A program made the position numbers and the translations under genes. The notes under the pieces were generated by a model. That model did no database searches. It worked only from the letters and a program-made list of their open reading frames with translations, and was not told the origin of the DNA. From Stratiformator vulcanicus (lineage in GTDB: Bacteria; Planctomycetota; Planctomycetia; Planctomycetales; Planctomycetaceae), in NCBI RefSeq assembly GCF_007744515.1, contig NZ_CP036268.1, forward strand, positions 4,272,833-4,336,832: a stretch of 64,000 nt of DNA, in the 5' to 3' direction. Shown piece after piece: positions 1-64,000 of the stretch (positions are counted from its first letter, which is position 1; each line of letters starts with the position of its first letter).

Positions 1-1
1 C

Positions 2-1807
2 GGATTGCGCCGGCTCGAGTACCGCGGGTATGACAGCGCCGGAGTCGGACTTTCGCACAACGGAACGCTAAAGGTTCATAAAAAAGCCGGCCGCGTGAAG
101 GAGTTGGAAAAGGCGCTGGCGCAACAGTCGCCTCTCGGGTCGCTGGGAATTGGTCACACCCGCTGGGCCACGCACGGCCCGGCGACCGACGTCAACGCCC
201 ACCCGCATCGCGGCGGCAACGGCGAGGTGGTGCTCGTTCACAATGGAGTGATCGAAAACTACACGCTGCTGAGAAATCGCCTGCAGGAACGCGGATATGT
301 GTTCCACACCGCGACCGATTCCGAGGTCGTTGCGCATCTGATCGCCTTCGAACTCGAAGAACTAACGAAACTCAGCCACGACCCAACCGATGCGGACACC
401 TGTGTGCAATCGATCGCGTCGGCGATCAGCCAACTCGACGGCGCCTACGGCGTAGCGGTCCTGTTTCAGAGCTGCCCGGATACGCTGTTCGCCGTGCGCA
501 ACGGCAGCCCGTTGGTCGTCGGGGTCGGCAAGGGTGAGCACTTCATCGCCAGCGACGCCGGTCCCTTGGGTGGGCGAACGGAGCAGGTCGTTTATCTTCA
601 GGATCACGAGATGGTGGTCCTGACCGCCGACCGACTTCGCCTGATCAACCGCGACGGGGCAGCCGCCAAGCCTCAAATTCGTATTCTCGACAAAGCGGAA
701 ACACAGGCCGATCTCGGCGAGTTTCCGCACTACATGCTTAAAGAAATCTTCGAGCAGCCGCGGACCATCGAGAACGCCATGCGCGGCCGCATCGATCAGG
801 ATGAAGCGACCGCGAAGTTCGGCGGGCTTAATCTCTCAGTGCAACAACTGCGAAGCGTCGATCGGATCGTCCTGACCGCCTGCGGCACGAGCTGGCACGC
901 CGGCCTCGTCGGGGAGTACCTGATCGAAGAGTTCGCCCGCATTCCGGTCGAAGTCGAATACGCCAGCGAACTGCGTTACCGCAACCCGCCGCTGAATGAC
1001 CACACGATGGTCTTCTCGATCACGCAGAGCGGCGAAACCGCCGACACCCTCGCCGCGATGCGGGAATGCCGTCGCAAAGGTCTGCCGTCGCTTTCAATCT
1101 GCAACGTTGTCGGCAGCACGATCGCCCGCGAAGCCGATGGCGGAATCTATCTGCATGCCGGACCGGAGATCGGTGTCGCCAGCACCAAGGCCTTTACGTC
1201 ACAGGTCACGGTTCTGACGCTGCTGGCCCTGTACCTCGGGCGTATGCGTCACGTCTCCTACCCGTCGGGCCAACGCCTGCTGCGGCAACTGGCGGCAATT
1301 CCTGAGAAGGTTGAAGCGACACTGGCCTGTAATGCCGCGGTTGAAGAGGTCGCCAAGAAGTACTTCACCTGCCGCAACTTCTTGTACCTCGGCCGGCTCT
1401 ATAACTTCCCCGTCGCCCTTGAAGGCGCTTTGAAGCTCAAAGAAATCAGCTACATCCATGCCGAGGGCTACCCCGCCGCCGAGATGAAGCACGGACCGAT
1501 CGCGCTGGTCGACGAACAGACCCCGAGCGTGTTCGTTGTTCCGCGGGGGCATATCTATCCGAAGGTCATCAGCAACATCGAAGAAGTCAAAGCCCGCGGC
1601 GGCCCGGTCATCGCGATCGCCTGCGAGGGGGATGACAAAATCGCCGAGTTGGCCGATGACGTGATCTTCGTGCCCGACGTTGAAGAGTACCTGCAACCGC
1701 TCGTCACTTCGGTCCCGCTGCAACTGCTCGCCTACCACATCGCCGTCTTAAGAGGCTGCGACGTTGACCGCCCGCGGAATTTGGCAAAGAGCGTCACGGT
1801 GGAGTAG
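2..1807 (+). CDS. glmS: Glutamine--fructose-6-phosphate aminotransferase (isomerizing), 5' end cut by window
   Basis: GlmS makes glucosamine-6-phosphate from fructose-6-phosphate and glutamine, the first step towards UDP-GlcNAc in the cytoplasm. The reading frame is open to the window edge and begins inside the conserved LRRLEYRGYDSAG segment, so roughly 25 N-terminal residues, including the catalytic Cys of the glutaminase domain, lie outside. Visible are the GATase2 core (GHTRWATHG, HNGVIENY), two SIS sugar-isomerase domains (TACGTSWHAG, SITQSGETADT, GPEIGVASTKAFTSQ) and the family C-terminus ending PRNLAKSVTVE. It is convergent with pncB, separated by 126 bp. The start codon that could be assigned inside the window (TTG at 5) is not the real start. 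Confidence 0.96.
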   Translation, partial: GLRRLEYRGYDSAGVGLSHNGTLKVHKKAGRVKELEKALAQQSPLGSLGIGHTRWATHGPATDVNAHPHRGGNGEVVLVHNGVIENYTLLRNRLQERGYVFHTATDSEVVAHLIAFELEELTKLSHDPTDADTCVQSIASAISQLDGAYGVAVLFQSCPDTLFAVRNGSPLVVGVGKGEHFIASDAGPLGGRTEQVVYLQDHEMVVLTADRLRLINRDGAAAKPQIRILDKAETQADLGEFPHYMLKEIFEQPRTIENAMRGRIDQDEATAKFGGLNLSVQQLRSVDRIVLTACGTSWHAGLVGEYLIEEFARIPVEVEYASELRYRNPPLNDHTMVFSITQSGETADTLAAMRECRRKGLPSLSICNVVGSTIAREADGGIYLHAGPEIGVASTKAFTSQVTVLTLLALYLGRMRHVSYPSGQRLLRQLAAIPEKVEATLACNAAVEEVAKKYFTCRNFLYLGRLYNFPVALEGALKLKEISYIHAEGYPAAEMKHGPIALVDEQTPSVFVVPRGHIYPKVISNIEEVKARGGPVIAIACEGDDKIAELADDVIFVPDVEEYLQPLVTSVPLQLLAYHIAVLRGCDVDRPRNLAKSVTVE

Positions 1808-1845
1808 GCGATTCGCTCCCGATCAATCTCCGCTCGTCCCCACGC

Positions 1846-1946
1846 GAGCACCGCTTAATGGAAAGCGGTGCTCCAGCGGGGAGGCGATCGCGTAGAACAG
1901 TCGCGCTTCGGATCACCGCTCGATCCGCGGTTCTCAGGAACCGCGG
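1846..1946. terminator. Two hairpins between convergent glmS and pncB
   Basis: Two strong inverted repeats lie in this gap: an 11-bp stem at 1846-1856/1863-1873 (GAGCACCGCTT) and a 9-bp stem at 1925-1933/1938-1946 (CCGCGGTTC), the latter overlapping the pncB stop codon. Neither is followed by a T-run, so they are not classical intrinsic terminators. They could still shield the ends of the two convergent transcripts, or be REP-like repeats. Confidence 0.4.
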
Positions 1947-3136
1947 CTTGTTTCAGCCGTCAATGACTCGTCCTGATCCAGCGGAGCCCCCTCGAACGTC
2001 CACCGCGCGACGCGAAGCGCGTCAGGATCGCCCTGCGCTTTGGCCGGCTCGTCGCTGATCTTCACGACCGGGACACCCGCGACGCTCCACATCTTGATCA
2101 CGATGCTGAGCGACCGCCCGTCGGCGAAGTCGTTTGTGAAGTGGGTCCCGATCCCGAAGCTGACGTTGATGCGGCCTTCGAAGTGACGCCGGAGTTCAAC
2201 AGCCTTGTCGACGTCGAGTGAGTCGCTGAACACGATCGTCTTATGCTCCGGTTTCACGCCGAGCCCGTGGTAGTGAGCGATGACCCGTTCGCCGAATGCG
2301 ATTGGGTCGCCGCTGTCGTGACGCACGCCGTCGTACAGCCGCGCGAGGTCTCCTGCGAAGTCTTCGAAGAATGCCCCGGTGCCGAACGTATCGCTGAGTG
2401 CGATTCCGAGGTTGCCGCGGAACGTCCGAGCCCAGCGACGAAGCGCCTCACGGTTGGCCCGCCGCAGACCATCGAGTCCCGAGACGCCCATGATCCACTC
2501 ATGGGCCATCGTGCCGATCGGCGTCACGTCGTGCTCCCGGGCGAAATGGACGTTCGACGTTCCGACGAAACCCGACTCTCGTTTCGCGCGTTCGATGAAC
2601 AAGGACTGCACGTCGGAATTGCGTCGGCGACGCGTGCCGAAGTCGGCGAACTTGAGTCCTGCTGCGGAAAGCCGCCGCGCCTTCTCCGTCGCCAGATCGG
2701 GCTGGCCCTCCATCGACCAATCGGCTTCGCAGTGCCGGAAGTATTGCTCGCTGACGGCAGCGAGGATCGGGACCTCCCACAGGATCGAACGCCCCCACAT
2801 CCCCTGAATCGACAACTCAAGCCGACCATCCCTTCTGACCTCAAAGCTGACCTCGTCGGGGTCGAAACGGTATGACTTGAGATAGGTCAGATAGTCGGGC
2901 CGATTGAGGAACGGCATCCGACTGCGGACATATTCGATCTCCTCATCGGAGACCCGCAGCTCCGACATACGCTCCAATTCTTCGGAGAACCCGCGAACGA
3001 AGGCGTCGTTGAACCGACCGGATGGTCGTCGGTCGGTGAAGCGATACTCGACCGGCGTGCCCGGAAAGTTGTCGAGCACAGCGTGCTGCATCGTAAATTT
3101 GTAAAGGTCGTTGTCGAGCAGCGAGAGGATCGGCAT
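1934..3136 (-). CDS. pncB: Nicotinate phosphoribosyltransferase
   Basis: PncB joins nicotinate to PRPP, using ATP, to give nicotinate mononucleotide in the Preiss-Handler NAD salvage route. The 400-residue length fits the PncB subfamily. The N-terminus LLDNDLYKFTMQ is the family signature. GTMAHEWIMG carries the His that is phosphorylated during turnover, and YDGVRHDSGDP and SFGIGTHFTND are phosphate/PRPP-binding segments. It starts 23 bp downstream of the nicotinamidase-like gene on the same strand, so the two probably form an operon running nicotinamide to nicotinate to NaMN. The last ten or so codons run through a hairpin repeat. Confidence 0.95.
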   Translation of the reverse strand: MPILSLLDNDLYKFTMQHAVLDNFPGTPVEYRFTDRRPSGRFNDAFVRGFSEELERMSELRVSDEEIEYVRSRMPFLNRPDYLTYLKSYRFDPDEVSFEVRRDGRLELSIQGMWGRSILWEVPILAAVSEQYFRHCEADWSMEGQPDLATEKARRLSAAGLKFADFGTRRRRNSDVQSLFIERAKRESGFVGTSNVHFAREHDVTPIGTMAHEWIMGVSGLDGLRRANREALRRWARTFRGNLGIALSDTFGTGAFFEDFAGDLARLYDGVRHDSGDPIAFGERVIAHYHGLGVKPEHKTIVFSDSLDVDKAVELRRHFEGRINVSFGIGTHFTNDFADGRSLSIVIKMWSVAGVPVVKISDEPAKAQGDPDALRVARWTFEGAPLDQDESLTAETSRGS

Positions 3137-3159
3137 TCACAGGCCTGTCTTCAGGGGAT

Positions 3160-4002
3160 TCAGAAATCGGTGGTCCGGGCCGTTCGCATGCCGCGGCCCT
3201 TCAGACGTTCGGCGAACTCTGACTGCGCCGACTCGAAGCCTGGGACAGGCGAAACGGCATCGTCAAGAAGATAGGTCTTCTTCGCAAAATCGGCCTCGGG
3301 CGCGATATCAGCGAGTTGGGTCACCGTCGCAGCGACGCAGTGGGAACCGGCTTCACCGGCAACGAGGATCGTCTCGGCGGGACGCAACGCGTTGACGAAT
3401 TTCGTATTCACCTGAGTCGAAACGTCCGTCGGGTCAGGAACTTCAGCGGCGACGGCCCCGTAGTGTTCGGTGTGGGGGTTCGAGCCCTTCAGAATGTATT
3501 GTGCGGTCCGGGAATGTGATTCCTCCCAACGTCGAAGCGCATCATGCAGGGGAGGGGACACGTTATGACCGCGATGTCCGATCAGGCAGTGTGGCGGCCA
3601 GATGCAGAGCGGGCTGCGACCGCCGCGCGCAAGATCGCGGAGGTAGTCGATCGCCCCGTAGCCGGGGCGAGTGCCACGCAGCCACCCGCTCTCAGTGGGA
3701 ATCCACCGACCGTTCTCGATGTCTTCGGCGGAAATAATCGTAAAAGGCTTCGGGTGATGGCCGTCGGTATCGCGCCAGTAGACCGGATGGGCGACGTGGA
3801 TCGGATGATGCGAATCGAGCGTTACATGAATCTGGTCGATCGATTCGCCAGCCCGGTCGATCAAGTCCGCAAGCCGCCGCATGTCCGCGTCGGCTCCCGT
3901 CACAAACAGCGATCCGATCTCGGGATCGAAGAAGTCATTCTGCGGGTCAATGATAAGCAGGTGGGTTTCACCCACGGGGCTAAGCAGGTGGGTTTCACCC
4001 AC
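3160..4002 (-). CDS. Nicotinamidase/isochorismatase-family cysteine hydrolase
   Basis: Likely hydrolyses nicotinamide to nicotinate and ammonia, feeding the adjacent pncB. The expected catalytic triad is visible: Asp in DPQNDFF, Lys in ILKGSNPH, Cys in AGSHCVAATV. A metal-site-like TLDSHHPIHVAHP and a WPPHCLIGHRG segment typical of nicotinamidases are also present. At 280 residues it is longer than common PncA (about 180-220), with inserts around the metal site. The first codons come from a duplicated 25-nt repeat: two in-frame GTG starts (4002 and 3975) each begin VGETHLL. A GGAG nine bases before the first GTG favours 4002, but starting at 3975 would give a normal N-terminus. A biuret or isochorismate substrate cannot be excluded; the pncB neighbour argues for nicotinamide. 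Confidence 0.85.
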   Translation of the reverse strand: MGETHLLSPVGETHLLIIDPQNDFFDPEIGSLFVTGADADMRRLADLIDRAGESIDQIHVTLDSHHPIHVAHPVYWRDTDGHHPKPFTIISAEDIENGRWIPTESGWLRGTRPGYGAIDYLRDLARGGRSPLCIWPPHCLIGHRGHNVSPPLHDALRRWEESHSRTAQYILKGSNPHTEHYGAVAAEVPDPTDVSTQVNTKFVNALRPAETILVAGEAGSHCVAATVTQLADIAPEADFAKKTYLLDDAVSPVPGFESAQSEFAERLKGRGMRTARTTDF

Positions 4003-4005
4003 GGG
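3954..4005. repeat. Tandem duplicate of a 25-nt hairpin repeat at a gene start
   Basis: Two identical 25-nt copies (3954-3978 and 3981-4005, period 27) each contain the palindrome GTGGGTTTCACCCAC. On the minus strand each copy supplies a GTG start and the residues GETHLL of the nicotinamidase-like gene. The CCCACGGG core recurs in palindromes at 37890-37911 and 47096-47118. Confidence 0.85.
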
Positions 4006-4061
4006 CGGGTCTCCGGCTATGAACCAGGTCGTACAGCAAATCGCCTACGGTGACCGCCAAG

Positions 4062-4146
4062 TACCGGAGGTGGGACTCGAACCCACACGGGCCGTAAAGC
4101 CCAACGGATTTTGAATCCGTCGCGTCTGCCATTCCGCCACTCCGGC
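4062..4146 (-). tRNA. tRNA-Leu (anticodon CAA)
   Basis: Read on the minus strand this is an 85-nt class II tRNA. The acceptor arm is GCCGGAG pairing with CTCCGGT, the anticodon stem is ACGGA/TCCGT, and the loop TTCAAAA gives anticodon CAA (decoding UUG). A long variable arm (GGGC/GCCC) and the T arm GTGGGTTCGAGTCCCAC follow. CCA is not encoded. The first acceptor pair reads G-U. It lies between the pectate-lyase-like gene and the NAD-salvage pair, all on the minus strand. Confidence 0.95.
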
Positions 4147-4272
4147 CGGGCCACAGAGTGTAGCCAGCGGACGCCCGTCGCGTAAATGCATCGGCCCCGC
4201 CGCAAACTCCAACAGTGAAGACCGGCTGGCACTGGCAATGGTTCGGCCTACCTCGGCCTCATCCGGAGATTT

Positions 4273-6753
4273 TTACCTCAGCGGCTCGCCGCGCCGGTAG
4301 AGAATCGGCCGTTCAAACCGCGACTCGGTCACGATTCTTTCGCCGTCTCGAATCTCGACCATCGCGTCGTAGCTGTCGGTCGGGTACAGCGGGAGTGGAT
4401 TCCGCCAGCTCCCCTTCTTCTGAAACTGACTCGCGAACGTGGCCTGTTCGCCGAAATTCGACAGCAAGAAGTCGTCGCAATTCTTGAACGTATAGTGCGA
4501 ACGCGGTGGCTCTGGCGTCGCGATTCCCCCATGCCCGACGATCCGCACGTGATCGGAGTCTTCCACGAGCATGAAGTTCGTGTGGTGCTCGCTCTTAATG
4601 CCGAAGACGTCGACGTTCGAACTGTCCTGCACTTCAACAATGTAATCACACCGCGCGTGTTGTGCGTGCAAATGATGGATCGCGACCGGCCCTTGCGTAT
4701 CTTGAATCAGCAACACGCGGGATTCGTTCTTATAAGGATGGTTTCCGTGAATATAGAAGTTAAACCAGTCGACCGCTCCACCGTTATGGATTTTAACGAG
4801 CGGATGCTTCAGCGGGTAGAGTGGTTCTTCATCCGTCTCGTCCTCATCGATTCGCGCCATCTTTCGCGTGCGATTCTTATGGTGAATCTTCAAGACGAGT
4901 TCCGGGTTGAAATAGTGCTGCGTCTTTCCGTTGACAGCACAGTCTCTGATTAATGAACCGGGGCCGGCCTGCCAGTCCAGACAATACGCCCCGATCACCC
5001 TCGGATCGTGCGCTGACCACGGATACAAGATGTCGATTCCTAAACAACCGAGCTTGTTAACGGCACCCCGTCCGGTTGCGCTCGCGACGATCGGCAAAGG
5101 ATTCCCTTCGGGATCGGGATTGTTCCCGAATCGTCCGTAGTCCTTGGAATCACCTCCCGCGATCCGGGATAGCGTTTGGCTGACACCGATTAACACCGTG
5201 CCCGGTTTCAACTGCACCGTACGTCCCACGCGGTATCGCCCCTTCGGCAAGAACACCGTGTTCCCCGCGGCAATCGCTTTCTCGAAGGCCGCCGCGTCGT
5301 CCGCCACGCCGTCACCGATCGCACCGAAGTCCTTGACGTTCACCACGTCGTTCGACTCAAACGAAGGGAAGTCTGATCCCCACGCATGTTTCAAATTCAG
5401 GTCCGGCGGCGTCGACGTCACGCACTCACTTTCGATCAATGAATCCCCGACGAGAGTCCCGTTGTCATAAACGGGTTCGGTCCCCTTAAATCGCTTGTGC
5501 GGTGCACGTTCTTTATGAATCGCACATGTCTTCAACCGTGACCACGACCCCTCACAGACTTCGACGTCCCCCTGAGCTTCAATACCGGCGGCATTCCGCG
5601 CATAAACATTTTGCAGGAATAAACTGCGATCGCTCTCGAAGACGACATTCTTAAGCGACGGAACCTGATAGTCGATTCTCGCATCAATTAATCCGAAAGA
5701 ATTGTCGAATGGAAATGCCACCCACGGTTTGCCGACCCGAATGACCGGTCCCGTTTTCTGCGTCTGAATCGTCCAGCCGGCCCCGATCAGCGGCCCACGC
5801 GATAAGGACCACACCGCCCATTCACTTTGATTCACCAGCGTCACATCAAAAACGGTCACGGTCGGCTGCGAACCGGACGCAAATCGATCACGCGGCTCCG
5901 GATGATTCCGAGTGTCTATTCCGATCTTGCCACCCAGCACTGTCACGGCATGAGTACTGCCACCAGAACCGGGCAAGCCCCACACGCCCGTATGACCGCC
6001 TTCTCGCAGATCGATGGTCGTATCCTGAATCGTGCTTCCCTCGGCGGCCTGCATTCGCAGCCCCACAGCTCCGTCGTTTCCTTCGCGAACAATGATGTCG
6101 ATCGACCGGAACGTTTGGTTGTAATGAACGGTATTCGCTTCGCCGCTGTCAGGACTTTCCGCGCGGTTCGATACGTTCGAAAAATAAACGACATGTTTGC
6201 GGCTGTCCGCTTTATCGAAGCCGCTCGAGTTCGCAGCCAGAATGAGCCGGGCCCTGCGTGTTGAGTCCTTCGTCGATCCGACGAGCTGACAGGGAAACAG
6301 ATTCGGCCCGTAGAGATCACCGGTCTGCTCACGGACCGCTAATGAGTGTCGACATGAGAGCGTCTCTGAAATCACATAGTCGCCCGCCGGAAAAAAGCAG
6401 ACCATTTGATGATCGCGTGCGAAGTTAATCGCGTCCTGCAGTGACTTCGTCGAGTCACGCGAACCGGTAGGGTCTGCTGCGAACGGTGCAGCCGTCACGT
6501 CAACATAACCGAGCTCCGCTAATTTCTGGTTACCCAATTCACTGGGGACTTCCGTGATCGGATTGCTCGGATGCAGCGCCGCCCGCCACGCCTGCCGATC
6601 GCCTTTGGCGACGTTCGGATTCTTCGCGAGAACTTTCGCCCACAGTTCATCCGACATCTCCCCGCGGATCGCTTCGCCGCCGCACGCGACCTCCAGCGAC
6701 GTCCAGCAATTAAGTATTAATGCGACCGCAACCACCCTATAAAGGTCTGACAC
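4273..6753 (-). CDS. Secreted double pectate-lyase-like beta-helix protein
   Basis: An 826-residue protein with an N-terminal hydrophobic segment (about residues 5-24) that looks like a signal peptide. Two copies of the Pectate_lyase_3 (GH28-like) entry motif are visible. One, near residue 85, reads VDVTAAPFAADPTGSRDST followed by FFPAGDYVISETL; the other, near residue 470, reads VNVKDFGAIGDGVADD followed by VFLPKGRYRVG. Each begins a right-handed parallel beta-helix, so the protein is probably two tandem solenoids acting on or binding an acidic or sulfated polysaccharide outside the cytoplasmic membrane. Which residues are catalytic cannot be told by eye. It lies downstream of the DUF1559 and sigma/FecR genes on the same strand. 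It could be a lyase, a hydrolase or a non-catalytic surface adhesin. Confidence 0.8.
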   Translation of the reverse strand: MSDLYRVVAVALILNCWTSLEVACGGEAIRGEMSDELWAKVLAKNPNVAKGDRQAWRAALHPSNPITEVPSELGNQKLAELGYVDVTAAPFAADPTGSRDSTKSLQDAINFARDHQMVCFFPAGDYVISETLSCRHSLAVREQTGDLYGPNLFPCQLVGSTKDSTRRARLILAANSSGFDKADSRKHVVYFSNVSNRAESPDSGEANTVHYNQTFRSIDIIVREGNDGAVGLRMQAAEGSTIQDTTIDLREGGHTGVWGLPGSGGSTHAVTVLGGKIGIDTRNHPEPRDRFASGSQPTVTVFDVTLVNQSEWAVWSLSRGPLIGAGWTIQTQKTGPVIRVGKPWVAFPFDNSFGLIDARIDYQVPSLKNVVFESDRSLFLQNVYARNAAGIEAQGDVEVCEGSWSRLKTCAIHKERAPHKRFKGTEPVYDNGTLVGDSLIESECVTSTPPDLNLKHAWGSDFPSFESNDVVNVKDFGAIGDGVADDAAAFEKAIAAGNTVFLPKGRYRVGRTVQLKPGTVLIGVSQTLSRIAGGDSKDYGRFGNNPDPEGNPLPIVASATGRGAVNKLGCLGIDILYPWSAHDPRVIGAYCLDWQAGPGSLIRDCAVNGKTQHYFNPELVLKIHHKNRTRKMARIDEDETDEEPLYPLKHPLVKIHNGGAVDWFNFYIHGNHPYKNESRVLLIQDTQGPVAIHHLHAQHARCDYIVEVQDSSNVDVFGIKSEHHTNFMLVEDSDHVRIVGHGGIATPEPPRSHYTFKNCDDFLLSNFGEQATFASQFQKKGSWRNPLPLYPTDSYDAMVEIRDGERIVTESRFERPILYRRGEPLR

Positions 6754-6832
6754 GAAATACCTCGATTAATCCGAAGGAATCAGAAATGAATAGGAATGCA
6801 GATGCAAGCACAAATCAGATCAACGGCGATCT

Positions 6833-7948
6833 TTAAAACTCGCCGACGGGCTGCCCGTCGTTCATCATGCCGAGGCGTTGAAAGACTGCGAGGGTGAAAG
6901 TCTTGTTCTTCCAGGCACGCCGCAAGCCTTCTTCGGTTTCCACCCGCCACAGTCTCTTATTCGAAAATCGCTTATTTCTGGGGTTTGTCGCCCACTCGCC
7001 GGCATTCTCCAGCCTTGGTGGCTGCGAATCGATATTATCGCTGATGAAGTGGACCGAACCGTCGGCGAACGCGAAGTGCGCGCCGCCGGTATGTTGGCTG
7101 TGGAACATAAATTCCTCCGCGTTTGTCCGCGTGCAACTGTAAGGCCATGATGCCGTGTCGATATCATTGGGAATCGAGCACGGGGACCCGCCGAACGGGA
7201 CGACCTGATCTTCAGGTACGTTCGGCCCGAAGTAGGTCATCCGAAGATTACGGTCGGCGTCGTCAAACGTTCCCGCGCCTCCTGAGTCACCGGCAGACCC
7301 GTAAAGCCGCTGATTCTGTGACCGCTGCCAAGTGACCTCACCCAACAGAATCGTGTTCGACGTCCCGTCAGTGATGTCGGCGATGGTTGCATAGTCGGCG
7401 ACGTTCGCATCACTGTTGTTCCCCCCGACCGGACTGCCGAGCGGCGCGACCAGTTGCGTGCCCTTATAGCCGGAGTGATCGTCGCGCGACCATTCCGCGG
7501 GGAAGGGGCCGCCGCTACCGCAGTAACTGCTGACCGCGTGATCGGTCACGCCATCGACAGTCAACCTTTTCGGTGCCGGGTCGGAAGGGCACAAGAACGA
7601 TGGAATTAAGGCCGACGCGGCTGCGCGGTTGCCAGCCGAATTAAACGATGAGTCAAAGTCGAACGCTTCGTAGATAGCCGCCTGCTCCATCTGCGGGAGG
7701 ATGCGGGCCTGCCAACTGAATCCATCATCGGAACCCACGGGATATCGTTGATAGGTATCGTGAAAATTGGCCACGGCCAGGCTGAGTTGCTTCAGGTTGT
7801 TCTTGCACGAACTCCGGCGAGCGGCTTCGCGCGCCTGTTGAACCGCAGGAAGAAGCAGGGCAATCAGAATCGCAATAATGGCGATGACCACCAGCAACTC
7901 GATCAAGGTAAACGCAGCTCTTCGCGGCTTGCGAGACATCATTTCCAA
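6833..7948 (-). CDS. DUF1559 protein with prepilin-type N-terminus
   Basis: Planctomycete-specific paralogous family of unknown function. The N-terminus [16 protein letters not shown] is a type IV prepilin/pseudopilin methylation motif followed by one long hydrophobic helix (about residues 10-35) and the conserved [13 protein letters not shown]. The C-terminal domain ends with the family signature [17 protein letters not shown] (H-x9-DG). The protein is therefore expected to be a membrane-anchored, extracytoplasmic pseudopilin-like protein, possibly processed by a prepilin peptidase. A second member lies about 115 bp upstream on the same strand. The length, 371 residues, is normal. Confidence 0.92.
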
Positions 7949-8062
7949 CTCCTCAATTCAACGTTGACGTTACGGAATCGCAAATCAGATTGATTTTCAG
8001 AAGGGTGTGACTTCCAGTGTCACATGAGATATGGTCTGCGGCAATCTCAAGGTGGAGCTTGC

Positions 8063-9064
8063 TTAAAACTTTCCGATCGGAATTCCGTCGTTTCGCGCCA
8101 GCAGCTGCTGCAGGACGCCCATTTTCGAAGCAAATCCTGCCTTCCATCCGCTCGCGTTTTTCACGTCATTCCAAGTCGGCTTTGCGTCATCAATATTTTC
8201 ACTGATGAAATGCACTGAGCCATCGGCAAGCAGGAATTGCACTCCACCGGGGTGGCTGCCGTTGAAGCCGTTTGCCGCACCCACATTAATACCGCGATCG
8301 GACGAATTACCGCCGGAGCCGACGAGATTTCGGAAGTCGGAATTGTTATTCTTAAACTTGGTCTTATTCCTGCCACTCGTCGAACTGAACCGTGACACGC
8401 CATACCACAAAATATTGCGGCGTTGATTATAATTCGTTTCGCCCACCGCAATCGTGTTGGACGTGCCATCGGTGATGTCTTTGAACTTAAAGACGTGATT
8501 CGTGGCGAATACTCCAGTGTACTCCCAATCGCCGCTCTTGCTCGGCGGATAGAGCTCATAGTATTGGGGATGGTTCTGACTGTAGAGCATCCAGTTTCCG
8601 ACGTAACTGGGGCGTAATGATTCGTCTTTGGAGTTTGTCGGATCGCCACTTTTCTTCGGATTGTTGTCTGATGGGCACGAAACGGACGGAAGGTATGTCT
8701 CCAGAAAGTCTCTATTGCTAGGCTCGGCCGTCGCGTCGGTGAACGTAAACTTCCGGTACAGCGCCTCCTGGTCGAGAAACGGCAGAATCGCAGTCCCCCA
8801 CGCCCAGCCGACGCCGAGGCCGGTCTCCCCGTCATCACCCACAGTGCCATCGACGATCCAACCGATCGGTAACGACCCGTAGGCCTCATGATAGTTGTGT
8901 AGCGCTAAACCAATTTGCTTTAAGTTATTTGAGCACTGCGAGCGTCGCGCGGCCTCACGGGCCTGCTGCACCGCCGGAAGGAGTAGTGCGACCAAAATGG
9001 CGATGATCGCAATTACCACCAGTAATTCTATGAGCGTGAAACCCGACCTTCTTTTAATAGTCAT
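8063..9064 (-). CDS. DUF1559 protein with prepilin-type N-terminus (second paralogue)
   Basis: A 333-residue paralogue of the neighbouring DUF1559 gene with the same architecture: [16 protein letters not shown] methylation motif and helix at the N-terminus, [19 protein letters not shown], and the C-terminal H-x9-DG motif in [18 protein letters not shown]. The middle regions of the two paralogues differ strongly, so they are old duplicates, not a recent tandem copy. The position downstream of the sigma factor and FecR-LamG genes suggests co-regulation, though the gap of about 90 bp to the FecR gene leaves room for a separate promoter. Confidence 0.92.
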
Positions 9065-9153
9065 TCGAAATGGTTCCAGTTTGGTGGAAGTGAGGAAGAG
9101 TTAGACAAAAAGTTTCTGAGCGATATCGAACGTCGCTCGAGACTCAACTGTCA

Positions 9154-10710
9154 TTAAGGGCTGAAGGTGTCAGAAATTTCTTCTGGACTGAGTACTCGTT
9201 GATAAATTTGGACCATCGAAATGTCGCCTGAAAACATCTTGTCGTTCTTGTGAGCGATATCCCCGAACGAACGTCCCCCGATGACGAGAGGGCGGTTCTC
9301 CTCGTCAAAATGCCCTACGACGGGCGAAACCGCCTCGAGCCTTCCGTCGACATAGAAGCGGATCACGGTCCTTTTCGGACGCAGGCTGGAGAATGTCGCA
9401 ACAGCCGAATGCCACTTTCCGTCGCCGACATCGGTATCCGCCCAGAGCTCCGGGGCTCCGGGTCCCCAATAATCGAGTTTCAGTCTGGTTCGCTCACTTT
9501 GGCCTCTTTGCTGGCGACGAAACCCCCAATTGCTCCCGAGATGTCCCGACCGCGCCAATAGGGTTTGCGCCCGCGCAACTTTCGGATCACAACGAAACCA
9601 GATCGCGACAGAAAGATTTCCGCGGAAGCCTCGAAATCGATTGGAGTTGGCAACATCGACCATTACGCGGGTAAATTCTTCGCCCCGGTCGAACCGCAAC
9701 GCCGTGTCATTCTTGTAGCGACCTTGAACAAGCCGAACACCTTCAGCCTGTCCATACCCGAAGTCGCTCCTCCCGAACGCTTGGTTCGAAACAACCGCGT
9801 TCTCATCAATCGAGTTAGGATCGAACGAATAGTAGAGGAGCAGGTCAGGATCGTTACGTGACCGACGTTCTTTTAATTCCGCTTGGACCTCCTCCTGTAC
9901 GATATCGGACAGCGATGCGACCCGGCGCGGATCGAAGTGAATTTCTCGATCAACCGGAATTAAATTGAACCGAGATTCGTCTTCCGATACTCGTGCGGCT
10001 GAGCCCTCCGACAGGCGGATTGATTTTGACGATGTCGCGAGATCGACTTCGCCTTCTTGAACATGCACCTCCATCGCGGCTTCCGGCCGCGCATTAATGG
10101 TGAATGCGGTCCCTAGATCGGTGACCTGAGCGGTCGGAGTCTGAACGACGAAGTCGCGGGCTTCCCCTTCGGCAAGTACGGAAAGCAGCCCGTATTGCAG
10201 GCGGACCGTCGTTCCATTGATTAACGCGAGCGATGCGGGACCTTCAATAGCAAGCTCCGCGCCGCCCTTCATCCGAATGCGCGCTAGTCCGTGATCCAGT
10301 GTCAGTTCGCTGATCCGCAGCGAACCGGCATCATTGAAGAGCGTTCCATCGACAGTTAAGGCCCCGGGCGATGCGGCTACGAGTTCCGCAACCGTCCGAT
10401 AGGACCATCCGTAAATTCCGAGCCCCACGCCCGCCAGCAAGGTGCAGGCGACGGTCAGCGCATAGATGACTGAATGCCGGTTCGTTAAAGGCCCCCGGCG
10501 CCTGGAGACGCTGAGTGACGCCGTCGGCAGCGCTCCGGCGGCTTCTCTAAGCCGCACGTGCTGATCCATATATTCGACATAGATCAGGCGGGCTTTGGGA
10601 TCGGAAGCGACGACCTCTTCGAGCCGAGATCGCTCGGTCGCCGAAAGTTGATCATTCGTCAGCCCGCCGAGCAGTTGGAGCAGCTCGGCCCGCGTCGCCG
10701 GCTTATTCAT
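9154..10710 (-). CDS. FecR/LamG-domain membrane protein, probable anti-sigma partner
   Basis: The ATG at 10710 overlaps the stop of the sigma-factor gene (ATGAATAA), which fixes the start and shows translational coupling; the frame is open 33 bases further but inside the sigma gene. Order of domains: a cytoplasmic N-terminal segment (MNKPATRAELLQLL, like anti-sigma zinc-finger-free domains), one membrane helix near residues 85-105 (VIYALTVACTLLAGVGLGIY), a FecR-type beta domain around residues 125-250 (TPTAQVTDLGTAFTI, VHVQEGEVDL), and a concanavalin/LamG-like jelly roll at about 290-510 (LSVAIWFRCD, WHSAVATF, IRFYVDGRLEAV, MVQIYQRVLSPEEI). By analogy with FecR it probably senses something outside, perhaps glycan via LamG, and controls the adjacent sigma factor. 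No TonB-dependent receptor is nearby. Confidence 0.88.
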   Translation of the reverse strand: MNKPATRAELLQLLGGLTNDQLSATERSRLEEVVASDPKARLIYVEYMDQHVRLREAAGALPTASLSVSRRRGPLTNRHSVIYALTVACTLLAGVGLGIYGWSYRTVAELVAASPGALTVDGTLFNDAGSLRISELTLDHGLARIRMKGGAELAIEGPASLALINGTTVRLQYGLLSVLAEGEARDFVVQTPTAQVTDLGTAFTINARPEAAMEVHVQEGEVDLATSSKSIRLSEGSAARVSEDESRFNLIPVDREIHFDPRRVASLSDIVQEEVQAELKERRSRNDPDLLLYYSFDPNSIDENAVVSNQAFGRSDFGYGQAEGVRLVQGRYKNDTALRFDRGEEFTRVMVDVANSNRFRGFRGNLSVAIWFRCDPKVARAQTLLARSGHLGSNWGFRRQQRGQSERTRLKLDYWGPGAPELWADTDVGDGKWHSAVATFSSLRPKRTVIRFYVDGRLEAVSPVVGHFDEENRPLVIGGRSFGDIAHKNDKMFSGDISMVQIYQRVLSPEEISDTFSP

Positions 10711-11314
10711 GGTGATCCTCCAGCCGGAGGATGCGATCAACACAAAGAAAGAGCGTCGTCTGTATTCGAGTCAGCGCCTTATAGACCGAGCTGATCGGTC
10801 TGCCCAGACGCTCGGCGCCGGCTTTAATTGTTGAGTCAGACTGATAGCACTCTTTAACGAGTGATTGGTCTTCACGCGGAAGCCGCTCCAGACATGTCGC
10901 CAAAGCTTCGCGTCGCAAGTCGATCAGCTCGCGATAGCCCTGCTGGCTTGCGGCGATCCGAGTGACGGTCTCGTCATCGAAAAGCAGTGAGTCGCGGGAG
11001 ACGCGGCGTCGGTACTGGCGAACCTGATTGAGTGCCACGCCACAAGCCCAGCGGGTGAAGTCGCGTGATCGGTCGTACTCGCTGAAACTCCGCCACAGCG
11101 CGAGGCACGTCTCCTGATAAATCTCTTCGGCGACCGACTCTTTTCCCACCAATGTCAGAATCCACGAGAAAACGGGTCGGTTCGACTTGGCGAAAAGCTC
11201 AACGAACAATTCATCCGGCCCGCCACCGGATTCCGGGCGGTCGTGTTCCACGCTTGAAAAGTCGGATTGGGTCAATCGGGACGCCATGACTGCAAATTCA
11301 GTCTGTGAGCTCAC
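10703..11314 (-). CDS. ECF-type RNA polymerase sigma factor
   Basis: A 203-residue sigma-70 family protein of the type common in Planctomycetes and Verrucomicrobia. Region 2 is visible as LFAKSNRPVFSWILTLVGKESVAEEIYQET with the -10-recognition stretch FTRWACGVALNQVRQYRRR. Region 4 is LPREDQSLVKECYQSDSTIKAGAERLGRPISSVYKALTRIQ, a helix-turn-helix, shown here as two shorter pieces in the text (LPREDQSLVKECYQ and AERLGRPISSVYKALTRI). The start is GTG at 11314; an ATG at 11287 is an alternative. It overlaps the FecR/LamG gene by 8 bp and probably directs RNA polymerase to its own and the downstream surface-protein genes. Confidence 0.92.
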   Translation of the reverse strand: MSSQTEFAVMASRLTQSDFSSVEHDRPESGGGPDELFVELFAKSNRPVFSWILTLVGKESVAEEIYQETCLALWRSFSEYDRSRDFTRWACGVALNQVRQYRRRVSRDSLLFDDETVTRIAASQQGYRELIDLRREALATCLERLPREDQSLVKECYQSDSTIKAGAERLGRPISSVYKALTRIQTTLFLCVDRILRLEDHHE

Positions 11315-11526
11315 GCCGTGAATTGGGTCGGATGGGTTAATACCTCTTCATGTATTGACGGGAGTCGACAAAATTGTCCGATAAAAAACCCCGCGAGTCG
11401 TTCAAAGACATCGTAAAACGTGATTGTCATACCGCTTATGCAATATCAGCGATCGCCGAATCATCGGCCGGGGCTATTGAAGACCAGCGACATCCAATAG
11501 CAGGGCAGTTCCGGCAAAGCGTCAGC

Positions 11527-12402
11527 TCAGCCGTCGATCGCCGAGTCTTGGCCGTTCAGGCAGAACAATGAGAGCCAGTAGTCGTTGACGGCTCGCCTGC
11601 GAAATGCGGACATCGCAAGGCTGATCACTTTCAGCCGCAGGGGGATGCGATCGAGATTGCGGACCGCGACGTGCTTCAGATTCACCCGATCGACGCATCG
11701 AAATTGATCGCCCCACCGTTCGATCGCTCGCGTATCCTCAATTGACCAGGTGAACGTCGCCTCGAAAAATCGCTTCATCTCGTGCCGGCCCTGCTGCCGC
11801 AGGCCCCGCGACGTCAACGTATCGAACGCCACCATTGCCCCGGGTAACCGGCTTGCGATCGTCCCGAATAAATCTCGAATCTGCGGTTCATCCAGATACA
11901 TCAGCACCGCTTCGATGTTAACGAACCATGGCCCGCCGGCTTCGGCAGCGACATCGAGCCACTGCTCATCGAGCACCGACGACGCCAGCATCGTGCGGCG
12001 GGGGGACTCGTCAAAAAAGTTCCGTCGCAGCGCGATCGAATCCGGGAGATCGAGATCAATCCAGCGAACCGAACCGTTATCGAGTCGCTCGAATCGGCTG
12101 CTCAAGCCAGCACCAACTTCAACGACGGTTCCGGCGGGATGATCCGCCAGAAATGACTTGATCCACGCATCGAACTGCAGCGTCCGCAGGGCGATGCCGA
12201 CGCGGCTCATGGTCGCCCGGCGAAACTGCGCGAAGTCGAAATCAATCGCCTCGCAGATTTCGACTGCTTTGGGATCGCACAGAATCGGGGACCGCTGCTG
12301 TGACTCCGTCGCGCGGGCCCACAGCGGGATCAGCATCGTTTCCTGCACCGTCCCGAGTTCCGGGCGGATCTTCTCAGAAGGGTCGGACGCAGCTACTGAC
12401 AC
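11527..12402 (-). CDS. Class I SAM-dependent methyltransferase, leucine carboxyl methyltransferase-like
   Basis: A 291-residue protein of the PPM1/LCMT-like family, which also contains small-molecule O-methyltransferases of polyketide pathways. The SAM-binding motif I is VVEVGAGLSSRFERL, motif II is WIDLDLPDSIALRR, and FVNIEAVLMYLDEPQIRDLF matches the typical VAEGVLMYL segment after it. It has no obvious operon partner: it is separated by about 210 bp from the sigma gene and about 500 bp from the next gene upstream. The start is a GTG without a clear ribosome binding site. The substrate cannot be predicted. Confidence 0.82.
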   Translation of the reverse strand: MSVAASDPSEKIRPELGTVQETMLIPLWARATESQQRSPILCDPKAVEICEAIDFDFAQFRRATMSRVGIALRTLQFDAWIKSFLADHPAGTVVEVGAGLSSRFERLDNGSVRWIDLDLPDSIALRRNFFDESPRRTMLASSVLDEQWLDVAAEAGGPWFVNIEAVLMYLDEPQIRDLFGTIASRLPGAMVAFDTLTSRGLRQQGRHEMKRFFEATFTWSIEDTRAIERWGDQFRCVDRVNLKHVAVRNLDRIPLRLKVISLAMSAFRRRAVNDYWLSLFCLNGQDSAIDG

Positions 12403-12900
12403 GACGGTGTCTCACGAGGCCATTTGTGACCCGCAACGTGCGAAGTGAGCGGAGCGGACGCCCTTCGCGGAGAGCGGAATGCAAATAGCAACTTAGGCAA
12501 TTTCCACTGCCCCTGCGAGCGGTCGCGGATCAAAGACAGGCCGAAGGACCGGCGAAAGCCCAATGACTGTCGCTTCGATCCGACCTACTTTCAACGAACA
12601 GATCGTTGTGGCAACGATAGCCCGAAGCGCCAGCGAGGCCGCGTCTGAGTGAATTCGAGCCGATTGCCGAACGACCCGCCTGGATCTTTCAACGGGAAAT
12701 CGACGGCTGCGTGGTGACACGCCAAGCGTCTCACAACTGTAGCGACTCACATTCTGACTGAAGCCGAAGACTGTTGAGCCACGACGCCAGAATTGGGCTT
12801 ACACCCGCTTTAAGGACGCGAGATGTTGGGAGAGATTTCACCGACATCATTCTGCCTCGCTGGCGCGTCGGGCTATCCGCAACCGTGCTCGCTCGTGAAC
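12403..12900. other. Gene-free stretch holding one TIR element
   Basis: No convincing protein-coding gene is seen in these 498 bp; short open frames on the minus strand (up to 85 codons at 12493-12750) resemble nothing I recognise and run across the repeat. The main content is the inverted-repeat element at 12616-12877. Confidence 0.6.
12616..12877. repeat. 262-bp element with 24-bp terminal inverted repeats
   Basis: The left arm at 12616-12639 (GATAGCCCGAAGCGCCAGCG...) and the right arm at 12854-12877 are reverse complements over 24 bases with one mismatch. The arm core CCCGAAGCG-CAGCGAGG resembles a repeat I recall as very common in planctomycete genomes. There is no transposase inside. 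Probably a MITE or REP-type non-autonomous element. Confidence 0.75.
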
Positions 12901-13881
12901 TCAAACTCCGGCAGATTGCAAAGACTCTCCAGCACTTTGCTCAACCGCCTCCATCAACTGCGGCGCGTCGAAGTTCAGTCGATACTTCACGGGATAAGAG
13001 TAATCCTGCTTGCGAACGCAGTACTTCTCAACCGTTCTCTTTGCGAGGAAGACTGAGTTCTTCAAGGCGAAGACCGGACCGTCGGTCTGCTCTTGTTTGA
13101 CGGGCAGGCCGAGCACGTTCTTTAGAAAGCGATTGGCCCGGATCACCCGGACCTTCCGGAACGCACGGGGCGTGTAGTGCTCGGTCGAGAGGGAGACGTT
13201 GAGCCCGTCGAGATTTTCGACGCGGTGCGGGGTGTTCTGCGGCCAAGTGATGACCTGACCCGGTTCGAGGTCGAACACGTCCGCTTTCTGATCGAATTCG
13301 CTGCGATACGGAACGTCCTCTTCGCGGCTGCAATCAACGATGGCTTCGTAGATATCGCGCGGGACGATGTCCTCCCACTCGCCGTAGACCCAAACCCGCT
13401 TGCGGCCGCGGATGTGCCACAGAATGTTCTGCGGGACATCCACGTGGTAATAGACGAACGCGTCGGGCGAGGAAATCAGCACGTTCGCCGAGCGGCGAGT
13501 CGCGACGAAACCGGGCGATTGGTTCTCAAGCTCATCGTAGAGTTCGTCAACGATGCGGCGCAACTCCGGCTGGTGCTTCATAATCTGCCGGACGTTGATC
13601 CAGAAGCGGCCCTCTTTAACGGCACGCAGCAAATCGGCCGCATCATATCCAGTCGCGTCGACGTCGCCCCATACATACTCTTCCTGATTTGTCCCCATCA
13701 TGCTGAGGTTGCACAGGGCTCGGGGGTGCCGCTCCATGAGTTCGATCAGGCCCTCATCGGTGAACAGCCCCGTCTCTAGCAGCCGGTGCTGCGCGGTCAG
13801 GATTTGTGCTTCGAGGGCGCCGGGGACACGGTGTTCGGGATCAAGTTCAACGATGGGATCGGTCATAGCAATAAGAGGCAT
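12901..13881 (-). CDS. JmjC/cupin_8-like dioxygenase-fold protein
   Basis: A protein of about 327 residues. The jelly-roll core shows the iron-site-like pair YYHVDVPQNILWHI (HxD) and WPQNTPHRVEN (distal His), with GRKRVWVYGEWED between. This matches Fe(II)/2-oxoglutarate-dependent JmjC/cupin_8 hydroxylases acting on proteins or small molecules. The frame stays open to 14001, but residues 1-40 of that longer version look non-coding in composition; ATG codons at 13881 (MPLIAMTDP) and 13866 (MTDP) are the likelier starts, and neither has a strong ribosome binding site. It is transcribed with cinA upstream on the same strand. The substrate is unknown. Confidence 0.72.
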   Translation of the reverse strand: MPLIAMTDPIVELDPEHRVPGALEAQILTAQHRLLETGLFTDEGLIELMERHPRALCNLSMMGTNQEEYVWGDVDATGYDAADLLRAVKEGRFWINVRQIMKHQPELRRIVDELYDELENQSPGFVATRRSANVLISSPDAFVYYHVDVPQNILWHIRGRKRVWVYGEWEDIVPRDIYEAIVDCSREEDVPYRSEFDQKADVFDLEPGQVITWPQNTPHRVENLDGLNVSLSTEHYTPRAFRKVRVIRANRFLKNVLGLPVKQEQTDGPVFALKNSVFLAKRTVEKYCVRKQDYSYPVKYRLNFDAPQLMEAVEQSAGESLQSAGV

Positions 13882-14035
13882 TTTGGAACGCGAGGGCAGG
13901 CAGCGGAGAACCGCACGTTCACGAAACGTACGCCATAACTCGGGCGGACGCTGCTTGATCTCAGGCGATCGCGTCAGAAAAACGTTGATGAAATGCAACA
14001 CGCCGTTTCGAGCGGACGGTGAAGCAATCTCATTA

Positions 14036-15277
14036 TTAACGATGCCGCGCTAACGATCGACGCAGTAGATCAAGAGCGGCTTTCGCGGCGCGACTCCGCG
14101 CGATGCTCCAATCGCCGACTGGGACGTGGCGAACCACTTCAACGCCCGTTTCATCGGCAAGCGAAATTGCCAAACCGGCAGCGACTTGAGCGTCTCGGAC
14201 GGTCTCGAATGGAGAGATGGCCAATCCGAAATCGCTTCTGGCGTCCCGCCGAAGTTTGAGAGCGCAATCGGCGGCGAGTCCCTTCATTTCATTCTCAGCA
14301 AGCTGAGGGGAGCCCGTCATTTCTGCCAAAGTTGCAAATTGATTCGGCGATAGCGTGATCGCCCGCACGACAAGGTCGTCGACCCTTTCGGTCAAAAAGA
14401 GTCGGTGTGCCACAAGTCCCGCCGTCGCAGTTTCGGCAATCGCGAGTGTTCGACCCAATTTCGCAAGATGCTCGGCAACAATATGTTCTAACTCGACATC
14501 CTCTTCGCCGAAGACCAAATCGCCAAGCTTCTCGGTGGTGGTGGTCCGCACGGCATCGAATTGCCGGGCGCAATCCTCTTCGCTCGTTCCGCGGGCAACG
14601 ATTCGCAGCGTGATCGTGCCTTCGTGAGCTGTGATCCCGACTTCCGGGGAGCGATCTCGCGCGGTCAGCTCTCCGAGCCGCTCTTCGACTTCGGACTCGC
14701 CCGCCCCGAAAATATTGATGCGGGCCGTTCGGATGATCTGGTCCGTTTGCGGCAGTCGCGGCCTGACGAACTCCGCGTACATGCGCTTCATTTCGGACGG
14801 GACACCCGGGAGCGCCGCGAACCGGCAGACGCTCTCTGATCGGTCCCCCTTGGAGACTTCGAGCCAGATACCCGGAGCGGTGCCGATCGGATTCGGAATC
14901 GGAGTCGCCCCGCGGGGAAACATCGCCTGCAGGCGGTTTCGCTCGGCCATGGTTCGACCCCGCGACTCGAACAGCCGGCGAATCTGATCGAACTGAGATT
15001 GATCGAATTCGAGTGGTCGCTCGAAGGCGGTCGCCAGCCCGTCGCGCGTCAGGTCGTCCTGCGTGGGCCCGAGTCCCCCGGTAATAATGACGAGGTCAGA
15101 TCGCCCAGCGGCTGTGCGAAATGCTTGCGCAATTCTCGGCAGATCATCCGCAACGGTCACCTGCCAATGCACGGTGATGCCCGCTTCGGCCAGTGCGGTG
15201 CTGAGCCACTGGCTGTTCGTGTCGAGCTTCGCCCCGCGGGTCAGTTCCGAACCGATGGCGACAATTTCCGCATCCAT
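14036..15277 (-). CDS. cinA: CinA-like protein with degenerate C-terminal amidase domain
   Basis: A 413-residue CinA family protein. The N-terminal MoaB/Mog-like domain (COG1058), which has ADP-ribose/NAD-related pyrophosphatase activity in characterised members, is intact: EIVAIGSELTRGAKLDTNS, IITGGLGPTQDDLTRD and PNPIGTAPG. The C-terminal PncC-type NMN amidase domain starts near residue 275, but the usual AESCTGG nucleophile motif reads AETATAG. The YSN-x-x-K stretch reads LSPNQFAT and the GIAGP-GG loop is not recognisable. So NMN deamidation is probably lost while the fold is kept. It could relate functionally to the NAD-salvage pair at 1.9-4.0 kb. Confidence 0.88.
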   Translation of the reverse strand: MDAEIVAIGSELTRGAKLDTNSQWLSTALAEAGITVHWQVTVADDLPRIAQAFRTAAGRSDLVIITGGLGPTQDDLTRDGLATAFERPLEFDQSQFDQIRRLFESRGRTMAERNRLQAMFPRGATPIPNPIGTAPGIWLEVSKGDRSESVCRFAALPGVPSEMKRMYAEFVRPRLPQTDQIIRTARINIFGAGESEVEERLGELTARDRSPEVGITAHEGTITLRIVARGTSEEDCARQFDAVRTTTTEKLGDLVFGEEDVELEHIVAEHLAKLGRTLAIAETATAGLVAHRLFLTERVDDLVVRAITLSPNQFATLAEMTGSPQLAENEMKGLAADCALKLRRDARSDFGLAISPFETVRDAQVAAGLAISLADETGVEVVRHVPVGDWSIARSRAAKAALDLLRRSLARHR

Positions 15278-15337
15278 ATCACAGCAAACATAAACGGAGA
15301 ATAAGCGAGCGAACTGCGGGGAAGGGTAGCGTCAAAC

Positions 15338-16486
15338 TCAGTTCTTGACTGTCGGTTTCGGCAGTTTGCACTTCAATTTTCGTTCCGTCGATTTCGACAA
15401 ATCCGCCCGACCGGCGATCACTTCGCCATACAGTGCGGCCGTTTCGGCGACCATCCGGGCGACTTGAAATCGCTCGCGAACGAGCGTGCGACCGGCATCC
15501 CCGATCCGCCGTGCCAGCGGCGGGTCATCTAAGAGTTCGATGATTCTCTCGCTGAGCCGACTACTGTCGGACGGAGGCACGATCAGTCCCGTTTCGCCAT
15601 CGGTCACGATGGTGTCAACGCCTCCCACGCGGGTTGCCACGACGGGCCGCCCGTTCGCCATCGCTTCAAGCATGGTCGCCCCCAGTCCCTGCTGGAGCGA
15701 CGGCAGGCAAAAGATGTCGAGTGCCGACATGGAACGCGAAAAATCATAAAGGCTCGACGCGAACGTCAGGCTTCCGTCAAGTTTCAATTCGCGGGCGAGA
15801 CGGCGCAGATTGTGTTCTTCCGGCCCGGCCCCCGAGACAAGGAACTGAGTTTGCGGATGTGAAGCGAGCACGCGGGCGGCTGCTCCGAGGAAGTAAGGTA
15901 GCCCTTTGGAAATTTCCAAGGGGCCGGCGGTCCCGACGACCGGCGTGTGACCCGGCTCGAGCACCGTGTTGAGATCGTCAACCTCCGGGATGTCGACGCC
16001 GCTGTGAATTTGCCGAACAAAATTGGGACGCACGCGATTGCGGCGAATCAAGTCGTTGCGGAGCGCACTGCTGATGGCGATCGCCGCTTGGCAGCCTCGC
16101 CCGATCTCCGGGAACCGCGTCGTGGCCGGTGGCGAGGCGGCGAACGTGACAATGCACGGACATCCCAGCAGCTTGGCCAATCGAACGGCCGGTTTCAGAA
16201 CCGCGAGCGATTGAGCGTGAACCAGATCGGGCGGATCATCCGCTTGGTCGCGGCGTAAGCCCTCGAACACGACCGATCCCAGCACCGGCGATAGCAGATG
16301 AGGGTAGATCCCGACCGATAGGGCGTTGCGTAATTCGGGATCGATCCGTCGCGCATCGGTGCAAACGATCCGCGGCTCGACGCCGAATTCGGGGAGTCTG
16401 CGCGCTAAGCGAAGCGTGTAACTCGAGCTGGCCCGCACCTCGAACCGGCCGGAGAACAGCAGAACTTTGAGTAGCGAGTCAGACAT
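15338..16486 (-). CDS. GT4-family glycosyltransferase
   Basis: A 382-residue retaining glycosyltransferase of the GT-B fold, probably transferring a sugar from a nucleotide sugar to a lipid-linked or surface glycan at the cytoplasmic face. The C-terminal domain shows VVGTAGPLEISKGLPYFLGA, FLVSGAGPEEHNLRRLA, DIFCLPSLQQGLGATMLEAM and GRPVVATRVGG. The E-x7-E motif of GT4 is altered: the first Glu, normally in EGLP, is Gln (QQGLGATMLE). It is a singleton on the minus strand, 60 bp from cinA, with no neighbouring polysaccharide operon. Acceptor and donor are unknown. Confidence 0.88.
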   Translation of the reverse strand: MSDSLLKVLLFSGRFEVRASSSYTLRLARRLPEFGVEPRIVCTDARRIDPELRNALSVGIYPHLLSPVLGSVVFEGLRRDQADDPPDLVHAQSLAVLKPAVRLAKLLGCPCIVTFAASPPATTRFPEIGRGCQAAIAISSALRNDLIRRNRVRPNFVRQIHSGVDIPEVDDLNTVLEPGHTPVVGTAGPLEISKGLPYFLGAAARVLASHPQTQFLVSGAGPEEHNLRRLARELKLDGSLTFASSLYDFSRSMSALDIFCLPSLQQGLGATMLEAMANGRPVVATRVGGVDTIVTDGETGLIVPPSDSSRLSERIIELLDDPPLARRIGDAGRTLVRERFQVARMVAETAALYGEVIAGRADLSKSTERKLKCKLPKPTVKN

Positions 16487-16732
16487 AGCAGCGGTTCACC
16501 GAAGACGGAGCAGTCACTGATTCTATCGTCGCTGCGCTCGCCAAGCATCGTCTCGCCAAGGAAATTGACCTGAGCCGGCACGGCCAGCGTCGCCAGACAG
16601 GGATCGAGGTTATACGAACTCCGGACGAAGCAGACCCGAATAAGGGCGGATGAGTGCGCCAGCAGCGCCGCCGGACGACGGCTTCACTATCGCAATGCGG
16701 CGATGGTGTCGAACGCCTCCTGCCAATGCCGG

Positions 16733-17386
16733 TCAACGCCGGAGGACTCGCGGTTTCTGCAAAATCTCGGACACCACAATTGCCTCGCGCACCCGTGTCG
16801 GGTCTTCAAAGACGGCACGGATGTCAGCGCTCGTTTGAGGAGCAAGCGACGACCGGAACGTTTCTTTCCGAACGCCCGTCATTGGTTGATCGCCGAAAGC
16901 CGACTCCGCGCGAGACGACTCTGAATGCGGCATGTATTCGCCGACGTGCCGCTTGACGTCGTCAAACTCCGATCGCTCCATCTTTTTGAGATGGCGGTCT
17001 TCAAGCTCGCTGTGAAGGTGCTCACGCTTTTCAGCAGGGCGGCCCGGCTTGCGTTTGGGGGCAGGGCGGGGCGTTGGCTCTTCTTCGATCACTTCAATCG
17101 CGATCTCATCATTGAATGCCGCCGGGCGTGGCCGCGCCGGCCGCTCCTTCGGACCACCATCGGGCCGGTCAGAAACCTCGTTGAGAAAGACCTCGATTTC
17201 GTCCCGAAGCCGATCACCGCCGCCAGCCTGGGGTCCCCCGGCATTGGGCCGAGGTGGCCGCGGACGGCGAGCCTGTTGCTTCGGCTGATTCTGCTGACCG
17301 GCGATCTGCATGAGCCAGCCAATAAACCCGATGATCAGCACGACCACGCTAATCACCACCTGAATACCGTCGGCGAATAGCATCAT
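16733..17386 (-). CDS. Single-pass membrane protein with charged disordered tail, FloA neighbour
   Basis: A 217-residue protein I do not recognise as a named family. It has one N-terminal membrane helix (about residues 8-28, IQVVISVVVLIIGFIGWLMQ), then a Pro/Arg/Gly-rich linker and mixed-charge, probably disordered cytoplasmic region. The C-terminus (SADIRAVFEDPTRVREAIVVSEILQKP) looks like a short conserved helical motif seen after such tails in planctomycetes. It follows floA at 57 bp on the same strand, so a role in the flotillin-like membrane microdomain is plausible but inferred only from position. Confidence 0.7.
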   Translation of the reverse strand: MMLFADGIQVVISVVVLIIGFIGWLMQIAGQQNQPKQQARRPRPPRPNAGGPQAGGGDRLRDEIEVFLNEVSDRPDGGPKERPARPRPAAFNDEIAIEVIEEEPTPRPAPKRKPGRPAEKREHLHSELEDRHLKKMERSEFDDVKRHVGEYMPHSESSRAESAFGDQPMTGVRKETFRSSLAPQTSADIRAVFEDPTRVREAIVVSEILQKPRVLRR

Positions 17387-17442
17387 CGTCCGATTCTCCG
17401 CCCGAAAGTGGTTTTCAAGTAAGAACGCCGCGAAGCCTCGAC

Positions 17443-18480
17443 TCAGCCGCGCTCCGCAGTGCTATCGACCGTTTCTCCCGCGATCGACGACCGCATCCGC
17501 GTGTCAGCCTGCACGTTCTTCAATTCATAATAGTCGAGCAGACCGAGTCGGCGGGAGCGAAATGCTTCGGCGATCGCCGCAGGCACTTCGGCTTCGGCCA
17601 ACACGACCGTCGCCCGATTCTCCTGCGTCTTGGCGATCATTTCCTGTTCCTGCGCGGCCGCTTCGGCTCGCAACTGCTCGGCCTTCGCCTGAGCCACCTG
17701 CATGTCGGCTTCCGCCTGATCCGCCTGCAGCCGGGCTCCGATGTTCTCGCCCACGTCGATATCGGCGATATCGATCGAGACGATCTCGTAGGCCGTGTTC
17801 GCTTCGAGTCCCTGTCCGAGCACAGTCCGAGAAATTTGGTCGGGGTTCTCAAGAACCGTTGCGTAAGAGGCCGTCGAACCGATCGCTTGGACGATGCCCT
17901 GACCGACCCGTGCGATCACGGTCTCTTCAGTCGCCCCACCGATCAGTTGCTTCAGGTTCGTTCGCACCGTCACTCGCGCCCGTGCTTTCAACTGAATCCC
18001 GTCACCAGCCACGGCGTCGAGTGTGCCTGCCTTTTTCTTCGGGTCGGGGCAATCGATCACTTTCGGATAAACGCTCGTACGGACTGCGTCGAGCACGTCA
18101 CGACCGGCGAGATCGATCGCGGCGGCCGTATCCCAGTTGAGATCGATCTGCGCCCGATGGGCGGCGATCAGCGATCGCACGACGTTCGGAACGTTGCCCC
18201 CGGCGAGGTAGTGCGCTTCCAACTGGCGGCGGGTCAGCGGGTAGTCACGCAGCAGCCCCGCCTGCACAGCCATAATCAGGCTGCGGACGATAATGGTCGG
18301 ATTGACCTTCCGCAGCGACATCATCACGAGGTCGGGCAGCGAGACCTTGGCTCCCGTGAATTTACACTGAATCCACAGGCCGAAATATCTCGCGAAGACC
18401 GCGAAAATGAACAGGACCACGAGAAATACGAATATCCCGCCGATCCAGATAAACAGACTGCCGTTCTGGGCAAAAATCAT
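17443..18480 (-). CDS. floA: Flotillin-like protein FloA
   Basis: FloA (UPF0365/YqfA family) scaffolds functional membrane microdomains. The N-terminus has a membrane-inserting hydrophobic segment ([20 protein letters not shown]). It is followed by the family core [20 protein letters not shown] and the SPFH-like part with [22 protein letters not shown], and by a C-terminal coiled region rich in Ala/Glu ([19 protein letters not shown]). The length of about 345 residues is typical. A GGAG lies just upstream of the ATG at 18480, which I prefer over the in-frame ATG at 18498. It sits between nfeD and the 217-aa membrane protein gene on one strand, the usual floA-nfeD arrangement. Confidence 0.95.
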
Positions 18481-18595
18481 CCCGCTCTCCAGTCGCATTG
18501 GGCCGACCGTAGTCGTTCAATCGTTTCGGGCCACATCTCAGTTGGACATTGGCGGTAGCGTAACGCCCCGGCTACCGGCGACTCAAGCAGTCGCG

Positions 18596-19249
18596 TCACG
18601 AAGTCTCCGGCAGATCGAAATCAATGGATGATCCGTCCGGCCTCCGGTCTCGACTCGCGTCGTCCCCAATCTCGTCCTGAGTGTCCTCCGGCGAGCCGTC
18701 TGCGATCTCGGGAGTCTCGTCTTCGATCTCTTGCGACGGCGGAGCCGGAGAGTCGGCGAGCCGGACCACAAGGCGATTCCCGGATACGGAAACGACCTCG
18801 ATCTCCTGCTTCGGATCGAGCATCAAACCTCGCGTTTCGGAGTGGTACCGCCGACCGTTTACGATCACCATCCCGCCCGGGGCGTGCGGCGTCAGTGACT
18901 CGCCGCGCTTTCCGACCAGTCCGGCGAGTTCTTCGCGCTCTTTCGCGTAAGGCTGAATCTCTTCGGGCGTCGGGGCTTCCAACAGCACCCGCTTGCCGAA
19001 GGGTGTGTGCGGAAATGCCGCAAACGCCCCGACAAGAACCGACGGTATCAAAAACACGACCGACGCGACGTAAATCCACCAGGCCGTCGGACTCGTGCCC
19101 CACCACGCTTCGTACGCGCAATAGATTGAGCCAAGCAGCGCCACGACGGTCAGCACCCCCAGCACGCCGCCGGACGGAATGAAGACCTCCGTCACGAGCA
19201 ACGCCAGACTCAATAGCAGGAGCAAGATGCTGAAGTGCGAATAATCCAT
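18596..19249 (-). CDS. NfeD-family membrane protein
   Basis: The ATG at 19249 (MDYSHFSILL) begins directly with the first membrane helix; the frame is open to 19315 but the extra residues are polar and unlikely. Three to four hydrophobic helices (residues 5-75) precede a C-terminal OB-fold NfeD domain (GLVGKRGESLTPHAPGGMVIVNGRRY, VVSVSGNRLVV) and an acidic tail. NfeD proteins pair with flotillin-like or stomatin-like partners; here floA follows at about 100 bp. The long ClpP-like protease domain of NfeD1b proteins is absent. Confidence 0.88.
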   Translation of the reverse strand: MDYSHFSILLLLLSLALLVTEVFIPSGGVLGVLTVVALLGSIYCAYEAWWGTSPTAWWIYVASVVFLIPSVLVGAFAAFPHTPFGKRVLLEAPTPEEIQPYAKEREELAGLVGKRGESLTPHAPGGMVIVNGRRYHSETRGLMLDPKQEIEVVSVSGNRLVVRLADSPAPPSQEIEDETPEIADGSPEDTQDEIGDDASRDRRPDGSSIDFDLPETS

Positions 19250-19330
19250 CAACGTCCCGCGGAACTGACTCTGTGAGAGATACCCGCAGTGTAACCGGCC
19301 CAACCCGTCCGGCAAGATTCCAGCCCCGTT

Positions 19331-19376
19331 CAGCTCTCAGCTCTCAGCTCTCGACTCTCGACTCTCGACTCTCGAC
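19331..19376. repeat. Heptanucleotide tandem repeat (CAGCTCT/CGACTCT)
   Basis: Three CAGCTCT units followed by three and a half CGACTCT units, in perfect 7-bp phase, directly beside the terminator of the metalloprotease gene. On the minus strand this reads GTCGAGA/GCTGAGA. It resembles the other 7-bp arrays at 22027, 23041, 39207 and 46097. Confidence 0.9.
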
Positions 19377-19413
19377 AAAAAAAGACGAGCCGCCGAAATT
19401 CGGCGGCTCGTCT
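19377..19413 (-). terminator. Intrinsic terminator (minus strand)
   Basis: A 13-bp perfect stem (AGACGAGCCGCCG pairing with its complement, positions 19383-19395 and 19401-19413) with a 5-nt loop. On the minus strand it is followed by a run of seven T. It would end the transcript of the metalloprotease gene, whose stop codon lies about 250 bp upstream. That 250-bp interval contains no recognisable gene. Confidence 0.85.
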
Positions 19414-19661
19414 GCGGACGAGCGGTGTCGGTCTTGCGGGGAGGCCCGAAATCGTGTCCCGGTGGGATACCGGAACAGTCAGGGGAGAGGGACTTTGGTC
19501 GATTCCGCGAGCTCCACCGACACCTCCCTCCACATCGATCGCGGGTTGATCGATGACTCCGGCGGCGGATCGGGCGGGGAACTCGACCAGCCGGCGAAGG
19601 GTTGCGGGTGTCGTCCTACTGGGTCGATCCTTTACTGTTGCGAGTTGCGTTTTGAGCGAAG

Positions 19662-20825
19662 TTATTCGGGAGTGCGGCTTGAATTGTTTAAGACCTCGGC
19701 TGCCTGCCGATCACTGAGCAATCCGGCCGCTTCAGCCAGAGCAACCGCCGAGCGAATTTCCTCGTAGCTGACGAAGCTGTCGAGTGGTTTCGGACGAGCC
19801 ACCAGGGAAGGGGTCCCGCCGCGGGGCGGCTGCGGCTCGGCACGAGCGGCAGCCATATTTTCTTGCACGGAGATACTGGTCACCGGTCGTCCGAGGTCTT
19901 CGGCCCCGGGGGTCTCGGCATCTGGCGATTGCGAGCGAATTGTCATGCCGCTCGGTGCCGACGTGTCGGCCGAGGCCACGGCCACACCGGTCGGTTGTTG
20001 CTGGTGATCGTTCGCGGCCACCATCGTTCCGGGTTGAAGCTCGGGGCTGCCGGCGAGGACCCACGAATCCCAGCGCCGTTCCAAGGCTGCGACGCCGCGA
20101 AGATTGTAATGCTTACCGAGGGCCTGATCCCAACCGCCGTCGAACGCGTCTTCGAGGAATTCGAGGTAGCGAGCCTTGCCGCCGGCCTGCACGAGGAAAT
20201 TCGCGAGCGAATACCCCTCGGCGTAGAGCGTCATCACGTCTCGCATGTCGGTGGGGTACTCCTTCATCCCGATCAGTTGGTTCAACGGGATGCGGCGTTC
20301 GGTCTTCCAGACCTGTCGCAACGTCATTTCCTGCCGACGTTTTTCGCTGGGATGCTCAGCCAACGTGGCCGCCCCTTCATCCGCCCAACGGGGCAGGGGA
20401 CGCCGAAAGTGCGTCGCGAAAATCGTGTGGCTGACCTCGTGCGGAATCACCGAGTCGAGAATCCGCTCGGCCGTCCCTTGAACCTGCATCCGCCAACCGA
20501 AAACGTGTCCCCGGTCGAACGAGAACGAGGTTGCTCCACCGGCGCCGATCTGCCCGACCTTCACGGAGATCGGACAGGGCCGGCTCCACTTCGGGAGTTC
20601 TTTGCCAAGCCACTCTTTCGCCAATCGCGACCTCCATTGCTCAGCGGTCATTCCGACCTCTTGAGCAAACTCTGCCGTCGGCGCGGTGACAACAAAGTTG
20701 GGGCTGCGATACGAAGCCGCGTTCGCGGGGGCGGCTGCCAAAGATAGAAGCGCGGCCAGAGCCAGCGCAAAGCGAATCCATCGAGCTTCCATGCTCACCG
20801 GGTCCCGTAAAAGAGCGGGGTTCAC
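19662..20825 (-). CDS. Secreted zinc metalloprotease-like protein (HExxH)
   Basis: A 387-residue protein with a signal peptide (IRFALALAALLSLAAAPANA, cleavage probably after ANA). The catalytic signature PHEVSHT is an HExxH, followed about 20 residues later by WADEGAATLAE with the third zinc ligand Glu, the arrangement of gluzincin peptidases of the MA clan. A second region (YAEGYSLANFLVQAGG) is also typical of this DUF1570/peptidase-MA-like group. The C-terminal 130 residues are low-complexity linker and a short helical SYEEIRSAVALAEAAGLLS motif. It probably acts in the periplasm or at the surface; the substrate is unknown. Transcription ends at the terminator at 19377-19413. Confidence 0.82.
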   Translation of the reverse strand: MNPALLRDPVSMEARWIRFALALAALLSLAAAPANAASYRSPNFVVTAPTAEFAQEVGMTAEQWRSRLAKEWLGKELPKWSRPCPISVKVGQIGAGGATSFSFDRGHVFGWRMQVQGTAERILDSVIPHEVSHTIFATHFRRPLPRWADEGAATLAEHPSEKRRQEMTLRQVWKTERRIPLNQLIGMKEYPTDMRDVMTLYAEGYSLANFLVQAGGKARYLEFLEDAFDGGWDQALGKHYNLRGVAALERRWDSWVLAGSPELQPGTMVAANDHQQQPTGVAVASADTSAPSGMTIRSQSPDAETPGAEDLGRPVTSISVQENMAAARAEPQPPRGGTPSLVARPKPLDSFVSYEEIRSAVALAEAAGLLSDRQAAEVLNNSSRTPE

Positions 20826-21220
20826 GTCGGGCGGGATGCTTCTTGCACCGTTGCCCTGCCGACATCCTTGTCAGCTTGAGTGCGTCGTAAACAATCGCCG
20901 TGCCGAAACTTCGCCACCGAAGCTTTCTTTTAGCCGGATATCCGTAACTGACTCAGGAATAGGGACTTCGGGAACATGCCTTGGCGGAGGCCCCTGAAGC
21001 GACGGCTGGGATTCTCACGATAATTGCACATTTTGCAAGACGGATCTCCCACGCGACGGGGCGCTTTTGCACTTTTGCCCGACCGAGCGGCGAGCTGAGG
21101 CCGGGATCACCAGGCTGTTGCCGGCCGAACGAATTCCGTTCAATGGAATCTGCGTTAGAAAACGTTTCGGCCGACTCTTCGCCGCCAAGTAAACGCCTCC
21201 TTTTTCTGCAAAGTACCGTC

Positions 21221-22015
21221 ATGAAACGCTCCACTCCGTTCCTTGCCGAAATGACCAACCGCGAACTGGAGCAGTTCCTGGAGAAGTCTCAGACGGTCAT
21301 CATTCCCGTCGGGGCGACCGAGCAGCACGGGCCGCACTCGCCGATCGGGACCGACGTAATCATTCCACAGGAGATCGCTCGCCGTGTGGCCGGAGAAATC
21401 GAAGCGGTGATCGCGCCGTCGCTCGCCTACACGCTCTCCTACCCACACCGTGGATTCGCCGCTGAGTTTAGCGTCTCGATCGAAACCTTCATGGCGGTCA
21501 TCAAGGACCTCACGCTCTCGTTCGCCCAAAGCGGCTTCCGCAAGATCGTGTTCCTGAATGGCCATTTCGACAACACCTACCCGATCGCCTACGCCTGCGC
21601 TCAAGCCGCCGAGGCCGGGCTGCCCGAGGGCACGATCGCGTTCCCGATCAATTACTGGGACGGTCTGACCGCCGAAGAGCGCGACAAATATCTCACCCTT
21701 GATAAAGGGTTGCACGCCGGGATGACCGAAGTCTCCGCGATCCTCGCCATCGATCCCGAACTGGTCGATATGGAACAGGCCAATACCGAGTTCCCCAACT
21801 TCCCGGAGACGATCACCGAGTCCCCGGCAATCCACGCCGCGTTCTTCTTTACCTCCCCCGGCAGCGTCTACCGCATCACCAAAACGGGCACCTGGGGCGA
21901 TGCGACCAAGGCCACGGCGGAGCAGGGCGAAGAATACCTCGGCTTCGGCGTGAAGTCGGTCCTCAATCTCCTTGCCGATATCGACAAAACGTACGCGGAA
22001 TTGCCGGTAAGATGA
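21221..22015 (+). CDS. Creatininase-family amidohydrolase
   Basis: A protein of about 264 residues belonging to the creatininase superfamily, which covers creatinine amidohydrolase, MftE-like peptidases and formamide hydrolases. Metal ligands are visible in VGATEQHGPHSPIGTDVIIP (Glu, His, Asp) and FLNGHFDN (His). The frame is open upstream to 20981, but the first 80 residues look non-coding; the ATG at 21221 (MKRSTPFLAEM) begins exactly where the family usually begins. No mycofactocin or creatine-pathway genes lie nearby, so the substrate is not indicated. A heptamer repeat array begins 12 bp after its stop. Confidence 0.85.
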   Translation: MKRSTPFLAEMTNRELEQFLEKSQTVIIPVGATEQHGPHSPIGTDVIIPQEIARRVAGEIEAVIAPSLAYTLSYPHRGFAAEFSVSIETFMAVIKDLTLSFAQSGFRKIVFLNGHFDNTYPIAYACAQAAEAGLPEGTIAFPINYWDGLTAEERDKYLTLDKGLHAGMTEVSAILAIDPELVDMEQANTEFPNFPETITESPAIHAAFFFTSPGSVYRITKTGTWGDATKATAEQGEEYLGFGVKSVLNLLADIDKTYAELPVR

Positions 22016-22026
22016 GGCGGGGGAAT

Positions 22027-22117
22027 GTCAGAAGTCGGAAGTCGGAAGTCGGAAGTCGGAAGTCGGAAGTCGGAAGTCGGAAGTCGGAAGTCGGAAGTCA
22101 GGAGTCAGGAGTCGGGC
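22027..22117. repeat. Heptanucleotide tandem array, 13 units (GTCGGAA)
   Basis: One GTCAGAA, nine perfect GTCGGAA, two GTCAGGA and one GTCGGGC in uninterrupted 7-bp phase. The degenerate units at both ends and perfect units in the middle are typical of a tandem array homogenised from the centre. Confidence 0.95.
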
Positions 22118-22147
22118 GGAGACGGCGCCCGGTCGTCCCGACCGCGG

Positions 22148-22290
22148 GTAGCCCGGCCGTTCACGGCCGGGTCGCGCAGCGACAAGATGCTTTTCGAGAA
22201 GGTGTCCTTGAGTGGTCGGCCACCCTTACTCCTGTGACGCCTTCGAACAGTATCTTCTGCCTGTCGGTCCCTGCCGAGATCGGCGATTCG
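22148..22290. repeat. Palindromic element, GTAGCCCGGCC type (degenerate copy)
   Basis: The left end GTAGCCCGGCCGTTCACGG followed by CCGGGTCGCGCAGCGACAAGATGC matches, as reverse complement, the arms at 22715-22769 and 22971-23025. The right end near 22231-22290 (TCGAACAGTATCTTCTGCC) is a diverged version of the opposite arm. The internal CGCAGCGACAAGA is shared with the AGTGGC-type elements next to it, so the two types are related. Confidence 0.6.
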
Positions 22291-22315
22291 ATGACCAACA
22301 TTGATGATTCAAGCG

Positions 22316-22457
22316 AGTGGCCCGGACGACGTCCGGGTCGCGCAGCGACAAGAGATTTCAGTCAGAGATATCCCTGCTAATTTGGCATCGAATGTTGTAT
22401 GTGGTCGGTAGCTGAATACTCTTGCGGCTACGCCGCACGGACGGTGTCCGTGCCACT
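22316..22457. repeat. 142-bp AGTGGC-type TIR element, copy A
   Basis: Begins AGTGGCCCGGACGACGTCC and ends with the inverse ...GGACGGTGTCCGTGCCACT. The two ends form about 42-bp imperfect terminal inverted repeats, each with its own internal hairpin. This copy is the most diverged of the cluster in its centre. Confidence 0.85.
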
Positions 22458-22529
22458 CGGAATTTATTAATTTCACTTTCGTAGTCGGCCTTCAACGATC
22501 TCATATTGTTCTCAAACAGTAAATCAAAG

Positions 22530-22664
22530 TGTGGCCCGGACATCGTCCGGGTCGCGTAGAGCACTCAGGCAGAGATGTCCTTACCAGTCCGGCGTCCAAT
22601 GTTAATTGTGGCCGGCAGCTGAATGCTCTGGCGGCTGCGCCGCACGGACGGTGTCCGTGCCACT
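22530..22664. repeat. 135-bp AGTGGC-type TIR element, copy B
   Basis: Same element as copy A, 213 bp further on. It lacks a few bases of the left inner arm (the CGACAAG part) and begins TGTGGCCCGG. The centre (AGAGATGTCCTTACCAGTCC) is nearly identical to copy C. Confidence 0.85.
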
Positions 22665-22714
22665 CGGGGATTATTAAGTTCTTTCCAGTTGGCAGCCTCT
22701 CACTCTCTTTTAGT

Positions 22715-22769
22715 GTTCTCGAACGGCATCTTGTGCCTGTCGGCACCCGGCCAAAATTGGCCGGGCTAC
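22715..22769. repeat. Single arm of the GTAGCCCGGCC-type element
   Basis: A 55-bp segment starting GTTCTCGAACGGCATCTTGT and ending in the hairpin CCCGGCCAAAATTGGCCGGG plus CTAC. It is near-identical to 22971-23025 and is the reverse complement of the left end at 22148. It sits just before copy C of the other element, so both form a composite repeat of about 250 bp. Confidence 0.8.
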
Positions 22770-22778
22770 CCGTTTAAG

Positions 22779-22920
22779 AGTGGCCCGGACATCGTCCGGG
22801 TCGCGCAGCGACAAGAGCATCTGGGCAGAGATGTCCTTACCAGTCCGGCGTCCAATGTTAATTATGGCCGGTAGCTGAATACTCTGGCGGCTGCGCCGCA
22901 CGGACGTTGTCCGTGCCACT
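22779..22920. repeat. 142-bp AGTGGC-type TIR element, copy C
   Basis: Best-preserved copy. The left arm (22779-22820) and the reverse complement of the right arm (22879-22920) match at roughly 33-34 of 42 positions; each arm folds on itself (CCCGGACATCGTCCGGG; GCACGGACGTTGTCCGTGC). Confidence 0.9.
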
Positions 22921-22970
22921 CGAAATTCATTAATTTCACTCTCGCAGTCGGCCTCCAACTCTTTCTTAAT

Positions 22971-23025
22971 GTTCTCGAACGGCATCTTGTGCCTGTCGGC
23001 ACCCGGCCATGAAAGGCCGGGCTAC
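22971..23025. repeat. Second single arm of the GTAGCCCGGCC-type element
   Basis: Near-copy of 22715-22769, ending in the hairpin CCCGGCCATGAAAGGCCGGG and CTAC. The sequence before it (TTAATTTCACTCTCGCAGTC) also repeats the spacer after copies A and B. Confidence 0.8.
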
Positions 23026-23040
23026 TCGTGTCTTGCTAAT

Positions 23041-23072
23041 AGCTGACAGCCGATAGCCGACAGCCGACAGCT
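23041..23072. repeat. Short heptamer repeat (AGCCGAC/AGCCGAT)
   Basis: AGCTGAC, AGCCGAT, AGCCGAC, AGCCGAC and AGCTT in 7-bp phase. Same periodicity and purine/GC pattern as the array at 22027. Confidence 0.8.
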
Positions 23073-23231
23073 TTAAAAAAATCGGACGCGCGCCCGGCAG
23101 TTTTGCCGCGGCAACATCCGCCGCATGGGAAGCTGCAATTAGGTAACTGCACCCACCGGCGGGGCGAACAGAGGCGGTGCGCACCGTGTGTTCCTCCAAC
23201 CGAGGAAAGATGGTTGCGCCGGACAAAAAAT

Positions 23232-23401
23232 GGGTGGCTGGGGACGGTCTCGAAGAGCCGCCCCCAGCGAGCGCGGGGCGACGCCGACCTGCTGTTATCT
23301 ATTCGATCGCCCCAGCACTGGGGGCGGGCAATCGGCTATCGGGTACGCCTGCAGAGTTCGAGGAGGACAACTTTCGATCTCGCGCCCGTCCCCAGCCACC
23401 C
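23232..23401. repeat. 170-bp element with 16-bp perfect TIRs
   Basis: GGGTGGCTGGGGACGG at 23232-23247 is the exact reverse complement of 23386-23401. Inner parts carry further GC-rich dyads (GCCCCAGCACTGGGGGC). No coding capacity for a transposase. The flanks carry runs of A (GGACAAAAAATG) but no clear target duplication. Confidence 0.8.
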
Positions 23402-23697
23402 TTCATAGTTCGTGGCACCGATGTTCGGGTGCCGGGGTGCGTCTCGCCCCCGCATCTGAGAGCCCGTCAGGTTCTTGCATCGTTTCGATCGGCCACAGCG
23501 CCTGCGAGCAATCGCGGCGACTGAAAAAAAGTGGGCGATCTGACTCCCGCGTGGGCGACACGCCCCGCGCACCGAGTGACCGGAATCCCCTTCAATTGAA
23601 GGTCGCCAAAATCGCTCTTTAGCCCGCCCGCCGATTTGTTCTACAACCCACACACCCGGGAACGCTGCTGCGCTCCCATTCCGAATTTCGTGTGCGG

Positions 23698-24918
23698 ATG
23701 CGTTCCATGTGGTACGACCTCGTCATTCTCGGCCTGCTTGCGTTCTGCACCATTCGCGGGATGCGGCGGGGTTTCGTGTGGCAGCTCGCTGGCATTGCCG
23801 GCTTAGTTCTCGCTTTCCTGTTCGCCGAAACGCTATCCCCTGTGATCGCTCCGATCATCGGTGTGGAGCCGCCGCTGAATCGGTGGATCGCGATGTTCAT
23901 CATTTACATCGGGGCATCGTTTGTCTCGTTCGCAATCGCGCGATCGATGCACTCGGCTTTGGAAAAGGCGAAGTTCGTCGAGTTTGATCGCCATCTCGGC
24001 GGGATATTCGGCTTCGTCAAAGGGACGGCGTTCGCACTCCTGATCACCTTCTTCGCTGTGACCCTTTCGGAAGCGGCACGACCGACGGTTCTCAACAGTA
24101 GGGCCGGCTACGTGGCGGCCGTCGTCATGTGGCAGTTGCAGCCGATCATGCCGGAGGGCCTCGCGAACATTCTCGATCCCTATCTCGAAAACTTCGACCG
24201 CCCTCCCCGTGCGACCGAGACCGACGGTGAAACGATCATCGCGGACGGAAGCGGTTCGGGCACGCCGGGGAGCGGCTCCTCCGGCGACAACTTCGGCACG
24301 CCACCGCAGACTCCGATCGACCGAATACCGGGCGGCAAAGATTCCGATTTCGGAGCATTGCCGGAGGCCAAGCCGTCGCCGGCGAAAAATGATTTGCGGC
24401 GCGAGTTCGAATCATACCTCGCGGCGTCGGCGTCTCGCTTCGGCGTGAGAGTTCTTGAAGATTTCCGTGACCGATTCGCACGCAGCGCTCCGACGGAACG
24501 TGAGCGACTCGTCCGGGACCTTCGTGCGACGCCGGCGAACGTCGGCTCGGTCGAGTCGATCTTCCGCGCGTGGGCAGGGGTGTCGGAATCGGTCGCTCCG
24601 CCGGCGAAGCCGAACTCTGCCTCGATCGCCGAGCAAAACCGAAAGCTGCTCGGCGAAATTGCGGCGGTCTATTCCGACAGTCCGAAGATTCGAGACTCGA
24701 TCATCAACGAAGCGCAGCAGCGATTCTCTGGCGTCGATCCGTCGGTCGCGCAGACGGTGCTGAAGGACTGGAAATCGGACTTGCTCGACATCCGCCCCGA
24801 TCCCGATCCGGGAACCGATTTGGCGACGCCGTTGGAAGCCCGGATCACCCGTCACGGCAGGGCAGTGGAGTCGGCCTCGCCGAAGGTCGCCGATGGGAAG
24901 CGGAAGCGCCGCACTTAA
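23698..24918 (+). CDS. CvpA-family membrane protein with long C-terminal extension
   Basis: The N-terminal 160 residues are a CvpA (colicin V production) domain. It has four membrane helices and the entry motif MWYDLVILGLLAFCTIRGMRRGFVWQ (starting WYDLVILGLL, with the conserved GxxRG). The remaining 240 residues are a Gly/Ser/Pro linker and an alpha-helical cytoplasmic region not found in ordinary CvpA (about 160 residues). GTG 23692, ATG 23698 and ATG 23707 are all possible starts. CvpA proteins have been linked to envelope homeostasis; the precise role is unclear. Convergent with the small gene at 24937, 18 bp away. Confidence 0.82.
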   Translation: MRSMWYDLVILGLLAFCTIRGMRRGFVWQLAGIAGLVLAFLFAETLSPVIAPIIGVEPPLNRWIAMFIIYIGASFVSFAIARSMHSALEKAKFVEFDRHLGGIFGFVKGTAFALLITFFAVTLSEAARPTVLNSRAGYVAAVVMWQLQPIMPEGLANILDPYLENFDRPPRATETDGETIIADGSGSGTPGSGSSGDNFGTPPQTPIDRIPGGKDSDFGALPEAKPSPAKNDLRREFESYLAASASRFGVRVLEDFRDRFARSAPTERERLVRDLRATPANVGSVESIFRAWAGVSESVAPPAKPNSASIAEQNRKLLGEIAAVYSDSPKIRDSIINEAQQRFSGVDPSVAQTVLKDWKSDLLDIRPDPDPGTDLATPLEARITRHGRAVESASPKVADGKRKRRT

Positions 24919-24936
24919 TTCAAAAATCGGGCGCAC

Positions 24937-25209
24937 TCAGGCCGGCAGCAATTGCGCAAGATCGGCCGGATCGTCCACCTCGATTCCAATAACCTCGGTC
25001 GTCGGCGCCGCGGTTCTCAGGCACGCGATCGCTGATCGAACGGCTTCATCGAAAGACTCCGCGTCGCGATCGAATGCGACCTCCTCGCGACGGAATCCGC
25101 CCCCGACAGAAGCATCGTCGCCCCCGGCTTCGAACACGGCATCAACGAACGCCGGGGAGGAGGTATCGACGCCTCGCAGCGTCAGGATGAACCCGTACGT
25201 CCTCGCCAT
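24937..25209 (-). CDS. Small conserved protein, 90 aa, of unknown function
   Basis: MARTYGFILTLRGVDTSSP begins a compact domain that includes FVDAVFEAGGDDASVG, VAFDRDAESFDEAVRSAI and IGIEVDDPADLAQLLPA. I recall a similar small alpha/beta domain in proteins that carry an HTH after it (ending in an xxAEIAxR motif); here the protein ends before any HTH. ATG 25209 has GAGG nine bases upstream. The frame is open to 25386, but those 59 residues look non-coding. It lies downstream of accA by about 220 bp. Function not assigned; an antitoxin-like or regulatory role is only a guess. Confidence 0.6.
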   Translation of the reverse strand: MARTYGFILTLRGVDTSSPAFVDAVFEAGGDDASVGGGFRREEVAFDRDAESFDEAVRSAIACLRTAAPTTEVIGIEVDDPADLAQLLPA

Positions 25210-25427
25210 ATGCGTCGCCTCATCGCATCGGAATTCGGTGCTTCGCGAAGGATCGATCGGCGTCCCGAAGTCCGCCTCCGAAGCTTCGCCCGCAGCCGGT
25301 TCAGGGGACCGGGCTGCCAAACGGGCCGAACCGGAAATCGCAGTATTTCCTGCCTTTTTGACCCGCGAGTTGAACATAAGGGGCATTATCGGACGTTGGA
25401 GCGGCCCCTCGAACGGGTGGGCCTGCT

Positions 25428-26528
25428 CTACGTCGTGCTGCTCGCGGAGGCCGGTTCGGTCGCCTTGTCAGACGTGGACGACGAACCGTTGGAAGGCGAA
25501 GTGTCCGTAGCAGCCTCGCCCGCTTCGTCGGCGGCCGAAGCATCGCCCGCAGCAGCGATCTCGGAGGTCGCCCGTTCTTCAAACACACCCATCCGGCGGA
25601 AGCGATCGTAGCGTCGATCGACGAGGTCATCCCCCTCTATCGATGCGAGATTATCGAGCGCCGAAATGATCGAGGCGGTCAGCGCATCGGCCGTCGCGCG
25701 ATGGTCACGGTGCGCTCCGCCGAGAGGCTCTTCGATGACCTCATCGACGACCTTCAAACGCTTAAGATCCTTGCTCGTAAATTTGAGCGCGACGGCGGCC
25801 TTGTCGGCGTGCCGAACGTGCTTCCAAAGGATGCCCGCACAGCCCTCGGGACTGATGACCGAGTAGTAGCTGAATTCGAGCATCGCGACGTGGTCGCCGA
25901 TCCCGATCCCGAGTGCCCCGCCGGAGCCACCTTCGCCGATCACGATGCAGACGATCGGCACTTTGAGCTGGGCCATCTCGCGGAGGTTCAGCGCGATCGT
26001 ATAGGCTTGGCCGCGCTCCTCGGCTTCGATCCCCGGAAAGGCTCCCGGGGTATCGATGAACGTGACGATCGGCAGGCCGTACTTTTCGGCGAGCTTCATC
26101 TTCGCGATCGCCTTGCGATATCCTTCCGGATGAGCGCAGCCGTAGTTGCACTCGTTTCGCTCCTTCAGATTGCGTCCCTTTTTCTGGCCGACGAACATCA
26201 ACTTGCGGCCGTCGATCTTCGCCAACGCGGTGACGATCGCGCGATCGTCGCCGAAGCCCTTGTCGCCGTGCAGCTCGACGAATTCGTCGAACAGCAACTC
26301 GATGTAGTCGGCGGTCTGAGGGCGTTCTTCGTGGCGAGCGACCTTGACGATCTGCCACGCGTCGAGGTTCTTGAAGATCTCGCGGCGCTTCCGCTTGATC
26401 TCGACGCGGAGATTGCGGATCGCCTGCTTGATGTTCGACGAGGGCTTCGGCTGCTGCTCGAGTTCGGCGAGCTGCAATTCGAGCTGATGAACGTCGCGTT
26501 CGAACGGAAGATGTGGGATGGCGCTCAT
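25428..26528 (-). CDS. accA: Acetyl-CoA carboxylase carboxyltransferase subunit alpha
   Basis: AccA transfers the carboxyl group from carboxybiotin to acetyl-CoA, giving malonyl-CoA for fatty-acid synthesis, together with AccD (not in this window). Seen: N-terminal helices (LEQQPKPSSNIKQAIRNL), HPEGYRKAIAKMKLAEKYG, TFIDTPGAFPGIEAEERGQ, IGEGGSGGALGIGIGDHV, MLEFSYYSVISPEGCAGILW. The first 315 residues match E. coli-type AccA in length. A tail of about 50 Ala/Ser/Thr/Glu-rich residues is added, probably disordered. Confidence 0.96.
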   Translation of the reverse strand: MSAIPHLPFERDVHQLELQLAELEQQPKPSSNIKQAIRNLRVEIKRKRREIFKNLDAWQIVKVARHEERPQTADYIELLFDEFVELHGDKGFGDDRAIVTALAKIDGRKLMFVGQKKGRNLKERNECNYGCAHPEGYRKAIAKMKLAEKYGLPIVTFIDTPGAFPGIEAEERGQAYTIALNLREMAQLKVPIVCIVIGEGGSGGALGIGIGDHVAMLEFSYYSVISPEGCAGILWKHVRHADKAAVALKFTSKDLKRLKVVDEVIEEPLGGAHRDHRATADALTASIISALDNLASIEGDDLVDRRYDRFRRMGVFEERATSEIAAAGDASAADEAGEAATDTSPSNGSSSTSDKATEPASASSTT

Positions 26529-26706
26529 GACGGGCGGTGCGATCGGTCTTCGTGACCTTCACCGATGCGCGATCGGCTTCGGAAGGAGCCGCCCGTTTCG
26601 CAGAAACCACGGTCGGCGATCGGGCGATCGGACTACGCTATAGTAAACCACGCGTCAGTGATCCGAATCAACCGCAACACCGCGTCGGCCCGAGTGTCGA
26701 CCGCCC

Positions 26707-28128
26707 CTAAAGTACTTCGGGCAGTTCGTCCATCACCGGCAAATCTTCCTCGGCTTCCTCGCCGCGGCTGGGGTGAACCTCTTGCGGAATCTGCCCCCGC
26801 CCAGGCGAAACATGCCCCTGGCCTGGAATGTGAACCGTATGCGACGGCTGCTCGGCTGCCGGTTTTGATTGCGTTTGTGGCTGCGGTGGTGACTGAGGTG
26901 GCGGCGCCGATTGCTGGGCCGGAGGACTCTGCGGAGCAGGCGGAGCCGCCGGTGGTTGGGCCGACGCCGCGGGCGCGACCGGTGGCGCGGGAGCCGGTTG
27001 TTGCTGCTGCGCCGCCGGGGCCGCCTGAGGTGGTGCGGCAGGCGGCGGAGCCGTCGGTTGCGCTGGTGCGGGAGCGGGTGGCTGACTGGCGACCGCCGGA
27101 GGTGTCGGTGGAGCCGCCGGAGGAGGAACCGGTCGGGGTTTCGGCTTCGACTTGGCCCGGGCCGAAGGTGGCGCATTCTTTCCGCCTCGGGCGGCGTCGG
27201 TTCGGCTGTCGAGACGAACGCCCAGGTTCTCTCCACCTTCGGCATCCTTGGCGTCTTTCTTGTCCCGCTCGGCGATCAGTTCCGTCGGGTCCTGCAGGAA
27301 GACCTTCATGGAGCGGAATTCTGAAGCGACTTCATCCATATCACGCGGACGGTGATCCCGCTTCTTCGCCATCATCTTGACGAGGTAACGGTCGACGTCA
27401 CCGGTCACGTTGCTGTTGAATTGCGAGGCCATCGGCGGAGCTGAGGCCAGATGCTTTTTCAATAACTCATTCGGATTGTCGGCCGTGAACGGGACCTGGC
27501 CGGTCAGCAATTCGTACAGCAATACGCCGAGGCTGTAGATGTCGGTCTGCGGGTTCGGATATTCTTTACGAATCGTCTCCGGTGCGATATATGTCCGCGT
27601 TCCACGGATTGCTTTGAGCTTTCCGGCGAACAATGCTCCGACGCCACTCGCTTTTTTCATCGCCAGTGAGAAGTCGACCAGTCTTAACTCGCCCGCTTTG
27701 GAGAACAGGATGTTGTCCGGCTTGATATCGTTGTGGATCCAACCCTTGCTATGCACGTAGCCCAAGGCGGGAAACAACTGCTCGCACAGCCGATCGAATC
27801 GCGGGTGAAGTTCAAGAACATCCCCCTGCACCGCGATTTTCAGCGACGGAGCGCGAAACAAGTCCATCACGGCGTAGACGTGCTCCTTAGTCTTGACGAA
27901 CTTGTGAGCGCGCACGAGGTTCGGGTGCTCCATCGACTGCGAGACCTTCACCTCCTGCTTCAGCATCGCGACGACATCCGACTTCTTCGCGGCCTCAGTC
28001 GTCAGGCGCTTGATGACATAGGTCTTCGTGCCCTCACGGACTTCGTAGAGTTCGGAGACGGCACTTTTGGCAAGCTGGCCGACGACGTCGTAGTCATCGA
28101 TCTTCGTCAAGCTTTCGCTTTCAGCCAC
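26707..28128 (-). CDS. Eukaryote-like Ser/Thr kinase with altered catalytic motifs and Pro-rich tail
   Basis: Kinase domain at about residues 12-275. The Gly-rich loop is degenerate (GQLAKSAVSELYEV), while the ATP Lys (TYVIKRL) and the alphaC Glu region are present. The catalytic loop is IHNDIKPDNILF (HND in place of HRD), the metal motif is DFS in place of DFG, and the P+1/APE region is TRTYIAPETIRKEYPNP with intact helix F (DIYSLGVLLYELLTG). Asp and Asn of the catalytic loop and Asp of DFS remain, so activity is possible. Residues 320-445 are Pro/Ala/Gln-rich and probably disordered. No membrane helix is visible, so it is likely cytoplasmic. Confidence 0.9.
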   Translation of the reverse strand: MAESESLTKIDDYDVVGQLAKSAVSELYEVREGTKTYVIKRLTTEAAKKSDVVAMLKQEVKVSQSMEHPNLVRAHKFVKTKEHVYAVMDLFRAPSLKIAVQGDVLELHPRFDRLCEQLFPALGYVHSKGWIHNDIKPDNILFSKAGELRLVDFSLAMKKASGVGALFAGKLKAIRGTRTYIAPETIRKEYPNPQTDIYSLGVLLYELLTGQVPFTADNPNELLKKHLASAPPMASQFNSNVTGDVDRYLVKMMAKKRDHRPRDMDEVASEFRSMKVFLQDPTELIAERDKKDAKDAEGGENLGVRLDSRTDAARGGKNAPPSARAKSKPKPRPVPPPAAPPTPPAVASQPPAPAPAQPTAPPPAAPPQAAPAAQQQQPAPAPPVAPAASAQPPAAPPAPQSPPAQQSAPPPQSPPQPQTQSKPAAEQPSHTVHIPGQGHVSPGRGQIPQEVHPSRGEEAEEDLPVMDELPEVL

Positions 28129-28451
28129 GATATCCTCGCTAAATCCGAAGTGAGATAGAGATGATCAGAAGATGGGACGGAGTTCTACTTACTATACGTC
28201 GCCACCCGACCCTGATGAAGGGTAACCCATCAAGAACCGTGAATTGGTCGCACATAGCTCTCTTGCGATCGGCTACGTAGAGCACCGATCAGCTCGACCG
28301 AAGCTGTACGGCGATGCGGAGAAAGTCACCCATGCGCCGGGTTCGAAACTGCTTCAAAAACGCGTCGATCCTTGTGTGGATCAAACGCGAACGATACGCC
28401 TCGATCAACACCGTACCGAACAACGGAGTAGATGTCGCGGCCTCGCTCCGC

Positions 28452-29219
28452 TCATTTGCACAGCACGCAGGAGCGAATTGTTTTCCAGCAGTTTTTCGTG
28501 CAGACGACGGTGTCGAGCCACATTTGGTCGCACCAATTTTGACCTTCCACCGCCACCGGTTCGATCTCGGACACGAACACGCTTTGCGCCGCGTCGTAGA
28601 GTCCGGTTTCAATCGCCCCCTGCCTCAGGCTTGCCGGCGACACCTTGGGCGGCTTCCGAGCGTGCAGCAGTTTCGCAGACATCAACGCGTCGGTCATGTA
28701 CTCGGCGCAATGAATGCCGTGCGCTCGATTCCCCGTTAGATGGTGTCGAACGAGATAAGGTCGGCCGAGTTGCGATTCCAGATGCTCGACAAACTCGACC
28801 CGCTGCTTGACGTCCATGACACGCGCGGGACGGCAGATCGACAAATCGCAGCCCTCCTGGATTCGCAGGTAAGCTCGCAACGGCATTTTGCGAACACCGA
28901 CACCGTTCTGACTTTCGTAGACTAAAACCTCGCCGTCATCACCGACGACCAGACCCGCCACATGGGTGAAGGAACTGGCCGAGAACACCTTCACGGCCAG
29001 ACAATCGCCTTGGGTGAATATCAAGGTGCCGGTGCGGGGCTCACTTTCGATACTGTCTGCGAGTTCGGTCGAAGACACGACGTGCGGCGTGATCTCGTCG
29101 TGCTGCACCGTCGCGTTGAGCGATGAATCGTGGGCCGCGGCGGTCTGTATTCCGCCGACCGAGATCACGATTCCAAGTGAGGCGGCAATCACACCGCTGA
29201 GGAATTCACTTTTTCGCAT
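28452..29219 (-). CDS. Secreted YiiX/NlpC-P60-like cysteine hydrolase with Cys-rich tail
   Basis: ATG 29219 is preceded by AAGGAGGAG at good spacing. A signal peptide (FLSGVIAASLGIVISVGGIQ, cleavage near TAAA) exports it. The core resembles permuted papain-like YiiX/YebB hydrolases of the NlpC/P60 superfamily: TQGDCLAVKVF, then FTHVAGLVVGDDGEVLVYES with the candidate catalytic His, then GNRAHGIHCAEYMTDAL with the candidate Cys. Such enzymes cut amide bonds in peptidoglycan, lipids or proteins. The last 30 residues contain five Cys (NWCDQMWLDTVVCTKNC and SCVLCK), unusual for the family. Monocistronic as far as visible. Confidence 0.75.
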   Translation of the reverse strand: MRKSEFLSGVIAASLGIVISVGGIQTAAAHDSSLNATVQHDEITPHVVSSTELADSIESEPRTGTLIFTQGDCLAVKVFSASSFTHVAGLVVGDDGEVLVYESQNGVGVRKMPLRAYLRIQEGCDLSICRPARVMDVKQRVEFVEHLESQLGRPYLVRHHLTGNRAHGIHCAEYMTDALMSAKLLHARKPPKVSPASLRQGAIETGLYDAAQSVFVSEIEPVAVEGQNWCDQMWLDTVVCTKNCWKTIRSCVLCK

Positions 29220-29830
29220 CTGCTCCTCCTTACTTTGCCTCGCCGACCCCGATGGCATCCTTACGTTCTCCAGAATGCTTTCTCGATGTCACGAACGCGT
29301 CGTGGCGACAGGCGGATTATTCCCTTTCACAAACTGAAAGGTGAGTTGCGCCGGGCCTGCTTTCTGGTCGACACTCCCCCTCCAATTCTCCGCGGGTCGG
29401 AATAGTAAGCCTCGAACCTTCGCGAGTCGATGATATTTGTCAGTCGAATCCAGCGTATGAGTACAACGTGGCGCTGGGCCAAGTTCGACCGCGCGGGACC
29501 CGACTTCATGCGAACGGAAGCTGGTCGAATATCTTCCATACTTCGCCCGCGAACAATCGCGACGCGAAGTGCCGCTCCGAATGCTCACCTTGGTGAGGCT
29601 CGGATGCCGAGAACTTCGCAGAAAACTCAAAGAATTACCGGTTGAGGACCGGTCGGAAGCCGATTAGAGTCACGCAAACTACGCGTTGTGTATGCGTTCG
29701 GCATGTCCGAAGTAAAGCTGCGTAGAATGGGCCGAAGAATCTGAGGAATCGCCGTCGTTCGCCGCTGCATGGTCGTCCTGTCCAGCGGCGCGGCAAATCC
29801 TTCCGGCCATCAACGTGGGGACGAAGTCTG
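29220..29830. other. Intergenic region, divergent promoters expected
   Basis: 611 bp between two divergently transcribed genes. I see no recognisable gene, tRNA or strong repeat. Short open frames on the minus strand (for example 113 codons at 29289-29630) have no family features. Confidence 0.5.
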
Positions 29831-30466
29831 GTGACCACTTCGCAAACTGAATCGCTTCGCGATTCCGACCTGCATCCGGGGGCCGTCGCGGTTGTGCCGA
29901 TGCACTCCGTAACCTGCCTAACGCTCGACGAACTTGTCGCCGAAACAGGACCGTTGCCTTGGGATGCCGGTTTGGAGTTGGTGCAGAAACTCGCCGTGCT
30001 GCTGGCGAAGGTCGATGCTTCTGAATTAGAGGAACTCGATCTGAGTGAGGCGTCCCGCGTGCTGATCGACGACGACGGAGAAGTTCATCTGGCCGCACCG
30101 GCGGTTCGACGGTCGCTCGGCCTCAAGCCTTCGGCGGATCTGTCGGCCATCCTGCGTTACGCCACCGGCGACGAACCGGCACCGACACCCGAGTACCATA
30201 CACTCGGACGGCTTCTTGAAGAGCGATTTCGTGAGCCGGCTGCCTCCTCTGTTTACATGGGGCTCGCAGAACGCATCGAATCGCACCTGCAGGCGGATGA
30301 TCGAGGCCATGGAGTGGACGGTCGATCGGTCGTCGCTGAAAACGGTGCCGGACCTCAAAGTCGCCCGGCTCAATCGGGCTTGCCGACCACGATCAAATGG
30401 GGTGCGGTGATTGCCGTGCTCGGTTTGGCCGCACTTGCGGCCGTTGCGTTTCTGCAGTTGAACTAA
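29831..30466 (+). CDS. Tail-anchored pseudokinase-like protein
   Basis: A 211-residue protein starting at GTG 29831. The segment LDELVAETGPLPWDAGLELV, then QKLAVLLAKVDASELEELDLS and SRVLIDDDGEVHLAAPA follows the pattern of a kinase C-lobe, from helix D/E through catalytic loop to the DFG strand. But it lacks the HRD Asp, the Asn and the DFG Asp, and has no N-lobe. The C-terminus is one membrane helix (TIKWGAVIAVLGLAALAAVAFLQ), placing the domain in the cytoplasm as a tail-anchored protein. The kinase relationship is my inference from sequence pattern and needs a profile comparison. The kinase gene at 26.7-28.1 kb is close by. Confidence 0.6.
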   Translation: MTTSQTESLRDSDLHPGAVAVVPMHSVTCLTLDELVAETGPLPWDAGLELVQKLAVLLAKVDASELEELDLSEASRVLIDDDGEVHLAAPAVRRSLGLKPSADLSAILRYATGDEPAPTPEYHTLGRLLEERFREPAASSVYMGLAERIESHLQADDRGHGVDGRSVVAENGAGPQSRPAQSGLPTTIKWGAVIAVLGLAALAAVAFLQLN

Positions 30467-30821
30467 GTGCTGAATTCCGCCCGGCGACAGAATTGTCGGC
30501 GGAGGTTGATCTCCGTTTACGGGATTAGCCGTCTGCCTGCTGTCGGATATCTCGACGACATTGCGATTTCGGTCGCAGCATCGATATCGAGCGCGCCCCG
30601 GAATCCGATGCTTGCATTTGCTTCTGGTGCGTCCCGCTACGGCACCGCCCTGCCCTGCCCGAACTCGCTCGTTCGGTCTTCCGCAGTCCTCTCGCTCTGA
30701 GCCGCTTTGTCACGCGGGCGTTTGCAGTCTCAGACGCCGTGCGTAGACTGAGGACGTTTCGGAGTTCGTCGATTTGTTCGATCGAGTTGTCCGATCGACT
30801 TTCTAGTGTTGCAGGCCCCCG
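30467..30821. other. Intergenic region upstream of the TPR/Exb operon
   Basis: 355 bp without a recognisable gene. Presumably holds the promoter of the operon starting at 30822. No riboswitch-like or strong palindromic structure was seen. Confidence 0.5.
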
Positions 30822-33800
30822 ATGAGCACTTTGGTCCGAGATCGCCGAACGGCGGATCGTACGAAATCCCACCCGCAGTTCGTGATGCGGGCCGCCCTTG
30901 CCCTTGTCGCGCTGATCGTCGGATGGGCGACGTGCGGTTCGATCGCACTGGCCGATCCTCCCTACCTGGAGTTCGTCGACGGACTCCGCGATCGCGGGTA
31001 TTACGACTACGCCCTGATCTATCTCGATCAGTTGGAGGACGACCGCAGCGTCCCGACCGATATCTCCGTTCTCATCCCTTACGAGAGAGCGACGACGCTT
31101 ATCCAAAGCGCGCGGTCGAAGCGTGATTTTCAAACACAATTGCGGGAGTTGGAGCAGGCTTCCGAGTCGCTGCAATTGTTTGTCAGCAGGAACCCTGATC
31201 ATCCCAAAGTGGCGCAAGCCAATTCGGAGCGGGGAAAAATCCTGATGGGGAAGGCGGAAGCTTTACTCCTTCAGGCCAAGAGTCCGTCGAATCGAAGCAA
31301 AGCGAAGGAACTCAGGACCGACGCCCGTGACTCTATTCTCGAAGCGCGGCGAATCTTCACCGACGCGAAGGATCGCTACGAGCAGGAGTGGAAGTCATTC
31401 GGATTGAACATTCCGGCCGAGGAAAAGGAGAAGCGAGCCGAACGCGATCGAGCAGAGACCCGCTTCATGAGTTCTCAGCTTGATCTGGCTCAGACGATAT
31501 ATCTCGAAGCACAAACCTATCCGGACGACGACGAGAAACGGCGGGGACTTCTGAAAGAGGCGGCCGAGGCGTACGCGGACATCACCGAACGCTATCGCAC
31601 GATGATCGCCGGTCTGTACGCGAAGCTGTGGCGGGCGAAAGCGTTTGAAGAGATGTCGGCCCGGCCTGACGAGTCGCAACGACTCGACGACAAGATTGCT
31701 GAGGAGAGCCGTTCGAACCTGCGACGGGCAGAAGCCCTGTATCGCGAGCTGCTGGAAAACGACGTCAGCCGGTCGTCGACCGCGCAGCAGATTAAAGACA
31801 CGGCCCGCATGTTCTATCTGATCGTGCGAAACCACCCGCTCAACGGCGACCATGCGATCGTCGTGCAGGAAGCCTCCGACTGGCTCAGCCTGCGTCGCGG
31901 CAAAGCGGCCGCCACCAAGACGGCGCTTGGGGTCCGGTGGCAGCGGGCGATCGCATTTGAACGGCTCGCCGAGTCGGCTGAGATATCGCCTTCCGAAAGA
32001 ACATCTTACCTTCGCAGCGCCCTGCAGGATGCGAGTTTCATCAACTCCTATCCCGGAGAGTACCGCGACGTCTCACGCGAGATGATTCAGCGACTCAAAG
32101 CGCTGCTGGGTGATTCCGAAAAGGATCCGGAAGACTTCGACGAGGCCTACGGACTGGCCAACAGTCTCATTAAACAAATCGATCCGCTGCGAAATCAGGT
32201 CTCACAGGCGAAGAACAAACAGGATCGCAGCCGATTTCAGGCCTCGTTTCAGGCGCATCTCGATGAGACGGCCCGCATCTTGAAGCTCGCTCTGCTTTTG
32301 GCGGGCGAGTCGGTCGACGCGGTGCTGGTCGATCGCACTCGCTATCTGCTCGCCTACGTCGAGTACCTGTCGGGCCGACCGTACGATGCCGCGGTATTGG
32401 GCGAGTACGTCGGTCGGCATACGACCGCCGACAAAACGAAGACCGATCTCCCCGCCGATGCGGCCTACCTCGCCCTGCTGGCGTTCGTCAAATTGCTCGA
32501 TGATGTGCCGAATGGGCAATCCGATGATTTTGAAATCCGGCAGGTCCGCCGCGTCGCCGACTTGATCGTCAGCGAATATCCCACAACGCCCAAAGCCGAT
32601 GACGCCCGCATGACGCTCGGCGTGTTGTTCAATCAACGCGATGATTCTGTCGAGGCCGCCAAGTGGTTTTCATCGATCCCGAGTTCGTCCGACCGCTTCG
32701 CCGAAGGACAGCTCTCCGCCGGGCAGGCCTTCTGGAATGCCTATCTCGACGCACTGGCCGCGCCGAATGAACAACGCATCCCGCAAGGCGAGCTCGATCA
32801 ACTGCGGCAGAACGCCCGCGATCGATTAACCCGCGGGATCGAAGAGTTGGACAAAACGCTCCCGGCGGGCCGCACCGCGCCGGACAACTTTGTGGCCGCT
32901 CAGCTCTCGCTGGTGCAGATCGAAAACTCTGACGGCAACTATCAAAAAGCAGTCGATATATTGACGAAGGGACCGCGACCGATCACCGATGCCGTGGCGA
33001 TTGAGAAAGGCAAAGATCGGCCGGACAAGGGCATCAAGAGTGTCGCCTTCGCCTCGCTGGCCTACCGGCAGCTCTTGCGAGCGTACGTCGGGCTGCAGCA
33101 GATCGACCCGGCCCTCACGGCGATGCGCGAGTTGGAACGCATCGGCGGAGAAGGCAATACCGAAGTATTCGTCGACCTCGGGCGTCAGATCAAAGAAGAG
33201 GTCGAACGGCTTCCAGAAGGCGCCGAGCGCGACAGCGTGCTATCGGCCTTCGACCGGTTCCTGTCGAAGTTGTCCGAACTGAAGCAGGGGCAGACTTATT
33301 CCTCGCTGATCTGGATCGCCGAGACGTACTTCGGGCTGGCCCGCGCCGTCGAAGGTGACAAGAAGTCTCGCTACTTCGATCAGGCCGCCTCGGCGTATCA
33401 GGAGATTCTCACGAAGAGCGGGACCGGAGGCTTTATGCCCGCCGACCGAGAACCGGGCATTCGATTGCGACTGGCCGAAGTCGAACGCGTCCGCAAAAAC
33501 TATGACATCGCTTACGGACACGCGAAAGCGGTGCTCAAAGCCAATCCGAACGCCCTCAACGGGCAGGTCGAAGCGGCGACGATTCTAATGAACTGGGGCT
33601 CGGACAAGGCGTCCGAAAAACTGACTCTCGCGATCCGCGGGGATGACAGCGATCCGCAGGCTGTGGTGTGGGGTTGGGGCCAGATCGCCTCGCGATTGCA
33701 GCGAATGATCGAAAGCGGTCGCGGTACGCCCGATTTCGAAGATCAATACTTAGATGCGAGATACAACCTCACCGAGTCGGCCCGACTGGCGGCGACCGCT

Positions 33801-34424
33801 GCCGGCGATCCGCAGGCCCGCCAGAAGGGCTTGAATCGGGCCAAGCAGCAGCTCCTCACTTTCGTGGCGACCACGCCGCGGTCTGAGATCAGCGACGAAT
33901 GGTGGGGGAAGCTCGATTCGCTTTACGGATCGATTCAACGAAACCTCGCGGGTGATCCGCCGAACTATCGACCGGAACCTCTGGTCCCCGCACAAGACTT
34001 CGCACCGGTCGCCACGACGACTCGCGAGCCGACGGAGTCGGCAACCGGGGCGGCAAACAATCCGCAGACTCCGACCGAGCCAACGGTCGCTCCGATCCCG
34101 GAAGGACCGAACTGGCTGCTGGTCAGCTTGGGCGTCCTCGTGGCGTTCGGCGTGACCGGCGGCGTGGTCTTCTCATCGATGAAAGGCGGAAGGCGCGGGC
34201 GACGTCGTCGATCGACCGTCGCTTCTGCAGCCAGCACCGTCTCCTCGGGAGCCGGTTCGAAGTCGAAACCGTCACCGAAAAAGCAGGCTCCGCAAAGCGG
34301 TCGACCGGCAGGCAAGACTCAACGCCCGGCGAAGCCTTCCGCATCGAAAACCGAAAAGCCGACCGGGCGAACGCAATCCCCCAAACAGGGACGCCCCAAA
34401 CGGAAGCCCCGGCCCGAATCCTGA
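30822..34424 (+). CDS. 1200-aa TPR-repeat membrane protein, first gene of an Exb/Tol-like operon
   Basis: N-terminal hydrophobic segment (residues 22-44, MRAALALVALIVGWATCGSI, then ALADPP) acts as signal peptide or anchor; ATG 30885 is an alternative start. The body of about 1,050 residues is alpha-helical with scattered TPR-like motifs (FVDGLRDRGYYDYALIYLDQ, ADDARMTLGVLFNQRDDSVEA, YDIAYGHAKAVLKANPNALN). A C-terminal membrane helix (WLLVSLGVLVAFGVTGGVVF) is followed by a basic Lys/Arg/Pro/Ser tail of about 75 residues that should face the cytoplasm. The protein thus presents a very long extracytoplasmic TPR solenoid. The next four genes on the strand are a second TPR protein, ExbB and two ExbD, all closely spaced. 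The specific function is unknown. Confidence 0.85.
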   Translation: MSTLVRDRRTADRTKSHPQFVMRAALALVALIVGWATCGSIALADPPYLEFVDGLRDRGYYDYALIYLDQLEDDRSVPTDISVLIPYERATTLIQSARSKRDFQTQLRELEQASESLQLFVSRNPDHPKVAQANSERGKILMGKAEALLLQAKSPSNRSKAKELRTDARDSILEARRIFTDAKDRYEQEWKSFGLNIPAEEKEKRAERDRAETRFMSSQLDLAQTIYLEAQTYPDDDEKRRGLLKEAAEAYADITERYRTMIAGLYAKLWRAKAFEEMSARPDESQRLDDKIAEESRSNLRRAEALYRELLENDVSRSSTAQQIKDTARMFYLIVRNHPLNGDHAIVVQEASDWLSLRRGKAAATKTALGVRWQRAIAFERLAESAEISPSERTSYLRSALQDASFINSYPGEYRDVSREMIQRLKALLGDSEKDPEDFDEAYGLANSLIKQIDPLRNQVSQAKNKQDRSRFQASFQAHLDETARILKLALLLAGESVDAVLVDRTRYLLAYVEYLSGRPYDAAVLGEYVGRHTTADKTKTDLPADAAYLALLAFVKLLDDVPNGQSDDFEIRQVRRVADLIVSEYPTTPKADDARMTLGVLFNQRDDSVEAAKWFSSIPSSSDRFAEGQLSAGQAFWNAYLDALAAPNEQRIPQGELDQLRQNARDRLTRGIEELDKTLPAGRTAPDNFVAAQLSLVQIENSDGNYQKAVDILTKGPRPITDAVAIEKGKDRPDKGIKSVAFASLAYRQLLRAYVGLQQIDPALTAMRELERIGGEGNTEVFVDLGRQIKEEVERLPEGAERDSVLSAFDRFLSKLSELKQGQTYSSLIWIAETYFGLARAVEGDKKSRYFDQAASAYQEILTKSGTGGFMPADREPGIRLRLAEVERVRKNYDIAYGHAKAVLKANPNALNGQVEAATILMNWGSDKASEKLTLAIRGDDSDPQAVVWGWGQIASRLQRMIESGRGTPDFEDQYLDARYNLTESARLAATAAGDPQARQKGLNRAKQQLLTFVATTPRSEISDEWWGKLDSLYGSIQRNLAGDPPNYRPEPLVPAQDFAPVATTTREPTESATGAANNPQTPTEPTVAPIPEGPNWLLVSLGVLVAFGVTGGVVFSSMKGGRRGRRRRSTVASAASTVSSGAGSKSKPSPKKQAPQSGRPAGKTQRPAKPSASKTEKPTGRTQSPKQGRPKRKPRPES

Positions 34425-34522
34425 AAAATATCTTTCATACGCGAGTTGCGATCGCTTCCGATCGAACAGACGCGAAAAGCATTCGTCGAACATCCATCAC
34501 CCTGCCCCGCAGGTAAAAACCA

Positions 34523-35575
34523 ATGCGAAATCACATTTTCCCACAGACTCTGCTGCTGACCCTCCTCGCGACCTGTGTCACGTTCGGCCCGGCCTCCTCG
34601 GCTTGGGCACTCGACGAGGTCCTTCTTCTCGGCGACAAAGACTCGGTCCGCGGCGAGATCGAAGAAATGTCGGCCGATAAGGTCGTGTTGAAATCGGGGA
34701 TTCGGACCAAAGAGGTACCGACGAGTGAAATCGAGGTCATCCGCTTCGACGCGGCACCACCGCGACTGAATCTGGTCCGCGTGCGAGAGGAGAACGGCGA
34801 CCTGGCCGCAGCACTCACCGATTACCTGCAGATGCAAAGCGAAGTCACCGACCGGAACGTGAAGACCGAATTGGAATTTCTGATCGGCCGAACGCTCGCC
34901 CGCCAAGGCTTGAGCGATGCGGCCAAGCGGAAGGAAGCGATCGGCAAGTTGGAGACTTTTCGCGTCTCTTACCCCGACTTTTACCGCTATTACGATTCGC
35001 TGAACTGGCTCGGCAAGATGTACGAGGCGGACGGCAACTCGACTCAGTTGCAGTCCACGTATGAAGAATTGGGCAAGTCGCCGCTGCCGGAATTCCAACT
35101 CTCGGCGAAGCTCGCACTGGCGCGAGCGGCGTTGAAGGCCGGACAACTCGACAAGGCCGTCGCCGATTTCCAATCGGTCGCCCAAGCCCCGGCCGATACC
35201 CCGGCCCTAAAGCAGCGCAAATATGAGGCGATGCTCGGCCAGGCCGCCGTCCTGCAGCAGCAGTCGAAACATGACGAAGCCATTGCGAAGGTCGATGAAG
35301 TCGTCAGCGCATCATCTCCCAGCGACACGGCGATTCAGGCCGAAGCCTTACTGCGCAAGGGGGACAGCCTGCGATTGATGAACCAGCCGAAGGATGCGTT
35401 GCTCGCCTATTTACACGTCGACGTGCTGTTCGCCAAAGAAGCGACGTTTCACTCTGAGGCGTTGTATCGACTGGCCGAACTTTGGAACGCGGTCGGCAAT
35501 ACCGACCGGGCCGTCGAAGCACGGACGCAGTTGGCCGCGCTCTACCCCGACAGCAAATGGCTGAAGCAGCCGTAA
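34523..35575 (+). CDS. Secreted TPR-repeat protein
   Basis: 350 residues with a signal peptide (LLLTLLATCVTFGPASSAWA). A small beta domain (VLLLGDKDSVRGEIEEMSADKV followed by VPTSEIEVIRF) comes before five or six TPR-like helix pairs (ALTDYLQMQSEV, AKLALARAALKAGQLDKAV, EALYRLAELWNAVGNTDRAV). The C-terminus is YPDSKWLKQP, resembling the end of YbgF/CpoB-type TPR proteins of the Tol-Pal system. It lies 98 bp after the 1200-aa TPR gene and 229 bp before exbB. A periplasmic adaptor role for the ExbB/ExbD motor is inferred from context. Confidence 0.85.
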   Translation: MRNHIFPQTLLLTLLATCVTFGPASSAWALDEVLLLGDKDSVRGEIEEMSADKVVLKSGIRTKEVPTSEIEVIRFDAAPPRLNLVRVREENGDLAAALTDYLQMQSEVTDRNVKTELEFLIGRTLARQGLSDAAKRKEAIGKLETFRVSYPDFYRYYDSLNWLGKMYEADGNSTQLQSTYEELGKSPLPEFQLSAKLALARAALKAGQLDKAVADFQSVAQAPADTPALKQRKYEAMLGQAAVLQQQSKHDEAIAKVDEVVSASSPSDTAIQAEALLRKGDSLRLMNQPKDALLAYLHVDVLFAKEATFHSEALYRLAELWNAVGNTDRAVEARTQLAALYPDSKWLKQP

Positions 35576-35804
35576 TTCGGACGGAGCGGAAGGTGGTAAG
35601 CGTGGTGACCGTCCGGTTAGACTTCGTTGATGCGTTGGAGAGTCAGTCAATTGTCGCGAACGGGCAATTATCACGAATGTTCGCGCCGATTGGCGGGTTA
35701 TTGGCTGAATCTCTTCCGACTTTCGCGTTTGAACTACATCCTTCGAATTGTCCTTCACACCTACGAACAGCAAATCGCCTCGCGATTCCTACGGAGTTTC
35801 GTCC

Positions 35805-36686
35805 ATGTCGCTGATGTCTCGCCTCTCGGCCGTGTCCTGGCTCGTCCTCCTTGCGACGGTGATCGCTGTCGGCTTCAACGATTTCGCTTGGGCCCAGGAC
35901 GCCGATGGCGGTGCTGATCCCGGAGCCGCGGCTCCGGCTGAACCTGCCGCGCCGGCAGCCGTTCCTGCCGATGACGGAGCTGGCGGCGAGACGGAAGAAA
36001 TCACGCAGGAGAGTTTTCTCTCTTGGATGATTCGGGCGTCGGGCGCGTTCGGCTTGGTGCTGCTGATCCTCTCGTTTGTGATGGTGGCCCTCATCATGAT
36101 GAACATTCTGCAGGTCCGCCGGGCCAACATGCTGCCCGTCGATTTCATTGAAGACTTCGAAGGCAAATTGCAGGGCAAAGACTTTCAGGGCGCCTATGAG
36201 CTCGCCCGCACCGATGATTCGGTCATCGCCCGCGTCCTGGCAGCCGGTTTGGGCAAGCTGAACCGCGGCTACGCCGAAGCGGTCGAGGGGATGCAGGAGG
36301 TGGGTGAAGACGAGGGCATGGCGATGGAACACCGCTTGAGCTATCTCGCTCTGATTAGCGCGATCGCCCCGATGATCGGCCTGATGGGAACGGTCTGGGG
36401 GATGATTCAAAGTTTCCAGACGATCGCCCGCTCGACGACGCAACCAAAACCGGCCGAACTGGCCGACGGTATTTCGACGGCCCTGTTCACAACGCTTGAA
36501 GGTCTGATGGTGGCAATCCCCGCGATGGTCGCTTACAGCCTGCTCCGCAACCGCGTGAATCGATTTATGCTCGAGGTCGGAATCGTCAGTGAAGGACTGA
36601 TGCAGCGGTTGAGCATGGCCGGCAAGGGCCGCCCTGCCTCCGGCGGCACGGCGGCAGCAACGTCGCCCGCAGCACCGCAGTCTTAA
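35805..36686 (+). CDS. MotA/TolQ/ExbB-family proton channel protein
   Basis: ATG 35805 has GGAG at 35792-35795; the frame is open to 35748 but the signal-like segment begins after this ATG. There is an N-terminal signal-like helix (VSWLVLLATVIAVGFNDFAWA), an Ala/Pro/Glu-rich stretch, then the three TolQ helices: LVLLILSFVMVALIMMNIL, the pore helices LALISAIAPMIGLMGTVWGM and ISTALFTTLEGLMVAIPAMV. With the two ExbD proteins downstream it should form a proton-driven motor across the cytoplasmic membrane. The N-terminal extension of about 80 residues is typical of planctomycete/proteobacterial ExbB2-type proteins. Confidence 0.93.
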   Translation: MSLMSRLSAVSWLVLLATVIAVGFNDFAWAQDADGGADPGAAAPAEPAAPAAVPADDGAGGETEEITQESFLSWMIRASGAFGLVLLILSFVMVALIMMNILQVRRANMLPVDFIEDFEGKLQGKDFQGAYELARTDDSVIARVLAAGLGKLNRGYAEAVEGMQEVGEDEGMAMEHRLSYLALISAIAPMIGLMGTVWGMIQSFQTIARSTTQPKPAELADGISTALFTTLEGLMVAIPAMVAYSLLRNRVNRFMLEVGIVSEGLMQRLSMAGKGRPASGGTAAATSPAAPQS

Positions 36687-36764
36687 CCGAGCCGGACAGA
36701 GCGTCGTCGACGAGGTCACCCGTCAGAGCATCAGCAATTCCACGTTCGCAAGCCGAATCGATCC

Positions 36765-37235
36765 ATGAGAATTAAGAAGAAAGAAGCCGCGATCGCCGAT
36801 GTCGATATGACACCGATGATCGACATCGTGTTTCAGTTGATCGCGTTCTTCATGGTGATCACGAACTTCGAAAACACGCGGGCCGATGAACGGGTGAAAC
36901 TGCCGAAGGACGAACTGGCGAAGCCCCCGGAAATTGCCCGCGAAGATGACCTGTTGCTCAACATCGGATACATCCGCAATCAGCAGGGGGAGAAGCAGTC
37001 AGACGCCCTGCTCTTTTACGGCGATGGCGAAACCTACCCGGTGCTCGAAATCGGCCCCGTGTTGGAACGCGAGGTGAAGTACTTTAAAGACCTCGGGACG
37101 GAAGCGGACGACGTGACGATCGTGATCCGTTCCGACGCGGAGATTCCGACCGGCCTCGTTCAAGAGACGATTAAATTTTCGCAGGAAGCGGGCTTCTCCA
37201 AATTCGCGTTGAAGGCCACGCAAAAAGTCGAGTGA
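36765..37235 (+). CDS. ExbD/TolR-family protein 1
   Basis: 156 residues with a short cytoplasmic N-terminus, one membrane helix and a periplasmic domain. The key motif DVDMTPMIDIVFQLIAFFMV carries the essential membrane Asp. The periplasmic part ends in the usual VVIRSDAEIPTGLV-type strand (IVIRSDAEIPTGLVQETI). It partners ExbB (78 bp upstream) and the second ExbD. Confidence 0.93.
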   Translation: MRIKKKEAAIADVDMTPMIDIVFQLIAFFMVITNFENTRADERVKLPKDELAKPPEIAREDDLLLNIGYIRNQQGEKQSDALLFYGDGETYPVLEIGPVLEREVKYFKDLGTEADDVTIVIRSDAEIPTGLVQETIKFSQEAGFSKFALKATQKVE

Positions 37236-37251
37236 CAATCTGACTTAAAAC

Positions 37252-37335
37252 GTAGGGCGGGCTGTGCCCGCCACGTGTTACTTATTAACGGATCGATTCA
37301 ACCCATCTGATCTCGGCGGGCACAGCCCGCCCTAC
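37252..37335. repeat. 84-bp element with 21-bp perfect TIRs between the two exbD genes
   Basis: The 21 bases at 37252-37272 (starting GTAGGGCGGGCTGTGCCC) are the exact reverse complement of 37315-37335. The 42-bp centre is AT-richer (ACGTGTTACTTATTAACGG). It starts 17 bp after the exbD1 stop and ends 12 bp before the exbD2 start, so it sits inside an operon. The RNA would fold into a long hairpin without a T-run. Confidence 0.92.
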
Positions 37336-37347
37336 CAATGCCGCAAC

Positions 37348-37854
37348 ATGAAGTTTCGACACTCCAATAAGAAGGCGGAGAAAATCGAGCCGCAGATGGC
37401 TCCGATGATCGACGTCGTCTTTCAGCTACTGATTTTCTTCATGCTCACGCTGAAAATCATTGAGCCGGAGGGAGACTTCAATATCAACATGCCGATCGGT
37501 CAGTCACAGGAATCGGCGAGCGAGCCGTTGCTGCCCGATATCAAGGTCCGCATGGTCGCGACACCCGACGGTGACTTGGCGAGCCTCGAATTGAACCGCC
37601 GGAAGCTGGGCAATGGTCCGGAGGCGTTCGAGCGACTCAACGGCGAAATTCTGCGGATTCTCGGCAATCCGAATGACCCGGCCAATGCCGATATCGAGGT
37701 CGAACTCGACGCGGATTATAACCTGAATTACCGCTACACGGTCGAAGCGATTTCCGCCGTGAGGGGCCGGCTCGACCCGTCGTCCGGGCAGGTTGTCTCG
37801 TACGTCGAGAAAATCAAATTCGCCCCGCCCCGTCGCCCCGAAGCCGGCGGCTAA
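37348..37854 (+). CDS. ExbD/TolR-family protein 2
   Basis: 168 residues with the membrane motif EPQMAPMIDVVFQLLIFFML, again containing the conserved Asp. The periplasmic domain (DIKVRMVATPDGDLASLELN, DIEVELDADYNLNYRYTVEA) is distinct from ExbD1, so the two are not a recent duplicate and may form heterodimers. The frame is open upstream through the inverted repeat, but ATG 37348 (MKFRHSNKKAEK) is the natural start; it lacks a clear ribosome binding site, perhaps because the repeat was inserted just before it. Confidence 0.92.
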   Translation: MKFRHSNKKAEKIEPQMAPMIDVVFQLLIFFMLTLKIIEPEGDFNINMPIGQSQESASEPLLPDIKVRMVATPDGDLASLELNRRKLGNGPEAFERLNGEILRILGNPNDPANADIEVELDADYNLNYRYTVEAISAVRGRLDPSSGQVVSYVEKIKFAPPRRPEAGG

Positions 37855-38250
37855 CGCGCGCCGCGATGACGCTCACCCCATCTCCAAAGCCCACGGGCCA
37901 CGCCCCGTGGGTCCCACGATTGTGCTCACGCTGCGCGACTCTCCCGTCACGCCGCCCACAGCGCAACCGCATTGCCCACAATCACGACGATCAGCCCGAG
38001 CATCAACGCCGGCGTCGCCGTTGAAGCGGACTCGTCCTGCAAAAACCGTTGAAGCATCGAGAAGCGGTGGTCCGGTGGCAATGGTCACTCCGGCAGTGCT
38101 GGTTCGTGGGATGCGATCGATTACCGCGATCGAAATGATCGTAAGGGGGAGTCGTACCATTCGCCAGCACTGATCCTGTCGTCTTGTGAGATGGTTTCTC
38201 CGGCGTTAAGGTCGCCCGATTCGCTCACCTGTCTGACGATCTGACCTGTC
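37855..38250. other. Intergenic region with a CCCACGGG palindrome
   Basis: 396 bp. An 8-bp stem palindrome, CCCACGGG at 37890-37897 and its complement at 37904-37911, lies 36 bp after the operon's last stop codon and may act as transcript end or REP-like repeat; no T-run follows. A 95-codon minus-strand open frame (37873-38160) shows no family features. Confidence 0.55.
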
Positions 38251-39240
38251 ATGTCACGTATCAACGTTACGGACCTCAAGGACGGCGACAACGTCGAAGA
38301 GGTCTACCTTCTGGCTGAAAAGTCTCTGCGAGCCAATCGCAATGCGAATCTCTATCTACTCGCTCAACTGCGCGATAAGACCGGCACAATCAGCGGTCTG
38401 CAGTGGAACGTGACGGAGGGGTCGACGGACGATTTCTCCGCGGGTGACTTCGTGCGGGCCAAAGGCAAGGTGCAGGTCTATCAGGGCGGCCTGCAGATGA
38501 TCGTCACGGGGCTTAAGAAGTTCCCGGCCGACGGGCTTGACCCCGCCGACTTCCAACCGGAGCCCGGCGCGGATGTCACCAAGCTGCTGGAACGACTTCG
38601 GGAGATCATGCTGGGCGTCGGCGATCCGAACTTGAAGGCGGTGATGGAAGCCTTCCTGGCGGATGAAGAACTGGTCGCGTCGCTGTGCGCTGCGCCCGCG
38701 GGTATCAAGGCCCATCATGCCTACACCGGGGGACTGATCGAGCACATGGTCAACATGCTCGAAGTGGCCACGTTGATCGAGCCACGCTACCCAATGCTCA
38801 ATCACGACGTCCTCAAGCTCGGCGTGTTTCTGCACGATCTCGGCAAAGTTCGGGAACTCGAATACGAAACGTCGTTCGCTTACACCGACGAGGGGCAACT
38901 CCTCGGCCATATGCAGATCGGCTGCGAGCTGCTCGATGAGAAGATCGCCGCTGCGGAAACGGCGACCGGCGAATCGTTCCCGAAGCCGCTGCGGCTGCAC
39001 TTGAAGCATCTGATCCTCAGCCATCACGGCACCGAAGAGTTCGGCAGCCCCAAAGTGCCGATGACCCCCGAAGCCGTCGCCCTGCACCACCTCGACGCGC
39101 TCGACGCCAAGGTGAACGAATTCAGCCGAACAATCGAAGAGGACCCCAACTCCGATTCCAACTGGACGCCGTTCAACCCGCGGATGGGTCGGAAGCTTTA
39201 CAAGGGGTCGAGGGGCGAGAGTCAAGAGTCGAGTACGTAA
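38251..39240 (+). CDS. YhaM-like 3'-5' exoribonuclease (OB fold plus HD domain)
   Basis: 329 residues. The N-terminal OB-fold nucleic-acid-binding domain (LYLLAQLRDKTGTISGLQWN, GDFVRAKGKVQVYQGGLQM) is followed by an HD phosphohydrolase domain: HHAYTGGLIEHMVNM, KLGVFLHDLGKVREL and HLILSHHGTEEFGSP supply the metal-binding His and Asp residues. This order matches YhaM/CBF1-type RNases that degrade RNA and DNA from the 3' end. The last codons (KGSRGESQESST) lie in a heptamer repeat (39207-39233), which has replaced or extended the original C-terminus. Confidence 0.88.
   Translation: MSRINVTDLKDGDNVEEVYLLAEKSLRANRNANLYLLAQLRDKTGTISGLQWNVTEGSTDDFSAGDFVRAKGKVQVYQGGLQMIVTGLKKFPADGLDPADFQPEPGADVTKLLERLREIMLGVGDPNLKAVMEAFLADEELVASLCAAPAGIKAHHAYTGGLIEHMVNMLEVATLIEPRYPMLNHDVLKLGVFLHDLGKVRELEYETSFAYTDEGQLLGHMQIGCELLDEKIAAAETATGESFPKPLRLHLKHLILSHHGTEEFGSPKVPMTPEAVALHHLDALDAKVNEFSRTIEEDPNSDSNWTPFNPRMGRKLYKGSRGESQESST
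39207..39233. repeat. Heptamer repeat at the end of the YhaM-like gene
   Basis: GTCGAGG, GGCGAGA, GTCAAGA, GTCGAG in 7-bp phase, encoding the polar C-terminal residues of the gene. Same class as the arrays at 19331 and 22027. Confidence 0.65.
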
Positions 39241-39336
39241 GCTCATGTCGCGCCGGAAGGGGCGTGTCCGCTGACTCTTGCTGACGAGAGCGATCTTCGG
39301 CTTCCATCGACCTGAATCCGGCCATAAGATTCCGGT

Positions 39337-39594
39337 ATGCCAACTGTCTCAGAAGCGGACATCTTGAGTGAAGTCGTCAATCTTGGCGATGACGCTCTGA
39401 CTCCGGACGCTGCCCGAGCCATCTTGGGCTGGAAGTTCAGCGATAAGGCCACGGGGCGGATGAGGGACCTCGTGCTTAAGGCCAATGCTGGCGATCTGAA
39501 TGACGAAGAGTCCATGGAACTCGATCGTTACCGTCGCGTCGGCTTGCTGGTCGACATCGCACGCGCGAAAGCGGCATCGACGCTGGCCGAATAG
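39337..39594 (+). CDS. Small protein of unknown function, 85 aa, upstream of HNH nuclease
   Basis: MPTVSEADILSEVVNLGDDA and SMELDRYRRVGLLVDIARAK frame a mostly helical small protein; the second half resembles the short segment DLNDEESMELDRYRRVG that often precedes HNH endonucleases in planctomycetes and cyanobacteria. The stop is 6 bp before the HNH start, so the two are co-translated. It could be a partner, inhibitor or DNA-binding subunit of the nuclease. I assign no function. Confidence 0.7.
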   Translation: MPTVSEADILSEVVNLGDDALTPDAARAILGWKFSDKATGRMRDLVLKANAGDLNDEESMELDRYRRVGLLVDIARAKAASTLAE

Positions 39595-39600
39595 GACGCC

Positions 39601-40026
39601 ATGAATTTGCCTGCGGCAATTCGGCAGCAGGTTGTAGAGCGAGCGAATCAGCAATGCGAGTATTGCGGTATTCCGCAAGAGCAGACAATCGCACCGCATG
39701 AGGTCGATCATATCCGCTCGCTGAAGCACGGCGGACGCTCCGAGACCGAAAACTTGTGCCTCGCATGCTTCTACTGCAACTCATTTAAGGGCAGCGATAT
39801 TGCCACGATTGATCCGTCAACGGATGAATTGGTTCGACTATTCAGTCCACGGCTCGATCGCCGGGATGAACACTTCCGCTGGGAAATGACCGAGTTAGTC
39901 GGTCGAACTCCCGTCAGGCGAGGAACCGTCACTCTGCTGCAAATTAATTTGCCAGAGCGTCGCGAGCATCGACGACTTCTCGCTCGATTCGGTGCGTTTC
40001 CTTTCTCGCCGCGACCGTCCCTGTAA
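39601..40026 (+). CDS. HNH endonuclease
   Basis: 141 residues. CEYCGIPQEQTIAPHEVDHI holds the first Cys pair and the catalytic DH; GGRSETENLCLACFYCNSFKG holds the Asn and second Cys pair, a complete Cys4-type HNH motif. The C-terminal 60 residues (LFSPRLDRRDEHFRWEMTEL, VGRTPVRRGTV) match free-standing HNH proteins of bacteria. It is cotranscribed with the 85-aa gene. No restriction methylase, intron or phage gene is close by. Confidence 0.88.
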   Translation: MNLPAAIRQQVVERANQQCEYCGIPQEQTIAPHEVDHIRSLKHGGRSETENLCLACFYCNSFKGSDIATIDPSTDELVRLFSPRLDRRDEHFRWEMTELVGRTPVRRGTVTLLQINLPERREHRRLLARFGAFPFSPRPSL

Positions 40027-40144
40027 CGATTTCCTATTCTTTTCGTCAATCTTAAGCGTAGAGTGTGCTCAAGACCGCCAATTTGCACTGTGACAAACGC
40101 ACCAAAAACACCTTTTGATTCCCACCAGTGAGCCCCTCTTCGCG

Positions 40145-42400
40145 ATGGAACGCCGAATTGTTGAACTGCTGCATTCTCCCGGATACAAGCCGGTCAAACC
40201 GGCCGCGATTGCCCGCAAACTCGGGCTGACGAAAAAGCATGGCGGGGAGTTCCGAACAGCGCTGGCGAATCTGATGCACGCGGGGACGGTCGTCGAAGAT
40301 CGCAAAGGGCGACTCCGTCGCATGTCCGAACCGGGACAGTTCGTCGGGATTTACAAGAAGACCCGCAAGGGAGGCTTCGTCACCGAGCGTGCAGAACCGG
40401 GCGGCGATTCTAATCACGAGCCGCGGGAAGCCTTTATTCCGCCCGAGGATTCGCTCGACGCCGCCGATCGCGACGAGGTGTCGGTTGAAGTCCGCAATCG
40501 TCGCGGCTCCTTCGGCAAGCGATACGGGCGGATCGTCGAGGTGTTACAACGCGCCCGGCACAATTTCGTCGGCACTTATCTTGAAAAAAGCGGCAAGGGT
40601 TTTGTGCGGGTCGACGGCAACGCGTTCGACATGTTGGTCGAAGTCGGCGATCCCGGCGCGAAGGGCGCCCGGCAGGAAGACAAAGTCGTCATCGAGATGC
40701 TGCGCTTCCCGCGGCATGAGCGCCGCGGCGAAGCGGTGTTGGTCGAGGTCCTGGGTAAAGCGGGTGAGCCGGGCGTCGATACGCAAACGATCATCCACGA
40801 ATACGGTTTGCCGACCGAGTTCAGCACCGAAGTGCTTGAAGACGCCTCGGAACAAGCCGACCGGTTCGACGAAACCGATCTAAATGGCCGGGTCGACCTG
40901 ACCAAAGAGACGATCGTCACGATCGATCCCGTCGACGCCCGCGACTTCGACGATGCGATTTCGCTGCGTCGATCCAAAGACGGTCACTGGCACCTCGGCG
41001 TGCATATCGCGGATGTCTCGACCTTCGTCCAACCCAATTCGGCTCTCGACCGATCGGCGAAGCAGCGGGGGACCAGCGTCTACCTGCCGGGGCGGGTCAT
41101 CCCGATGCTGCCGGAGGTGATCTCGAACGGCCTTGCCAGTTTGCAGCAGGGCAAGGTCCGTTACACGAAGTCGGCCCTCATGGAGTTCAATGCCGAAGGC
41201 ATTCCCGTCGGCATGAGATACGAGAACACCGCGATCAAGGTCACGCGGCGGTTTGCGTATGAAGAGGTCATGCCGATCGTCAATGAGCCGGACAAATACA
41301 AGGCGACGGTCTCGGCGAAGATTCGAAAGTTGCTCGTCGAGATGTACGATCTCGCGATGCTGCTGCGGCAGCGCCGGTTCGCCGCCGGGGCCATCGAACT
41401 CTTTCTGCCGGAGGTCAAACTCGTTCTCGATCGCGACAGCCAGGTCGAGGGGGCGGAGGAAATCCCGCACGACCCGAGCCATCAGATTATTGAAGAATTC
41501 ATGTTGGCCGCGAATGTCGCGATCGCGACCGAAATGCACGACAAGGGCATCCCGCTGATCCGGCGGGCCCATCCGGAACCGGACGAGAAAAAGCTGAAGG
41601 ATTTCGCGGAGTTCGTCGGAACACTCGACTACCGCCTAAAGCAATATCAAAGCCGAGAGGCCCTGCAGGAACTGCTTCAACAGGTCAAAGGGGAACCGCA
41701 GGAGCGAGCCGTCAATTACGCGATGCTCCGCAGTTTGAAGCAGGCCGTCTACACCGCGAAGGAAGAGGGCCACTACGCACTCGCGTTCGAGCACTACTGC
41801 CACTTCACCAGCCCGATCCGCCGCTACGCCGACCTCGTGGTGCATCGGACGATCAATGAGTTATTGACGCAGGGCAAGTACCGCGGATCGGGTCCGCGGG
41901 AGTTAGAGCGGATCGCAACGCATTGCTCTGACATGTCCCGGCGGGCCGAAGCCGCCGAGCGCGATCTCGTCAAACTCAAGCTGCTGCAATTCATGCAGAC
42001 GCGAGTCGGGCAGACGTTTCACGCGGTCATCACGGGCGTCGAACGCTTCGGCTTCTTCGCCCGGGGAATCGAGATTCCCTTTGAAGGCATGGCTCACATT
42101 TCGGCGGTGGAGGACGCGCTCGGCGAGATCGTCGACTACGACTCGTCGGCATTCGCCCTCGTGGCCCGTCGATCGGGCCGCACGTTTCGCCTGGGTGAGC
42201 CGATCGAAATCGAAGTCACGCTGGTCGACGTCGCCACACGAAAACTTGACCTGAAGCCGCTGAAGGCATCCGCCGGCGAACGGCCAAAAAAGCGAAAACA
42301 GAAAGAACAGACGGACTCCCCGCCAAAGCACGAGAAAAAGGGTCCCCGCAACAAGAACCCGAAGCGAAATCGCAAGAGCAAGCGAAGGGGGCGGAAGTAG
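40145..42400 (+). CDS. rnr: Ribonuclease R
   Basis: About 751 residues from ATG 40145; the frame is open to a TTG at 40115. A winged-helix-like N-terminus (GYKPVKPAAIARKLGL) is followed by two cold-shock OB domains, with SGKGFVRVDGNAFDMLVEV in the second. The RNB catalytic domain contains TIDPVDARDFDDAISL with the metal-binding Asp residues. Next come HYCHFTSPIRRYADLVVHR and a C-terminal S1 domain (VGQTFHAVITGVERFGFFAR). A Lys/Arg-rich tail of about 45 residues follows, as in other RNase R. It degrades structured RNA processively 3' to 5'. About 120 bp separate it from the HNH gene. Confidence 0.95.
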   Translation: MERRIVELLHSPGYKPVKPAAIARKLGLTKKHGGEFRTALANLMHAGTVVEDRKGRLRRMSEPGQFVGIYKKTRKGGFVTERAEPGGDSNHEPREAFIPPEDSLDAADRDEVSVEVRNRRGSFGKRYGRIVEVLQRARHNFVGTYLEKSGKGFVRVDGNAFDMLVEVGDPGAKGARQEDKVVIEMLRFPRHERRGEAVLVEVLGKAGEPGVDTQTIIHEYGLPTEFSTEVLEDASEQADRFDETDLNGRVDLTKETIVTIDPVDARDFDDAISLRRSKDGHWHLGVHIADVSTFVQPNSALDRSAKQRGTSVYLPGRVIPMLPEVISNGLASLQQGKVRYTKSALMEFNAEGIPVGMRYENTAIKVTRRFAYEEVMPIVNEPDKYKATVSAKIRKLLVEMYDLAMLLRQRRFAAGAIELFLPEVKLVLDRDSQVEGAEEIPHDPSHQIIEEFMLAANVAIATEMHDKGIPLIRRAHPEPDEKKLKDFAEFVGTLDYRLKQYQSREALQELLQQVKGEPQERAVNYAMLRSLKQAVYTAKEEGHYALAFEHYCHFTSPIRRYADLVVHRTINELLTQGKYRGSGPRELERIATHCSDMSRRAEAAERDLVKLKLLQFMQTRVGQTFHAVITGVERFGFFARGIEIPFEGMAHISAVEDALGEIVDYDSSAFALVARRSGRTFRLGEPIEIEVTLVDVATRKLDLKPLKASAGERPKKRKQKEQTDSPPKHEKKGPRNKNPKRNRKSKRRGRK

Positions 42401-42487
42401 TCGATCCGTCGATCCGACTGTCGCAGAGCTAGCGAGTCCTAGTCTATAATTCTCAATTGTGCTGGCCACAAACAGAAGGACGATGCT

Positions 42488-43063
42488 GTGTCGACCACCG
42501 TAACCCTGGTGACCGTTGAAGAGTTCGCGAAATTTGCCGACCGACCGGAGAACGTGGACCGCTTCTTCGAGTTGGACGAAGGGGAGATCGTCGAATTGTC
42601 TCGGCCCCAATTAGTACACGGCCTCGTATGTGCCGTTCTTGTGCAAATACTTCGAAACTATGCCGCAAGACGCGAGAATTTACAGGTTTGTTCGAACGAT
42701 GCGGGGGTTATTCTCTCCCGCGATCCGGGCACCGTGCGCGGCCCCGATGTTTTCGTATTTGAGTCTGAACAATCGCTTGCCGAACTGATGAATCGCACCG
42801 GCTGGCTCGAGACGCCTCCACTGCTAGTGGTCGAGGTGCTTTCCCCATCGAACACGCACGGTGAAATCTCTCGGAAAGTCTCTCAATATTTGGCATCCGG
42901 CGTACGCTTGGTCTGGGTAATCGATCCGCAAGGCCGCGAATTGACGTCGCACCGAGCGGGGACCGCCCCGGATGTATTCGGCGCTGAGTCGGAAGCCCGC
43001 TTCCCGGAACTGCCTGACCTGTGCGTCCGCGTTGCCGAGTTCTTTGGCGGTTTGCCCGAATAA
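42488..43063 (+). CDS. Uma2-family (DUF820) endonuclease-like protein
   Basis: 191 residues from GTG 42488, with AAGGA upstream at good spacing. The PD-(D/E)XK-like core appears as VRGPDVFVFESEQ, then LLVVEVLSPSNTHGEISRKV (the Glu-x-Val-Ser-Pro motif of the family) and LVWVIDPQGRELTSHR. The N-terminal VTVEEFAKFADRPENVDRFFEL is also typical. The family is widespread in cyanobacteria and planctomycetes; biological role unknown. It stands alone between rnr and sdhC. Confidence 0.9.
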   Translation: MSTTVTLVTVEEFAKFADRPENVDRFFELDEGEIVELSRPQLVHGLVCAVLVQILRNYAARRENLQVCSNDAGVILSRDPGTVRGPDVFVFESEQSLAELMNRTGWLETPPLLVVEVLSPSNTHGEISRKVSQYLASGVRLVWVIDPQGRELTSHRAGTAPDVFGAESEARFPELPDLCVRVAEFFGGLPE

Positions 43064-43169
43064 GGCGACAATTGCAGCGTGACCCCGGCTTCCTATAATC
43101 GGTGGGACGCTCCTACTTCGCGTCACCTTCCTCCGAATCGTTCACGCCTCCAATCCTCCGGGTCAATCC

Positions 43170-44048
43170 GTGTCGCGCGTTGCCAAGGTTCTGAGTTCGT
43201 CGATCGGCAAGAAGTTCGTGATGGGAATCACGGGCCTGCTCCTGTGCGGGTTCCTTGTCGGGCATCTCGGCGGGAATTTTCTGATTTATCTCGGCCCCGA
43301 TTGGATCAACGCCTACGCGACCAAACTGCACGCGCTCGGCCCCATCCTGATCCTGATCGAAATCGGCCTCGCGGCGATTTTCGTGGTCCATATCGTGATG
43401 GCCTATAAGCTGACCGCGGAATATCGAGCGGCCCGTCCGAAGGAGTACGAGAAAAAAGAAACGAAGCAGGAGAAAAGCGTTTGGTGGAAGGCACCGAACA
43501 CCTGGATGGTGATCTCCGGGACGATTGCCTTGGCCTTTTTGATCCTGCACATGATTGATATGCGGTACGGCTGGCGGCCCGTCGTTGACCCGACGTTTGG
43601 CGGCTATAACGAACACGGCGGTTGGCACAATGAGCCGACCGAAGAACACCCGGTCGTCCACGTTTACAATCGCACGATTTCGATTCTGCAAACGCCGCTG
43701 AGCGCGATCCTCTACACACTCGGTGTGATTTTCATCGGATTCCACCTGTCACACGGGTTCCAAAGCGGATTTCGATCCCTTGGTTTTGCGCATCCCGTTT
43801 ACAGCAAGGCGCTCAGTTGGTTGGGCAACGCGTTCGCGATCGTTGTGACGGTCGGCTTCGCCAGTTTCCCCGTGTGGGTGTGGGCATTCGGGATTGAGCC
43901 GATTCCGCTCGAAGAAGGGCCGCACAGCGCAGCGTCCGCATCGGCTGAAGAGATCGAAGAATCGATACTCAGTCGATCGGCCGCAGCAGGCAGCACAATC
44001 GCCGACAGTTCACCGGCAGGCAGTACAAGTGACGCAGGTGCCGAATAA
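43170..44048 (+). CDS. sdhC: Succinate dehydrogenase cytochrome b subunit
   Basis: Membrane anchor of complex II, 292 residues from GTG 43170. Five membrane helices are visible, with candidate heme-binding His residues in FLVGHLGGNF, VVHIVMAYK, LILHMIDM and GFHLSHGFQ, fitting the single-subunit, di-heme, menaquinone-linked type B enzyme. The last 40 residues after GIEPIPLEEGP are Ser/Ala/Gly/Glu-rich and repetitive (AAAGSTIAD, PAGSTSDAG) and not part of the family core. It is the first gene of the sdhCAB operon. Confidence 0.93.
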   Translation: MSRVAKVLSSSIGKKFVMGITGLLLCGFLVGHLGGNFLIYLGPDWINAYATKLHALGPILILIEIGLAAIFVVHIVMAYKLTAEYRAARPKEYEKKETKQEKSVWWKAPNTWMVISGTIALAFLILHMIDMRYGWRPVVDPTFGGYNEHGGWHNEPTEEHPVVHVYNRTISILQTPLSAILYTLGVIFIGFHLSHGFQSGFRSLGFAHPVYSKALSWLGNAFAIVVTVGFASFPVWVWAFGIEPIPLEEGPHSAASASAEEIEESILSRSAAAGSTIADSSPAGSTSDAGAE

Positions 44049-44145
44049 CCGGTCGACCAAGAGCCGGTTTTCGGAATAATTCATCGCCGGTCGGAAGCAC
44101 GACCCGATCGGTCGAACAATCATCACGGATCGCAGGATCGTTCAA

Positions 44146-46092
44146 ATGGCGACCGTCAACGAAAATATTGCGACAGGCTCCTCAATCGATGCACGCGTCC
44201 CCGAGGGGGCGATGCACGAAAAGTGGGAGACGCGCATCAAGCAGATGAAGCTCGTCAATCCGGCGAATAAACGGAAGTTCGAGATCATCGTGGTCGGGAC
44301 CGGCTTGGCCGGGGCTTCGGCTTCTGCTGCGTTGGGAGAGCTCGGCTATCACGTCAAAACGTTCTGCATCAATGATTCGCCACGTCGGGCCCACAGCATC
44401 GCGGCTCAAGGCGGGATTAACGCGGCAAAGAACTATCCGAACGACGGCGACAGCGTGTGGCGGCTGTTTTACGACACCGTCAAAGGGGGCGACTACCGCT
44501 CCCGCGAATCGAACGTCTACCGCCTCGCTCAAGTCAGCAACAAGATCATCGACCACTGCGTGGCCTTAGGAGTCCCATTCGCCCGGGAATACGGGGGAAC
44601 GCTGACCAACCGCAGCTTCGGCGGTGCGCAGGTCTCGCGGACGTTCTACGCCCGAGGGCAAACCGGTCAGCAGTTGCTGCTCGGGGCCTACGCGGCGATG
44701 AATCGCCAAATTCAAACCGGTAAGGTTGAGACCTTTCCGAAGCGGGAGATGATGGACCTGATTGTCGTCGATGGCGTGGCCCGCGGCGTGATCATGCGAA
44801 ACCTCGTCACGGGCGAGTTCGAAACGCATCTCGGCGACGCCGTCTGCCTGTGCACCGGTGGGTACGGCAATGTCTACTACCTCTCAACAAACGCCAAGAA
44901 CTGTAACGTCACCGCCGCTTGGCGATGCCATAAGCGCGGGGCTTATTTCGCGAACCCGTGTTACACGCAGATTCACCCGACCTGCATCCCGGCCTCCGGG
45001 AGCTATCAGTCAAAACTGACGTTGATGAGCGAAAGCCTTCGCAACGACGGCCGGATCTGGGTACCGAAGGCTAAGGGTGACAAGCGACCGGCGAATCAGA
45101 TTCCGGAAGACGAACGCGACTACTATCTGGAGGAGCGGTACCCTTCGTTCGGAAACCTGGTCCCGCGCGACGTCGCCAGCCGTGCCGCGAAAGAGCGATG
45201 TGATGCCGGATACGGCGTCGGTGCGACCGGTCAAGCGGTCTACCTCGATTTCCGTGACGCCATCGAACGGGACGGCAAGCAGACCGTCGCCGCGAAATAC
45301 GGCAATCTCTTCCAGATGTATGAGGAGATCACGGCCGAGGACCCCTATCAGGTGCCGATGCGGATTTACCCGGCAGTCCACTACACGATGGGCGGCCTGT
45401 GGGTCGACTACGACCTGCAAAGCACGGTCCCCGGTTTGTTCGTGCTCGGCGAAGCGAATTTCTCCGACCACGGAGCGAACAGGCTCGGCGCCAGCGCACT
45501 GATGCAGGGACTCTCTGATGGGTACTTCGTGATCCCCTACACGATTGGTAATCATCTGGCGTCTTCGAAGCTCGAGAAAGTCACTGAAGATCACCCGGCC
45601 TGCAAAGAAGCGATGGTCGAGGCGCGGAATAAGATCGAGTCGCTGATCAACGTGAACGGCTCGAAAACAGTCGACAGTTTCCACAGACGTCTCGGCGCGA
45701 TCATGTGGGACTACTGCGGCATGGCGCGGACGGCCGAGGGGCTGCAAACCGCGTCGGAACGCATCCGAGAGTTGCGAGAGGAATTCTGGAACGATGTGAA
45801 GGTCCTCGGTTCCGGTGCGGACTTCAATCAGAACCTCGAACATGCCGGTCGGGTGGCCGACTTCCTGGAGTTCGCCGAACTGTTCGCCCACGATGCCCTG
45901 CACCGAGAAGAGAGTTGCGGCGGACACTTCCGCGAAGAACATCAGACACCCGAAGGCGAAGCCAAACGCGACGACGAGAACTTCAAGTACGTCGCCGCGT
46001 GGGAATTCAAAGGGGTCGGAGAACAAGAAACGTTACACAAAGAAGAGCTCGACTTCGTCGAGTGCAAGCCGTCGACCCGCAGCTACAAGTGA
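44146..46092 (+). CDS. sdhA: Succinate dehydrogenase flavoprotein subunit
   Basis: 648 residues. The FAD-binding Rossmann motif is [40 protein letters not shown] contains the segment around the covalent-FAD His, and [25 protein letters not shown] and [20 protein letters not shown] are the substrate and FAD-contacting regions. The sequence type ([24 protein letters not shown]) is that of the Bacteroidetes/Bacillus-like class. It oxidises succinate to fumarate and passes electrons to SdhB. 97 bp follow sdhC. Confidence 0.96.
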
Positions 46093-46096
46093 CAAT

Positions 46097-46127
46097 GAAA
46101 GCGGAGAGCGGAAAGCCGAAAGCGGAA
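46097..46127. repeat. Heptamer repeat between sdhA and sdhB
   Basis: GAAAGCG, GAGAGCG, GAAAGCC, GAAAGCG, GAA in 7-bp phase, starting four bases after the sdhA stop. The whole 107-bp spacer between sdhA and sdhB holds no gene. Confidence 0.8.
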
Positions 46128-46199
46128 CAAGACAGCGAACTGACCATCAACATCCGCGGCTCGCTACTACCTACAATCTCCTAACTCCTGATCCTTCTC

Positions 46200-46976
46200 A
46201 TGATCGCTCCCACCGACGACTCGCTGATGCGAATCAAACTCAAGGTCTGGCGACAGGCCGGCCCCGATCAGCCGGGACGGCTCGAAACGCATGAGGTCGA
46301 GGACGTCAATCCCGACATGTCGTTTCTCGAGATGCTCGACGTCCTCAACGAAAAACTGATGCTCGAGGGAAAGGAGCCGATCGCCTTCGACCACGACTGC
46401 CGCGAGGGAATTTGCGGCACCTGTGGCGTGATGATCGATGGTCAGGCTCACGGCCCGAACAGGAACTCACCGACCTGCCAGCTTCGCATGCGGTCCTACA
46501 AGGATGGCGACACCATTTTGGCGGAGCCATTCCGGGCCAAAGCGTTCCCCGTCCTGAAAGACCTGGTCGTCGATCGCAGCTCGTTCGATCGGCTGCAGCA
46601 ATCGGGCGGGTACGTTTCGGTCAATACCGGCAACGCTCCGGACGCCAACGCGATTCCGGTGCCGCAAAAGATCGCCGAGCACGCGATGAGCAACGCCGCC
46701 TGCATCGGGTGCGGCGCGTGCGTGGCGGCGTGCAAGAACGCGTCAGCGGCGCTGTTCGTGGGGGCAAAGGTCTCTCATCTGTCTTTCCTGCCACAGGGCA
46801 AAGGCGAGCGACACGAGCGAGTCCTCAACATGGTCGCCAAAATGGATGAAGAAGGTTTCGGAGCTTGCACCAACACGAGTGAATGTCAGGCAGCCTGCCC
46901 CGCAGGTATCTCGGTGCAAGCCATCGCGAAGATGAATCGCGAATACATGGCGGCATCGTTGCTCGCCGAAGAGTAG
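46200..46976 (+). CDS. sdhB: Succinate dehydrogenase iron-sulfur subunit
   Basis: 258 residues. The [2Fe-2S] domain is seen in [18 protein letters not shown] with a fourth Cys in [10 protein letters not shown]. The C-terminal domain carries [13 protein letters not shown] for the [4Fe-4S] centre and [15 protein letters not shown] for the [3Fe-4S] centre. It passes electrons from SdhA to the hemes and quinone at SdhC. Last gene of sdhCAB; transcription probably ends at the terminator at 47096. Confidence 0.96.
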
Positions 46977-47095
46977 TGCGCACTCGGCTAGGGTTGGCGT
47001 TTCCAAACAATCGTGTCGGCCTCAACCGCGGCGCCAGCCACTATCGACAAATTACACTTGGTGTAGCACCCTCGTCGAGAACGCTTATCATCAAA

Positions 47096-47124
47096 GCCCA
47101 CGGGTGACCCCCGTGGGCCTTTTT
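47096..47124 (+). terminator. Intrinsic terminator after sdhCAB
   Basis: GCCCACGGG (47096-47104) pairs with CCCGTGGGC (47110-47118) over a 5-nt loop, followed by CTTTTTG. It belongs by sequence to the CCCACGGG palindromes at 3954-4005 and 37890-37911. It lies 30 bp before gcvT. Confidence 0.82.
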
Positions 47125-47153
47125 GTGTTCAAACTCTCATTCTGCCGAAGTTC

Positions 47154-48236
47154 ATGCTCGAAACCGCGCTCCACGCCAAGCACGTCGCCTTGGGCGGCAC
47201 CATGGTCGAATTCGGCGGCTGGTCGATGCCGCTGAAGTATTCATCGATCACTGAGGAACATCATGCCGTCCGCAAAACGTGCGGGTTGTTCGACATTAGC
47301 CACATGGGTCGGCTGCTATTCACCGGACCCGATGCCACCGCCTTCATTGATTCGCTCGTGACGATCGACGTGACGAAGCTCGCCGTTGGTCGGATCAAAT
47401 ATGCCCTTGTGTGTAACGAGATCGGCGGGGTTCTTGATGACATCCTCGTCTATCGCGTGGACGAGGGAGCGTACCTGCTGGTGGTCAATGCCTCGAACCG
47501 GGAGAAAATCCTCGGCTGGATCGAACGACATCGCCGCGACGCAAATTTTGAAGTCGACGATCGTACTTTTAATACCGTTATGCTTGCTCCGCAGGGTCCG
47601 CAAGCAAAGGCGATTGTGACCAAGCTTTTCGGCGAGGATATCGTCGGCGCGATGAGATACTACCGCTGCGCCGAAATCGAATATAAAGGTCAATCGGCCC
47701 TGCTGAGCCGAACCGGTTACACCGGCGAAGACGGCTTCGAGATTACGCTTCGCGACGACACTCAGGGCGAGGCGTTGTGGGAGCAATTAATCGATGCCGG
47801 GTGCATCCCGGCCGGGCTGGGCTGCCGGGACACGCTCCGCCTCGAAGCCGCGATGCCGCTCTACGGGCACGAGTTGACCGAGGAGATTGATCCGCTGACC
47901 GCCGGCCTCGACTTCGCCGTCAATCTCAACGCGGGGGACTTCATCGGCAAAGAGGCCCTCACGAGTATCGAAGCCCGAGAAGACCGCAGGCAACGGGTCG
48001 GACTCGAACTTTCCGGTAGACGCATTGCTCGTGAGGGTTGCGTGCTGATTGCCGACGGTCGGCAGATCGGGTTGGTCACCTCGGGCACTTTCTCACCGAC
48101 GTTGGAGAAGAGCATCGCGATGGGCTACGTCGACGCCGACCACGCGGCCGTCGGGACGCAGCTCGAAGTCGACATCCGCCGCAAACAGGAACCGGCGACA
48201 GTGGTCGCGCTGCCCTTCTACCAGCGGCAGCGCTGA
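47154..48236 (+). CDS. gcvT: Aminomethyltransferase (glycine cleavage T protein)
   Basis: 360 residues, normal GcvT length. Seen: MVEFGGWSMPLKYSSITEEH, LFDISHMGRLLFTGPDA, LVCNEIGGVLDDILVYRV (folate-site Asp region), SRTGYTGEDGFEITL, GLGCRDTLRLEAAMPLYGHE and SGTFSPTLEKSIAMGYV. It transfers the methylene group of the aminomethyl-lipoyl H protein to tetrahydrofolate. gcvH and gcvP are not next to it, and I see no glycine riboswitch upstream. Confidence 0.95.
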   Translation: MLETALHAKHVALGGTMVEFGGWSMPLKYSSITEEHHAVRKTCGLFDISHMGRLLFTGPDATAFIDSLVTIDVTKLAVGRIKYALVCNEIGGVLDDILVYRVDEGAYLLVVNASNREKILGWIERHRRDANFEVDDRTFNTVMLAPQGPQAKAIVTKLFGEDIVGAMRYYRCAEIEYKGQSALLSRTGYTGEDGFEITLRDDTQGEALWEQLIDAGCIPAGLGCRDTLRLEAAMPLYGHELTEEIDPLTAGLDFAVNLNAGDFIGKEALTSIEAREDRRQRVGLELSGRRIAREGCVLIADGRQIGLVTSGTFSPTLEKSIAMGYVDADHAAVGTQLEVDIRRKQEPATVVALPFYQRQR

Positions 48237-48304
48237 AACAGGCCACCGGATTGCGATATCTCGGCTTGGTCTTTCAGGACTCAGTTTGACGGATCGATTG
48301 AAGG

Positions 48305-48997
48305 ATGCCCGGACGCACCATCGCCATCGGGGATGTGCATGGCTTTGACCAACCCCTCGAAACACTCATCGATCGGCTCGATCTCGGAGCCGACGACTTT
48401 GTCGTCCAACTTGGCGACATCTGTGACCGCGGACCGAATACCCGCCGGTGCATCGATCTGTTGAGGGAACTGTCGGAACATTGCCGCGTCGCAATCGTCT
48501 TGGGAAATCATGACGAGATGATGCTGACCGCCTGTGGCCGGATCGACGGACACGGTGGCGACTATTGGCACGAAGTCGGGGGAGCGGAGACGATCTCGTC
48601 GTACGGCTCATCCACAAAAGATGTGAGTCCGGCCCATCTCGACTATCTCATGCAAGCGCGACCGTATGTTGAGACCGACTCGCATCTCTTCGTCCATGCC
48701 AACTGGGAATTCGATATTCCGGGGGCCTCGCAGCCGGCCGTCATGTTGAGATGGCAGAAGATCGACGGAGCCGAGCCAGCCCTTCCGGACGGCCGGCGCA
48801 TTGTGTGCGGGCACACCGCTCAAAAGTCGAAGCGGCCGTTGATGTGGCCAGGCTGGGTTTGCATCGACACCCGCGTCTATGCCGAGGATGGCCGATTGAC
48901 CGCCCTCGATGTCGACAGCGATCTCGTTTATCAGGTCGGAACGAAGGGTCGTGTCTTTGATCCCGTTCCGCTCGACGAAATTGCCTTGGAGCCGTAG
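48305..48997 (+). CDS. PP2A/ApaH-like metallophosphatase
   Basis: 230 residues of the calcineurin-like superfamily. The di-metal motifs are complete: IAIGDVHGFDQPLE (GDxHG), FVVQLGDICDRGPNTRRC (GDxxDRG), VAIVLGNHDEMML (GNHDE), FVHANWEF and RRIVCGHTAQKSKRP (GH). This pattern fits bacterial PrpA/ApaH-type phosphatases acting on phospho-Ser/Thr or on dinucleotides. It could counter the kinase at 26.7 kb, but nothing in the sequence ties them together. 68 bp after gcvT. Confidence 0.9.
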   Translation: MPGRTIAIGDVHGFDQPLETLIDRLDLGADDFVVQLGDICDRGPNTRRCIDLLRELSEHCRVAIVLGNHDEMMLTACGRIDGHGGDYWHEVGGAETISSYGSSTKDVSPAHLDYLMQARPYVETDSHLFVHANWEFDIPGASQPAVMLRWQKIDGAEPALPDGRRIVCGHTAQKSKRPLMWPGWVCIDTRVYAEDGRLTALDVDSDLVYQVGTKGRVFDPVPLDEIALEP

Positions 48998-49057
48998 GTT
49001 GCGGTGATCTGTCGACCGATCGCTCTGCGTGACGGAGTCATTTCTCGCGAGTGCACT

Positions 49058-49420
49058 ATGCCGAACTTGATCAATGCCCCGACCGTCGTCCCCGCTGCGG
49101 GAGAGCCTCCGAAGATCATTCGTGAGTTCTTTGGCCGGGTCAATTCCGGCGACTCCGGCGTTAGTATCGCCCGCATGACGAGTCCCGCCGGTTGGGTTGA
49201 ACCGGGCCAGCGACCGGAGTTCGACGAGTACACGCTCGTCCTCACCGGAATGTTGCGTGTCGAATGCGAGGGCGGACCGTTTGAAGTTCGAGCGGGACAG
49301 GCCATTCACACCCGGCCGGGCGAGTGGGTCCGTTACAGCACGCCGGAAGAAGGCGGCGCGGAGTACCTCGCCGTCTGCACGCCCGCGTTTTCGCCGGAAA
49401 CGGTGCATCGCGACGAATAG
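49058..49420 (+). CDS. Small cupin-domain protein
   Basis: 120 residues from ATG 49058 (MPNLINAPTVVP). The two cupin motifs are PGQRPEFDEYTLVLTGMLRV and IHTRPGEWVRYSTPEEGGAEY; the usual metal His residues of motif 1 are mostly replaced (RPEFDEY), so metal binding is uncertain. It follows the phosphatase gene on the same strand by 60 bp. Likely a small-molecule-binding or enzyme-like single-domain cupin; substrate unknown. Confidence 0.8.
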   Translation: MPNLINAPTVVPAAGEPPKIIREFFGRVNSGDSGVSIARMTSPAGWVEPGQRPEFDEYTLVLTGMLRVECEGGPFEVRAGQAIHTRPGEWVRYSTPEEGGAEYLAVCTPAFSPETVHRDE

Positions 49421-50051
49421 ATGGTCATTCTAATCCGCTCACGGTAATGTCGGCGGATCGATCGCAGGTTCCTTGCTGATGGTGAAGTCCTTTGCTTACG
49501 ATCGATCTATTACCCCCAACCCATGATCCAACCGAATTAAAGATTGAGATTGCCTTGGAATTCGCTGCTTGGGCGTTAGGGATAGGGCGTTGATTTCCCC
49601 ATCTCCCTCGGGAAAAGGGGGCCGACAGGCCGGATGAGGGCACGTCCGTGCCTATGTGCCTGCGGCAGCGTAAATGTGTTCGCTTTAATAATTTGCCCCC
49701 CCACCGTCCCTTCTCCCTCGGGAGAAGGTGGCCGATAGGCCGGATGAGGGGCCGCGGGGGCGGTGATCAAACGGCATTGATGAATGTTATTGTGGCTGGC
49801 CAGAGAGCGTTGTGAGTGCGGCTTCAATTGGCGCCGCCGCTGCGCTCCCCTCACCCCGACCCTCTCCCAAGGGAGAGGGAGTAGTGGACAACACGGCTCA
49901 TTCCGGTCCCCGTTCATGTCAAATAGAAGTGGGTAATCAATAGCGCTTGTGCCGCGGGCTTGTGTCCGGTGTCCCTTGTTGGCGCGGCAGGCCGGAGTCG
50001 ATAAGCCCGGCGTCATCTTCAAGTGACTAAAATTATTCGAAAGCCGATTGA
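49421..50051. other. Intergenic region with a GGATGAGGG repeat
   Basis: 631 bp between the cupin gene and dapB. No gene is recognised. The middle (49599-49885) is a diverged copy of the repeat that forms the 210-bp array at 54.8-55.7 kb. Confidence 0.65.
49599..49885. repeat. Diverged copy of the GGATGAGGG/CCCTCACCC palindromic repeat
   Basis: Contains CTCCCTCGGGAAAAGGGGG and, 110 bp further, CTTCTCCCTCGGGAGAAGG, each followed by GGCCGAYAGGCCGGATGAGGG. It ends CCCCTCACCCCGACCCTCTC. The segments TGCCTGCGGCAGCG and GGGGCGGTGATCAAACGGCA are shared with the array at 54770-55690. Confidence 0.85.
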
Positions 50052-50849
50052 ATGTCTGATCTGCGCATTGCCGTCTCCGGAGCCGCGGGCCGCATGGGCC
50101 GCCGCGTTATCGCCCAGGTGCTGGGACAAGAAGGGATGACCCTCGCGGCGGCCGTCGACGGACCGAACAGCGAGTTCCTCGATCAGGACGCGGGAACCGT
50201 CGCCGGAGTGGGCGAGGCCGGGATTCCAATCACCTCCGAATACGGCGACGGGATCGACGCGATCATCGACTTCTCGACGCCTCCCGGGCTGGAGCAGGCG
50301 GCGAATTTCTCGATCGAGCGTGCGGTGCCGCTGGTTGCCGCGACGACCGGTCTTACCGAGTTGCAGATCGCGCTGATCGACGAAGCCGCGAAGAAAACGG
50401 CCGTCGTGTTTGCGCCGAATATGAGCCTCGCAGTCAACCTTTGCATGAAGCTGGCCTCTGACGCCGCCGCGGCTCTGAAAGACGCGCCGGGTGGTGCCGA
50501 CGTCGAAGTCGTCGAAAGGCATCACCGCTATAAAGAAGACGCCCCGAGCGGAACCGCCCTGCACTTCGGCAAACTGGTCGCCGAGCAAATGGGACAATCC
50601 AATCACGTCCACGGTCGTGACGGCCGTCCGGGAGCACGGCCCCACGATGAGATCGGCTATCATGCTCTGAGACTGGGCGACACCGTCGGTGAGCACAACG
50701 TCACTTTCGGCCTGCTCGGCGAAACGATCGAGTTGACCGTCCGGAGTCACACCCGTGACAGCTATGCAATCGGGGCGGTCGCAGCGGCGAAATTCGTCGC
50801 CGGTCGCTCGCCGGGACATTACACAATGAACGATGTCCTCGGCCTTTGA
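50052..50849 (+). CDS. dapB: 4-hydroxy-tetrahydrodipicolinate reductase
   Basis: 265 residues. The N-terminal nucleotide-binding motif is IAVSGAAGRMGRRV, the substrate-site signature is EVVERHHRYKEDAPSGTAL (His and Lys of the DapB active site), and the C-terminal VTFGLLGETIELTVRSHTRD is typical. It catalyses the NAD(P)H-dependent reduction step in lysine and meso-diaminopimelate synthesis. The rest of the pathway is not in the window. Confidence 0.96.
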   Translation: MSDLRIAVSGAAGRMGRRVIAQVLGQEGMTLAAAVDGPNSEFLDQDAGTVAGVGEAGIPITSEYGDGIDAIIDFSTPPGLEQAANFSIERAVPLVAATTGLTELQIALIDEAAKKTAVVFAPNMSLAVNLCMKLASDAAAALKDAPGGADVEVVERHHRYKEDAPSGTALHFGKLVAEQMGQSNHVHGRDGRPGARPHDEIGYHALRLGDTVGEHNVTFGLLGETIELTVRSHTRDSYAIGAVAAAKFVAGRSPGHYTMNDVLGL

Positions 50850-51001
50850 TTCGGCCCTCAAGGTTCTCCCCGCTCTCGCAGTCCGCCCAGTCCTCCAAAT
50901 CCGATCAATCCTTAATCTCGGCGCCATCCGGACCCGATATGAGGAGAGGGATCATCGACAGATTCCCGTTGTCAGGACCGGTCGCGTCGAGGGGAAGTCT
51001 G

Positions 51002-51523
51002 ATGGAACAGCCGGAAGCACAACCTGATTCACAACCACTTTGGGTGAGATCGCTTGCCTGCGTGCGGAGGCGAATGCCCGTGATCGCCCTGCTGGGAATG
51101 GTCACGATCTTCGGCACCGCGGCCTGGTTATCCTCGACAAGCCAGAAGGAACATGCCGTCGATCTCGAATTGGTCGACGGTTCGGAATTCAATGTCGAAA
51201 CCGATCTCGTGATCGAGTCGCGTGGTACCGACGACTCCGCAGTCAGTGGTCCGGCGCTGCTTCCGACCGAAGTCGTCGCTCGACCAATCTTTGCCGACTC
51301 GGCGATCGCCGACGAGTCGGTGGGCGGGCCGTCGCACGAGTCAATTCAGTTGGCCGTTGCCTACGAAGATGACCTCTCGAATCCTGTCGTTGAATTGATC
51401 TCGATCGACGATTCTCCCAGCGACGTTCGGCTTCGACAGGCATCGACGTCGTCTGCCCAAGTCGGCCAGTCATTGGAACAGCGTCCCGCTTGGCTGACCG
51501 GCCGGATCGAGTCGATCGATTAA
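51002..51523 (+). CDS. Single-pass membrane protein of unknown function
   Basis: About 173 residues from ATG 51002 (MEQPEAQPDSQPLW), with AGGGGAAG upstream. One membrane helix (VIALLGMVTIFGTAAWLSST, about residues 24-43) precedes an acidic, Ser/Val-rich extracytoplasmic region without recognisable domain. It sits between dapB and an ExeA-type ATPase gene, 60 bp before the latter. A partnership with that ATPase is possible from position only. A longer version from 50939 is possible. Confidence 0.65.
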   Translation: MEQPEAQPDSQPLWVRSLACVRRRMPVIALLGMVTIFGTAAWLSSTSQKEHAVDLELVDGSEFNVETDLVIESRGTDDSAVSGPALLPTEVVARPIFADSAIADESVGGPSHESIQLAVAYEDDLSNPVVELISIDDSPSDVRLRQASTSSAQVGQSLEQRPAWLTGRIESID

Positions 51524-51583
51524 CCGCGGCACAGTGCCAGAGGTTTCCAAGCGGCAAGACGGGTTGAACTGGACCGAGGATTG

Positions 51584-52393
51584 ATGGACCTGCACCACTG
51601 GCAACTCAAGCGAAACCCCTTCCGCGACGGAGTCGAATCCGACGTGTGGTGCGCGATCGGTGCACACGCCGGGGCATCGCTGAAATTGCGGCATGTGATC
51701 GAGTCTCGCGAGGGGGCGGCGGCGCTCATCGGAGAACCGGGCAGCGGCAAATCCCAATTGGTGCATTACACCGCGGATGAATTCTCTGAAACCGAACGCT
51801 TAACGCATGTCCTGAATGTCCCTCGCTGCTCCGCAGAAGACTTGCTGGAAGAGATCGTGTTCGCGGTGACCGGGGATGCGGGCCCGGCTCTTCATCCGAC
51901 CAGAGCGATCCGACGCCTCGCCCGTTGGGCCGAGAATGCGCCGGACGGGGCCGTCGTGATGATTGATGATGCCCAGGAACTCGGCGAAGACGCATTGCGG
52001 CGAGCCGTACTGCCGATGCTGCGGGCGACCGAGCGGATTACCGTGATCCTGTCCGGAACTCGCCCCTTGCTCACGTCGCTCCGCAAAATCGAGCCGTTGG
52101 CACAACGGATCGCCGTGACGGCATGGCTGACGCCGCTGAACGAGAACGACGTTCGGACCTATATTGAGCAACGGCTGGGCTGCGTCGATTCGAATGCCCA
52201 AATATTCTCCGACGACGCCCTTCGCTCGCTATCAGAACTTTCGCGCGGAATTCCGCGGTTAATTAATCGCCTCGCCGCGTTCTCGATGCTGCTCGCCGAA
52301 ACCGATCAACGTGAAACGGTGCGCGAAAGCGACGTCGAACGCGTAGCGTCCGAACTCATCTGCCTTCCGACGGGTCTCGCCGACGCCGCGTAA
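51584..52393 (+). CDS. ExeA/GspA-type AAA ATPase
   Basis: About 269 residues. MDLHHWQLKRNPFRDG is the family N-terminus (the W/NPF motif), ALIGEPGSGKSQLVHY is Walker A, DGAVVMIDDAQELGEDALRR is Walker B, and SELSRGIPRLINRLAAFSML is the sensor-2-like region. Homologues help assemble secretins or act in transposition (MuB/TniB-like). With no secretin or transposase nearby, I favour an envelope role, possibly with the membrane protein encoded just upstream. Unlike Aeromonas ExeA there is no peptidoglycan-binding domain. Confidence 0.85.
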   Translation: MDLHHWQLKRNPFRDGVESDVWCAIGAHAGASLKLRHVIESREGAAALIGEPGSGKSQLVHYTADEFSETERLTHVLNVPRCSAEDLLEEIVFAVTGDAGPALHPTRAIRRLARWAENAPDGAVVMIDDAQELGEDALRRAVLPMLRATERITVILSGTRPLLTSLRKIEPLAQRIAVTAWLTPLNENDVRTYIEQRLGCVDSNAQIFSDDALRSLSELSRGIPRLINRLAAFSMLLAETDQRETVRESDVERVASELICLPTGLADAA

Positions 52394-52553
52394 CGGTACG
52401 GAAAAGTTAACGTCCTTCGGGTGGCCGGGGACGGCGTTTTAGACGCCCCCGGAACGCAAACTCTCGAACTCAGGACTGTTTGACATAGGTGACACTAAAG
52501 ACGAGGTCACTGTGGGCGTCGTAAAGATGCGGTCCGCAGACATCCATGTAAGA

Positions 52554-52585
52554 AAAGACCCGCTGCCGAGGCAGCGGGTCTTTTT
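52554..52585. terminator. Bidirectional intrinsic terminator
   Basis: A 15-bp perfect stem, AAAAGACCCGCTGCC (52554-52568) and its complement (52571-52585), with a 2-nt GA spacer (loop forms by opening the inner pairs) and T-runs on both strands. It can end both the plus-strand ATPase transcript and the minus-strand pilin-like transcript (stop at 52612). Confidence 0.88.
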
Positions 52586-52611
52586 CATTCGATGGCGCAA
52601 TTGCAGCGCCG

Positions 52612-53007
52612 CTATTCGACATAGAAGCCGCTGTCGGGGTCAGCCGGGACGCTCGCCTCTTTCAGCTTCACGTCTTTGGGCCGGCGGTCGCCTTTCGCCT
52701 TCTTCTGGGCCTCGCGTTCGGCCTTCTTTTCGTAACGGCGCAGTTCGCGGAGCGACTTCTCGACCGGCGGCTGCGTGTAACCGGAAGCCGCGGTCCAAGC
52801 GGTGCTCGTCGCGTGTCCCTCGACGTGGTAGCTCTGATCGAGACTCCGGATCGCGAACGCGGTCTCTTTCAATTCCGCATTGATGGAATTCGCCATCATG
52901 TTCAGACCGACCGTCGCGCCGACCACGCCGACAGTGCCGAGAACAACGGCTTCCGCAGACAGCAACACGCCGGCATCATCCGACCAGAGGTCTTTCAAAA
53001 TACGCAT
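52612..53007 (-). CDS. Flp-pilin-like small membrane protein
   Basis: 131 residues. MRILKDLWSDDAGVLLSAEA continues into a hydrophobic helix (VVLGTVGVVGATVGLNMMAN), an arrangement like Flp/Fap pilins, with Glu at the processing-like position. It also has an amphipathic continuation (INAELKETAFAIRSLDQSY). The C-terminal half is Lys/Glu/Ala-rich and coiled (SLRELRRYEKKAEREAQKK). Upstream GGGAGAG serves as ribosome binding site. Similar short proteins occur in multiple copies in planctomycetes. Pilin function is inferred from the N-terminus only. Confidence 0.75.
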   Translation of the reverse strand: MRILKDLWSDDAGVLLSAEAVVLGTVGVVGATVGLNMMANSINAELKETAFAIRSLDQSYHVEGHATSTAWTAASGYTQPPVEKSLRELRRYEKKAEREAQKKAKGDRRPKDVKLKEASVPADPDSGFYVE

Positions 53008-53200
53008 CTCTCTCTCCCGTAATAGTTTGTGTCAAACAATCTCTGTGCGTGAGAGACGTCGACCGGGAAACCGTGATGCGGATGAGAGAGCCGCTGCCTG
53101 AAAGACCGCCGACCCGATCGACATAACCAGAATGATCGGTGTGACCGGCCGTTGTAAAGGGGCGTGTTTCAGGAAGTTTACAAATTGTGAGAAAGATGCG

Positions 53201-54625
53201 TCATTTGCTTTGCGCCGAACGCGACTTCATGGCCACAGGAGTCAGTCGTTCCACCGCGATCATCGGAATCGGAAACTGGGGATTGGAGAACCGTTTGCCA
53301 TCGACCCCCATCGCTTTGCCGATAAACCGCTCCAAATCGATCCCCGGCTGATCCTTGAGATACGAGACAGCTTTCCCGTCCGGACCGACGAGCACGAATT
53401 CCGGCGTCTGGGGATCGGAGCCGCTCGACCTCTCAATCCGCCCGACGGCATCAAACCTTCGTGGTCGGGACTTCCCCGATGCCTTCGATTTCTGGCGTCC
53501 GCGAGATTTCGAACCCGTCGAGGTGACGTGTCGGGGCTTGGGAAGCCGATTGACCTGCGACGTTCGGGGCGCTTCACGTGTCTCCGCCTCGGCGACCTTT
53601 TCGACGGAGATTGCTCCCGCAGCGAGTTTTACCTGCGTGTCGTGCAGAGCCGCATCGCGACGATCGGTTGCCGATGTCAGTTTCACGTATTCACGGTATT
53701 CGTTGCGGACCACTTCAAGCCGATCGACCTTCGCGAGACGGACGGCAATGGCGCGGGCGATCGCCGCCGGGGCCTGTGCCTGCAACTGCGTCAGTTCCTC
53801 GCGGGCGCTCTCGATATCCCACTTCGACGGCTCCTCGGAGGTCATCGTTTCGAAAGCCGCGTCGATGTCTTTAATGACATCCCAGCCGATCGCCGGACCG
53901 CCCGTCGCGGAGTTACCGGCATCGGCAACTTGCGCGGGAACATTGTGGCCGGAGGGCTCGGGACCATCTTCGCCGGTCACCACAGGCGGCTCGATCTCCG
54001 CTTTCGCCGTTTGCCACAAGCCGGCGGCATCGGTGAGTTCTTCGACTTCCGCGAATGACTGAGGCCGCTCTGTCGCGGAAGGTACGGCATACGGGTCGCG
54101 ATCCTGTTGATCGCGGACATGATCGGCCGCGGGCGTGAGGAACTGCCCCGGCACCCAACGATATTCTCCCTGCGGCGGGACAATCGCCGTGTAACCTTCC
54201 GGCAATTTGACGCCGACGGGCAAATCGTACGGACGAACCCGCGCCCCGCGATTGAGGCGAATCTGTTCGACATCCAGCTCGTCCGACTCATAACTTCCGA
54301 CGCGGACGCTCACATTATCGGCCGTGATCTCGGCGAGGCCGCCGCGGAGCGGTTCGACGGAATCGGTCGGGACGAGGCTGAAGCCGCCCTGCGGCACGAC
54401 GATCATGTACCAGCCGCCCGGATCATGCCGAAAGACGACGACACGCTCGCCCCGCTGAAGTTTCGTGGTGAGGTAGAAATCTTCACCCGGGCCACTGCGA
54501 ACCGGAAGGCCGTCACTCATGACAACGGCTTCATACGGAAACTCGCGAACCTGCGCGCCAGCAGTGCCGAAGGACAAGCTGAGCAAAACAGCGGCAGCGA
54601 TCAGAATTTGAACACGAACCGACAT
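53201..54625 (-). CDS. Secreted SH3-domain protein
   Basis: ATG 54625 has GGAAGGAG upstream and starts a signal peptide (VQILIAAAVLLSLSFGTAGA); the frame open to 54742 is spurious. Two bacterial SH3 (SH3b)-like modules follow: residues 25-85 (VVMSDGLPVRSGPGEDFYLT, WYMIVVPQGGFSLVPTD) and about 90-160 (DNVSVRVGSYESDELD, GYTAIVPPQGEYRWVPGQF). The rest is a helical/linker region and a C-terminal segment with RFDAVGRIERSSG and VGPDGKAVSYLKDQPGIDLE that resembles another SH3 or OB-like fold. It probably binds peptidoglycan or cell-wall peptides. No enzyme domain is visible. Confidence 0.82.
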   Translation of the reverse strand: MSVRVQILIAAAVLLSLSFGTAGAQVREFPYEAVVMSDGLPVRSGPGEDFYLTTKLQRGERVVVFRHDPGGWYMIVVPQGGFSLVPTDSVEPLRGGLAEITADNVSVRVGSYESDELDVEQIRLNRGARVRPYDLPVGVKLPEGYTAIVPPQGEYRWVPGQFLTPAADHVRDQQDRDPYAVPSATERPQSFAEVEELTDAAGLWQTAKAEIEPPVVTGEDGPEPSGHNVPAQVADAGNSATGGPAIGWDVIKDIDAAFETMTSEEPSKWDIESAREELTQLQAQAPAAIARAIAVRLAKVDRLEVVRNEYREYVKLTSATDRRDAALHDTQVKLAAGAISVEKVAEAETREAPRTSQVNRLPKPRHVTSTGSKSRGRQKSKASGKSRPRRFDAVGRIERSSGSDPQTPEFVLVGPDGKAVSYLKDQPGIDLERFIGKAMGVDGKRFSNPQFPIPMIAVERLTPVAMKSRSAQSK

Positions 54626-54769
54626 GACGGACTCCTTCCGCAACCGAAGTTCGGTCGTTATCGCGGATGAGACGTACGGGTGGGAAGTCGCCTGAAACAG
54701 CGAAGGGAACGGCGTTGTAGAAAATCGACAAATTTCACTCAAGATCGGATCAATGGCCGCGCTGCAGCA

Positions 54770-55690
54770 TCCACGGGCCTTCTCCTCCCGGAAGAAGGCG
54801 CCCGAAGGCGGATGAGGGCACGTCGTGCCTCTGTGCCTGCGGCAGCGACAATGGGCCTTCTCCCTCGGGAGAAGGTGGCCGATAGGCCGGATGAGGGGTC
54901 AGTGGGGCGGTGATCGAACGGCACCGCTGTCTGCTCCTCAGCTCTCCTCAAGAGCAACGCACCGCGGCGGTCTATCGAACCGCCGCTACATCCCCTCACC
55001 CCAACCCTCTCCCGAGCGGAGAGGGGGCACTGCGCGCCTTTGTGCCTGCGGCAGCGACCACGGGCCTTCTCCACTCGGGAGAACGTGGCCGATAGGCCGG
55101 ATGAGGGGATGGTGGGGCACTCACAGGACGCCACCGCTGTTTGCTCTTAATTTCACGCAAGAGAGCATCCTATCGCGGTTGTTCGATATACCTCCGCCGC
55201 ATCCCCTCACCCCAACCCTCTCCCGAGCGGAGAGGGGGCACTGCGTACCTTCGTGCCTGCGGCAGCATTAGCGAGCCTTCTCCACTCGGGAGAAGGTGGC
55301 CGAAGGCCGGATGAGGGGTCAGTGGGGCGGTGATCGAACGGCACCGCTGTTTGCTCTTCATCTCTACCCAAAGAGCAGCGCACCGCGGCGGCCAATCAAC
55401 CTGCCGCCGAACCCCCTCACCCCAACCCTCTCCCGAGCGGAGAGGGGGCACTTCGTGCCATTTTGCCTGCGGCAGCGACAATGGGCCTTCTCCTCTCGGG
55501 AGAAGGTGGCCGAAGGCCGGATGAGGGGTCAGTGGGGCGGTGATCGAACGGCACCGCTGTTTGCTCTTCAACTCTACCCAAAGAGCAGCGCACCGCGGCG
55601 GCCAATCAACCCGCCGCCGCACCCCCTCACCCCAACCCTCTCCCGAGCGGAGAGGGGGTACTGCGTACCTGCGGCAGCAACCGCGGGTCG
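54770..55690. repeat. 210-bp tandem repeat array (about 4.3 units)
   Basis: The landmark ATGAGGGG recurs at 54891, 55101, 55311 and 55521, exactly 210 bp apart, and TGCCTGCGGCAGC keeps the same phase. Each unit carries the palindromes CCTTCTCCxCTCGGGAGAAGG, GGCCGATAGGCC, TGCTCTT...AAGAGCA and CCTCTCCCGAGCGGAGAGG. The last two units are the most alike. Single diverged copy at 49599-49885. Open frames across the array in several directions follow from the 210-bp period being a multiple of three. Confidence 0.93.
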
Positions 55691-55698
55691 GAACTCGC

Positions 55699-57003
55699 TT
55701 ACTCGCGAATCGCCCAGAGTGAGTCGAACGTTCTCAGATAGATCGTTCCGTTCGAGATCGCCGGTGACGACGCGAGGGCCTCATCGATGTCATTTTCCGC
55801 GACGACCTCAAAGTCCCGTCCGCTTTTTACGACCGTCACATGTCCATCTCGGGCCGAGAGGTAGATATGACCGTCGGCGTAGACCGGCGAAGCACGATGT
55901 CGTTGGTTGTGGGTTCGTTCGTAATAAATCTGCTCACCGGAATCCTGATCAAGGCACAGCAGTTTGCCGTCTTCCCGGCACAGATAGACAACCCCGTCAT
56001 GCACGAGCGGAGACGGCACATCCGGCGTGTATCTCGGGTAGACCCAGCGGAGCGCTGATTCGTCGGCAGTCACATCCCCATTGACATCGGGCCGAACGGC
56101 GAAGATTGGTCCATTCTTGGCCGTCGGTGAGACTACGATCCCCGGTGCCGGACATGGCGAGGAAACGAACCGCAGCGTGCGGTGATAATCCTTGTCCGGA
56201 TCGTCCTGCGGATTCAGTCCGCCCAGCCGCCAGGCTTCCGACCCGTCAGCGGGATCATACGCGATTGTGTAATCGGCTCCATGGGTCAGCAGCAGCGTCA
56301 GGCCGCCGTGATCGTAGAGCATCGGCGAAGCGTACGAGTGCTCGTTCTCGGCATAGGCCCCGGTGATGCGTGGCACATCCCACAATGTCGACCCGGTCGC
56401 CGTGTCGATCGCGGCGACACGGGCTTCGGTCGTGTTCGCTTTGCCGTCCCCATGAATGAGTTGCAGCAGCAACCGGTCGTTATAAAGCACCGGAGTCGAG
56501 GTCATCCCGAACTGGATGCGGAACTTGCCGAAGCGGTCTTCGACGTCGAACTTCCAGACCTCTTCCCCCTCGTGCGTGTAGCAGGCGAAATCGCCGCTGC
56601 CCATCATGACGTAAACATGCTCGGCGTCGCAGGCCGGTGAGGGCGAGGCGGAGTTCCCTTCGTCGCCACGGGCCGTCTTATTTCCTCGAGCCACCTTACG
56701 ACGCCAAAGCTCCGCGCCGTCCTCGGTGGAAATGCAGATCAGGAGCAGGTCTTGCCCATCGACGCTGGAGACGAAGATCCGCTCGCCCCACACGACGGGA
56801 GTCGCTCCGGCCGGTCCCGGCAGATCGACTTTCCAAGCGACGTTTGTGTCGGCATCCCAACGCGTCGGTACGTCGGTCTCAACGGAGATGCCGTTGAACG
56901 TCGGCCCTCGCCACTGCGGCCAGTTTTCGGCCCCGCTGATGTCGGCCATCATCCCGCAGCAGACGAACGTGAGGATGCAACCGAAGCTGTAAGAACGCGG
57001 CAT
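55699..57003 (-). CDS. Secreted PQQ-like beta-propeller protein
   Basis: 434 residues with a signal peptide (FGCILTFVCCGMMADISGA) and the mature start ENWPQWRGPTFNGIS, the WPxWRGP motif typical of planctomycete and verrucomicrobial PQQ-propeller proteins. Repeats of the type GxxLW (AIDTATGSTLWDVPRI, YDPADGSEAWRLGG, CLDQDSGEQIYYERT) give seven or eight blades. It lacks obvious quinoprotein dehydrogenase catalytic residues, so it is more likely a structural or binding propeller in the periplasm. Its stop lies next to the 210-bp array. Confidence 0.9.
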   Translation of the reverse strand: MPRSYSFGCILTFVCCGMMADISGAENWPQWRGPTFNGISVETDVPTRWDADTNVAWKVDLPGPAGATPVVWGERIFVSSVDGQDLLLICISTEDGAELWRRKVARGNKTARGDEGNSASPSPACDAEHVYVMMGSGDFACYTHEGEEVWKFDVEDRFGKFRIQFGMTSTPVLYNDRLLLQLIHGDGKANTTEARVAAIDTATGSTLWDVPRITGAYAENEHSYASPMLYDHGGLTLLLTHGADYTIAYDPADGSEAWRLGGLNPQDDPDKDYHRTLRFVSSPCPAPGIVVSPTAKNGPIFAVRPDVNGDVTADESALRWVYPRYTPDVPSPLVHDGVVYLCREDGKLLCLDQDSGEQIYYERTHNQRHRASPVYADGHIYLSARDGHVTVVKSGRDFEVVAENDIDEALASSPAISNGTIYLRTFDSLWAIRE

Positions 57004-57154
57004 AGGAGTCTTCCCCGGTGGCGGAAGTTTGGAAGTCGTTACAGTAACTTTGAGAGTCAGCCAGTACTCCCAGTGTGTTCTCGCCGCGACGGCGGGTCAA
57101 ATATCGAAGGCACCGAGCGGGCCGTTCCGCCGCGACCATCGTAGGAGATTTTCG

Positions 57155-58567
57155 ATGAAGCTCTTTTTCGCCGGCCAATGGCGCGACACCGATGCGACGG
57201 TCGAGGTCACGAATCCGTTCGATGATTCCGTGATTGACGAGGTTCCGAAAGCATCAGCCGCGGATGTCGATCAGGCACTTGAGACATTGGTCAACGGTGC
57301 GAAAGCGATGCGGGCGATGACGGCCTATCGTCGTGCCGAAATCTTGAGCAAAGCGGCCGACCTGATGCGACAACGGCGGGACGAGTTCGCTGAGACGATC
57401 AGCCGTGAAGAAGGGAAGCCGCTTTCGGAAGCAAAGACGGAGGCGAGTCGGTCGATCGAAACGATGACGCTCAGCGCCGAAGAGGCGAAGCGAATCACTG
57501 GCGAGACCGTGCCGATGGACGCCGCGTCCAACGGCTCCGGACGGATGGGCTTCACGATTCGCGTCCCGTGCGGTGTCGTCGCCGCGATCACGCCCTTTAA
57601 TTTCCCGCTCAATCTCGTGGTCCATAAGGTGGGTCCCGCACTCGCGGCCGGAAATGCGATTCTGGTCAAGCCTGCGAGCGACACGCCGCTCTCCGCTCTC
57701 AAGTTGATCGAAGTGCTCCTTGAAGCCGGTGTGCCCGACGAAGCAATGGCCTGCCTTGTCGGGCCGGGCAGCGAACTTGGCGAAGCGATCTGCACCGATG
57801 AGCGGGTTCGCAAAATCTCGTTTACCGGCAGTGACGAGGTCGGTGCGAAAATCTGCAAGATGGCCGGCATCAAGAAGGTGACGATGGAACTCGGGGGCAA
57901 TGCACCGGTGATCGTGATGGACGATGCCGATGTCGACGCCGTCGCCGCGGCGATTGCCCGCGGCGGGTACGCGAACGCCGGTCAAACCTGCATCTCGGCT
58001 CAGCGAATCTATACGAGTCGCAAAATTCACGGCGATGCGATCGATGCACTCAAGTCGCAAGTCGCGCAACTAAAAGTTGGAGATCAGCTTCAGCCGGAGA
58101 CGAAGGTCGGCCCGCTCGTTCGAACACACGATGCGGAGCGGGTCGAATCGTGGATCGACGATGCCATCGCAGCCGGAGCACAGAAAATTCTCGGCGGGCA
58201 GCGCGACGGCTCGATCTACCAGCCGACGATTCTCGATCAGGTCACCGCCGATATGCGGGTCAGTTGCGATGAATTATTCGGTCCGGCCGTTGTCACCCAA
58301 GCGGTTGACGGCATCGATGAAGCCATCGAATTGGCGACCGACACCCGCTACGGACTCGCGGCCGGGATATTCACGCAGAACATCGCGCACGCTTTGCGGT
58401 TCGCCAGAGAAGTCGACTGCGGCGTGCTCAACATCAACGGAACCTCGACCTACCGCGCCGACCTCATGCCCTACGGCGGGCTCAAGGAAAGCGGTCTCGG
58501 CAAAGAGGGCCCCAAGTACACGGTTCGCGAGATGACCGAGGAAAAGATGGTCGTCTTTCACCCGTAG
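57155..58567 (+). CDS. NAD(P)-dependent aldehyde dehydrogenase
   Basis: 470 residues from ATG 57155, with GTAGGAG upstream; the open frame upstream to 57029 is not coding in character. ALDH hallmarks: TPFNFPLNLVVHKVGPALAA, KPASDTPLSALKL, KISFTGSDEVGAKI, MELGGNAPVIVMDDADVD (general-base Glu), GGYANAGQTCISAQRIY (catalytic Cys) and GLKESGLGKEGPKYTVREM. It resembles the lactaldehyde/phosphonoacetaldehyde/GapN-like branch. The exact substrate cannot be told. Divergent from the PQQ-propeller gene, with a 150-bp shared upstream region. Confidence 0.92.
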   Translation: MKLFFAGQWRDTDATVEVTNPFDDSVIDEVPKASAADVDQALETLVNGAKAMRAMTAYRRAEILSKAADLMRQRRDEFAETISREEGKPLSEAKTEASRSIETMTLSAEEAKRITGETVPMDAASNGSGRMGFTIRVPCGVVAAITPFNFPLNLVVHKVGPALAAGNAILVKPASDTPLSALKLIEVLLEAGVPDEAMACLVGPGSELGEAICTDERVRKISFTGSDEVGAKICKMAGIKKVTMELGGNAPVIVMDDADVDAVAAAIARGGYANAGQTCISAQRIYTSRKIHGDAIDALKSQVAQLKVGDQLQPETKVGPLVRTHDAERVESWIDDAIAAGAQKILGGQRDGSIYQPTILDQVTADMRVSCDELFGPAVVTQAVDGIDEAIELATDTRYGLAAGIFTQNIAHALRFAREVDCGVLNINGTSTYRADLMPYGGLKESGLGKEGPKYTVREMTEEKMVVFHP

Positions 58568-58848
58568 GCCGCCGCGACAACGCGTTGGCTGACCGCTCAT
58601 CGTTCCGAGTGGCGGCTGATCACACGTGATGACAAAGTATTCGATCGGCAAGAGCGACATTTCCGCCCCGTGCCCCTCCCTTCGCGACAGGAATGCAAGT
58701 TGCACAACCGAAAGTTCACGATGAATTGGTCAGTTGTCAGTCACGAAAAGCAATCAGCAATTTGACCGCCCTCTAACTGTCAATTCCTGCCGATTCTTGG
58801 TTTGCTGTGCGAAAGCCGCAGCGTCGATCCAACCGAATAAAAAACACC

Positions 58849-59547
58849 ATGAGCACCGAAAACGACGGCACAATCATCCCGAAATCGGACAAGCTCTTTT
58901 ACCGCTGTCCGAACTGCACAGAAAAGGTCGTGATCGACGAGTCGCTCGTGGGCGAGGTCGTCGACTGCCCCATCGAATCGTGCAGCACGCCCTTCCTCGC
59001 CGTTGCCCCCAAGGGCGAAATTATCGGCCGCGTGAAGAAGGGCGAAGACGTTACGAATCTGCCCTTGGTCGCCACGACGATGGATCGCTCGGCTGCGGCT
59101 TCGGAAAGCCGACTGACCGCGGTCCACCCGGCCATGCTGCGGGCGAACCCGATTCTCTTCGTGATCTACGTCATCGCGATCGTCGGCGGACTGATCGCAG
59201 CGGTCGGCTTGTTCGCGACCGGGGGTGCGGTTCTGGCGGTGATCCCGCTGGGCATTGCCGTGGCCGCCGCGATCGCGTGGGGAGTTTGGTACCTCAAAGT
59301 GATCAGCACCACGCTCATTGTCACGACCAAGCGAACGGTGCTGAGACACGGCATTTTGAAGCGGGATATCAACGAGGTTCAGCACGACGACGTCCGCAAC
59401 ATCCAAGTGAATCAGAACATGATTCAACGGCTGTTCGACATCGGCGACATCGCGATCTCAAGCTCCGGTCAGGACGACCTCGAAATCATGGTCACCGGCA
59501 TCGCCGACCCGGACGAAATCACCGAGGTCATTCGGCGGTACCAGTGA
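58849..59547 (+). CDS. Membrane protein with zinc-ribbon and bacterial PH domain
   Basis: 232 residues from ATG 58849 (MSTENDGTIIPK). An N-terminal zinc-ribbon-like segment (YRCPNCTEKVVIDE, VVDCPIESCSTPF) is followed by two adjacent membrane helices (ILFVIYVIAIVGGLIAAVGL and VLAVIPLGIAVAAAIAWGVW). A bPH_2/YdbS-type PH domain comes next (TTLIVTTKRTVLRHGILKRD, DDVRNIQVNQNMIQRLFDIG, GIADPDEITEVIRRYQ). The family is membrane-associated with unknown function. It stands alone, with 280 bp of unremarkable sequence upstream. Confidence 0.87.
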   Translation: MSTENDGTIIPKSDKLFYRCPNCTEKVVIDESLVGEVVDCPIESCSTPFLAVAPKGEIIGRVKKGEDVTNLPLVATTMDRSAAASESRLTAVHPAMLRANPILFVIYVIAIVGGLIAAVGLFATGGAVLAVIPLGIAVAAAIAWGVWYLKVISTTLIVTTKRTVLRHGILKRDINEVQHDDVRNIQVNQNMIQRLFDIGDIAISSSGQDDLEIMVTGIADPDEITEVIRRYQ

Positions 59548-59755
59548 TGTCTTCACCGGTCATTGAGTAAACCGGTCAATGAGTAAATCGGCGTGCTCGC
59601 CAATCAACTGTTACAAAGACGGAGCGAACCGGCTCTCTCCATCTTGCATCGGCATGACCCTGACGTGTCGTCGACCGCCGCCTGACTTGCAATAGCACCG
59701 CTTCGCATCAACGCTGGTTAATTGGTTCCAGCGTTCAACTATGCGAGGTGTCGGG

Positions 59756-61423
59756 ATGCAACGGCGGGAATTCATGCAGTGGTCGGCAGCCGCGAGCGGC
59801 GCAGCTGCAATCGGTAGCGCAGCGACAGAGTCAGCCGCTCAGTCAGTCACTCCAGCGAATCAAGCGGACGATCTGACGGCGTACGACGATCCGGGATTCC
59901 GCGGGCCTCGCACTCTGCTCTTTCTCGATTATTTCCCGCTGACGCGCACTGATAACGTTTCAATTAAGCAGTCGACGGCCAGCTATGTGCCGGAGGGCGA
60001 TTTCGTCGACCCGCTCGTCGGTCGAATGACCTATCACGATGGAGGCAGTCAGCCCTATTGGGATGATGACGCCCAGTTATGGCGACGAATCGAGGGGTAT
60101 CCCGATATCTATCGATACGAGAGCGAAGACGGCATCCGCTGGCGCATCTCACCGGAACCTGACGCCCAGCCGCCGGGGGGACAGAAGCACCCACACCACC
60201 TCACGACCGCGAAACACGGCGGGTTGCCGTGCGGCACTTTCGTCGACCCACAGAAGGTTGACGGCTATCGGTTTAAAATCCCCGTTCTCGAAGGAAACGG
60301 ACCGGCCTATCGGTCGGCCGTGGCGGATGAGACATCGTTCTGGCATCGGCACGCGCTGGAAGCAAAGTCGAAGGGAGGAGCTAAATTTTTTCGGCCCCGT
60401 AAGCACTCCTTTTTATGTTCGCCTGACGGAGTCAACTGGGAATACCGGCCCGATTATAACTGGGGCCAGCCGAACCTAATCACCGAAGAACACTTCACAA
60501 TATTTTTTAATCATCACACGGGGCTTTACACCATTGCGATGCGAGCGCGCTGGGGCGATCGCCGCATCTTCTTTACGACGAGCGCCGACTTTAAAACCTG
60601 GACGCCCCCACGGATGGCCCTGCATCCCGATGTCATGGATCAAGGGCGGATCGAGTTTCACGGCTCATCGATTTCCCGGTACGACTCTTATTATATCGCG
60701 CTCGTCTGGTACGGGAATTACTCATCGGCCGACAACCCGCACTGGACCGGAAAAGGAACCGATCAAACCCACCTCGCCCACAGCTACGATGGGCAACACT
60801 TTATCCGTGGTCTGAGGAAGCCACTGATTCCCCTGACGCAGCCCGGACAACCGGAATTCAACGGCTTATGGACCCGGGGTCTCATTCGTCGCGATGAAGA
60901 TATTTTGATCTATTCCGATACCTGGGAACGTGAATTTGCCGAGCCCGTTCAGAATGAATCGCGGTCGGATGCGATTACGCGACAACGAAGTTCCAAGCCG
61001 TTTCGGCGGCACGTCATTCACAGACTGCGGCGAGACGGGTTCACCTACCTCGAAGCGGAAGGGCACATCGGGACATTCCAAACGCACTGGATCGTTCTGC
61101 ACGACGGCGAGGTCTGTTTGAATGCCGATGCGTCGCACGGCGTTATTTCCTACGAGGTGGCAAAGCTGAGGTCGGGAGACCCCATCGAAGGCTTCAGCTT
61201 CGACGAATGTGTTCCTCTCATCGGCCGGGACGAGGTCAGATTTCAATTGCGCTTCAAGGAGCATCCCAATCTGCAGGCGGCGACCAACCGGCAAATTTAC
61301 ATCCGCTTCCGTATTGAGCGGGCCAAAGTCTATTCCCTCACGATGAACTTCGGCACCGACCCGACGCATCGTGACCGAATCGAACTCGACATGCCTATTC
61401 ATGATCCGAGTTGGATTTATTAA
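59756..61423 (+). CDS. Tat-exported beta-propeller-like glycosidase-related protein
   Basis: About 555 residues from ATG 59756. QRREFMQWSAAASGAAAIGS is a twin-arginine signal (RREF followed by a hydrophobic region). The mature part has repeated motifs of five-bladed propeller glycosidases (GH32/43/DUF4975-like): RYESEDGIRWRISPEP, CSPDGVNWEYRPDYNW, TTSADFKTWTPPRMAL, AHSYDGQHFIRGLRKP. A beta-sandwich-like C-terminus follows (EGHIGTFQTHWIVLHDGEVC, LRSGDPIEGFSFDECVPLIG). Proteins of this kind are common in planctomycetes and usually lie near sulfatases; here there are none. Catalytic residues could not be assigned. Confidence 0.78.
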   Translation: MQRREFMQWSAAASGAAAIGSAATESAAQSVTPANQADDLTAYDDPGFRGPRTLLFLDYFPLTRTDNVSIKQSTASYVPEGDFVDPLVGRMTYHDGGSQPYWDDDAQLWRRIEGYPDIYRYESEDGIRWRISPEPDAQPPGGQKHPHHLTTAKHGGLPCGTFVDPQKVDGYRFKIPVLEGNGPAYRSAVADETSFWHRHALEAKSKGGAKFFRPRKHSFLCSPDGVNWEYRPDYNWGQPNLITEEHFTIFFNHHTGLYTIAMRARWGDRRIFFTTSADFKTWTPPRMALHPDVMDQGRIEFHGSSISRYDSYYIALVWYGNYSSADNPHWTGKGTDQTHLAHSYDGQHFIRGLRKPLIPLTQPGQPEFNGLWTRGLIRRDEDILIYSDTWEREFAEPVQNESRSDAITRQRSSKPFRRHVIHRLRRDGFTYLEAEGHIGTFQTHWIVLHDGEVCLNADASHGVISYEVAKLRSGDPIEGFSFDECVPLIGRDEVRFQLRFKEHPNLQAATNRQIYIRFRIERAKVYSLTMNFGTDPTHRDRIELDMPIHDPSWIY

Positions 61424-61436
61424 ACACAGCAATATA

Positions 61437-61745
61437 GCCCCGACCGGGAGGGAGGGGACGAGGTTCCTTCGATTCAAGAGTGGCCCGGACACCGTCCGGG
61501 TCGAGCAGCGACAAGAGCATTCGGGAAACCTTTCCCTGCGAAACCGGCATCGAATATTCTCAGTGATCGGCAGCTGAATGCTCTGGCGGCTGCGCCGCAC
61601 GGACGTTGTCCGTGCCACTCCGGACTTGGCTCGCAGTTAAGAGAACAACCTACTATTAGGTTTGTGATACAGCCCCGACCGGTAGGGAGGGGGTCAGGGT
61701 TGGGTGGCCTTAACGTCATCCCCTCCCTCCCGGTCGGGGCTGCAA
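61437..61745. repeat. GCCCCGACCGG-type inverted repeat with a nested AGTGGC element
   Basis: AGCCCCGACCGGGAGGGAGG near 61437 and AGCCCCGACCGGTAGGGAGG near 61672 face the complement CCTCCCTCCCGGTCGGGGCT near 61725-61744. The last two form a hairpin of about 75 bp by themselves. The AGTGGC-type copy D lies between the first and second arm. The final 30-odd codons-worth of hairpin overlap the 3' end of queG. Confidence 0.78.
61479..61619. repeat. 141-bp AGTGGC-type TIR element, copy D
   Basis: Same element as copies A-C 39 kb away: begins AGTGGCCCGGACACCGTCC, ends GGACGTTGTCCGTGCCACT, with the inner arms CAGCGACAAGAGCAT and ATGCTCTGGCGGCTGCG. The flank TTCAAG immediately before it resembles the TTTAAG before copy C. 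Confidence 0.9.
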
Positions 61746-62827
61746 GGGTTGGCTATTCGTGACTGAATCCGCTCAATTGCCCAAGCGGCGGCTTCTCGAA
61801 TTAAGGGCTCTTCATCACTCGTCGCGTGCTCCAAGGCAGCGAGATGTGATCGTTCGCCCGTGTTGCCAAGGACGATGGCGGCATTGCGGAGCAAACCCGC
61901 ACGTTTGGGCCGATTGAGTGGGGACTTCTTAAATCGCTTGCGGAATTCGTCAGGAGCCATTCTAAGAAGCTCGACGCAATCGGCCGGATTGAGATCATCC
62001 TTGGGCTCAAATTCGCCAGAGCGTGAAAGGCGTTTGCGTTCGTCTTCGGGCTGATGAATTGCCCGCGCGCCATCGCGGTTCCAGGGGCAGACCTCTTGGC
62101 AAATGTCGCAGCCGAACATCCAATCGCCGATGCCGTCGCGCAGCTCAATTGGAATTTCGGCTTTCAACTCGATCGTGAGGTAGGAAATGCATTTGCGGGC
62201 GTCGAGTTCATAGGGACCGACCAAGGCGTCCGTCGGACAGGCTTCTAAGCAACGGGTGCAGGTACCGCAATGGCCGGAAAGATGCGGCTGGTCGACGGGT
62301 AATTCAATGTCGGTGAGCAGCGCCCCGAGAAAAAGATAGCTCCCCTTCCATTTATTAATGAGAACAGTGTTCTTACCAAACCAACCGAGGCCGGCCAGGC
62401 GGGCGAAGTCGCGTTCCAACAGGGGCGCCGTATCAACGATCGGTCGGGTGTGGCAGCCGGGGACGGCGTCATGCAACACATTCGCAAGTTTCTTCAGCCG
62501 CGACTTAATCACGTCGTGGTAGTCGGCTTCGCCCCAGGCGTACCGGGCCACCCTCCCCTGCCCCGGTGCGGTCGGCTGCGGTTCCTCGGTGCGATAGTTA
62601 AGCGCGACCATGATCACGCTTTTCACGTCGGGCAGCACGTGTCGCGGGTGCTCATAGGCCTCCCGGCGATTCGGTAGATAGTGCATCTCGCCGGCATGCC
62701 CGCGATGAAGCCATTCAAGAAACGACGGGTACCCTGGCGGCGTCACAGCCGGGGCGATCCCGCAGAGGTCAAACCCGAGGGCTGCGGCTTTGGTTTTCAT
62801 CGTGTCAGAGAGGTCTGAGCGTGACAT
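61694..62827 (-). CDS. queG: Epoxyqueuosine reductase
   Basis: 377 residues. QueG removes the epoxide oxygen from epoxyqueuosine in tRNA, using cobalamin and two [4Fe-4S] clusters. Seen: N-terminal cobalamin-binding part ([31 protein letters not shown]), clusters in [20 protein letters not shown] and [16 protein letters not shown], and a C-terminal HEAT-repeat-like tail ([20 protein letters not shown]). The last 18 residues ([18 protein letters not shown]) are encoded by the hairpin repeat at 61694-61745 and replace the natural end of the protein. Confidence 0.95.
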
Positions 62828-62879
62828 TCAAAGTAAACCCAGACGTGTTGCGCTCGGAACGGTTTCTATTCAGCTAAGA

Positions 62880-63021
62880 TACAAGCCCGAGGCGCAAGCC
62901 GTCGGGAGAATCGCTGGCGGACCGTCCATTAGCTTGCACCTTTGGTTGGCACTTTAATCGCTTCTATTTAATTGCTGCTGCGCTCAGGTCGTCTCCCGAC
63001 GGCTTGCGCCTCGGGCTTGTA
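62880..63021. repeat. 142-bp element with 30-bp perfect TIRs
   Basis: The 30 bases at 62880-62909 (starting TACAAGCCCGAGGCGCAAGC) are the exact reverse complement of 62992-63021. The 82-bp centre is less GC-rich and holds no gene. It occupies almost the entire gap between queG and the yaaA stop codon at 63028. Confidence 0.93.
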
Positions 63022-63027
63022 AGCGAC

Positions 63028-63813
63028 TCACCCGTTCGGATACGGCCGAGAAAAGACCGGCTTAGCATCGCTCGACGCTTCGGCATTGTAACAGTATCCG
63101 TCGGCACTGAAGTCTTTAAGGTCGTCGGGACTTTTCGCCCGGCTTTCGACGATATAGCGCGCCATCAGGCCGCGGGCTTTTTTGGCGTAGAAGCTCATCA
63201 TGACGAGCTTGCCCTCTTTCTTTTCTTTGAAGGCGGGGATGACGACCGGCAGGTCGAGCGACTTCGCATCGATCGCTTTGAAATATTCGTTCGACGCGAG
63301 ATTGACGAGCGCCTTGGAGGCTCGTCGACCGGCCGTCAGATCCTCGCGGAGCGTCTCGGTCAGCCGGTCGCCCCAGAAATCGTAGAGCGTCGCCGGTTTG
63401 CCCTTGGTGAACTTCGTTCCCATTTCGAGTCGGTACGGCTGGATCAAATCGAGCGGCCTCAGAAGGCCGTAAAGACCGGAGAGAATGCGGACATGATTCT
63501 GGGCATAGTCGAGATCGCGCTTCGTGAGGGAGTCGGCGTCGAAGCCGTCGTAGACGTCGCCGCGAAAGTAGAGTGCCGCCGGGACCGAATTACCGGCGTC
63601 GTGTGGACGAGACCAGTCGCTGAAGCGTTCGCGATTGAGGTCGGCGAGGTCTTCGCTGATCCCCATCAAATTCTGCAATTGCTTCGAAGAAAATTTCCGC
63701 AGCCGTTCAACGAGTTTTTGTGATTCGTCGAGGAGTCGCGGCTCTGTGAGATCGAGCGATCGTGATTTCGAGGGCGGTTCCATCGTCTTGGACGGCGACA
63801 GCACGCAGAGCAT
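63028..63813 (-). CDS. yaaA: YaaA-family (DUF328/UPF0246) peroxide stress protein
   Basis: 261 residues, usual length. The N-terminus MLCVLSPSKTM, the central ALYFRGDVYDGFDADSL, VRILSGLYGLLRPLDLIQPY, RLEMGTKF, LVNLASNEYFKAI and FYAKKARGLMARYIV are family signatures. In E. coli YaaA lowers free iron and protects DNA during hydrogen peroxide stress; a DNA-binding fold with a helix-hairpin-helix has been described. The stop codon is 6 bp from the 30-bp TIR element. Confidence 0.95.
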   Translation of the reverse strand: MLCVLSPSKTMEPPSKSRSLDLTEPRLLDESQKLVERLRKFSSKQLQNLMGISEDLADLNRERFSDWSRPHDAGNSVPAALYFRGDVYDGFDADSLTKRDLDYAQNHVRILSGLYGLLRPLDLIQPYRLEMGTKFTKGKPATLYDFWGDRLTETLREDLTAGRRASKALVNLASNEYFKAIDAKSLDLPVVIPAFKEKKEGKLVMMSFYAKKARGLMARYIVESRAKSPDDLKDFSADGYCYNAEASSDAKPVFSRPYPNG

Positions 63814-63971
63814 CGGGGGAACGCTTTCAAAAATTCGGGGATCGACTGGCTTGCCGATGATAGTCCGGGGGCGGTACCAATCAACGCGTCAAATACAGAC
63901 CGACTTCGACCGACCGAGGCCACACGCTCGGTGGTGCGGACGAGTCAGAGTTGCGAGCGGGCCGAAATTCT

Positions 63972-64000
63972 ATGCGGATTCTGGTGGGTTGGGACAACGC
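63972..64000 (+). CDS. Start of a gene cut by the window end
   Basis: ATG 63972 opens MRILVGWDN and continues out of the window. The upstream 158 bp after yaaA would be a shared divergent promoter. A start like this is common for response-regulator/universal-stress-like proteins in planctomycetes, but nine residues cannot support an assignment. Confidence 0.35.

Follow-up and report, generated by a model that had tools for sequence, protein, structure and literature searches.

The gene for a nicotinamidase-like protein in Stratiformator vulcanicus begins within a short tandem repeat, each copy of which carries a GTG codon and a small inverted repeat, and this raises the question of which GTG starts translation and whether the repeat regulates that choice. 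The locus was analyzed within a 64,000-nt stretch of the genome (the window, to which all positions refer unless stated otherwise). An initial annotation had proposed that a duplicated palindrome supplies two alternative starts together with a hairpin that would hide or expose them.

The repeat consists of two 25-nt copies that are 100% identical and spaced 27 nt, or nine codons, apart, and TRF agreed in reporting an array at 3954-4005 with a period of 27, 1.9 copies and 100% matches. The minus-strand sequence of each copy is CCC, followed by the codons GTG, GGT, GAA, ACC, CAC, CTG and CTT and a final A, and it is translated in frame as the GTG and then GETHLL (VGETHLLSPVGETHLLIIDPQNDFF). The earlier description of a 25-nt repeat present twice in tandem, with GTG and GETHLL in both copies, is therefore correct, and the locus, with adjacent identical units and a period that is a multiple of three, has the form of an in-frame tandem duplication. 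The unit had also been called a 25-nt palindrome. An inverted repeat with a 6-bp stem and a 3-nt loop is indeed present in each copy, but it is confined to the central 15 of the 25 nt, and such hairpins are frequent, perfect 6-bp/3-nt examples numbering 212 in 459,706 unmasked bases sampled from the same genome. When up to three mismatches were allowed, just these two copies were found within the window, where 100 shuffles gave an expectation of 0. The duplication is beyond chance, and the palindrome within it is unremarkable.

Features of the repeat locus and its neighbors, in window coordinates (all on the minus strand).
Feature	Position	Strand	Remarks
Distal (upstream) 25-nt copy	3981..4005	-	Extra nine codons, M/V-GETHLLSP; 9-residue gap in L005
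Proximal (gene-side) 25-nt copy	3954..3978	-	Probable ancestral N-terminus VGETHLL(I); aligns with L005 MEKIHLV(V)
Hairpin core (15 nt), distal copy	3988..4002	-	GTGGGT-GAA-ACCCAC
Hairpin core (15 nt), proximal copy	3961..3975	-	GTGGGT-GAA-ACCCAC
Distal GTG, likeliest start codon	4000..4002	-	GGAG 8 nt upstream
Proximal GTG, probably an internal valine codon now	3973..3975	-	Position equivalent to the L005 start
Shine-Dalgarno-like GGAG	4011..4014	-	8 nt before distal GTG; duplex -6.6
Nicotinamidase-like gene, isochorismatase-fold cysteine hydrolase, 280 aa	3160..4002	-	Fold, residues, weak profile scores
Nicotinate phosphoribosyltransferase (pncB), 400 aa, downstream neighbor	1934..3136	-	Profile 448.6 bits, cut-off 379
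tRNA-Leu (CAA)	4061..4146	-	Ends 58 nt before distal GTG, same strand

The identity of the encoded protein was examined by profile, sequence and structure comparison. Its scores fall below the thresholds of both curated families that were compared, at 23 bits against Pfam PF00857 (cut-off 27) and 21.2 against NCBIfam NF008623 (cut-off 174), and a sequence search of the PDB matched one chain, yeast nicotinamidase, with an E-value of 0.00053. For a structure model built from a 13-sequence alignment (mean pLDDT 70.4), the best Foldseek matches were nicotinamidases (PDB 2wta/2wt9 and 2h0r; E-value 2.3e-9, TM-scores of 0.52 for the query and 0.66 for the target), which places the protein in the nicotinamidase/isochorismatase fold. 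D19, K172 and C222, which we take to be the Asp-Lys-Cys catalytic residues, and D63, H65 and H72, presumably the metal Asp/His set, are invariant across the 13 aligned sequences. The protein thus resembles the hydrolases of this superfamily in its fold, in these residues and in its pncB neighbor, but differs from them in its sub-threshold family scores and in its length, 280 aa compared with 207-216 in the top five solved chains. The position of pncB next on the same strand fits a role in NAD salvage, and together with the fold it suggests that the enzyme would deamidate nicotinamide. The gene is sparsely distributed: at E ≤ 0.001 a match was found in 2 of the 170 genomes from the order, in 6 of 397 genomes in a sample of the class and in 9 of 392 genomes in a sample of the phylum, each count including the genome studied here, and the second match in the order is a weak partial one. 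Relatives at about 40% identity come from Photobacterium and from records of large Variovorax plasmids, and a search of the viral_contigs proteins returned no relative of the nicotinamidase-like protein. The patchy distribution is possibly the result of horizontal transfer.

Relatives of the protein were used to locate its original N-terminus. The closest one found, L005, belongs to the same phylum and is 51% identical. Its protein begins M-E-K-I-H-L-V-V-I-D-P-Q. Counted from the start codon, the proximal copy reads V-G-E-T-H-L-L-I-I-D-P-Q over an equal length, and the proximal GTG is aligned with the ATG of L005. Opposite the distal copy the alignment has a 9-residue N-terminal gap, in addition to three further short gaps that lie more internally. 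In 14 Photobacterium relatives (39-43% identity for the 11 that were aligned) an ATG lies five codons ahead of TSLLIIDPQ. The predicted model places the first beta strand at residues 13-18, THLLII, which are encoded by the proximal copy, and residues 1-10 have a mean pLDDT of 45. Taken together, the L005 alignment and the position of the first strand indicate that the proximal copy corresponds to the ancestral N-terminus and part of the structural core, and that the distal copy represents an additional tail. The distal copy is probably a nine-residue insertion that forms a floppy N-terminal tail, MGETHLLSP. The suggestion that the real N-terminus (IDPQNDFF) follows directly after the repeat is accordingly off by one unit, since the THLL of the proximal copy already lies within strand 1.

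Direct repeats with a period of 9-90 were then sought around the homologous place in the relatives. Of 25 relatives, 23 were validly placed; L030 and L031 were dropped because they had been placed out of frame, and the weak partial relatives L004, L012 and L033 lay outside the scan. For L006-L011, L026 and L032 the scan covers the homologous place and not a proven start codon, the frame being open further upstream by 209, 67 and 107 codons in L006, L007 and L011, respectively. The longest exact direct repeat was 6-10 nt in the 23 relatives, as compared with 25 nt here, so that none (0/23) has a repeat longer than 10 nt, and L005 has a gap in place of the distal copy. All 23 validly scanned relatives are thus single-copy at the homologous place, an outcome that the initial annotation had itself named as telling against its proposal.

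A palindromic tandem repeat next to a tRNA gene might also be a dispersed element of the REP or MITE type that was inserted at the gene start and then duplicated. Such elements are expected in many genomic copies, but the exact 15-nt core occurs only twice in the 5,228,745-base genome (one contig), both times at 3954-4005. With up to three mismatches the core matches 118 places, a 1.8-fold excess over the 66 found for a backwards control; among the matches listed, one place has 1 mismatch and nine have 2, and no repeat family is apparent among them. The 25-mer has no exact copy in viral_contigs, and an Rfam scan of the region matched the tRNA as its sole hit, with no structured-RNA family. Given also that the repeat codes for residues that align with those of relatives and form beta strand 1, a mobile origin of this kind is extremely improbable. 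The T-arm of the tRNA-Leu (GTGGGTTCGAGTCCCACCT; GTGGGT..CCCACCT) resembles the repeat unit, with a score that 85 of 5000 letter-shuffled versions of the unit also reach. This likeness is weak and probably due to chance, the codons concerned matching those of relatives; no tRNA gene was present in any of the 12 relative loci scanned.

The same searches bear on the idea that the pair of identical 15-bp inverted repeats, spaced by 27 bp, serves as operator sites for a regulator of the nicotinamidase-like and pncB genes. The presence of pncB downstream makes an NAD-salvage regulon plausible, but the genome has no third exact site, the tandem repeat is missing from the 23 validly scanned relatives, and the site lies inside coding sequence, where codons that relatives have in common with it account for the palindrome. 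We consider an operator pair scarcely credible. That the second copy is an artefact of assembly is a slim chance; the duplicate is short and perfect, as an artefact might be, but the genome is a single contig and the spacing is in frame, although neither of these is a direct test.

Short exact tandem repeats also occur elsewhere and are part of the background of this genome. In a 464,000-base sample nine places were found, including 3954-4005, when repeats of at least 20 nt with a period of 4-200 were counted after a complexity filter and with one array of 36-nt repeats set aside. A CRISPR-like array with a 36-nt repeat and a 71-74 nt period lies at 10514-12800 of locus L036 (about 510.5-512.8 kb in the same genome), and the 4 kb immediately preceding the 36-nt-repeat array of L036 read as N. 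The window itself holds longer tandem arrays, which TRF reported as a 210-nt unit repeated 4.1 times at 54816-55670 and a 256-nt unit repeated 2.0 times at 22527-23029, as well as about 13 repeats of the 7-nt unit GGAAGTC at 22022-22115; other arrays with a 7-nt period lie at 19330-19376, 23041-23071 and 46097-46127.

The choice of start codon was approached through the open frame and the ribosome-binding signals. Ahead of the distal GTG, 14 sense codons without ATG, GTG or TTG lead back to an in-frame TAG, and up to the DPQND motif the open frame has no such codons besides the two GTGs of the repeat. ATT and ATA, which are rarer as starts, do occur in frame upstream; these aside, translation of the DPQND-containing protein must begin at one GTG or the other, and the view that the repeat supplies the start codons is upheld. 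The two GTGs differ in their upstream signals. No Shine-Dalgarno word was found ahead of the proximal GTG in a scan of 4-12 nt, and the GGAG that precedes the repeat is suitably spaced for the distal GTG only. Start statistics came from a 464-kb sample of the same genome, in which ORFs of 200 aa or more were called by a simple procedure. Shine-Dalgarno words 4-12 nt upstream accompany 52 of the 246 first ATGs in this sample, as against 42 of its 819 internal ATG/GTG codons. The signal is real in this genome, yet far from universal. Duplex energies were calculated with an assumed standard anti-Shine-Dalgarno sequence, because a search of the genome did not turn up the exact 3′ end of the 16S sequence. 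The value for the distal start is equalled in strength by 27 of the 246 first ATGs and 46 of the 819 internal codons; at the proximal start it is +1.3, a value that 237 of the 246 first ATGs equal or surpass in strength. Taken together, these signals suggest that translation most likely starts at the distal, Shine-Dalgarno-served GTG and gives one 280-residue protein. Planctomycetes are reported to have a small share of Shine-Dalgarno genes and to show signs of leaderless or RPS1-type initiation (PMC5397173), so the proximal GTG might be used even though it lacks such a word.

Use of either GTG, giving 280- and 271-residue forms in a ratio set by the two hairpins or by one long joint hairpin, was therefore weighed together with the predicted RNA folding. 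The proximal GTG, which is in frame with the distal one, is the homologue of the L005 start, and pairs of N-terminal proteoforms are known in bacteria, with 26 curated genes in Salmonella (PMC11005335). A gene with two starts would be expected to have a Shine-Dalgarno-type signal at each, and here only the distal GTG has one, although initiation independent of such a signal is possible. In a 132-nt context the predicted fold joins arms of both copies into one long stem (-44.9 kcal/mol, z -2.0), a result that 9 of 200 shuffles also reach. The 52-nt repeat pair alone folds at -21.3 kcal/mol (z -3.5, 0/200 shuffles as good), a single 27-nt unit has a z of -2.2 (7/200), and the segment 3981-4043, which contains the distal copy alone, is unremarkable (z -0.5). 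Around the proximal GTG the predicted energy is -21.3, where letter-shuffles average -13.7 (sd 2.9). Of 246 sampled genes, 22 and 21 have a start region at least as stable as the two here (-21.1 and -21.3, respectively), which places these in about the top 9%. These z-scores are not proof of selection, because two identical palindromes must pair well by construction.

Pairing at the ribosome-binding site was also predicted. Within 190 nt of context the predicted pairing is 0.94-0.99 for three of the four GGAG bases and 0.99-1.00 for the distal GTG, and in 65-nt windows start-codon pairing is 0.85 for the distal and 1.00 for the proximal GTG, as compared with 0.22-0.88 in L005 and the 14 Photobacterium relatives. 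The predicted fold buries the two starts to the same extent and so does not distinguish between them. Neither L005 nor any of the 14 Photobacterium loci has its start covered by a perfect 5-bp stem (loop 3-8), and the structure is thus not conserved in relatives as a structured 5′ RNA switch would be expected to be. Known structured RNAs were ruled out by the Rfam result, which gave no hint of a ligand, partner or exposed state either, and a terminator-like call on the proximal hairpin was given no weight, as the region has 2 such sites and shuffles have 1.1 (sd 1.1). The palindrome itself arises because the start codons GTG-GGT are complementary to the threonine-histidine codons ACC-CAC; among the hairpin codons, the histidine (CAC) is common to L005 and the threonine (ACC) is common to the Photobacterium proteins. 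The inverted repeat may lower translation somewhat, as the predicted pairing suggests, but it does not appear to be a dedicated switch or to have a regulatory function. Of the proposed hairpin that hides or exposes the starts, what stands is that both GTGs are predicted to be paired; the switch does not, and the claim of two alternative starts finds a Shine-Dalgarno-like word at the distal GTG only. On this evidence the use of both starts is unlikely.

The reading preferred here, and one that we regard as probable, is an in-frame tandem duplication of 27 bp, or nine codons, of the gene's own start region, in which the distal GTG is now the start and which reflects ordinary mutation rather than a translation switch. 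Replication slippage or unequal exchange would have copied the 27 bp that span the start codon and the codons for the initial residues. The GGAG would have stayed in place upstream and would now serve the GTG of the distal copy, so that, with the ribosome-binding word outside the duplicated unit, the new copy would take over as the start. The start in use would thereby have moved one unit upstream, the old start GTG becoming an internal valine codon and the protein gaining its nine-residue, likely unstructured tail.

Short in-frame tandem duplications that arise by replication slippage in bacterial coding sequences form a general class. The present case resembles them in having an exact short unit, a period that is a multiple of three, no counterpart in the scanned relatives and a terminus expected to tolerate extension, but differs in that the unit contains a start codon and a small inverted repeat. 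Like the N-terminal proteoform pairs of PMC11005335, the gene has two in-frame candidate starts, here both GUG; unlike them, it owes these to a duplication, has a Shine-Dalgarno-like word at the upstream start only and is described here from its sequence. Among the titles and abstract openings retrieved in a literature search, duplications of a start region were not met, which describes those titles and openings and makes no claim of absence from print.

A more elaborate possibility is that the gene has two starts whose use is set by a balance between two small hairpins and one long hairpin, for example through temperature or ribosome loading, and that slippage between the 25-bp copies toggles one-start and two-start states. 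This is very unlikely. If two proteoforms were made, the locus would be a neat, young dual-start gene. Under the preferred reading of a start-region duplication, the locus would illustrate on a small scale that a start codon is able to shift upstream with the gene left intact, and it cautions that a palindrome at a start codon may be merely two complementary codons.
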